From the IMG/VR virus record IMGVR_UViG_3300031673_007569, positions 1 to 27,740 of that record: 27,740 nucleotides of DNA, one strand, 5' to 3'. The notes under the pieces were generated by a model. The model was not told where the DNA came from. It ran no database searches and was given only the letters and a program-made list of their open reading frames with translations. This document shows, one piece after another, positions 1-27,740 of this stretch. Source of the stretch: a virus. The position numbers and the translations under genes are program-made. Position 1 is the first letter of the stretch, and the number at the start of each line of letters is the position of its first letter.

Positions 1-1
1 G

Positions 2-169
2 GTCTTCGATGACTTGCCCCCAGACGTGGTGCGGACCGCGAAGTTCACCATCATTGCCCTGCTGCACGATGAGGGATTCGTCAAGCGCTGCGAGAGGTTT
101 ACAGCGTGGTGCCAGGCGGGGCGGGCGACGGACGGCAAGCGGGCCGGGAGAGGACTGAGGGCGGCGTGA
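2..169 (+). CDS. C-terminal end of an unidentified phage protein (5' truncated by window edge)
   Basis: An open frame enters from the left edge and runs 55 codons to a TGA at 167-169. The readable part starts VFDDLPPDVVRTAKFTIIAL and ends in a basic, Gly/Arg-rich tail (RAGRGLRAA). The stop overlaps the ATG of the next gene (TGATG), the translational-coupling arrangement used throughout this window, which supports the frame being real. There is too little sequence to assign a function. Confidence 0.6.
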   Translation, partial: VFDDLPPDVVRTAKFTIIALLHDEGFVKRCERFTAWCQAGRATDGKRAGRGLRAA

Positions 170-170
170 T
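141..170 (+). repeat. Gene-junction repeat, copy 1 (ribosome-binding region)
   Basis: GGGCCGGG followed by GGACTGAGGGCGGCGTGAT. The 19-base core recurs exactly at 878-896, again at the start of a gene. It contains the GAGGG that probably serves as ribosome-binding site for the PP-loop gene at 169. Against copy 2 the element differs by a four-base indel. Confidence 0.75.
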
Positions 171-867
171 GCGAGACGATGCCATGAAGCATTACGTGAG
201 CTTTTCGGGAGGCGCGGACTCTACCGCCCTGGCGATCTACCTAGCGGACAAGGGCGAGGAGTTCACGCTGTTGATGGCCGACACGGGGGCCGAACTGCCG
301 GAGACCTACTGGATCGCCCCGCGGGTGGCACGAGAACTGGGGAAGCCGCTGGTGGTGGTGAGCGGGCCGACGTTCTTTCAGCGCCTAACCGCTTGGGGCT
401 TCTACCTCCCATCGTTCTCTTCTCGCTGGTGTACCAGGGAACTGAAGATCGCCCCACTTGACGCGTTCGGCGGTCGCGGTGGTGCGTTTCTCGGCATCTG
501 CGCGGACGAAGATCAGCGCATGCCCAACGCGAAGAGGCCCCTGGTGGACGCGGGTATTGGGAAGAAAGAGGCGCGGGCGTTATGTGAGTCCCGCGGCCTA
601 CTGAGTCCTGCCTACAAGTGGCGAACGTCCACCTCCTGTTTCTGTTGCCCCTTTCAGAGCCCCTGGGACTGGTGGCATTTATCCAAAGAGCATCCTGACC
701 TCTTTGCCTTGGCAGAGGAATGGGAGCAGCAGAGCATGGCTAACAGCCAGAGTCGGCACATGTGGTCGGAAGGGTTCTCGCTGCGCCAGGTACGCGAGGC
801 CGCGGAATCGCAGATCGAGATATTCCCCGAACCACGCGCAGAGGCATGTGCGATATGTCAATGGTGA
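169..867 (+). CDS. PP-loop ATPase, phage PAPS-reductase-like / DndC-like family
   Basis: The 232-residue protein has a PP-loop SGGADS at residues 13-18, the nucleotide-binding signature of the adenosine-phosphosulfate reductase and N-type ATP pyrophosphatase superfamily. Further conserved-looking blocks are SSRWCTRELK (84-93), GICADEDQR (109-117), a cysteine cluster CFCCP (157-161) and a C-terminal CAIC (227-230). The Cys residues could hold a metal or Fe-S cluster. Relatives are common in phages and usually carry the label phosphoadenosine phosphosulfate reductase, but sulfate reduction is unlikely in a phage; a role in nucleic-acid or nucleotide modification is inference. ATG 169 is chosen because GAGGG lies about seven bases upstream and the preceding stop overlaps it; a longer start at 106 would lie inside the upstream gene. 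A second in-frame Met is at residue 6. Confidence 0.85.
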   Translation: MRDDAMKHYVSFSGGADSTALAIYLADKGEEFTLLMADTGAELPETYWIAPRVARELGKPLVVVSGPTFFQRLTAWGFYLPSFSSRWCTRELKIAPLDAFGGRGGAFLGICADEDQRMPNAKRPLVDAGIGKKEARALCESRGLLSPAYKWRTSTSCFCCPFQSPWDWWHLSKEHPDLFALAEEWEQQSMANSQSRHMWSEGFSLRQVREAAESQIEIFPEPRAEACAICQW

Positions 868-870
868 GCG

Positions 871-896
871 GGGCCGGGGACTGAGGGCGGCGTGAT
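871..896 (+). repeat. Gene-junction repeat, copy 2
   Basis: GGGCCGGGGACTGAGGGCGG continuing to CGTGAT. The 19 bases at 878-896 are identical to those at 152-170. It supplies the ribosome-binding region and the GTG start of the methyltransferase gene at 892. A separate sequence, TAGCGACGAGGGAGCA, sits directly after this copy (896-911) and recurs at 3370-3384 before the next gene, so leader modules have been copied more than once. Confidence 0.75.
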
Positions 897-3372
897 AGCG
901 ACGAGGGAGCAGACAATCCACGTTGGGGACGCGAAGGAATGGCTGGAGTCCTTGCCGGCCGCGAGCGCGAACTGCGCGGTGACGAGTCCTCCGTATTGGG
1001 GGTTGCGCGACTACGGCGCCGAGGGGCAGCTCGGGCTGGAGTCCACGCCGACCGCCTACATCGAACAGATGATCGGGGTGCTGGGCGAACTGCGGCGGGT
1101 GCTGCGACCGGACGGTGTGCTGTGGCTGAACATCGGGGACTCGTATGCGGCCAACCGGAGTTATCAGGTGGCCGACTCGAAGTGGAGGGATGTGGGCAAC
1201 GAGATGTCGGCGTCTACCCCGGACGGCCTCGCCCCCGGCGACCTCGTAGGCATCCCCTGGTCGCTGGCGTTTGCGCTACGGGAGACGGGGTGGAGGATAC
1301 GGAGCGAGGTGGTGTGGTGCCTTAGCGGGGGCGTCAAACTGTACGCGAAGACACAGAATGGTGTCGGCCCCGCGATGCTGAAAGACCTTGTGCGGTTGCG
1401 TCCCGATACGGTGGCGCTCTGGAATGGGGAGAGGTGGACACGCGTCACGCATTGGACGCCTGCCGTCAGCAGGGATGGGGCTATTGAGGTCGAGTTCCGT
1501 AGCGGGGAGCGCGTCGGCTGTACGGTCGGGCACCTCTGGCCCACACAAAGAGGGCTACTAACTGCCGCCGACCTGCGGGTTGGAGACATCATCCCCGATT
1601 GCCAGTTGCCAGGGGATGAGGCGCACGGATTGCCGAGCGGGTTGTCGCCAGACACGGGCGAGGTAGTCGGCCTTTTCCTCGCGGAGGGTAGTTCTTCTGG
1701 CAGCACGATGCAGTTTAGCTTATCCGTCAACGAGCGACACCTCTATGAGCGCATTCAGGCTTTCGCCCGATTCTACGATGAACCTGTGGGCTACCATGTC
1801 TATGGGAATACGATGGCAGTACGCGTTGAAGGCACGGTTGCCCAGGCCGTGATTCGCCGGTTCGTCACGGGAAGGACCTCGAAAGAGAAACGGCTCTCGC
1901 CGGCCGCATGGCGCTATGGGAACAGGTTTCTGCGCGGTATCCTCGCGGGGTATCTCTGGGGCGACGGCGGGGAAGACGAGAAAAATACCCGCTGGAGGCT
2001 TGGCTTCACGCAGAACGACGCGCTGGCGGCCGACCTTCGCTGTCTGGCGGCGCGACTCGGGGCCAAGATATCTCTGCGCCGCGCTCGCCACAAGCTCGGT
2101 GACCGCTACTATCCGGGATATCGCGGGGAACTGCGTTGGGAGCCGCACAAGCACCCCAATGCAAAACCGATGGGCGAGGTCGTGGCGATCCGCCGTAGCC
2201 GCGCTCGGAAGTTCTGGGATGTGACGGTCGCCGATGCACCACATCTGTTCGCCTTGGCATCGGGATTGCTGACGCATAACTCGAAGCCCAACCCGATGCC
2301 CGAGAGCGTGAACGGGTGGCGCTGGGAGCGGCATAAGGTGAGGGTGGGGAATCATGGCCGCGCAACAGAGCGCCAGCGACAACAGACAGGGCAACAGGAC
2401 CACGACGGAAGGAACTTCCAGCCGGATACCATCTGGCAGCCCTGCCCCGGCTGCGAGAAGTGCGCGGCGAACGACGGTCTTGTGCTGCGGCGTGGCTCGT
2501 GGCGGCCGACTTCAGCGCACGAAAAGGTCTTCATGCTGACCGGCCCCGGCGTCTACTTCGGCGACGCGGAGGCGGTGAGGGAGGCGGCGGATACGATACC
2601 TCATAGTCCAGGGCGTAAACCCGAAGGGCGGAACGCGATGGTGAATGGACATCGTGGCGGATGGGGAGAATTCGACGAGCCGGAGCGTCTCTGGGCGCAA
2701 TCTGGCGGCCGCAACCTCCGCAACGTCTGGGCCATCACCACCGCCCCAATGTCCTGGGAGATGTGTAAGGCCTGCAAGCGGGTCTATAGCGGCGCGGAGT
2801 TCCGGCGGCTGCCGGTCCACTCCGACAATGGGCGCGATCATCGCATCTGCCAAGGGCGCATCAAAGAGGCTGGCTATGAGGGTTGGATATGCGGGCAGTT
2901 TGATTCCTGGCTCTCCCACTTCGCCACCTTCCCGCCGGCGCTGGTGGAGCCGTGCATCCGGTCAACCTGCCCCGAGCGGGTCTGCGTCGAGTGCGGGGAG
3001 CCCTGGGCGAGGGTGGTGGAGTATGGCGAGAAGATTAGCGGAGACGGTCGCCCCAATCCATACGAGACGGGGTGGGATAAGGGTTCTGTGGTTGGCGAGC
3101 GGACCACTGCCGGGAACATGATACGCCAGAAGCGCCCTCTCGGCCTCCGCCCGACCTGCTCCTGCGGTGCCGACTGGCAAGCCGGACTGGTGATAGACCC
3201 GTTCGCGGGCAGCGGCACAACCCTCCTCGTCGCGGAGTGGGAGGGTAGACGCGGCGCCGGGTGCGACCTGAACCGTGATTACGTGATACTCGCGACGGAG
3301 AGGATACGCCGGGAGAGCCGGCCGTCTGAAGCGGAGGCGGAACGCGTTGGGCAGATGGGCCTGTGGAACTAG
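892..3372 (+). CDS. Beta-class DNA methyltransferase (N6-adenine or N4-cytosine) interrupted by an intein
   Basis: The 826-residue precursor holds two exteins totalling 505 residues and an intein at residues 143-463. The catalytic motif TSPPYWGLRDYG is at 31-42 and the SAM-binding motif DPFAGSGTTLL at 769-779. Catalytic motif before FxGxG marks a beta-class amino-methyltransferase acting on exocyclic amines of A or C. Removing the intein joins SEVVW to SKPNPMPESV, the conserved strand and motif seen after the target-recognition side in this family. Cysteine pairs (518, 521, 524; 625, 628; 693, 698, 701; 757, 759) suggest zinc-binding inserts. The GTG at 892 is taken as start because it follows the junction repeat and the conserved MTase fold begins soon after. 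A Dam/CcrM-like or restriction-evasion role is inference; no cognate restriction gene is seen. Confidence 0.92.
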   Translation: MIATREQTIHVGDAKEWLESLPAASANCAVTSPPYWGLRDYGAEGQLGLESTPTAYIEQMIGVLGELRRVLRPDGVLWLNIGDSYAANRSYQVADSKWRDVGNEMSASTPDGLAPGDLVGIPWSLAFALRETGWRIRSEVVWCLSGGVKLYAKTQNGVGPAMLKDLVRLRPDTVALWNGERWTRVTHWTPAVSRDGAIEVEFRSGERVGCTVGHLWPTQRGLLTAADLRVGDIIPDCQLPGDEAHGLPSGLSPDTGEVVGLFLAEGSSSGSTMQFSLSVNERHLYERIQAFARFYDEPVGYHVYGNTMAVRVEGTVAQAVIRRFVTGRTSKEKRLSPAAWRYGNRFLRGILAGYLWGDGGEDEKNTRWRLGFTQNDALAADLRCLAARLGAKISLRRARHKLGDRYYPGYRGELRWEPHKHPNAKPMGEVVAIRRSRARKFWDVTVADAPHLFALASGLLTHNSKPNPMPESVNGWRWERHKVRVGNHGRATERQRQQTGQQDHDGRNFQPDTIWQPCPGCEKCAANDGLVLRRGSWRPTSAHEKVFMLTGPGVYFGDAEAVREAADTIPHSPGRKPEGRNAMVNGHRGGWGEFDEPERLWAQSGGRNLRNVWAITTAPMSWEMCKACKRVYSGAEFRRLPVHSDNGRDHRICQGRIKEAGYEGWICGQFDSWLSHFATFPPALVEPCIRSTCPERVCVECGEPWARVVEYGEKISGDGRPNPYETGWDKGSVVGERTTAGNMIRQKRPLGLRPTCSCGADWQAGLVIDPFAGSGTTLLVAEWEGRRGAGCDLNRDYVILATERIRRESRPSEAEAERVGQMGLWN
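1318..2280 (+). mobile_element. Intein with LAGLIDADG-type homing endonuclease, inside the DNA methyltransferase
   Basis: This in-frame insertion of 321 residues begins with Cys143 (CLSGGVKLY, block A) and ends with His462-Asn463; the +1 extein residue is Ser464. Block B is seen as CTVGHLWPT (210-218, TxxH pattern) and block F as FWDVTVADAPHLFALASG (441-458). Two LAGLIDADG-like helices occur, VVGLFLAEG (258-266, acidic residue E265) and LRGILAGYLWGDG (347-359, acidic D358). All expected splicing residues (Cys1, block B His, penultimate His, terminal Asn, Ser+1) are present, so it looks splicing-competent. The endonuclease keeps both acidic positions and may be active. Boundaries are set by the splicing residues and by restoration of the methyltransferase motif W-SKPNPMPES across the junction. 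Confidence 0.93.
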
Positions 3373-3393
3373 CGACGAGGGAGCACTAGCGGC

Positions 3394-4125
3394 ATGGCGA
3401 TGATCACCGGAAGCATCTTTCAACAGGGTTGGGACGTACTCACGATCACTCTCTTCGCCTATCTTCTTGAGGAGCAGGCCGACAAGTGGGGCCTACTCCA
3501 CGACAATTCCTCACTTTTCGCGGCCGCTTTGACTCACAGCCGAATTCAAGTGTCGGCGGAGGACGTAGCCATTCGTATCGAAGAATTGGTGGCGGACGAG
3601 ACGTTGCTTGCATACCATGATGGCGGGCAGCGATATTTCGCTATACGGCGCTACCAGGACCACCAGGGGCATAAATACTTTCCGAAGCGCGGGCCCAAAT
3701 GCCCCATTCCGCCGCTCCCGGTTATCCGAAAACTTTCCGAGAAATCGCGGGAAAGTTTCCGACAATGTGCGGAGAAATTATCCGCTCCTGTTGCTGTTGC
3801 TGTTGGTGTTGCTGTTGCAGTAGAAATAACAGGCGTCCCGCACAAAGCGTGCATGGCCGCCTATCACGAGGGATTCCTCAAACTCACCGGGGAGAAGCCG
3901 CCAATCCACGGGGCGGCTGACGGAGCGCAGCTCAAGCGTAGGCTGCGGCAATGCCGGGAAGAGGGCGAGTGGCAGAAGGTTCTCAAGGTCATCGAGTGGG
4001 CCGTCAGCGGCGAGGACAAGGCGTTTCGAGAGAACCCTCCCACGCTCAAGACCATTCTCGGCGACTATCACTACACGCGGATTCTGGGCCGGCTCGCGAT
4101 GGCATGGAAGGACGGGGTGCGATGA
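3394..4125 (+). CDS. Phage replication initiator / replisome organizer-like protein
   Basis: The 243-residue protein has an N-terminal winged-helix-like region (about 1-100: LTITLFAYLLEEQADKWG, then IRIEELVADETLLAYHDGG and RYFAIRRYQDHQ). This pattern is typical of phage replication-initiation proteins with a DnaD-like N-terminal domain. A low-complexity linker of alternating Val and Ala (133-143) separates it from a C-terminal helical part that includes KPPIHGAADGAQLKRRLR and ends NPPTLKTILGDYHYTRILGR. GAGGGAG lies about 11 bases before ATG 3394, which favours it over ATG 3400. The last bases overlap the next start as ATGA. The role at the phage origin is inferred from family resemblance and position in the early module. 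Confidence 0.6.
   Translation: MAMITGSIFQQGWDVLTITLFAYLLEEQADKWGLLHDNSSLFAAALTHSRIQVSAEDVAIRIEELVADETLLAYHDGGQRYFAIRRYQDHQGHKYFPKRGPKCPIPPLPVIRKLSEKSRESFRQCAEKLSAPVAVAVGVAVAVEITGVPHKACMAAYHEGFLKLTGEKPPIHGAADGAQLKRRLRQCREEGEWQKVLKVIEWAVSGEDKAFRENPPTLKTILGDYHYTRILGRLAMAWKDGVR
3790..3822 (+). repeat. GTTGCT hexanucleotide repeat coding Val-Ala linker
   Basis: Eleven codons alternate GTT with GCT (one GGT, and GCA GTA at the end), giving VAVAVGVAVAV at residues 133-143 of the replication-initiator candidate. The repeat unit is six bases, so slippage would change linker length without breaking the frame. It sits exactly between the two domains. Confidence 0.85.
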
Positions 4126-4667
4126 GCGATAGGCACTGGTGGGAACGGTCGGAAGGCAAATCGCGACAAGACGATTCCAATGTCGAGAGCGCCCTCTGGC
4201 GCGAGTTCCTGCGGGCGGTCAACGACCCGTTCTTTAGTGCCTTGCACGATAAGGCTGGGGGTGGCCCGAGGGTTCGCTTCGTCTATACCGAGGATGGCCG
4301 CCGGGTACCCGCCTACCGCTGCCGGGTGTGCAAGGACGGGGGCATCGTATCGCTTCCGGTCCACCACGACAGGGAGACGGACGAGGAGTTGACGGCGCCG
4401 GTCTTCATCGGTCCGGGCGAGGCACACTTCTGCCCAGCGTGTCGGGAGAAGGCATCGGAATATCGGGCGGGGGCGTCGCGCTTCGATATCGAGATGGGGA
4501 CGGGCAAGAAGACGCAGGCGCAGATCAACCGGATTGACCGTTGGATGGAGGCGCGGAAGGAGAGGCTCAAGAAGTTCGCGGATGGTGCGCCGGTCAGTTC
4601 GGCGCAGGTATTCAAGCTCGCCCAGGGTGTCGGGGCGACAATGCCAGGAGGAGATGATGGACAATGA
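4122..4667 (+). CDS. Zinc-ribbon protein of unknown function
   Basis: A 181-residue protein starting MSDRHWWERSEGKSRQDDSN. The ATG overlaps the previous stop (ATGA). A four-cysteine arrangement, RCRVCKDGG near residue 66 and HFCPACREKA near 103, looks like a split zinc ribbon. The region after it (KKTQAQINRIDRWMEARKER) is a basic helix. Its place directly after the replication-initiator candidate suggests a replication accessory or helicase-loader type role, but no family is recognised. The open frame extends further upstream, but the earlier start would sit deep inside the preceding gene. Confidence 0.65.
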   Translation: MSDRHWWERSEGKSRQDDSNVESALWREFLRAVNDPFFSALHDKAGGGPRVRFVYTEDGRRVPAYRCRVCKDGGIVSLPVHHDRETDEELTAPVFIGPGEAHFCPACREKASEYRAGASRFDIEMGTGKKTQAQINRIDRWMEARKERLKKFADGAPVSSAQVFKLAQGVGATMPGGDDGQ

Positions 4668-5772
4668 CGCCGTGGAGAAGTTGATCGGGGGGATACGCGA
4701 GGAAGGCCGATTGAAGCCGAATGTATGCGCGAAGTGTCAGACGCTAGCCACCGCCGCCGAGCAGCAGCGATGGGCGGGGCTATCGCCAACCTTGGGGCGA
4801 ACCCCGCGATACCGGGAGCAGGCGGAGCGGATCGTGGAGTTTGGGGACGAACGAGAAGATGGCTCGATGTCTCTGCGGATTAACGGGAGGGCACTCAACC
4901 CGCCAATCGTTGTAAGCGAATATCTCCTACGGTGTCTAGGTGTGTGGGGCTCGCCCGGCACCTACGCCATCCGCCGCGAGCCGGAGCCGGAACAATCGAA
5001 AGATAGTGGGGTGAGCGAGATGGTTGAGCATAGCGCGGAAGCGAGGAGCATGAAGACTCCGCAAGAACGCATCACTGGACTGGAACACGCTGTAGTTCAT
5101 TACCGCTCCCGTGCCGACGCCGCAGAAGCCCAACTCAAGCAGGAGCACGAGGGGGAGCGGGTGGTGGAGGTGCAAGAGAAAGGCGGCGATTGGGTGCTGT
5201 CTGGCGATGGTTGTTCGATGCGGGTGGACAGCCATGCAGCGGGCCATATATTCGGTATATCACAAGCCGGCAAGTACACTATCGGCGCTCGCCGTCTGGA
5301 CGACGCTTGGCGGGACTGCCGGTTTGCTGGCAAACTTATCCCCCGCGAACCGCAACTGGAGGCCGGCCTGATTCGCGAGGACGAAAAGACGATCCCCCTT
5401 CGTTCGTGTTCTGCCAGAGGCCAAGACGATGATCTCGCGGGTATTCCGACGTGCGCCTCCTGTCCCATCCCCACCGAGGCACAGCGCGGGGCGGAGCGGG
5501 TGGTGGAGGCTTACGAAGAGGCCGAATACCCGTACGGTTGGGTTCTGCCTGTACCCAACTCCGGGCGCTGGATCGTCCGCCGCGAGGCGGAGCCGGAGAA
5601 GCCGAAGGTGCGGCACGCCTGGAGGTTCCGCGGAACACACCCTCACGAGCCAACCGTGGCTGAGTGGATTGGATGTTCCTGCGGTTGGTTGAATCTACCT
5701 GCGGCAAAGAAGTGTGCGGGGTGTGGTAGCCGCATGGAACCCCGCGACCTACCGGAGGCTACCGATGGCTGA
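4657..5772 (+). CDS. Repeat-containing protein with C-terminal zinc ribbon, function unknown
   Basis: The 371-residue protein opens with a CAKC pair (24-27) and closes with a CSCGWLNLPAAKKCAGCG zinc ribbon (340-357). In between, one module appears to be repeated three times. Module 1 runs from REQAERIVEFGDE (53-65) to YAIRREPEPEQ (103-113). Module 2 runs from EGERVVEVQEKGGDWVLSG (165-183) to YTIGARRLDD. Module 3 runs from RGAERVVEAYEEAEYPYGWV (277-296) to WIVRREAEPEKPK. ATG 4657 is preferred over ATG 4654 because AGGAGG (4646-4651) is five bases from it. The start overlaps the previous gene by 11 bases. No family is recognised. Confidence 0.65.
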   Translation: MDNDAVEKLIGGIREEGRLKPNVCAKCQTLATAAEQQRWAGLSPTLGRTPRYREQAERIVEFGDEREDGSMSLRINGRALNPPIVVSEYLLRCLGVWGSPGTYAIRREPEPEQSKDSGVSEMVEHSAEARSMKTPQERITGLEHAVVHYRSRADAAEAQLKQEHEGERVVEVQEKGGDWVLSGDGCSMRVDSHAAGHIFGISQAGKYTIGARRLDDAWRDCRFAGKLIPREPQLEAGLIREDEKTIPLRSCSARGQDDDLAGIPTCASCPIPTEAQRGAERVVEAYEEAEYPYGWVLPVPNSGRWIVRREAEPEKPKVRHAWRFRGTHPHEPTVAEWIGCSCGWLNLPAAKKCAGCGSRMEPRDLPEATDG

Positions 5773-6091
5773 GAAGTGGCGAGAGTGCAACCGGCGCGGC
5801 CGGAAGTGGCATGGCGGCGGGACCGCGGAATGTCGAGCCTTTGCACACCTATTTCTTCCAGAGGCGGCACTCGTGATGGGAGAGGAACAAGGCGAGCCTG
5901 CGCGTGCGCCGCTGCCCCTCGTCACGCCGGCGATGTGTGCCCGCTGCAATCGCCCCCGCCTGGTGACAGCGCTGGAGACCGTGAAAGAAGACCTCCGTAT
6001 GTCGGGCGATAGCGGAATGTGGGACCTCTGTGTGTCTACGGAGGAATTTATTGACGCAACCCTCGCCGGCGAGGTAGACGATGTGGGCTGA
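5765..6091 (+). CDS. Small Cys-containing protein, function unknown
   Basis: A 108-residue protein beginning MAEKWRECNRRGRKWHGGG. ATG 5765 has GGAGG six bases upstream (5754-5758) and overlaps the preceding stop by eight bases. Two cysteines in MCARCNRPR form a possible half zinc site. It ends LAGEVDDVG, nearly the same tail as the next small gene (LEVDDDG), because the junction DNA is repeated. Function unknown. Confidence 0.6.
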   Translation: MAEKWRECNRRGRKWHGGGTAECRAFAHLFLPEAALVMGEEQGEPARAPLPLVTPAMCARCNRPRLVTALETVKEDLRMSGDSGMWDLCVSTEEFIDATLAGEVDDVG

Positions 6092-6242
6092 GGAGTGGGT
6101 GTTCACCGAACAGGAGACAGACTCCGTGGCGTTTCAGCTGGCGATGCAAGAAATCGACGACATTTACACTCAGGCCGCGATAACCGCCGCCTTGTTGGGG
6201 ATCGCCTCGGACCCGAGCCTGGAGGTAGACGACGATGGCTGA
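6081..6242 (+). CDS. Small acidic protein, 53 aa
   Basis: ATG 6081 opens MWAEEWVFTEQETDSVAFQL, continues through QEIDDIYTQAAITAALLGIA and ends SLEVDDDG with TGA at 6240-6242. It overlaps the upstream gene by 11 bases and the downstream ATG at 6235 by eight, the same coupling geometry as its neighbours; this and the lack of any gap otherwise are the main support. The composition is acidic and helical. No function is recognised. Confidence 0.5.
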   Translation: MWAEEWVFTEQETDSVAFQLAMQEIDDIYTQAAITAALLGIASDPSLEVDDDG

Positions 6243-7050
6243 GAAGCCCGGGCAGTATTGGACGGAAACATGGAACCCGGTATCGGGCTGCACTCCGGTA
6301 TCCGAAGGGTGCGCCAACTGCTTCGCGAAGGACATGGCGCGGAGGTTTCCCCGGGCCCACTCCGAGGAGCATTGCGGGGAATGTAATGGCTTTGAGAGAT
6401 ACGATGGCGGGAAGTGTCCGAACATCAAGCCATACCCCTTCTCCCGTGTTTTGTGCCACCCCGACCGGCTGGACATTCCCCTCCATTGGCGCAAGCCGCG
6501 CCGGGCGCTGGTGTGTAGCATGGGCGACCTTTTTCACCCCGACGTACCTGACGACTTCCTTCGGGACGTGTTTACCGCGATAGTGAATGCTCCCAAGCAT
6601 ACCTATCTATTGCTGACGAAGAGGGCTCGATGCATGGGCGAGTTCTTCATGCGATGGGATGAGCGCCACCGTCTCGCCGAATGGCCGAACGTCTGGCTCG
6701 GCGTGTCCGTCGAAGACCAGGCGACCGCCGACGAGCGGATACCGATACTGCTGGACACGCCTGCGGCGCACAGGTTCGTGAGCGTGGAGCCCGCCTTATC
6801 GTGGATAGATTTCCACTGTTCGCTGGACAAGGCGGACGCGGTGATTTGGGGCTGCGAATCGGGGCCGCGGCGAAGACCTGCGCCCCATGATTGGGCGCGT
6901 CATATTCGTAGTCAATGCCAGCCGCAGAAGGTTCCCTTCTTCCTGAAGCAGGCCTCCGAGAACGAAGACGGGACGGGACGTGTGGTGAAGATGCCCGAAC
7001 TCGACGGCCGTGTGTGGAACCAACTCCCCGAAGGGATGGTGAGATTATGA
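6235..7050 (+). CDS. DUF5131 / phage Gp37-Gp68 family protein
   Basis: The 271-residue protein has the hallmark N-terminal WNPVSGCTPVSEGCANCFA (residues 13-31) with Cys19, Cys26 and Cys29. Later conserved blocks include ALVCSMGDLFHPDVPDDF, YLLLTKRA, PNVWLGVSVEDQATADERI, RFVSVEPALSWID and VIWGCESGPRRRP. These match the DUF5131 (Gp37/Gp68) family, widespread in phages and thought from its Cys arrangement and TIM-barrel-like layout to be related to radical-SAM enzymes. The reaction is unknown to me. It starts with MAEK like the protein at 5765, reflecting a repeated start region. The stop overlaps the next ATG. Confidence 0.88.
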   Translation: MAEKPGQYWTETWNPVSGCTPVSEGCANCFAKDMARRFPRAHSEEHCGECNGFERYDGGKCPNIKPYPFSRVLCHPDRLDIPLHWRKPRRALVCSMGDLFHPDVPDDFLRDVFTAIVNAPKHTYLLLTKRARCMGEFFMRWDERHRLAEWPNVWLGVSVEDQATADERIPILLDTPAAHRFVSVEPALSWIDFHCSLDKADAVIWGCESGPRRRPAPHDWARHIRSQCQPQKVPFFLKQASENEDGTGRVVKMPELDGRVWNQLPEGMVRL

Positions 7051-7301
7051 GCAAGTTGAAGGTTCTGATTGTTCGTGATCGCGGAGAGAACGTCCGTGCT
7101 GAGATTAGATACTTCGCTCACCTAAGCAATCCGTGGGCAAGCGTCTATCACGGTACTGGCAAGGTGTGTGGAGTCTACCGTCATGCAACAGATTGCCATT
7201 GGTGCGGATGTGTGGCGGCCGACGAGAGGATCCTCCTGCGAAAGGCTAGACGATCCCTGCGAGCAGAGGGATGGGTGGCCGTGAGGAGCGACCATGATTG
7301 A
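7047..7301 (+). CDS. Small protein of unknown function, 84 aa
   Basis: MSKLKVLIVRDRGENVRAEI, then a region with CGVYRHATDCHWCGC (Cys/His-rich, possible metal site) and a basic C-terminus KARRSLRAEGWVAVRSDHD. ATG 7047 overlaps the upstream TGA (ATGA). No family recognised. Confidence 0.55.
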   Translation: MSKLKVLIVRDRGENVRAEIRYFAHLSNPWASVYHGTGKVCGVYRHATDCHWCGCVAADERILLRKARRSLRAEGWVAVRSDHD

Positions 7302-7656
7302 GGAACCGACCATCGTTTGTCTCTGCGGAAGCACCCGCTTCATGGACGCGTTCTTCGAGGAAGGCTGGCAGGAAACCCTCGCGGGGAAGATCGTGCTATC
7401 GGTTGGCGTCTGTAAGTACGCCGACGAGGAGGGCGGCCACGGGGCCGAGATTTTGGGCGAGGAAGCAGTGCGCCAACTGGACCTGCTGCATCTGCGGAAG
7501 ATCGACCTGGCTGAGGAGGTCTACATCCTGAACGTCGGGGGGTACATCGGGCGGTCTACCGCGCGGGAGCTGGCCTATGCGGTCTACAAGGGGAAGAGGA
7601 TTCGTTTCCTCGAAACGCCGGGGGCGGACCTGGAATCCGCGGAGAGGAGTGCGTGA
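7294..7656 (+). CDS. Nucleoside 2-deoxyribosyltransferase-like protein
   Basis: The 120-residue protein has an N-terminal Rossmann-like strand and signature IVCLCGSTRFMDAF (7-20), a central GKIVLSVG, and YILNVGGYIGRSTARELAYA, in which a Gly-rich turn is followed by an ST..E helix. This layout matches the nucleoside 2-deoxyribosyltransferase / SLOG-like superfamily found in many phages, where such proteins exchange or cleave base-deoxyribose bonds or bind nucleotides. The glutamate in STARELAYA is the candidate catalytic residue. Start ATG 7294 overlaps the preceding stop by eight bases. A link to nucleotide salvage or base modification is inference. Confidence 0.7.
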   Translation: MIEEPTIVCLCGSTRFMDAFFEEGWQETLAGKIVLSVGVCKYADEEGGHGAEILGEEAVRQLDLLHLRKIDLAEEVYILNVGGYIGRSTARELAYAVYKGKRIRFLETPGADLESAERSA

Positions 7657-7934
7657 TGCACAAGCCACTTGAACTAACTGTAGATCATCACCGATTGCGG
7701 GGGGTGTTTGTCGGCCATGATGATGATTACCAGACTGAAAAGGCGGAGCGTGACTATATGCCGGTCGAGCTGGGTAGTTGCCGTGTCGAGGCGCGAGGCG
7801 CCGCCGACCCGGACGAGTTAGTCTCAGTATTGCTCAGCTTGCATCGGTCAGAGTGGTTGCGACTCCAGCAACGCCTGGTGAAGAGTCGAACCCTGCAACT
7901 TACCATTACTGGGCTAGGAAGGAAGCGACCATGA
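7656..7934 (+). CDS. Small protein of unknown function, 92 aa
   Basis: MHKPLELTVDHHRLRGVFVG with a C-terminal LVKSRTLQLTITGLGRKRP. ATG 7656 lies six bases after GAGAGGAG and overlaps the previous TGA. A GTG one codon earlier is also in frame but is less well spaced. No recognisable domain. Confidence 0.55.
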   Translation: MHKPLELTVDHHRLRGVFVGHDDDYQTEKAERDYMPVELGSCRVEARGAADPDELVSVLLSLHRSEWLRLQQRLVKSRTLQLTITGLGRKRP

Positions 7935-8227
7935 CCGCTGAGGGGCGATTGGATGCGTTGGCGCTCGAATACGCCGCTGTGTTCTACGCTACGCGCGACC
8001 GGGCATTGATGCCGTCTTCGGAGTGGGCCCTGTGCCTGACCGCTGCGCTGCGGACGTATCAGCACTTCGGCCTCGACCCCGAACACCCGCCGGAGCCGGA
8101 CGCGGTGGGGAAGGCGAGGGAGTGTCTAATACGCGCCGAGCGGAGGCCCCCGAATGACGCGGCAGAGGCGTGGAGGTATGAGGTTGCCTCTGCACTCCGC
8201 GCCCTGGGAGGCGACCATGAAGGCTGA
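7931..8227 (+). CDS. Small helical protein, function unknown
   Basis: A 98-residue protein, MTAEGRLDALALEYAAVFYA, ending VASALRALGGDHEG. The ATG overlaps the previous stop as ATGA. The C-terminal LRALGGD is encoded by a 13-base sequence, GCGCCCTGGGAGG, that also ends the next two genes and supplies their ribosome-binding sites. Confidence 0.55.
   Translation: MTAEGRLDALALEYAAVFYATRDRALMPSSEWALCLTAALRTYQHFGLDPEHPPEPDAVGKARECLIRAERRPPNDAAEAWRYEVASALRALGGDHEG
8199..8211 (+). repeat. Junction repeat GCGCCCTGGGAGG, copy 1 of 3
   Basis: Identical 13-mers lie at 8199-8211, 8431-8443 and 9146-9158, each just before a gene start. Each contains the GGGAGG ribosome-binding site and encodes R/S-A-L-G-G at the end of the upstream protein. 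Copies 1 and 2 extend to 15 identical bases. Confidence 0.8.
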
Positions 8228-8450
8228 TAACCCGGTAGGGTGTGATCAATGCGGTGGGTTCGTGGACAGCCAGGAGTTCCACGGGTATACCCTGCATGTC
8301 TGCGTGAGTTGCGGAGCGACCATCGACTCTCGCATGGCAGATTACCATAAGCGGATTGAGCGAGGGCAGGCAAAGCACGCTTCCTTGATGGCTGAGGGTA
8401 CAGCGGCATGGAAGCGTCTGCGCGACCGCCGCGCCCTGGGAGGTGGCTAA
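8217..8450 (+). CDS. Small zinc-ribbon protein, 77 aa
   Basis: MKADNPVGCDQCGGFVDSQ followed by LHVCVSCGATIDSRM gives a compact CxxC...CxxC zinc ribbon (residues 9-32), then a basic helix KRIERGQAKHASLM. The ATG at 8217 follows GGGAGG by five bases. Such small ribbons are frequent in phage early regions; function unknown. Confidence 0.6.
   Translation: MKADNPVGCDQCGGFVDSQEFHGYTLHVCVSCGATIDSRMADYHKRIERGQAKHASLMAEGTAAWKRLRDRRALGGG
8431..8443 (+). repeat. Junction repeat GCGCCCTGGGAGG, copy 2 of 3
   Basis: Second identical copy. It encodes the RALGG end of the zinc-ribbon protein and carries the ribosome-binding site for the nuclease-like gene starting at 8455. Confidence 0.8.
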
Positions 8451-8454
8451 GCGC

Positions 8455-9165
8455 ATGACGCACGCCGCCTTGGTAGATACGCTTGCCGCGCACCTCTGGC
8501 AACCGACGCGCCTCGTCTGGACGGGCGTAGCAATCGGCTCCGTCATGCTCCAATGCGGTTGCCCGGTGCCCGACGTGCTGACGGCGCAGAAGAGTTACAC
8601 GAATCCGAAGCTCACGGCCTATGAGGTGAAGGTGAGCCGCGCGGACTTCCTGAGCGATATGCGGAGTGGCAAGTGGCTGCGATACCGGGAGGTCACGAAT
8701 CGCGTATTGTTCGCGGTGCCGAAGGGGGTCGTTGAGTCGAAGGAGATTCCGCCCGAGGCGGGGCTGATTGTGTGGAACCCGGAGCGCAAGGCGTGGCGAT
8801 GCCTGCGGGCTGGTCGACTCGCCCAGGTTGACCTCGCGGCCTTCGAGTGGCAGAGCCTTCTCTTTGCGCAGCCGTGGGATGGGAAAGGCCCCCGCGACTT
8901 GCGGTATCGTCGCTTGGGGATGGACGAGTACGACCTGGAAGATATTGCCAAGCAGCAAGGAAAGGCCCTCGCCAAGGTTGCTGCACGCCTCGGGGAGGAG
9001 AGAAGGGAACACACGCTGCTGGGAATTCTGCGCGAGCATTTCGGAGGGGAACTGCCTAGCGCGTGGGCCCTTCAGGATGCGCTCAAGAAGGCGCGGGACG
9101 AACACCTGCGTGAGGAGATCGGGCGCGCGATGCATATGCTTCAGAGCGCCCTGGGAGGTGAGTAG
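8455..9165 (+). CDS. PD-(D/E)XK nuclease-like protein, MmcB-like
   Basis: In this 236-residue protein the region PVPDVLTAQKSY (37-48) then LTAYEVKVSRADFLSDMRSG (53-72) resembles the catalytic core of PD-(D/E)XK nucleases, with Asp40 and the Glu57-x-Lys59 pair in the right order. The continuation KWLRYREVTNRVLFAVPKG and GLIVWNPERKA fits the MmcB family of DNA-repair nuclease-like proteins. The C-terminal third is helical and charged. ATG 8455 is preferred to the in-frame GTG 8443, because the GGGAGG at 8438-8443 would otherwise overlap the start codon. Involvement in phage recombination or repair is inference. Confidence 0.7.
   Translation: MTHAALVDTLAAHLWQPTRLVWTGVAIGSVMLQCGCPVPDVLTAQKSYTNPKLTAYEVKVSRADFLSDMRSGKWLRYREVTNRVLFAVPKGVVESKEIPPEAGLIVWNPERKAWRCLRAGRLAQVDLAAFEWQSLLFAQPWDGKGPRDLRYRRLGMDEYDLEDIAKQQGKALAKVAARLGEERREHTLLGILREHFGGELPSAWALQDALKKARDEHLREEIGRAMHMLQSALGGE
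9146..9158 (+). repeat. Junction repeat GCGCCCTGGGAGG, copy 3 of 3
   Basis: Third identical copy, at the end of the MmcB-like gene (SALGGE). Its GGAGG is the ribosome-binding site, eight bases before ATG 9167. Confidence 0.8.
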
Positions 9166-9166
9166 G

Positions 9167-9874
9167 ATGGCACTACACGAAGGCTGGTGGATGTTGAACC
9201 GCGGCGACGGCTGGTGTATGCCGCCGGGAACCACGTGGGGCACGGATGGAACTTGGGCATACCGAGATGCCCACGGACTGAGCAATGAAGAGATGGTGGC
9301 GCATGGCTTTGACGACTACCTGCGGTCCATCGGGGCCGTTCCCGTCGCCGAAATGTGCGCCCGCGTCGAGGCCGCGGAGAAGAAGTTGGCCGATGTGATG
9401 GCAAAGAGTGCTGAACTCTATGAGGAGGGGAAGAGGATAGCACACGCGTCAGAGGCCATCGTGAGGCGCGCCGAGGCCGCGGAGCAGCGGGTGGCTGAGT
9501 TAGAGGCGCGAGAGCAGGCACACATCGGCGAGATCGAGGCGGTCCGCATGGTCTGGCAGGATTATGCCTTGGCGCCGGATACCGACCTGACTCCAGACGC
9601 TCAGAGATTCAAGCGGCAACTGCGCGAGATCGTGGGCATAGACGCCGCGGAGCAGCGCGCCGAGAAGTGGCGGGGGTTGGCAGGCGGATTCCGTCAACTG
9701 ACGCCCGATATTGTTCGACGACTCAAGGAGGTGATGCGGTCCGTTGCGGATGGCGACCGAGATGGGATGGAGTCGCATCTCAACGAGGCCGAGTCTATAG
9801 CGGAGAAATTGGACGCGCTACTTGCCGACTACGACGCGGCGGCGAAGGCCGAGAAGGAGCAAGCGCATGAGTGA
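9167..9874 (+). CDS. Coiled-coil protein, function unknown
   Basis: In this 235-residue protein the N-terminal 60 residues are Trp/Gly-rich (MALHEGWWMLNRGDGWCMPP). From about 65 a long predicted coiled coil follows, with Ala/Glu heptads (CARVEAAEKKLADVMAKSAE, AIVRRAEAAEQRVAELEARE). The segment DAAEQRAEKWRGLAGG and the C-terminus LLADYDAAAKAEKEQAHE recur in altered form in the next protein (EAAEQRADKWWGIAEQL; ILDDYRAAVKAEEVKG), so the two share a duplicated C-terminal module. No family assigned. Confidence 0.65.
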   Translation: MALHEGWWMLNRGDGWCMPPGTTWGTDGTWAYRDAHGLSNEEMVAHGFDDYLRSIGAVPVAEMCARVEAAEKKLADVMAKSAELYEEGKRIAHASEAIVRRAEAAEQRVAELEAREQAHIGEIEAVRMVWQDYALAPDTDLTPDAQRFKRQLREIVGIDAAEQRAEKWRGLAGGFRQLTPDIVRRLKEVMRSVADGDRDGMESHLNEAESIAEKLDALLADYDAAAKAEKEQAHE

Positions 9875-10256
9875 GAGTGAGATGGAGGGGTGTCCGCACA
9901 TAAAGACGCCAGAGAGAGGCGGAACATCGGCAGATTGTACCCTGATGCGAGAGCAGGACGTTCCGGTTCAACCAGATGGCGGAGTCAAACGAAGTGACAT
10001 GCAGTTGTTATGGTGTCATATGTGGCCCGGCTACCACAAAGACCAGTATGATCGTTGTTGGCGCTACCAGCGCGCCGGACGCGAGGCCGCGGAGCAACGC
10101 GCCGACAAGTGGTGGGGGATTGCGGAGCAATTGGCAGCGCCGCTGGGTAGATATGCCGCGACCAGACGGGATTTAGGCGTCGCGAGGGATATCAGTTCCG
10201 AGATTATCCTTGACGACTACCGCGCGGCGGTGAAGGCCGAGGAGGTGAAGGGGTGA
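9867..10256 (+). CDS. Small protein sharing a C-terminal module with its upstream neighbour
   Basis: The 129-residue protein begins MSESEMEGCPHIKTPERGGT. Its N-terminal half holds several Cys and His residues (CPHIKT, DCTLM, LLWCHMWPGYH, YDRCW) that might bind metal. The C-terminal half repeats the module of the upstream protein. AAGGAG lies seven bases before ATG 9867, and the start overlaps the previous gene by eight bases. Function unknown. Confidence 0.6.
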   Translation: MSESEMEGCPHIKTPERGGTSADCTLMREQDVPVQPDGGVKRSDMQLLWCHMWPGYHKDQYDRCWRYQRAGREAAEQRADKWWGIAEQLAAPLGRYAATRRDLGVARDISSEIILDDYRAAVKAEEVKG

Positions 10257-10606
10257 ACACTTCCCGCAAGGGCGATCGCCTCGCCCTCCACGTCAAGCAA
10301 CAGGCAGAGGAGCGCGGCCTCCCCGTCCTCAAGGTGCGGGCGTCCGGCCATATGGGTGACCGGGGCGGCATTCCCGCCGATCTCATAGTCTGTGGCATCC
10401 CGCTTGAGTGCAAAAATTATGCCCGCGGGCTCTCCAGCGGGGCCATCGCGGATATTCTCTCTGAGGGTAACGCCCACGCAGTAGTCCACAAATGCGCTCG
10501 CGGGGCCGTGCTGATTACGTTCGACTTGGGGGACGCGTTCGATATGCTGAAGCGGGGGGAATTGGCTGAAGCACCACAAACCGCAGAGAGGACGGAGAGG
10601 ACATGA
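10253..10606 (+). CDS. Holliday-junction-resolvase-like / PD-(D/E)XK phage endonuclease
   Basis: The 117-residue protein begins MNTSRKGDRLALHVKQQAEE, has SGHMGDRGGIPADLIVCG (31-48) and then IPLECKNYARG (49-59). The pattern Gly-x-Arg/Asp ... ADL ... E-C-K (Asp43, Glu52, Lys54) matches the small PD-(D/E)XK fold of archaeal-type Holliday-junction resolvases and phage relatives. The GTG start overlaps the preceding stop (GTGA), with AGGAGG about nine bases upstream. A role in resolving branched phage DNA before packaging is inferred from fold and position. Confidence 0.7.
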   Translation: MNTSRKGDRLALHVKQQAEERGLPVLKVRASGHMGDRGGIPADLIVCGIPLECKNYARGLSSGAIADILSEGNAHAVVHKCARGAVLITFDLGDAFDMLKRGELAEAPQTAERTERT

Positions 10607-10908
10607 CTCAGACGATTGTCGGGACGCGACCGCAGACGGTGACTGAGCCAAAGACGGTTGAAGAGTTGGACGCGCAGGTCAAGGACTTGCGGACACAGCG
10701 ACGGGCGCTCAAGCAGGCGGAGGACCAGCGGGAGGTGCTGCTGCCGCAGATCGAGAAGCGGGTGGATCGACTCGGGCGCGAACGACTGGACATTCAGGAT
10801 GCATTGCATGAAGCGGAGAAGGCCCTCGACGACATCAGGGCTGGCAGACTCACCGACTACCGCGTGCGGGCCCCGCGGAAACCGAAGAAGCCCGTTGCCA
10901 CACCATAA
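10603..10908 (+). CDS. Small coiled-coil protein, 101 aa
   Basis: MTQTIVGTRPQTVTEPKTVE then a long charged helix (ELDAQVKDLRTQRRALKQAE through RLDIQDALHEAEKALDDIRA) with heptad spacing, and a basic, Pro-rich tail RAPRKPKKPVATP. ATGA overlap with the upstream gene. No function recognised. Confidence 0.6.
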   Translation: MTQTIVGTRPQTVTEPKTVEELDAQVKDLRTQRRALKQAEDQREVLLPQIEKRVDRLGRERLDIQDALHEAEKALDDIRAGRLTDYRVRAPRKPKKPVATP

Positions 10909-10947
10909 ACCACCATATCCCAGTCAGGACGGGGCAAAGGGGCAACC

Positions 10948-11496
10948 ATGCCAGTCCCACCAGACAAGCCAGAAGAGTGCCTGCACCACGCCTATGCCTT
11001 CGTTCGTTCGTGTAAGAAGACGTATGGGCTGAGGACGGATGAGGTCGAGGACGCGGCGGGGGAGTTGACTGCCTACATGATTTCCATAGCCCTGCCGCAC
11101 CTTGACCGGACGAGAACGCTCGCGGCCCAACGCAGATGGTGGCATCGGACCGTGCGTGGGGAGTTCATGCACTGGCTGCGGGATCGGCGGAACCTGATAC
11201 GCATACCGGGGCTAAGATGGGAGCGAGGCGACATTCCTGCCTACTCCGTCATCGTTCCGCAGGAGCAGTTGGCGGCAGTCGGATCGGCGGTTCTGGACGG
11301 CTGGGAGGACCGGGTCTGCGATATCGTGGATTTGCAGGCCTGCCTGAAGCGTGCGGGACTGACGGCGGAGGAGAAGGAATGCTTGAGCCGGTCGGTACTC
11401 GATGGCAATCCGCCAGACGGCATGACTCGGCAGCACTGGTACTACATGACGGGCAAGGCGCGGAAGAAACTGCGGGAAGCGAGGAACAACCCATGA
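10948..11496 (+). CDS. Sigma-70-like phage transcription regulator
   Basis: In this 182-residue protein the N-terminal part (HHAYAFVRSCKKTYGLRTDE then VEDAAGELTAYMISIA) and the following RWWHRTVRGEFMHWLRDRRN resemble a sigma region 2 layout. The C-terminal LQACLKRAGLTAEEKECLSR and MTRQHWYYMTGKARKKLREA resemble a region-4 helix-turn-helix. No strong identity to a named sigma factor can be claimed. It lies at the end of the early module, just before the non-coding array and terminase genes, where a late-gene activator would be expected. No clear ribosome-binding site is seen in the 39-base gap upstream (10909-10947), the largest gap in this half. Confidence 0.55.
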   Translation: MPVPPDKPEECLHHAYAFVRSCKKTYGLRTDEVEDAAGELTAYMISIALPHLDRTRTLAAQRRWWHRTVRGEFMHWLRDRRNLIRIPGLRWERGDIPAYSVIVPQEQLAAVGSAVLDGWEDRVCDIVDLQACLKRAGLTAEEKECLSRSVLDGNPPDGMTRQHWYYMTGKARKKLREARNNP

Positions 11497-12239
11497 ATCG
11501 AGAAGCAGTAAGAGTCCTAGTCGAGACGTACTATGACATCCAAGACCTGAGAATCCGCACGCAGAACCGTATCCGGGCGGCCCATGATAGGGGCGTACTG
11601 GAAGAGGCCTGGGTCCAGAAGTTGCACGACCGCGTTGACGTGAAGATGCGGATGCAGGAGGATGCCGTCAAGCGCATGATTCAGGCGGAAATCAAGCACG
11701 AACCGTTGTGGGTGAAGTGGCTGCAGGGCGTCAAGGGCATCGGACCCTGCGTCGCGGGCGGCCTTCTGTCCTGGGCGGGCGACTGCTCGCAATTCACCAA
11801 CGTGAGCAAGCTGTGGGCCTATTCGGGCCTGCACGTCGTAGACGGGGCCGCGCCGAAGCGCAAGAAGGGAGAGAAAGCGAACTGGAATCCCCGCCTACGG
11901 ACGCTGGCCTGGAAGGCTGCGAAGTCCTTCGTGATGGTGGGGAACGGCTACCGGGAACTCTACGAGCAGGAGAAGGTGCGCCTGCGTAGGTTACACCCAG
12001 AACCGGAGAGTTGGGACCCGCCGCGGTACATGAAGAAGGAGGACGACAACGGCAAGAAGGTCGAGATCATGCACTTCAGCGACGGGCATGTTGACGCGAT
12101 GGCCCGGCGGAAGGTGGCCAAGGTGTTCTTTGCCCACTACTGGCAGATGGCGCGGGAGTCGGCAGGGCTGGATACACGCTCGCCCTGGGTGATTGAACAC
12201 GGCGGTCACCAGACGGAGATCCCGGTGGTGATGGACTGA
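11493..12239 (+). CDS. Orphan IS110/IS116-type C-terminal (Transposase_20-like) helix-hairpin-helix protein
   Basis: In this 248-residue protein residues 74-113 (VKWLQGVKGIGPCVAGGLLS, then WAGDCSQFTNVSKLWAYSGL) match the helix-hairpin-helix opening of the IS110-family C-terminal domain. The following NPRLRTLAWKAAKSFVMVG resembles its NxxLR helix. The N-terminal RuvC-like DEDD domain of those transposases is absent; residues 1-70 are instead helical and charged. The Ser-Gly expected to carry the nucleophile after GL appears by eye to be Asp-Gly (VVDGAAPKRKKG), so transposition is unlikely. The ATG overlaps the preceding stop. The stop codon TGA is the first part of the repeat array that follows. 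A DNA- or RNA-structure-binding role is inference. Confidence 0.65.
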   Translation: MNREAVRVLVETYYDIQDLRIRTQNRIRAAHDRGVLEEAWVQKLHDRVDVKMRMQEDAVKRMIQAEIKHEPLWVKWLQGVKGIGPCVAGGLLSWAGDCSQFTNVSKLWAYSGLHVVDGAAPKRKKGEKANWNPRLRTLAWKAAKSFVMVGNGYRELYEQEKVRLRRLHPEPESWDPPRYMKKEDDNGKKVEIMHFSDGHVDAMARRKVAKVFFAHYWQMARESAGLDTRSPWVIEHGGHQTEIPVVMD

Positions 12240-12270
12240 GCCAAAGGACCCGTGCATTCCGAGTTCATTC

Positions 12271-12531
12271 TGCGAGTCATGCCCTTTTTGAGACCCAGGT
12301 GTGGTATGCGAGCCATTCGCGCTCTGAGACCCAAGCGAAGTATGCGAGCCAATTCGGCAATGAGAACCATGGCGGTCCTGCGAGCCAGGCAACACCTGAG
12401 GCCCATTCCAGCGTTGCGAGCCACATTGACGGTGAGAACCATGTTCAGACTGCGAGCCACGAATGAGGTGAGAACCAATCGGCAATTGCGAGCCATGGCA
12501 TAATTGAGGCCCACAAATGGTATGCGAGCCA
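12271..12531 (+). repeat. 18-bp-period array: alternating 9-mers TGCGAGCCA / TGAGRMCCA with variable 9-nt spacers
   Basis: Fifteen constant 9-mers occur exactly every 18 bases, from 12271 to 12523. Type A is TGCGAGCCA at 12307, 12343, 12379, 12415, 12451, 12487 and 12523, with TGCGAGTCA at 12271. Type B alternates strictly with it: TGAGACCCA (12289, 12325), TGAGAACCA (12361, 12433, 12469) and TGAGGCCCA (12397, 12505). The 14 spacers are all nine bases and all different; examples are tgccctttt, ggtgtggta, ttcgcgctc, cattgacgg and caaatggta. Decayed units seem to precede it: TGAGCCA at 12237, which contains the upstream stop codon, and TGCATTCCG at 12253, each followed by nine bases. Identical A blocks beside fully divergent spacers argue for constraint at the DNA or RNA level rather than recent tandem duplication. 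Confidence 0.92.
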
Positions 12532-12694
12532 ATCTCGGAGCGGACATAAAAAGCGATGCCGTGCCTGCGGTTACGACTTGAATTACGGCATAATACCAGA
12601 TGGCTAGAGTCGCATGAGTACGGCGTGAATCCGGCCCTTGGCCATATAACCCACCGTCGTTCCAAGTGAACGGGGGCCCGCCCAAGGGCAGATA

Positions 12695-12714
12695 GCTGGC
12701 GACGCGTCGCCGGC
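12695..12714. other. 20-base near-perfect palindrome
   Basis: The core GGCGACGCGTCGCC (12698-12711) is a perfect 14-base palindrome; with flanks it extends to GCTGGCGACGCGTCGCCGGC with a single G-T wobble. It could bind a dimeric protein, act as a nicking dyad as in cos sites, or form an RNA hairpin with a CGCG loop. Nothing in the sequence decides between these. Confidence 0.7.
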
Positions 12715-12741
12715 AACTGCGGTCTGTTTCGGTCTGATCAA

Positions 12742-12776
12742 CCGGGCCAGACCCCAGGGGCCGGCTTTCGCTTTTT
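12742..12776 (+). terminator. Possible intrinsic terminator at the end of the early transcript
   Basis: CCGGGCC (12742-12748) can pair with GGCCGG (12759-12764) with one bulged G, followed by CTTTCGCTTTTT, a broken T-rich tract. The stem is short with a bulge, so this is a moderate candidate. The segment GGGGCC (12757-12762) can also pair with GGCCCC at 12777-12782, giving an alternative fold that competes with the large stem-loop downstream. Confidence 0.35.
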
Positions 12777-12829
12777 GGCCCCCATGTGGGGCGGTAGCTG
12801 CGTAGCAGCCTCCGTCCCCTATGGGGCCC
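12777..12829 (+). other. Long stem-loop with 25-nt arms, directly upstream of the terminase operon
   Basis: The arms 12777-12801 and 12805-12829 enclose a three-base GTA loop. Pairing position by position gives 21 of 25 pairs (19 Watson-Crick and two G-T), with mismatches at 12779/12827, 12787/12819, 12795/12811 and 12796/12810. The inner stem is GCTGC-GTA-GCAGC and the outer stem is CCCCAT/ATGGGG plus GG/CC. There is no T tract after it, so it is not a standard terminator. It ends ten bases before ATG 12840 and could sequester or set up translation of the first packaging gene, or form part of a packaging site. Confidence 0.8.
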
Positions 12830-12839
12830 GGAGAGAGCA

Positions 12840-13034
12840 ATGAGGATTCGGGACGAGGACGGCGCCTTGAGGCTCGCGGCGGCTATCGTCAACCAAGCCC
12901 GCAAGGACCTGCGAGGGAAGGGCCCAGTCGAACGGGAGAACTCTCGCGAATTCTTCCATGGGGAGTTGTTTACCACCATGTGCGAAGCCTGTGACCGTAA
13001 ACCCGAAGACGCGCGAAGGGCGCTGGGGCTGTGA
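12840..13034 (+). CDS. Small protein upstream of terminase, 64 aa
   Basis: MRIRDEDGALRLAAAIVNQA, ending CEACDRKPEDARRALGL. The ATG follows GGAGAG by about four bases, right after the large stem-loop. It is mainly helical with one CEAC pair. It may be an accessory of the packaging machinery by position; no family recognised. Confidence 0.6.
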   Translation: MRIRDEDGALRLAAAIVNQARKDLRGKGPVERENSREFFHGELFTTMCEACDRKPEDARRALGL

Positions 13035-13054
13035 TATGAGCGTGACTCTCTCCC

Positions 13055-13588
13055 ATGCCTAAGAAGACCACGAAATCCAAGAAGGCCGCTATCCCGGGTG
13101 CTTCAGCACCGCGGAAAAACAAGGGCGGCCGACCTCGGATCGCCATTGATTACGAGCTACTCGGCCGCCTTGCGGCCTGCCACTGCCGGGATAACGAGAT
13201 GGCGGACATCCTCGGCATCTCTGTCGATACCCTTGACCGACGCAAACAAGATGATCCGCGTTTTGCGGAGATTCTGAGTAAAGAGCGGGCCAACGGCAAA
13301 CTGGCACTTCGTCAGGCTCAGTGGGAGAACGCCCTCACCGGCAACTACACGATGCAGATATGGCTCGGCAAGCAGCACCTGGGCCAGAAGGACCGCCAGA
13401 CCACAGAGGTTGAGATCGACGTAGCCCGGGCCCTTGCGCAGATAGGGCAGGCGCTGGGCGACCTGATAAGAGACTTCGTCCCCCCCGAGCGGTGGGAAGA
13501 GGCAATGGAGCGAGTCTCAGTCATAGATGACAGCATCAACTCACGGATTACTGACGGCGACCGTCGAGAGAAGCCTGCGGTCCACTAG
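13055..13588 (+). CDS. Terminase small subunit candidate (helix-turn-helix)
   Basis: The 177-residue protein has a basic N-terminus (MPKKTTKSKKAAIPG, KNKGGRPR). Residues about 31-55 (LLGRLAACHCRDNEMADILG then ISVDTLDRR) form a helix-turn-helix as in phage small terminase subunits, followed by KLALRQAQWENALTGNYTMQ, typical of these proteins, and an acidic C-terminal part. It directly precedes the large subunit and overlaps it by 62 bases. Its expected task is recognising the packaging site, which makes the array at 12271-12531 a candidate target. No clear ribosome-binding site precedes ATG 13055; a nine-codon frame at 13036-13062 might couple its translation. Confidence 0.75.
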   Translation: MPKKTTKSKKAAIPGASAPRKNKGGRPRIAIDYELLGRLAACHCRDNEMADILGISVDTLDRRKQDDPRFAEILSKERANGKLALRQAQWENALTGNYTMQIWLGKQHLGQKDRQTTEVEIDVARALAQIGQALGDLIRDFVPPERWEEAMERVSVIDDSINSRITDGDRREKPAVH

Positions 13589-14966
13589 CGGGCGTCCGCT
13601 CATCAAGCTCCAGCCACACGCCGGACAGAAGGCGGTGCTGAAGCTGATTGCGGAGGCGGTCGCGGCGGGGGCACGCTTCTTCGTCCTGGTTGCCCATAGG
13701 CGCTGGGGGAAGAACTGGCTCTGCATCCACGATGCCCTGCAGCAGGCGAAGGAGTTGACAGAGCAACCTGGGCGGGAGCAACTGAACCCGCGAGTGGTGG
13801 TCTGGTTTGTCTTCCCGACGTATCTGCTGGCGGATGAGCTTTGGTCGGACCTCAAGGCGATGGTGGCGGGGAATGAGGGCGTCCGCACTATCAACACCAA
13901 GCCCTACATCATGGAGTTGCCTGGCGGGATTCATATTCACGTCCGGTCCGCTGACCACCCCGAGCATCTGGTAGCCGCCGGGATTGACCTGCTGTACATG
14001 ATCGAGGCAGCTCGCATGAAAGAGGGGGCGTGGCTTACCATCCGCCCCACCTTGACCTCTCATGGGAGAGAGGGGCGCTGCATCTTCAACACGACGCCGC
14101 TCCGCAGGAATTGGCTTTACCGGGCGTGGCAGCAATCGCAGGACCCCCTGGCGGCCAACTGGGCGGGCTGTCGGATTCCCGCGTACAACGAGGATGGGAC
14201 ACGCCACGACTGGTCCATTATGCCATCCGACGAGCGGATCGCTGACGAGCGAGAGGACTACCCGGATAGCTGGTTCCGGCAGGAGTACGGGGCGGAGTTC
14301 GTGGAGACGGGCGGGGCGGTCTTTCGCGAGGTGCGGTCCCGTATTGCCGCGGCCCCAACGGAGCCCACACGGCCGGTGGTGGCGGGCGTTGACCTCGCCA
14401 AGGTGGTGGACTTCACGGTCTTTGTCGCCTTCGACGGGGCGGGACGCATGGTGGGCTTCGAACGGATGCACGGCATTCCGTACCCTCAGCAGTCAGTTCG
14501 CCTCTGCCAATTCCTCGGCAAGCACAACGTCAAGACCGTTGCCGTGGAGACGAACGGGCCGGGTATCCCGTTCATGGACGATCTGAAGAGCGACCTCTAC
14601 GACACCGGCCTCCAGTGCCAGGTGGAGGGCGTGGCGACCACCGCGCAGAGCAAGGAGCAGATGGTTCAGCGGTTCGCCATGGGGATTCAGAAGGCGCAGG
14701 TTACGGTCCTGAACGAGCCCGTGCTGCTTGAGGAACTGGAGGCGTATGAGATCACGCAGACGCCGGCCGGCAATGATCGCTATGGCGCGCCGGAAGGCGA
14801 ACATGACGATACGGTGATGGCGTGCGCGCTGGCCTTCTCACAACTCAAGCGGACCGGGGCGCGGCCGAGGGGCTCGATTCCTGGTGCCGAGCCGGGGCGT
14901 GGGCTCAGGAAGGAGCCGTACGGGGGGCAGCTACATCGTGGGTTCATAGGGGGTGGCCGGCGGTGA
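13527..14966 (+). CDS. terL: Terminase large subunit (ATPase and nuclease)
   Basis: In this 479-residue protein the ATPase domain shows an adenine-motif-like LQPHAGQKAVL, Walker A AHRRWGKN (56-63), a Walker B region LLYMIEAA (155-162, Glu160 the likely catalytic acid) and coupling motif FNTTP (187-191). The RNase-H-like nuclease domain carries GVDLAKVVDF (Asp289), VAVETNG (Glu341) and EHDDTV (Asp427/Asp428). This is the motor that cuts the concatemer and pumps DNA into the prohead through the portal. The start overlaps the small subunit by 62 bases. The Walker B region is atypical, with Glu-Ala-Ala preceded by Met-Ile. No ribosome-binding site is clear, so translation is probably coupled. Confidence 0.92.
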   Translation: MTASTHGLLTATVERSLRSTSGRPLIKLQPHAGQKAVLKLIAEAVAAGARFFVLVAHRRWGKNWLCIHDALQQAKELTEQPGREQLNPRVVVWFVFPTYLLADELWSDLKAMVAGNEGVRTINTKPYIMELPGGIHIHVRSADHPEHLVAAGIDLLYMIEAARMKEGAWLTIRPTLTSHGREGRCIFNTTPLRRNWLYRAWQQSQDPLAANWAGCRIPAYNEDGTRHDWSIMPSDERIADEREDYPDSWFRQEYGAEFVETGGAVFREVRSRIAAAPTEPTRPVVAGVDLAKVVDFTVFVAFDGAGRMVGFERMHGIPYPQQSVRLCQFLGKHNVKTVAVETNGPGIPFMDDLKSDLYDTGLQCQVEGVATTAQSKEQMVQRFAMGIQKAQVTVLNEPVLLEELEAYEITQTPAGNDRYGAPEGEHDDTVMACALAFSQLKRTGARPRGSIPGAEPGRGLRKEPYGGQLHRGFIGGGRR

Positions 14967-14998
14967 ATCAGCGGCCGAGAAACAAGGAGACGCAGACG

Positions 14999-15829
14999 AT
15001 GACGGTCCCGGCGGACATTGACACGAGGCTGGAATTCCTGGCGGCCGAGATCACGGCCCTGGAGACCGAGGGCGACGAGGCAGGCCAGGCCCAGATTCTC
15101 AAGGCCTGGGAGATTGGCAAGCGGCTGAAGGCGGCACGACATCTCCTTCCAGGCGACCGCGAATTCGGGCGCTGGGCGAAGGAGAGGCTGGGATACGGGA
15201 AGCAATATCGCTGGCAACTCATGCAACTGGCGAGTTTGCAGTCTAGCGCGTTAGACGGCATAAGTATCCGTCAGGCGGTAAAACTGGCGACAGAAAAGAC
15301 CGAGAAGCCTGAGAAACTCAGCGAACTCAGACCCATTCCCACCGGCGCATTCAGAACCATCGAGGCAGACCCGCCCTGGGGTATGGATGCTAAAGAAGGC
15401 AAGTCCGCGCACCGTCAATATCCCACGATGACGACGGATGAGATAGCGGACCTTGGCGTGCCGGTTCTCGAACACGCCGCCCCCGATTGCCACCTCTACC
15501 TCTGGGCAATCAATCCCATGTTGCCTGATGCCTTCCGGGTCATGGAGGCCTGGGGGTTCGAATACAAGACGGTCATCACCTGGGTCAAGCCACAGATCGG
15601 CACGGGCCACTACTACCGCGGCGCGACGGAACAATGCCTCTTCGGATTGCGCGGCAACCTGAAGTGTCTGCGCGCCGACCAGCCGAACTGGTTCCAGGCG
15701 GATCGCGGAAGACACAGCGCCAAGCCTGCCGCATTCTACGACATCGTCGAAAGCATGAGTCCGACCCCGCGTCTGCGGATGTTCGCGCGGTCAGAACGGG
15801 ATGGGTGGGAATCCTGGATCAATGACTAA
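14999..15829 (+). CDS. MT-A70 family adenine methyltransferase with N-terminal DUF3102-like helical domain
   Basis: In the 276-residue protein residues 8-80 (RLEFLAAEITALETEGDEAG ... KAWEIGKRLKAARHLLPGDR, FGRWAKERLGYGKQYRWQLM) resemble the DUF3102 / ParB-associated helical domain. From 118 the MT-A70 catalytic part begins with FRTIEADPPWGMD (DPPW 124-127), followed by YPTMTTDEIADL, LYLWAINPMLPDAF, FEYKTVITWVKPQIGTGHYY and a C-terminal MFARSERDGWESW. These proteins methylate adenine N6 in DNA or RNA. ATG 14999 is preferred because AAGGAG lies nine bases upstream; a GTG at 14963 overlapping the terL stop would add a short N-terminus. With the methyltransferase at 892 this makes two amino-methyltransferases in the window. 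Confidence 0.88.
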   Translation: MTVPADIDTRLEFLAAEITALETEGDEAGQAQILKAWEIGKRLKAARHLLPGDREFGRWAKERLGYGKQYRWQLMQLASLQSSALDGISIRQAVKLATEKTEKPEKLSELRPIPTGAFRTIEADPPWGMDAKEGKSAHRQYPTMTTDEIADLGVPVLEHAAPDCHLYLWAINPMLPDAFRVMEAWGFEYKTVITWVKPQIGTGHYYRGATEQCLFGLRGNLKCLRADQPNWFQADRGRHSAKPAAFYDIVESMSPTPRLRMFARSERDGWESWIND

Positions 15830-16202
15830 TCTGCATTCGTTAGAGAACTTCATGGAGTCTTGGTGGGATTGGTCATTCCTCAACGACTGCTTTGGCGATT
15901 CCAAGATCCGAGTTAGCGATACGGACGGGACCGTAGAACATAACCATCAGTTTCTGACTCTAGAAACCAGGGCTCCCGGCGAAGGCCTTGATCGCGGCCG
16001 CTGGCTCTGGTGTGAAAGAAGGGTCGAATCCGGTGTAGATACCATCTTCCTCCTTTGGGGCCGGCCGAATGATGCTCGCGAGATGTCTATATTTCCCGGC
16101 GGCAAATTCGTTGCGACGGCGGAAACGATTCGATCCCATGTCAAGGCCTGGTATGAAGCGGCAAGGCGCGGACAATGCTATGCGGCAGGAGTGGGAGGCT
16201 GA
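15822..16202 (+). CDS. Protein of unknown function, 126 aa
   Basis: MTNLHSLENFMESWWDWSFL, with a centre RGRWLWCERRVESGVDTIFL and C-terminus ETIRSHVKAWYEAARRGQCY. Start ATG 15822 overlaps the previous stop by eight bases. Rich in Trp and acidic residues; no family recognised. Confidence 0.6.
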   Translation: MTNLHSLENFMESWWDWSFLNDCFGDSKIRVSDTDGTVEHNHQFLTLETRAPGEGLDRGRWLWCERRVESGVDTIFLLWGRPNDAREMSIFPGGKFVATAETIRSHVKAWYEAARRGQCYAAGVGG

Positions 16203-16206
16203 GGGG

Positions 16207-16317
16207 ATGCCCCGGCGTCTTATGAGGCTTTCCGGCAAGTCTACCGGGCATATGACCGGCGGCGAGGAGAAGATTGCCAGCAAGCCGAGCGGAGATGGCT
16301 ACCGTGAAGCAGACTAA
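16207..16317 (+). CDS. Very small basic protein, 36 aa (uncertain)
   Basis: ATG 16207 gives MPRRLMRLSGKSTGHMTGGE and ends READ. GGGAGG lies about seven bases upstream. An in-frame ATG at 16180, inside the preceding gene, would give 45 residues. The only support is spacing and coupling to neighbours. Confidence 0.35.
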   Translation: MPRRLMRLSGKSTGHMTGGEEKIASKPSGDGYREAD

Positions 16318-16432
16318 GTGGCCCGTGAGGGACTCTACCTCGCCGGAGACAGGAAAGGCGTATAGCTCGCGCACCATGCGTGCAAGGAGCGACGGGGTCG
16401 TTCGTTTCGACAACGGGCGGCCCCAGCACTAG
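16295..16432 (+). CDS. Small protein, 45 aa
   Basis: ATG 16295 opens MATVKQTKWPVRDSTSPETG and ends VVRFDNGRPQH at TAG 16430-16432. It overlaps the preceding small frame by 23 bases and has GCGGAG upstream. Basic and Ser/Thr-rich; no function recognised. Confidence 0.4.
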   Translation: MATVKQTKWPVRDSTSPETGKAYSSRTMRARSDGVVRFDNGRPQH

Positions 16433-16474
16433 GAGGCGGTGAGGGGATGGCGAGTAAGGCGACGGGATGCTGAC

Positions 16475-16774
16475 ATGAGACGAATATGGCGGTGGGTGAA
16501 GAGCCTGATCTGCGGTTGGGAATGCCGCAAGCTGAACGGGCAGTGGGTGCTGATCACGTGGCGGCCGCTGAGCAGCCGCGAGCGGCGAGAGGCGCGGGCC
16601 TTAGTGGAATGGCGGGCCCGCTATGGCTGGCTTGACGAGAGGGAGATGGCAGAAAGAACAGACCGAGCCTTCCAGACGGTTAGGGTTGGGCGTCTCACCT
16701 TTGCCGAAGATGCCGCGAGGCTGCGGCCCCAGCAGGAGGTTGATGGATGTCGACCAGGACGAAAGACCAGGTGA
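16475..16774 (+). CDS. Small Trp/Arg-rich protein, 99 aa
   Basis: MRRIWRWVKSLICGWECRKL then ITWRPLSSRERREARALVEW, ending QQEVDGCRPGRKTR. An in-frame GTG at 16439 could add 12 residues, but ATG 16475 begins where the composition becomes protein-like. A nine-codon frame from 16447 (MASKATGC) ends in TGAC just before the ATG and follows AGGAGG, so it may couple translation. Overlaps the portal start by 28 bases. Confidence 0.5.
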   Translation: MRRIWRWVKSLICGWECRKLNGQWVLITWRPLSSRERREARALVEWRARYGWLDEREMAERTDRAFQTVRVGRLTFAEDAARLRPQQEVDGCRPGRKTR

Positions 16775-18174
16775 AGAAGGCGGCGACGGGGATGCTGAGG
16801 CGGCCGCTCACGTATTCCGAGGCGGTGACGCAGATCGGCACCACCGGCCTCAAGCGCGTGGGCCCGTACATCCGCGAGGAGTATCTCAGAGAACTTCAGG
16901 GCCGGCAGGGCCGCGCCAAGTATCGCGAGATGTACGCCAACGACGTGGTGCGCCGCGCCGTCCGGGCCATCAAACTCCCCATGCTGGCCGCCTCATGGAA
17001 CGTCGAGGGGGCCGAGGGCCCGGACGCGGAGGCCGCTCAGGATTTCGTCCTGCAGTGCATCGACGATATGAGCCATACGTGGTTCGAGTTCATGGACGAG
17101 ACCATCACCGGCACCACGGTCTACGGGGCGAGCGTATTCCAGCCGCTCTATAAGCGACGCCGGGGCCAGCAACCTAAAGAGATATACCTGCAGAGCGACC
17201 ATGACGATGGGCTGTGGGGTTGGGAGTCATTCTCTCCTCGCGGGCAGGAGACCTGGGAGGGTTGGGTCTGGGATGAGGCTGGGCGACTGATAGCCCTGCG
17301 CCAAATGACCGAGACGGGCCTCGTGGAGGTGCCGCTCTACCGCTGCGTCCACTTCGTGAACGAGGGGAAGATGGGCGACCCGAACGGGGAGAGTATGCTG
17401 CGGGCCGCCTATGAGCCCTGGTATGGGCTCAGGCACGCCGACACCTGGATCGGGATTCTGATTGAGCGCATGGGCGGGGTGCCGATTGCCAAGGTCAACA
17501 CGGCAGACCTCCCCGTCTTTGACCCGAGCGACCCGGATATGGTTGCCCTGCGGGCCTATGTCGAGAATGGCCTGACGGCATTCCGCCTCGACGAGCAGAT
17601 GGGGGCGTTTCTGCCTTTTGGCATCGACTTCGAGATCACGAAGCCGCCGATCAACATTGCGGACATCGAGAGTTACATCCGCCTCTGCTCCTGGCGGATT
17701 CTCGGTTCGGTGCTGGCGCAGTTCCTCGAACTAGGTCAGGCCCCGCAGGGCAGCTATTCGAAGAGCCAATCCGATAAGGAGTTCTTCCTGCTGGCTGAAG
17801 AGGCGTTCCTGCAGCGGATGGTCGCAGAGACGCTGAACCGACAGGAGATCCCGCGGCTATTCGGCATGAACGCTGGCTCATTCAGGCTGACCAAACTTCC
17901 GAGGCTGGTGCCGAGCGATATGCAGGTGCCGACGCTGGCCGAGTTGGCGGAGCCGCTGTCGAAGCTGGTGCAATTCGGGGTTGTGCAGCCTGGGCCGAAA
18001 CTTCAGGAATACGTTCGCGGCGTTGGCGACCTGCCCGAAGAGGAGGAGGAAGCGATGGAAGAGGCGCCCACCATGCCGGCTGGGCCGGCCAGGGAAGAGG
18101 GCGAGGAACCCGCCGAGGAAGCGAGCCCGGCAGAAGAGACGGCAAAGCACTACGTGGCGGCAGACCTGCTGTAG
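16747..18174 (+). CDS. Portal protein, DUF935-like
   Basis: The 475-residue protein has features of the DUF935 (Mu gp29-type) portal family: early RRPLTYSEAVTQIG, VVRRAVRAIKLPMLAASWNV, DETITGTTVYGASVFQPLYK, then VHFVNEGKMGDPNGESMLRA and PWYGLRHADTWIGILIERMG, and later PINIADIESYIRLCSWRILG and GSYSKSQSDKEFFLL. The portal forms the dodecameric DNA gate of the head and docks the terminase. The last 60 residues are very acidic and Pro/Ala-rich (EEEEEAMEEAPTMP, EEGEEPAEEASPAEE), probably disordered. AGGAGG seven bases before ATG 16747 fixes the start. Confidence 0.85.
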   Translation: MSTRTKDQVKKAATGMLRRPLTYSEAVTQIGTTGLKRVGPYIREEYLRELQGRQGRAKYREMYANDVVRRAVRAIKLPMLAASWNVEGAEGPDAEAAQDFVLQCIDDMSHTWFEFMDETITGTTVYGASVFQPLYKRRRGQQPKEIYLQSDHDDGLWGWESFSPRGQETWEGWVWDEAGRLIALRQMTETGLVEVPLYRCVHFVNEGKMGDPNGESMLRAAYEPWYGLRHADTWIGILIERMGGVPIAKVNTADLPVFDPSDPDMVALRAYVENGLTAFRLDEQMGAFLPFGIDFEITKPPINIADIESYIRLCSWRILGSVLAQFLELGQAPQGSYSKSQSDKEFFLLAEEAFLQRMVAETLNRQEIPRLFGMNAGSFRLTKLPRLVPSDMQVPTLAELAEPLSKLVQFGVVQPGPKLQEYVRGVGDLPEEEEEAMEEAPTMPAGPAREEGEEPAEEASPAEETAKHYVAADLL

Positions 18175-18183
18175 GGGGATGAG

Positions 18184-18492
18184 ATGACGACCGACGATCA
18201 GCACTTCAAGTGGGGCGTCTCGTTCGGGCAGAACTATGACGCGGCCCACCTGGACGACCGCCGGCATTGGTCGCGGCAGGGCATAGACCCGGACGAGCAT
18301 ATCGCCGCGATGCGAGCGACTGGCGACAGGGAGGCGGAACGCCGCGGCTTGATCTTTACTGGCGAGGTGCGCTTGGGCGACGAGATTCAGCGCCAGTATT
18401 TCGCGCCAGGCCAACTGTCTCGATGGCAGCAGATATGCCTGCGGTTGCTGGGCGGGCACAACGAGAAGCCGTTGAGCCATGAAGGCCGCTGA
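18184..18492 (+). CDS. Protein of unknown function, 102 aa
   Basis: MTTDDQHFKWGVSFGQNYDA, with HWSRQGIDPDEHIAAMRATG and C-terminal LSRWQQICLRLLGGHNEKPL. It starts nine bases after the portal stop (GGGGATGAG serves as ribosome-binding region). Not recognised. Confidence 0.6.
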   Translation: MTTDDQHFKWGVSFGQNYDAAHLDDRRHWSRQGIDPDEHIAAMRATGDREAERRGLIFTGEVRLGDEIQRQYFAPGQLSRWQQICLRLLGGHNEKPLSHEGR

Positions 18493-18790
18493 CCGCACAT
18501 GGGAGATGCTGTGGCGGGACGAGTGGGTAGTGGTGGTAGCCATGGACGCCTCCACAATCGTGCTTGCGAACGGCTATGGCGTTGGGTGGGAGGCGACGCC
18601 GGGATCATCGCTGCCGCACGCGGATTTGCGGACGCGGTACACGGTGCCGATTCGGGACCCGGAAGGGAACCTGGTACCGATGGCGTGGCGGCCGGGGAAG
18701 CGGGACCTGGTGATGTTGGCGCAGGACATGGAGCACGTCGAGGTGGGGGAGGCGATACGGAGGGCGTTAGGTGAACTATCCCGACCCTGA
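18479..18790 (+). CDS. Protein of unknown function, 103 aa
   Basis: MKAADRTWEMLWRDEWVVVV, then a beta-rich part (TVPIRDPEGNLVPMAWRPGK) and HVEVGEAIRRALGELSRP. It overlaps the previous gene by 14 bases. Not recognised. Confidence 0.55.
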   Translation: MKAADRTWEMLWRDEWVVVVAMDASTIVLANGYGVGWEATPGSSLPHADLRTRYTVPIRDPEGNLVPMAWRPGKRDLVMLAQDMEHVEVGEAIRRALGELSRP

Positions 18791-18827
18791 CATGAGGGCT
18801 TACGGCGGACGCGAGAGGAGAGGCGAG

Positions 18828-19085
18828 ATGATCCGCACGTATCCGTTGGCGAAGTGGTGGAAGAGGTGGCCGAAGACCATAAACCACCCGGCAGGGCATC
18901 GGATCATACCTTACGCCTATAACCCGTGGCGGACCATTTGGGGTGGAATCAGGCCACACTTCTGCTATGAGGGCTATGACGGCATAACTTGCATAAATGC
19001 CAGCCCCAATGGTGGTGTCTTTGGCATCTACCGTGGCCGCGCCTGGCCGCGCTTCTGGCTGGCGAAGGTGGAGGCGACGGGATGA
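18828..19085 (+). CDS. Small Trp-rich protein, first of a tandem paralog pair
   Basis: In this 85-residue protein the N-terminus MIRTYPLAKWWKRW and C-terminus FGIYRGRAWPRFWLAKVE match the next gene (MKTYRLARWWRRW ... LGVYRGRAWPFFWRAKVE), which shows the two are paralogs. GAGAGG upstream supports ATG 18828, and the alignment with the paralog starts there; a GTG at 18771 is in frame but would add unmatched residues. Function unknown. Confidence 0.6.
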   Translation: MIRTYPLAKWWKRWPKTINHPAGHRIIPYAYNPWRTIWGGIRPHFCYEGYDGITCINASPNGGVFGIYRGRAWPRFWLAKVEATG

Positions 19086-19291
19086 AGACGTATCGGCTAG
19101 CGAGGTGGTGGAGGCGGTGGGATTTTGGCGCAGAGGCGATCTATCGCATGGGTCATGTCCAACCCAATCCGTGTGGCGTAACTATGGGCCGTTGGGTGTT
19201 CATGGGCAGTGATGGTTACTGGGAGCGTCTTGGTGTCTACCGCGGCCGCGCCTGGCCGTTCTTCTGGCGAGCAAAAGTGGAGGTCTGCTGA
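19082..19291 (+). CDS. Small Trp-rich protein, second of the tandem pair
   Basis: A 69-residue paralog of the gene before it, sharing M-x-T-Y-x-L-A-x-W-W-x-R-W at the start and YRGRAWPxFWxAKVE at the end; the middle differs and is shorter. ATG 19082 overlaps the upstream stop. The DNA near the ends (GGCCGCGCCTGGCCG) is also conserved, indicating a fairly recent duplication. Confidence 0.6.
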   Translation: MKTYRLARWWRRWDFGAEAIYRMGHVQPNPCGVTMGRWVFMGSDGYWERLGVYRGRAWPFFWRAKVEVC

Positions 19292-19292
19292 C

Positions 19293-20081
19293 ATGAATGG
19301 AAACTGGTTCAACCGCGTCACGTCCTGGTTCAAGGCGCGAGTACAGATCGAGAAGCCCTATGACACCCTGGAGAGCCTACCCGATGCCGTGAAGAAGCTT
19401 CCGAAGCATGGCCAGGAGATATACCGGGCGGCTTTCAATGCGGCCTATGCGGAGTATGGCGAGTCGCGGGCGCACGCCATCGCCTGGGCCGCGGTGAAGA
19501 CGAAGTATACACAGCGCGACGGGCAGTGGGTGGCTAAGGCCATTGAGCACTGGTTCTCATGGCCGCAACCTGTGGAAGGCATCCCAAACGAGGACGGTTC
19601 CTGGTTCTGGCGGCCAAAGAGCGTGCCTGCCGCCTCGACTTCGGATGGCCCCTGGCTCATGTTCAGCACCCCTCTCGCCGCCCCATGGGTCAAGCTCGAC
19701 CGCATCGCGCCGTTCGTCAAGGTCGACGAGGACAAGCGCCTCGTCTACATGGTCGTTATGGAGCCGGGCGACCCCGAACACCTGGACACACAGGGCGACT
19801 TCACCAAGGCGGACGAGATTGAGGAAGCCTGCCACGACTTTATGAACCGCTACCGATTGGGCAAGGCCGGGCTCGGTCTGCAGCACGAGCGGGTCATCGA
19901 GGGCCACATCAAGGAGTCGTACATCGCGCCGCAGGACCTGGAGATCGGCGGAAAGCCGGTGCTGAAGGGCAGTTGGGTGATGGTCGCCTATGTTGCCGAG
20001 GAGGAGGTCTGGAAGTCCGTCAAGTCCGGGGAGTTGACCGGGGCCAGCATCGGCGGTGTGGGCGAGAGGGTGGCGGCGTGA
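19293..20081 (+). CDS. ChaB-domain + XkdF-like putative prohead protease
   Basis: The 262-residue protein has two recognisable parts. Residues about 23-75 (YDTLESLPDAVKKLPKHGQE through YGESRAHAIAWAAVKTKY) resemble ChaB-like domains. Residues about 125-260 (PFVKVDEDKRLVYMVVMEPG, DTQGDFTKADEIEEACHDFM, LGLQHERVIEGHIKESYIAP, SWVMVAYVAEEEVWKSVKSG, LTGASIGGVGERV) match the XkdF-like domain, related to phage head-maturation proteases. The conserved His in LQHE and Ser in GASIGG are candidate catalytic residues. Its place after the portal fits a head maturation role. Confidence 0.75.
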   Translation: MNGNWFNRVTSWFKARVQIEKPYDTLESLPDAVKKLPKHGQEIYRAAFNAAYAEYGESRAHAIAWAAVKTKYTQRDGQWVAKAIEHWFSWPQPVEGIPNEDGSWFWRPKSVPAASTSDGPWLMFSTPLAAPWVKLDRIAPFVKVDEDKRLVYMVVMEPGDPEHLDTQGDFTKADEIEEACHDFMNRYRLGKAGLGLQHERVIEGHIKESYIAPQDLEIGGKPVLKGSWVMVAYVAEEEVWKSVKSGELTGASIGGVGERVAA

Positions 20082-20097
20082 TAAGAAAGGAACCGAA

Positions 20098-20550
20098 GTG
20101 AGAACATCCGACCAAGTGATTGACCAGACGATTGCACGACTGCAGGGGGCAGACCCAGCGGCAGCAGCAGCCTGGGCGCTACGTCACCGCGGCGTCTGTC
20201 CGCTCTGCCAGGGCCGCGCGACCGTATCCCGCGAAGACCCCGTGACGGGGCGTCGCATCTTCCGCTGCCGGGACTGCCAGTGGACGGCCGGCATCTCCGA
20301 GCCGCAGTTTCGGGCGCGGGCGGACGTTGCCCTGCGCGGCATTTGCCTTGCTGCCATAGAGGCGGCGCGGGCGGCAGAAGCCAGGAGGGGCAGCCGAGGC
20401 CAATACCGCACGACCAGCAGCGACCGACGCAGCAGGAGACCCAGCAGTGGCCCAGATCAGGATCGGACTCAATCTACTGACGTGCAACCTAGCCCAGTGC
20501 CCGATACACGAACAGGCGGCCCGGTACGCGATAGAGAGCCTACTCGATAG
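20098..20550 (+). CDS. Zinc-ribbon protein, function unknown
   Basis: The GTG start at 20098 has AAAGGA six bases upstream. The 150-residue protein has a zinc ribbon CPLCQGRATVSREDP ... FRCRDCQW (Cys pairs about residues 34-62), then helices ARADVALRGICLAAIEAARA. The last 35 residues (SSGPDQDRTQSTDVQPSP) are disordered-looking and overlap the glycosyltransferase gene by 104 bases, unusual in this window, where overlaps are generally far shorter. The frame may have lost an earlier stop. Confidence 0.55.
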   Translation: MRTSDQVIDQTIARLQGADPAAAAAWALRHRGVCPLCQGRATVSREDPVTGRRIFRCRDCQWTAGISEPQFRARADVALRGICLAAIEAARAAEARRGSRGQYRTTSSDRRSRRPSSGPDQDRTQSTDVQPSPVPDTRTGGPVRDREPTR

Positions 20551-21364
20551 CGACATAGCAGTCTACGACTGGCGACTCGTCATCGTCGACAATGCAAGCA
20601 CCTGCCCGCGGACCGTCGAACTGCTTCAGGGCCTTGAGGCTACGAACGAGCGGGTGGCGATAGAGTGGTCCGACGAGAACGTGGGCATCGCTAAGGGCCG
20701 CAATCTAGGCTTCCAGGTACTCCACGAGTGGCACGCGCCAGAATACGTCGTGGAGATCCACACCGATATGGTCTTCCCCGCAAATACCGAGCGGGACACG
20801 CCGGTGGGCTGGCTGCAGCCGATTATCGAGTACATGGCGCACCCCAACAACGTTGACGTGGCGATCATGGGGCCATCCCTGCTGACGGCGGGTGGGCAAT
20901 GGTACTCGCCGCGGCCTTTGATCCCCTACCAACTGTCAGAAGCGCAACTGCAGAACTACGAAACCTTCCGCGCCGAGGTGACGAAGGCAGCGCTGGTATG
21001 GCGACGGCCGAAGCGCGTGCGGCCCGGACTCAGCCACCCCGCGGTGAAGCGATGGTCGGCACTGGAGGCGATAGGCATACATCGGGACGGAAAGTTGCAC
21101 CCTTACGACCCGGATATGCCTGGGCGGCAGAACTTCGAGGATACGGAGGAGGCCTTTCGAGCGCACGGGGCGGGGTACAGGATCGAGATTCATTTCGGCT
21201 CGATGGTGTTCCACAACTACCACCTGACGCGGTTGGGCCTGTCAGACCACCCGGCGGACTATGACGCGAACAATCAATACGTGCAGGTCAAGCACGGGCC
21301 GGCGGAATGGGTGGCTTGGAATGGGCTGATCGGCAAGTGGATGGAGGAGGCGTATCGGCGGTGA
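20447..21364 (+). CDS. Family-2-like glycosyltransferase (GT-A), first of a tandem pair
   Basis: In this 305-residue protein the core is RIGLNLLTCN (5-14), DWRLVIVDNASTCPRTVELL, NVGIAKGRNLGFQVL and VVEIHTDMVF, where HTD is the DxD-like metal/nucleotide-sugar site. C-terminal features include FEDTEEAFRAHGAGY (an ED pair typical of the catalytic-base region) and VFHNYHLTRLGL. GTG 20447 follows AGGAG by about ten bases. It likely transfers a sugar to a virion, DNA or host-surface acceptor; donor and acceptor are unknown. The next gene is a close paralog. Confidence 0.82.
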   Translation: MAQIRIGLNLLTCNLAQCPIHEQAARYAIESLLDSDIAVYDWRLVIVDNASTCPRTVELLQGLEATNERVAIEWSDENVGIAKGRNLGFQVLHEWHAPEYVVEIHTDMVFPANTERDTPVGWLQPIIEYMAHPNNVDVAIMGPSLLTAGGQWYSPRPLIPYQLSEAQLQNYETFRAEVTKAALVWRRPKRVRPGLSHPAVKRWSALEAIGIHRDGKLHPYDPDMPGRQNFEDTEEAFRAHGAGYRIEIHFGSMVFHNYHLTRLGLSDHPADYDANNQYVQVKHGPAEWVAWNGLIGKWMEEAYRR

Positions 21365-22197
21365 CTGAGCGTATCGGAATCAACCTGCTGACCTGTAATG
21401 CCGCGGGCAGTCCGCTTCACCTGCGCGCCACGCAGTACGCCGTCCGCAGCCTGCTCGCATCGGACGTACAGCGGTATGACTGGCGTCTGCAGATCGTGGA
21501 CAACGGCAGCGATTGTCCGGCGACGCATGAATGGCTGGACGAACTGCAGGGCAACGAGCGAGTGGCCGTCCACCGCTTGGGCGCGAACGCCGGGATCGCC
21601 AAGGGTAGGAACATCGCCTGGGAATTGCTATCGGACTGGAGGCCGGACTTTGGCGTGGAGATTCATACCGACCACATCTTCCCGGCGACCTGGCTGGTTC
21701 CGCTGGTAGCGTGGACCCAGCAGCATCTGAGGATCGGTATGTGCGGGTGCGCACTGGTGACACAGGGGCACGCCTGGGGGAGCCCACAGGTCGAGATCAA
21801 CTACGACTGGCCCTATGAGCAGTGCTGGGGCGAGGTGGAGAAGGCGACGCGCCTACACCGCCGGCGGGGACACATGACGGAAGGCCTGAGCCACCCCGCG
21901 GTGTACCCCTGGGGAGCACTGCAGGAGATGGGCTTCTACGATGACGCAATGCCCGGACGGCAGGAGCTTGAGGACACCGAGTTGGCGTATCGGCTGACGA
22001 AGGCAGGTTGGCTGGTGGTGATCTATCACGGGAGTTACGTCTGGCACCACTACCACTTCTCGCGGCTGGTGCTGAATGACTGGGCCACGTCCTATGACGC
22101 GAACAACCTGTACTGCCAGACGAAGCACGGGCCGGAGTTCATCAAGTTCGCGACGACGACCATTGGCGGCTGGATGGAGAAGGCATACCGGAGATGA
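21361..22197 (+). CDS. Family-2-like glycosyltransferase (GT-A), second of the tandem pair
   Basis: A 278-residue paralog of the preceding gene: TERIGINLLTCN, YDWRLQIVDNGSDCPATHEW, NAGIAKGRNIAWELL, GVEIHTDHIFPATW, LEDTELAYRLTKAGW, VWHHYHFSRLVLNDWATSYD and GGWMEKAYRR all align with the neighbour. The HTD metal motif is kept. GTG 21361 overlaps the upstream TGA (GTGA). Divergence is concentrated in the middle acceptor-side region, so donor or acceptor specificity may differ. Confidence 0.82.
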   Translation: MTERIGINLLTCNAAGSPLHLRATQYAVRSLLASDVQRYDWRLQIVDNGSDCPATHEWLDELQGNERVAVHRLGANAGIAKGRNIAWELLSDWRPDFGVEIHTDHIFPATWLVPLVAWTQQHLRIGMCGCALVTQGHAWGSPQVEINYDWPYEQCWGEVEKATRLHRRRGHMTEGLSHPAVYPWGALQEMGFYDDAMPGRQELEDTELAYRLTKAGWLVVIYHGSYVWHHYHFSRLVLNDWATSYDANNLYCQTKHGPEFIKFATTTIGGWMEKAYRR

Positions 22198-22520
22198 ATA
22201 ACCGCATAAACGTTAGGATGCACACGAAACGGGGTGCGACCATCAAGGTCTCATGGTGGCATGAGATCCGCCAGAAGGCCTCAGCACACCGCGTCATTCT
22301 CTGCAGTTGGCAACGCATGGGACCACCAGGCACAACTGTCCACGAGTTCTACTGGTATGTCGTTGTCCAGCACCTTAACCATTGGCGATGGCGGGAAACA
22401 AGCACGGTGCGACATCTGCTTCAGGAATGCGCCAAGGGACATTTACACGCAGAAGCCCGATCATTGGTGACGGGGATAGCCATCTATCCTGATTATAGGT
22501 GTAGATGCTACGACAGATAA
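22194..22520 (+). CDS. Protein of unknown function, 108 aa
   Basis: MNNRINVRMHTKRGATIKVS, with VHEFYWYVVVQHLNHWRWRE and C-terminal AIYPDYRCRCYDR. ATGA overlap with the glycosyltransferase gene supports this frame over an alternative one at 22234. Basic and aromatic; not recognised. Confidence 0.5.
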   Translation: MNNRINVRMHTKRGATIKVSWWHEIRQKASAHRVILCSWQRMGPPGTTVHEFYWYVVVQHLNHWRWRETSTVRHLLQECAKGHLHAEARSLVTGIAIYPDYRCRCYDR

Positions 22521-22711
22521 GGGCGATGAAGCCCCTCCAGGAAATTGGTCTGACGTTCGCGCTTATCGCCCTCATGCTGGCCTTTGTGCTCGCGGTGGCG
22601 GGCAACTACCTGTGGGCGGTGATCGCGTTCGTCTTCGGTCTGGTGGTGGGGGAGCGGTGCGCGGATGCGATTCTGGACGCGGAAAAGCAACGAAGGGAGA
22701 TTGACGAATGA
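22505..22711 (+). CDS. Small membrane protein with two predicted TM helices
   Basis: In this 68-residue protein two hydrophobic segments, IGLTFALIALMLAFVLAVAG (about 14-33) and YLWAVIAFVFGLVVG, are joined by a short turn; the C-terminus RCADAILDAEKQRREIDE is charged. Size and topology are compatible with a holin or small inner-membrane protein, but position within the glycosyltransferase cluster gives no support for lysis. ATG 22526 is an alternative start with a better-placed AGGG. Confidence 0.55.
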   Translation: MLRQIRAMKPLQEIGLTFALIALMLAFVLAVAGNYLWAVIAFVFGLVVGERCADAILDAEKQRREIDE

Positions 22712-23073
22712 CCCAGCCCCAGACGGATCGGGATGTCGAGACAGACAAGAAAGCCTATGCCCTGTATTGTGGCCCCCTCGGTGGAGAGGATTCACACTTC
22801 CGATTTCTGTCATGGTGGGATTCCATCGGGCGCGCCATTGAGTGCGCGATGCACTGTCACGGTTCACGCCAACCGGACTTCACCGGCGAGTCCGTTGGCA
22901 TGTGTTATCGCATAGTTGAATCCGAGAGCCCTACCCTCGACAGCAAGACCGGCGATTTCTCCGGTCCGGGCAAACCCACTGGCTGGTATATGACCCTAGT
23001 CCTCCACGCGCGATATTTCAGGGCGGGCACCCAGAAACCGGGTCCGACCCTGCGAGGAGAAAAGGACGAATGA
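22708..23073 (+). CDS. Protein of unknown function, 121 aa
   Basis: MTQPQTDRDVETDKKAYALY then CGPLGGEDSHFRFLSWWDSI and GWYMTLVLHARYFRAG, ending RGEKDE. It overlaps the upstream stop as ATGA. Not recognised. Confidence 0.55.
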   Translation: MTQPQTDRDVETDKKAYALYCGPLGGEDSHFRFLSWWDSIGRAIECAMHCHGSRQPDFTGESVGMCYRIVESESPTLDSKTGDFSGPGKPTGWYMTLVLHARYFRAGTQKPGPTLRGEKDE

Positions 23074-23159
23074 CCTGGGCTGAGGCGGTGGTGCAGATGA
23101 CGTGGATATGGGCAGTGCTGCGGCTACTCCAGACGTTGCTGACGCCGCGGCAGAAGTGA
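23070..23159 (+). CDS. Very small hydrophobic peptide, 29 aa
   Basis: MTWAEAVVQMTWIWAVLRLL followed by QTLLTPRQK. ATGA overlap with the upstream gene and GAGGAGAAAAGG just before the start support translation. One amphipathic or membrane-spanning helix. Function unknown. Confidence 0.45.
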   Translation: MTWAEAVVQMTWIWAVLRLLQTLLTPRQK

Positions 23160-23168
23160 GGAGGCGAG

Positions 23169-23528
23169 ATGAACGACAAGTGGATTGCAGTTTGGGACTA
23201 TGTGTCCGGCATAGATGAAACGAAGCACCCGAACTTTGTGGTCAAGCGTTCCGAGATCAGGCGGGAGGTGGTGGAGACGATTGACCGGCTGGCGAAAGAT
23301 GCCCTGTCATGCCTGCCAACGGCAGACCGCGAGGCACGCAATGCTCTATGGCAGTTATCCGTAGCGGCGACGGCGAGGCTGGCCGCGAACGACGTACCCC
23401 GAGACCGCTTCCGCGAGGTGGTGCGGGAGTTGGTGGATGGATTGGAAGAAGACATATCTGTTGGGCGAGAGGTAAGGGTCCGCGTTGCCCTCGCCAAAGT
23501 CAAGGCGCTGCTGGAGGCCGAGAAATGA
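23169..23528 (+). CDS. Protein of unknown function, 119 aa
   Basis: MNDKWIAVWDYVSGIDETKH then a mostly helical body REVVETIDRLAKDALSCLPT ... VRVALAKVKALLEAEK. GAGGAGG lies shortly before ATG 23169. Not recognised. Confidence 0.6.
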   Translation: MNDKWIAVWDYVSGIDETKHPNFVVKRSEIRREVVETIDRLAKDALSCLPTADREARNALWQLSVAATARLAANDVPRDRFREVVRELVDGLEEDISVGREVRVRVALAKVKALLEAEK

Positions 23529-23713
23529 AAATCTGTGTGGATGGCCTGACGTTCGACGTATCATTAGAGCCATGGTGGGACCCGCGTGCGTGGTGGTCGC
23601 TGCTCGGGTTCTGGTGGCTCACAAGGCGGGGACGTATCGACACATCGCGAATGCGAAGAGAGGCCCGGGGCATCTTCTTCGACGTCAATGCCATGCTGGG
23701 GGCCGAGAAGTGA
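23525..23713 (+). CDS. Small protein, 62 aa
   Basis: MKICVDGLTFDVSLEPWWDP, then RAWWSLLGFWWLTRRGR and RREARGIFFDVNAMLGAEK. ATGA overlap. The bases at its start (GGCCGAGAAATGAAAATC, 23516-23533) recur with one change at 23701-23718 at the next gene start. Not recognised. Confidence 0.5.
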   Translation: MKICVDGLTFDVSLEPWWDPRAWWSLLGFWWLTRRGRIDTSRMRREARGIFFDVNAMLGAEK

Positions 23714-24651
23714 AAATCCACACCATCGCTTTTGAGTTCCTGGAGCCCTTCTGCGACGAGTACGTCGACTGGGTACAGGACCCCGGCGAGGCCGACTTCA
23801 TCTTCACCATGAACTCCGGCGGGCGTGAGGGCATGGATGCGATGGCCTACGCGCGTTCGCTCGCTGACAAGTACGGCAAGCCGCTCTGCTGGTGGACAAT
23901 CGAAGACCCGAACGCCTACCAGGGCTTCGTCGGGCAGGCACGCCTCGCCGACTATGTGTTCACCACTGACCGGGCCTGCATCCCGTTCTATCGGCGGGAC
24001 TGCAAACACGACCGCATCTTCTGGCTGCCGTTGGCCGCGTCGGAGAAGTTCCACCGGCCGCTGCCGCTGCGCGAGGACGCGACGGACGCTGTCTTCTCGG
24101 GCAACTGGTATGACTCGCAATGGGAAGCGCGGCGGTGGGGCGTACAGACGGTGATCCTGCCGCTTGCCGAGGCGGGCTACTCCATCACCTGCTTCTCTCT
24201 GGACGAGCCGCCATATCCGATTCTGCTGCGGGAGCCGAACCGCTGGATTGGGCCGACTGACCCACGCTCACCGGGCTATTACGGGGCGACCGCCGAGCAG
24301 TACACCTGGGGCAAGGTGGTGCTGGGGGTCAACAACCAGCGGAGTGGGATGGACGGCCGGGGCGAGACGGTAATGACGTCTATGCGGACCTTCGAGGCCC
24401 TGGCCTGCGGCAAGCCGTTCCTGGCGGCGCATAGTGACGCGTACGAAGCGCTGGGATTCAAGAATGCAGCCTTCGGCATCGAAGGGGAAGGCCACATGAT
24501 AGTCATCCCATGTGACTGCCAACCCGATGTAGATATCATGGGTTGGTTTGATAGATTTGGTGACGCCATGGCTGAGCGCGGCCGCGCCTTCGTCCTGGCG
24601 CACCACACCTACGGCCATCGAATGCGGGCGATCATGGAGGCGATAGGATGA
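23710..24651 (+). CDS. CgeB-like glycosyltransferase (GT-B type)
   Basis: The 313-residue protein starts VKIHTIAFEFLEPFCDEYVD. The N-terminal Rossmann half includes CWWTIEDPNAYQGF and ADYVFTTDRACIPFYR; the C-terminal half includes DAVFSGNWYDSQWEAR, GKVVLGVNNQ, and MTSMRTFEALACGKPFLAAH, the E-containing donor-binding loop of CgeB-like family-1 transferases. It probably transfers an activated sugar. GTG 23710 overlaps the preceding TGA. It belongs to the window's glycosyltransferase cassette. Confidence 0.8.
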   Translation: MKIHTIAFEFLEPFCDEYVDWVQDPGEADFIFTMNSGGREGMDAMAYARSLADKYGKPLCWWTIEDPNAYQGFVGQARLADYVFTTDRACIPFYRRDCKHDRIFWLPLAASEKFHRPLPLREDATDAVFSGNWYDSQWEARRWGVQTVILPLAEAGYSITCFSLDEPPYPILLREPNRWIGPTDPRSPGYYGATAEQYTWGKVVLGVNNQRSGMDGRGETVMTSMRTFEALACGKPFLAAHSDAYEALGFKNAAFGIEGEGHMIVIPCDCQPDVDIMGWFDRFGDAMAERGRAFVLAHHTYGHRMRAIMEAIG

Positions 24652-24917
24652 AGCAAACCAGCCCGACGGGGATACCTCTTCTGGACCTTCCGCTATGGCT
24701 ACTGGGTTTCGGCGGGGAGGACGAATCGGCCGCGGTCATATTTGCCTTTCCGCTTCCACCTCCCGGTTGGCGATCGGAGGCGGAGAAGCGGGATGACCAC
24801 GAGCGGATTTGCGAAGCCCTCGCGATGTGTCTAAATTGCGGGAGGGTAAAGGCGACCTGCCGCAACCGCTTCGGGGAGCGCGTGTGTGGTGCCTGCCAAG
24901 TGGAGGCAACAGAATGA
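24648..24917 (+). CDS. Small protein with C-terminal zinc ribbon, 89 aa
   Basis: MKQTSPTGIPLLDLPLWLLG, a Pro-rich middle (FPLPPPGWRSE), and CLNCGRVKATCRNRFGERVC then GACQ at the C-terminus, giving a CxxC...CxxC ribbon. ATGA overlap. Not recognised. Confidence 0.55.
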   Translation: MKQTSPTGIPLLDLPLWLLGFGGEDESAAVIFAFPLPPPGWRSEAEKRDDHERICEALAMCLNCGRVKATCRNRFGERVCGACQVEATE

Positions 24918-25147
24918 CCCAACCCGAGCCACAGCAGCCCGAGAAGAAGCCCGCCGCAATGGACTGCCAGGACTGCAATCGAACCCTGTCGCTGCCGCTC
25001 GTCTCGGGCTTCGTCAAGAAGGTCGAGGGCAAGCTCTACATCGCGGCGCTCTGTCCCGACTGCAGCGTAAAGCGCATGGGGCTGGAGTGGCGACTGATGG
25101 AAAGACCGAGCATCGTAGTGCCGGGGCAGCAGCAGAGGCCGCTGTAA
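24914..25147 (+). CDS. Small zinc-ribbon protein, 77 aa
   Basis: MTQPEPQQPEKKPAAMDCQD, with CQDC and CPDC pairs (about 18-21 and 47-50) flanking SGFVKKVEGKLYIAA. ATG 24914 overlaps the upstream stop. Together with the previous gene it is one of several small ribbons in this phage; function unknown. Confidence 0.55.
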   Translation: MTQPEPQQPEKKPAAMDCQDCNRTLSLPLVSGFVKKVEGKLYIAALCPDCSVKRMGLEWRLMERPSIVVPGQQQRPL

Positions 25148-25170
25148 GACTGACGACAGGAGTCGAGACA

Positions 25171-25935
25171 ATGATGTTCCCGAATGAGCAGGCGGACACG
25201 GCGCGGGTTGTGAGGCGATTGGCGCAAGCGATTGAGCGCAAAGAACCATGCAGCTTGATCTCCATGGCGGATGGAGAGGCGGCGGTCCTATGGGCGGCAC
25301 GAGGCTTCGGGGGGTTCCACTATCTCAGCGCGTGGGGGTTCTCGGCAGAGGATCGCCAGGGCGTGGCCGAGCAGTTGGCGGCGGCTATCCCGAAGTGCGA
25401 TATCGTGTGCCTTCCCCGCTCCGGTCCCATGGCGAAGCAACCGTACATGGGGCCAAGGCTCATGGAGGCGTTGCACCTCTGGGATATTCGGCCCAAGCCC
25501 GAAGCGTTGATCGGCGACTCGCTGGTCAGTTTCTATCTCTATTTTGATTGCTGGCTGTGGTCGTTGATGGAGAATAGGAACGTGTTGATCGTCACGAACG
25601 AAGCCGACAAGGTGGTGGCAGCCTTGAACGGACGGCAACCGCCAACCGGACTCGCCGCATACGCTGGGGCTGGCTATTGGCGGCATGCGGAGGCAACCGG
25701 AATAATGCTGGGGGATGGTCTTGCCGGGTCCGCGCAGTGCCTTGTAGATGCAGGGAACCTGCCAGGGAAGCCCGACCTTTGCCTGCTCGGGGCTGGCTCT
25801 CGGGCAGCGCACCTTGCCGTGGAATTGGCGCAGATGCACGAGATGCCTGTCATCGAACTCGGTAGTGCGTTCGCATGGCTGCACACACCCAGCGAACCGG
25901 CCCAGCTTTTCACGTGGTATCAGGCGGAGGGTTGA
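25171..25935 (+). CDS. GT-D fold-like putative glycosyltransferase
   Basis: In this 254-residue protein SLISMADGEAAVLWAARGFG near the N-terminus resembles the (G/A)DGE motif of GT-D fold (DUF1792-type) transferases. The C-terminal KPDLCLLGAGSRAAHLAVEL ... MPVIELGSAFAW matches their second Rossmann-like part. NVLIVTNEADKVVAAL lies between. The acidic ADGE is the likely metal/donor site. ATG 25171 has AGGAG about eight bases upstream. Family assignment is by motif only. Confidence 0.6.
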   Translation: MMFPNEQADTARVVRRLAQAIERKEPCSLISMADGEAAVLWAARGFGGFHYLSAWGFSAEDRQGVAEQLAAAIPKCDIVCLPRSGPMAKQPYMGPRLMEALHLWDIRPKPEALIGDSLVSFYLYFDCWLWSLMENRNVLIVTNEADKVVAALNGRQPPTGLAAYAGAGYWRHAEATGIMLGDGLAGSAQCLVDAGNLPGKPDLCLLGAGSRAAHLAVELAQMHEMPVIELGSAFAWLHTPSEPAQLFTWYQAEG

Positions 25936-25939
25936 GACA

Positions 25940-26929
25940 GTGAACGTAGTGATCTACTATCCTGTGCTGGGTGGCGGCGGCTGCGAGAAACGCCTCGCGG
26001 AATTGGGCCGCTGGCTACTGGAGAACGGCGACGAGGTCTGGATCGCCGCGGCATACCTTACTACCGACATCGCACCCAGTATCATGTGCGGTCAGTGCGG
26101 CTTCCCGTGGCATCGCATCCGCTTCATGGAGCCGGGCGGCAGCATCGAGGATCATGTCGTCAATGTCTGCCGGGAGGTAGAGGCCGACATCCTCGACGTG
26201 CAGTGGGTGGAGCCCCTGCCAGCCGAGTTCCCGTGCCGAGCCGTCTATACCACGCATGGCATAACTCAACCCCTCCCGTTGCGCGACGATTTCTCGGGTC
26301 ACATCAGCGTCGAGACCGTTGGGCCGCACTCGGAGCACCAGGCATATGCGCCCGTGTTCGGCGAGATATGGAACTGGGTGGACCTGGACAGATTCCGCTT
26401 CGAGGGGCGGCTGGGCAAAGGGGTGGCCTTCTTCGGGCGCAGCTTCAAGTTGCACCCTAACGTGGTGGCGTTGGCAGAGAGCGGAACGCAGGTGGACGCC
26501 TTCGGCTTCCTCGCCGGAGGCATGGATGGCCTATCTGAGAACATCAACTGGCGGGGATTCGCGGACATGGCCCATGAAGTCTACCGTTACCGGATCGTAC
26601 TCGCCTCGGCGCAGGCGGCGCTGGAGGCGGTCGCGGCCGGCCGGTTGGTGATTTGCGGACACGAGCAGGGCGGGTACACGCCCGAGGCGTCCCTGGTTAT
26701 GCCGGATATGATGCCATCGCTCTCAGCCCGCCAGCTCTGGTACTCATACGCCGCGGCTGAGGACGCGGACGTGCGGGTGGCCGCGTTGCTGAGCCGGTTC
26801 GAGGCCGCCCAACAGCAGGACTTCACGCGGGAGCGCAGGCAGATGCGGGCCTATATCGAGCAGCATCACGATATGCGGCAGCAATGCGCCAAGGTGAGGC
26901 AGGTCTACGAGGAGGTATTGGCGTTATGA
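25940..26929 (+). CDS. GT-B glycosyltransferase, family-4-like
   Basis: The 329-residue protein starts MNVVIYYPVLGGGGCEKRLA, the Gly-rich donor-domain loop of GT4-type enzymes, followed by ELGRWLLENGDEVWIAAAYL. Later features are ADILDVQWVEPLPAEF, YTTHGITQPLP, WNWVDLDRFRF, GVAFFGRSFKLHPN and ALEAVAAGRLVICGHEQGGY, the donor-side AxxAGxPVI-like loop. GTG 25940 follows the previous stop by four bases. The acceptor is unknown. Confidence 0.78.
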   Translation: MNVVIYYPVLGGGGCEKRLAELGRWLLENGDEVWIAAAYLTTDIAPSIMCGQCGFPWHRIRFMEPGGSIEDHVVNVCREVEADILDVQWVEPLPAEFPCRAVYTTHGITQPLPLRDDFSGHISVETVGPHSEHQAYAPVFGEIWNWVDLDRFRFEGRLGKGVAFFGRSFKLHPNVVALAESGTQVDAFGFLAGGMDGLSENINWRGFADMAHEVYRYRIVLASAQAALEAVAAGRLVICGHEQGGYTPEASLVMPDMMPSLSARQLWYSYAAAEDADVRVAALLSRFEAAQQQDFTRERRQMRAYIEQHHDMRQQCAKVRQVYEEVLAL

Positions 26930-27740
26930 TCGTGGACAGACTTGCCGAGCGAGTGATCGAGACCGTTCAAGCCTGCACCCCGCTTCAACGGCAGGCCCTC
27001 CGCCGCGCCCTGGTGGTCGGCATAGAGGGCCCGGAGCAGATCGCCCTATGGGAGGCGGTAAGGCCCGCGCTCTACGCTGATTCCGCAGACGACACGGCGT
27101 CCCTAGCGGACCTCCGCGCGGCCGCCGAGGAAATGCCATTTGAGGCCTGGGCCGCCTTCAACGATCTCATCTTCCATCTCCACCGGGGCAACATCTTCGA
27201 CGATGGGATAACCCGGCTGGAGGGCGGCGGGATCGAGTTCGCATTCGCGCAGGCCGCGCGGTGGCACCAGTTCCTCGCCCTGGTGGAAGAGGAACGCGAG
27301 TACCTTGGCATTGCCTCTCCGCTGGTGTTGGACGCGGGATGCTGGCAGGGCACCCTGATCTGCGAACTCCTGCAGCGCGGATACGCCGTTGGTGGCTGTG
27401 ACATATCCGCGGGCATGGAGGAAGTTGTCCGCGAGCGGGTATCGTGGCTGAAGCCGGACGATGCGGCGAGGTTCCTGGGGTTCCGCGCCGGGCCGATCCA
27501 CGAGTCGCTCGCCGGCCCCGACACGCAGAACCGCTTCGACATCGTATGCTGCCAGGAGACATTGGAGCATGTGCCAGCTAGGGTTCTTCAGCAGACTTGC
27601 GACGCGCTGGTGCGAGCGGCGAGGCATACGGTACTGACAACAACTCCGTGGGACGATGGCTGGAGTCTCCACCTCCACGCGTTCACCGAGGCGGATTTGA
27701 GGCGGCTTTTCCATGACGAAGATCCGCAACGCCAGGTGGA
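26926..27740 (+). CDS. SAM-dependent methyltransferase, 3' truncated by window edge
   Basis: ATG 26926 (MIVDRLAERVIETVQACTPL) overlaps the previous stop and the frame stays open for 271 codons to the edge. Class I methyltransferase features appear from about residue 130: LVLDAGCWQGTLICELLQRG (motif I), GGCDISAGM (motif II Asp) and FDIVCCQETLEHVPAR (motif IV region). The N-terminal 110 residues are helical (AFNDLIFHLHRGNIFDDG). At the end of a glycosyltransferase cassette it may methylate a sugar or a small molecule; this is inference. Confidence 0.75.
   Translation, partial: MIVDRLAERVIETVQACTPLQRQALRRALVVGIEGPEQIALWEAVRPALYADSADDTASLADLRAAAEEMPFEAWAAFNDLIFHLHRGNIFDDGITRLEGGGIEFAFAQAARWHQFLALVEEEREYLGIASPLVLDAGCWQGTLICELLQRGYAVGGCDISAGMEEVVRERVSWLKPDDAARFLGFRAGPIHESLAGPDTQNRFDIVCCQETLEHVPARVLQQTCDALVRAARHTVLTTTPWDDGWSLHLHAFTEADLRRLFHDEDPQRQV

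What the first reader, a model, noticed from the sequence alone, without database searches (positions are those of the whole stretch)
12237..12531. An 18-bp-period array of alternating constant 9-mers and variable 9-nt spacers with no known counterpart
Fifteen 9-mers sit exactly every 18 bases. Eight are type A (seven identical TGCGAGCCA and one TGCGAGTCA) and seven type B (TGAGACCCA, TGAGAACCA or TGAGGCCCA), strictly alternating. All 14 spacers between them are nine bases and unrelated in sequence. Constant blocks next to fully variable spacers look like constraint on DNA or RNA rather than decaying tandem duplication. The period is too short for CRISPR and the blocks too uneven for classical iterons. 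The array begins at the stop codon of the IS110-like gene (decayed units TGAGCCA at 12237 and TGCATTCCG at 12253) and lies upstream of the terminase genes. Possible roles: packaging-site array for the small terminase, replication origin, a set of short RNA guides or decoys, or a target or product of the IS110-like protein.
Basis: seen in the sequence. Interest (0 to 1): 0.85.

Follow-up and report, generated by a model that had tools for sequence, protein, structure and literature searches.

The report
A phage TIGR-Tas guide-RNA array
The strange 18-base pattern is real, but it is a recently described kind of RNA-guide array (TIGR) that sits next to its partner protein (Tas), so this phage carries one more member of a known RNA-guided DNA-targeting family rather than something without counterpart.

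Summary
In detail: 15 nine-mers every 18 bases, strictly alternating between two types, with 14 nine-nt spacers (12271-12531). A decayed unit extends it back to 12237. The claim of "no known counterpart" is wrong. This is a TIGR array (Tandem Interspaced Guide RNA; Faure et al., Science 2025, PMC12045711) with its Tas protein, the "IS110-like" gene 11493-12239. That protein scores 188 bits on NCBI's TIGR-Tas model (cut-off 100) and only 34 on the IS110 model (cut-off 140). Its predicted fold matches TasR and TasH first. It lacks a nuclease domain, so it is a stand-alone Nop-type TasA. The array shows the published layout: edge repeat TGCGAGCCA, loop repeat TGAG(A/G)(A/C)CCA, both UG...CCA, 9-nt spacers, 36-nt unit. 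The pattern occurs in 82 IMG/VR stretches, with Tas beside it in 52 of 60 array contigs. A relative with 99% identical Tas keeps the repeats but shares only one whole unit and one further spacer. Likely action: each 36-nt tigRNA guides TasA to an 18-bp DNA target, one spacer pairing to each strand. Natural targets remain unproven; one weak lead points to capsid genes of other phages. New member of a known kind.

The parts
11493..12239 (+). tasA-like gene, 248 aa, solo Nop / Transposase_20-type RNA-binding protein without a nuclease domain; its start overlaps the stop of the upstream ORF (ATGA)
   Evidence: NCBIfam NF052498 TIGR_Tas_endo 187.8 bits, cut-off 100; phmmer to TasR 9mty_A E 1.8e-43 and TasH 21kl_A E 7.4e-18; Foldseek top hits TasR and TasH
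12237..12243 (+). 5' truncated edge repeat TGAGCCA, overlapping the tas stop codon
   Evidence: sequence; truncated first edge is typical of TIGR arrays (PMC12045711)
12244..12270 (+). unit 0: spacer A AAGGACCCG, decayed loop TGCATTCCG, spacer B AGTTCATTC
   Evidence: sequence
12271..12306 (+). unit 1: edge TGCGAGTCA, spacer A TGCCCTTTT, loop TGAGACCCA, spacer B GGTGTGGTA
12307..12342 (+). unit 2: edge TGCGAGCCA, spacer A TTCGCGCTC, loop TGAGACCCA, spacer B AGCGAAGTA
12343..12378 (+). unit 3: edge, spacer A ATTCGGCAA, loop TGAGAACCA, spacer B TGGCGGTCC
12379..12414 (+). unit 4: edge, spacer A GGCAACACC, loop TGAGGCCCA, spacer B TTCCAGCGT; the only unit shared whole with the nearest relative L090/L009
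12415..12450 (+). unit 5: edge, spacer A CATTGACGG (shared with L090), loop TGAGAACCA, spacer B TGTTCAGAC (replaced in L090)
12451..12486 (+). unit 6: edge, spacer A CGAATGAGG, loop TGAGAACCA, spacer B ATCGGCAAT
12487..12522 (+). unit 7: edge, spacer A TGGCATAAT, loop TGAGGCCCA, spacer B CAAATGGTA
12523..12531 (+). closing edge repeat TGCGAGCCA

Best explanation
The feature is a dual-repeat TIGR array and the gene ending at it encodes its partner, a TasA-type (nuclease-less) Tas protein. The array is probably transcribed with or just after tas and cut within the edge repeats into about seven or eight 36-nt tigRNAs: half edge, spacer A, loop, spacer B, half edge. A Tas dimer binds the UG (box D) and CCA (box C) motifs of edge and loop. 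Spacer A then pairs with one strand and spacer B with the other strand of an 18-bp DNA site, with no flanking motif needed. Without a nuclease, the complex most likely binds and bends the site and blocks transcription, replication or maintenance of a competing element. Shown here: anatomy, protein family, predicted fold, constant pairing of array and Tas across phages, and changing spacers with fixed repeats. Known from the cited work on other members: processing to 36 nt and two-strand targeting. Inferred only: that this copy is expressed, what it targets, and the blocking outcome.
For: Protein: NCBIfam TIGR_Tas_endo 187.8 bits, cut-off 100, E 2.5e-55. phmmer: TasR structure 9mty_A E 1.8e-43, TasH 21kl_A E 7.4e-18, IS110-type ISCro4 only E 0.76. 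AlphaFold model pLDDT 91.5; Foldseek ranks TasR (E 3.5e-12) and TasH above IS621/ISCro4 (E 2.6e-4 and weaker) and Nop5 (E 0.55). Array: two alternating 9-nt repeats that start UG and end CCA, 9-nt spacers, 36-nt unit, matching the published description. Across 728 unique units spacer positions 1-8 carry 0.00-0.08 bits, repeat positions 0.55-1.92. Prevalence: 82 IMG/VR stretches; 52 of 60 contigs with an array of 8 or more blocks have a Tas homologue within 1.5 kb, all 79 pairings on the same strand; Tas is the only gene shared widely by these loci, 59 loci against at most 5 for the others tested. Relative L090/L009: Tas 246 of 248 residues identical, array of 14 units sharing one full unit plus one spacer A. 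The array of the experimentally studied TasH phage CGphi29 uses edge ...GCGAGCCA, the same core as here.
Against: No convincing rho-independent terminator was found directly after the array, although published arrays typically end with one. No promoter-like site was found in 11400-13100; host promoter type is unknown. Unit 0 is decayed. Expression cannot be tested here. No excess of target sites was found for 728 units in 732 kb of flanking phage DNA or in 1.4 Mb of other phage loci apart from hits that had been sought by pattern.
Confidence: 0.97

Rival explanations
1. The gene is an IS110-family transposase and the array is its bridge RNA, target or product.
For: Pfam names the domain Transposase_20 of IS116/IS110/IS902 and PHROGs names the family transposase; the fold is related to IS621 and ISCro4.
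Against: IS110 model 34.4 bits against a cut-off of 140, TIGR-Tas model 187.8 against 100. The 248-aa protein has no N-terminal catalytic domain: the N-terminal helices align to the Tas Nop region. IS110 uses a single bridge RNA, not an array of many units. Arrays and Tas co-occur across unrelated phages.
Confidence: 0.01
2. The array is a DNA-level protein-binding site: packaging site for the small terminase, partition site or replication origin iterons.
For: It lies upstream of the terminase genes (13055, 13527); regular spacing; published TasA loci sometimes carry a ParB-like gene (PMC12045711).
Against: Arrays follow tas, not terminase: of the loci tested only L009/L090 and L052 carry a relative of this terminase small subunit, while 59 carry Tas. 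Iterons have one repeat type, not two alternating ones with UG...CCA ends. Many loci have arrays on both sides of tas.
Confidence: 0.01
3. The array is an in-frame coding repeat of a small protein.
For: 18 nt is a multiple of 3 and two minus-strand frames are open across the window's array.
Against: In 67 distinct arrays of 12 or more blocks no frame is consistently open (best frame 22 of 67). Spacers carry almost no information. Several arrays contain 17- or 19-nt steps that shift frame.
Confidence: 0.005
4. Same system, but used on the phage's own genome or genes (regulation) rather than against competitors.
For: The published authors leave regulation and help to integrases open for TasA (PMC12045711).
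Against: No near-match of A + rc(B) to the window at 2 mismatches or fewer outside the array; no excess of peptide-level matches to own genes over shuffled pairs, p = 0.07 with a very small effect. The rest of this phage genome is not held.
Confidence: 0.15

Closest known systems
TIGR-TasR of Thermoproteota archaeon LB_CRA_1 (TaTasR, PDB 9mty)
   Same: Nop domain fold and sequence (E 1.8e-43), dual-repeat array, repeats starting UG and ending CCA, 9-nt spacers, 36-nt unit
   Different: TasR carries an N-terminal RuvC nuclease; the window protein has none
TIGR-TasH of Salicola phage CGphi29 (PDB 21kl, 9w04)
   Same: Phage-borne, array beside the gene, edge repeat with the same GCGAGCCA core
   Different: HNH nuclease in TasH; loop repeat and repeat length differ
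TIGR-TasA (solo Nop), e.g. Flavonifractor plautii locus described in PMC12045711
   Same: Nuclease-less Tas with dual-repeat array; closest by architecture
   Different: Repeat sequences and host differ; that locus was not compared at sequence level here
IS110-family transposases (IS621, ISCro4)
   Same: Share the Nop-like RNA-binding fold
   Different: DEDD catalytic domain, single bridge RNA, weak sequence similarity; IS110 cut-off not met
CRISPR arrays
   Same: Repeats with variable spacers that encode guides
   Different: One long repeat and long spacers in CRISPR; here two 9-nt repeats and two 9-nt spacers per guide, no Cas or adaptation genes found

Membership tests
TIGR-Tas (dual-repeat type) | Two distinct alternating 8-12-nt repeats with spacers of about 9 nt | tested here: met
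   15 strictly alternating 9-nt blocks and 14 nine-nt spacers
TIGR-Tas (dual-repeat type) | Repeats carry UG (box D) at the start and CCA (box C) at the end in both repeat types | tested here: met
   TGCGAGCCA and TGAGRMCCA; one TGCGAGTCA and decayed unit 0 deviate
TIGR-Tas (dual-repeat type) | Array next to a Nop-domain Tas protein | tested here: met
   NCBIfam TIGR_Tas_endo 187.8 bits over cut-off 100; array starts at the stop codon; 52 of 60 array contigs have Tas within 1.5 kb
TIGR-Tas (dual-repeat type) | Tas fold: Nop domain with coiled-coil, as in TasR/TasH | tested here: met
   AlphaFold pLDDT 91.5, Foldseek TasR E 3.5e-12, TM 0.67
TIGR-Tas (dual-repeat type) | Array begins and ends with truncated edge repeats and a rho-independent terminator follows | tested here: inconclusive
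   5' truncated edge TGAGCCA present; final edge complete; no clear terminator directly after the array
TIGR-Tas (dual-repeat type) | Processing into 36-nt tigRNAs bound by Tas; two-strand DNA targeting | not testable with these tools
   needs small-RNA sequencing and binding assays
TasA subtype | No HNH or RuvC nuclease domain | tested here: met
   248 aa; the PDB match to the 331-aa TasR covers TasR residues 121-264 only; only Transposase_20 in Pfam; the in-frame upstream extension overlaps another ORF and is shorter in L090
IS110 transposase | Reaches the IS110 equivalog cut-off / has a DEDD domain | tested here: not met
   34.4 bits against 140; no N-terminal domain
CRISPR | Identical long repeats, Cas proteins | tested here: not met
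   9-nt alternating repeats; no Cas-type domain among the window genes scanned
Iterons / packaging site | Single repeated binding motif linked to the replication or terminase gene | tested here: not met
   two alternating motifs; linkage is to Tas, not terminase

The most novel reading that the evidence does not exclude
This TasA array is a weapon in phage-phage competition whose single spacers are swapped one at a time: the one unit kept between two otherwise different arrays (unit 4) targets an 18-bp coding site conserved in major capsid genes of other phages, and half-guides of 9 nt are replaced independently of their partners.
Probability: 0.1. Interest if true: 0.7.

Novelty: new member of a known kind. 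Interest (0 to 1): 0.35.

Why it matters
TIGR-Tas was described in 2025 and its natural targets, and how its arrays change, are open questions. This locus adds a well-defined TasA system with a near relative that has the same protein and a different array, a natural comparison for both questions. It also shows that database names such as "transposase" hide Tas proteins in phages.

Tried and rejected
1) Targets in flanks: 728 unit pairs scanned as A+rc(B) with gaps 0-2 against 732 kb; no excess over opposite-orientation or shuffled-pair controls. 2) Targets in 1.4 Mb of other phage loci, including 80 loci found with a capsid family: no excess apart from sequences that had been fetched by pattern. 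3) Peptide-level matches of A+rc(B) to own genes: not above shuffled pairs, p = 0.07. Unit 7 reads WHNYHL, resembling a motif of the window's glycosyltransferases, but IMG/VR hits of that 18-mer lie in unrelated genes, so it was dropped as coincidence. 4) Unit 4 target GGCAACACCACGCTGGAA: six gap-free IMG/VR stretches, all in major head protein genes of two families, phrog_334 and phrog_14242. This counts as only two independent events, about the number seen by chance for other units, and no INPHARED phage holds the full 18-mer, so it stays a lead. 5) Two guides of a mycobacteriophage stem-loop type array gave no full-length match in INPHARED. 6) Rfam: no family at gathering score; only sub-threshold hits of no meaning. 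7) IS110, iteron, packaging and coding readings rejected as listed.

Full report
What is there. The window holds 15 nine-base blocks at exactly 18-base steps from 12271 to 12531, alternating between TGCGAGCCA (once TGCGAGTCA) and TGAGACCCA / TGAGAACCA / TGAGGCCCA, with 14 nine-base spacers. The longest such run is 15 blocks here; in Markov-randomised sequence every value visible in the truncated printout was 1 or 2. A decayed unit precedes it from 12237, where TGAGCCA overlaps the stop codon of the upstream gene.

What it is. The layout matches the dual-repeat TIGR array of Faure et al. 2025 (PMC12045711): two alternating repeats of 8-12 nt, spacers of about 9 nt, a 36-nt unit, UG at the start and CCA at the end of both repeats, and a truncated first edge repeat. 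Type A is the edge repeat (the array opens and closes with it; it has an internal C-G that can pair). Type B is the A-rich loop repeat. This assignment is inference from the published rules. The gene that ends at the array, 11493-12239, is the Tas protein: NCBI's curated TIGR-Tas model gives 187.8 bits (cut-off 100), the IS110 model 34.4 bits (cut-off 140). phmmer against PDB sequences finds TasR 9mty (E 1.8e-43) and TasH 21kl (E 7.4e-18). The AlphaFold model (pLDDT 91.5) matches TasR and TasH first, IS621 and ISCro4 next, and Nop5 weakly. No nuclease domain is present, so it is TasA-type. The longer in-frame reading that starts at 11136 overlaps another ORF and is shorter in L090, so 248 aa is taken as the protein.

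How widespread. The pattern TGCGAGCCA-N9-TGARRMCCA occurs in 82 IMG/VR stretches, which hold 134 parsed chains of blocks, some overlapping and including the window and its relatives. Of 60 contigs with an array of 8 or more blocks, 52 have a Tas homologue within 1.5 kb; the 79 array-Tas pairings are all on the same strand (some arrays count twice where the parser overlapped). Other genes near the window's array are not shared in this way. In the public genome collection the three-block pattern was found in 10 stretches, from MAGs labelled Bacteroidetes, Smithella, Desulfobacterales, Planctomycetota and several archaea. Among named phages, Tas relatives occur in 82 records, mostly mycobacteriophages.

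Constraint. Across 728 unique units the spacer positions carry almost no information (0.00-0.08 bits at positions 1-8, 0.24 at position 9) while repeat positions carry 0.55-1.92 bits. No reading frame is consistently open in 67 arrays. The nearest relative (L090/L009; Tas 246/248 residues identical, flanks 89-94% identical) has a longer array of 14 units that shares one whole unit (GGCAACACC/TTCCAGCGT) and one spacer A (CATTGACGG, with a different spacer B), in the same order with one unit between them.

Array change. Three observations bear on how arrays change. First, the shared spacer A with a replaced spacer B just described. Second, two contigs, L066 and L081, are 99.9% identical over 6.5 kb; seven of their eight differences lie in two neighbouring B spacers of a 13-unit array, six of them in one spacer; this may be population variation or an assembly effect. 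Third, L021 and L053 differ in the surrounding DNA but are identical across tas plus array, about 2300-3600 of L021, which suggests the module moves as one cassette. These are comparisons of metagenome contigs, not experiments.

Mechanism. From the published biochemistry of other members: precursor RNA is cut inside edge repeats to 36-nt tigRNAs; a Tas dimer binds box C and D motifs; spacer A pairs with one DNA strand and spacer B with the other of an 18-bp site with 0-2 bp between the halves and no flanking motif. From the reported 8-nt 3' overhangs I derive the target as spacer A followed by the reverse complement of spacer B; this is my inference. TasA lacks a nuclease, so binding and bending with a block of transcription, replication or maintenance is the most likely outcome. 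Expression and function of this copy are not shown.

Targets. No excess of target sites was found. The A+rc(B) target of the shared unit 4 occurs without gap in six IMG/VR stretches, all inside major head protein genes: five in one family (phrog_334, Phage_capsid_3; two of the five stretches are identical over 2.5 kb) and one in another (phrog_14242). These are two independent events. Other units also gave a few chance events of this kind, and no INPHARED record holds the full 18-mer. It is recorded as a lead with low probability.

Verdict. A new member of a known kind: TIGR-TasA in a tailed phage. Interest lies in the natural pair of loci that share a protein and differ in spacers, not in a new type of element.

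Noticed in passing
window 12586-12779: Intergenic stretch between the array and the small terminase gene, nearly identical in L090 although the array beside it is replaced; folds better than shuffles (z -2.85), ends in a GC-rich stem followed by TTTCGCTTTTT; no Rfam match. Possible structured RNA, only two copies found.
   Followed up: partly
window 892-3372: N6/N4 DNA methyltransferase gene whose Pfam match is split and whose middle (about residues 231-389) weakly matches an RNA polymerase subunit A'' model known to carry inteins; an HN-S like junction suggests an intein.
   Followed up: partly
window 10948-11496: ORF directly upstream of tas with weak, short sigma-factor similarity (SigF model, E 0.0016, far below cut-off); its stop overlaps the tas start (ATGA), so the two may be co-translated.
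   Followed up: partly
L066 and L081 arrays: Two contigs 99.9% identical over 6.5 kb whose differences are nearly all in two TIGR B spacers; one spacer is replaced while all else is the same.
   Followed up: partly
L021 2250-3690 against L053: tas plus array is 100% identical between two phages whose flanking DNA differs by several percent, as if exchanged as a cassette.
   Followed up: partly
L010, L034, L050, L053, L054 arrays: Related arrays share spacers in mosaic fashion: whole units in changed order, single A or B spacers with other partners, and near-identical spacers with 1-2 substitutions.
   Followed up: partly
L202, L204, L207: Tas relatives of Mycobacterium, Gordonia and Rhodococcus phages (some annotated as transposase) sit beside palindromic units that look like the stem-loop type of TIGR array; hosts are known, so these may be good for target searches.
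   Followed up: partly
L205 4625-5000: Microcystis phage Mvi-JY20 carries an unannotated dual-repeat TIGR array (edge TGCGAGCC, loop ACGAAACCC) downstream of a Tas homologue, ending in a clear terminator.
   Followed up: no
window 20447-27000: A run of genes with glycosyltransferase-type domains downstream of the head genes, unusual in number for a phage fragment.
   Followed up: no
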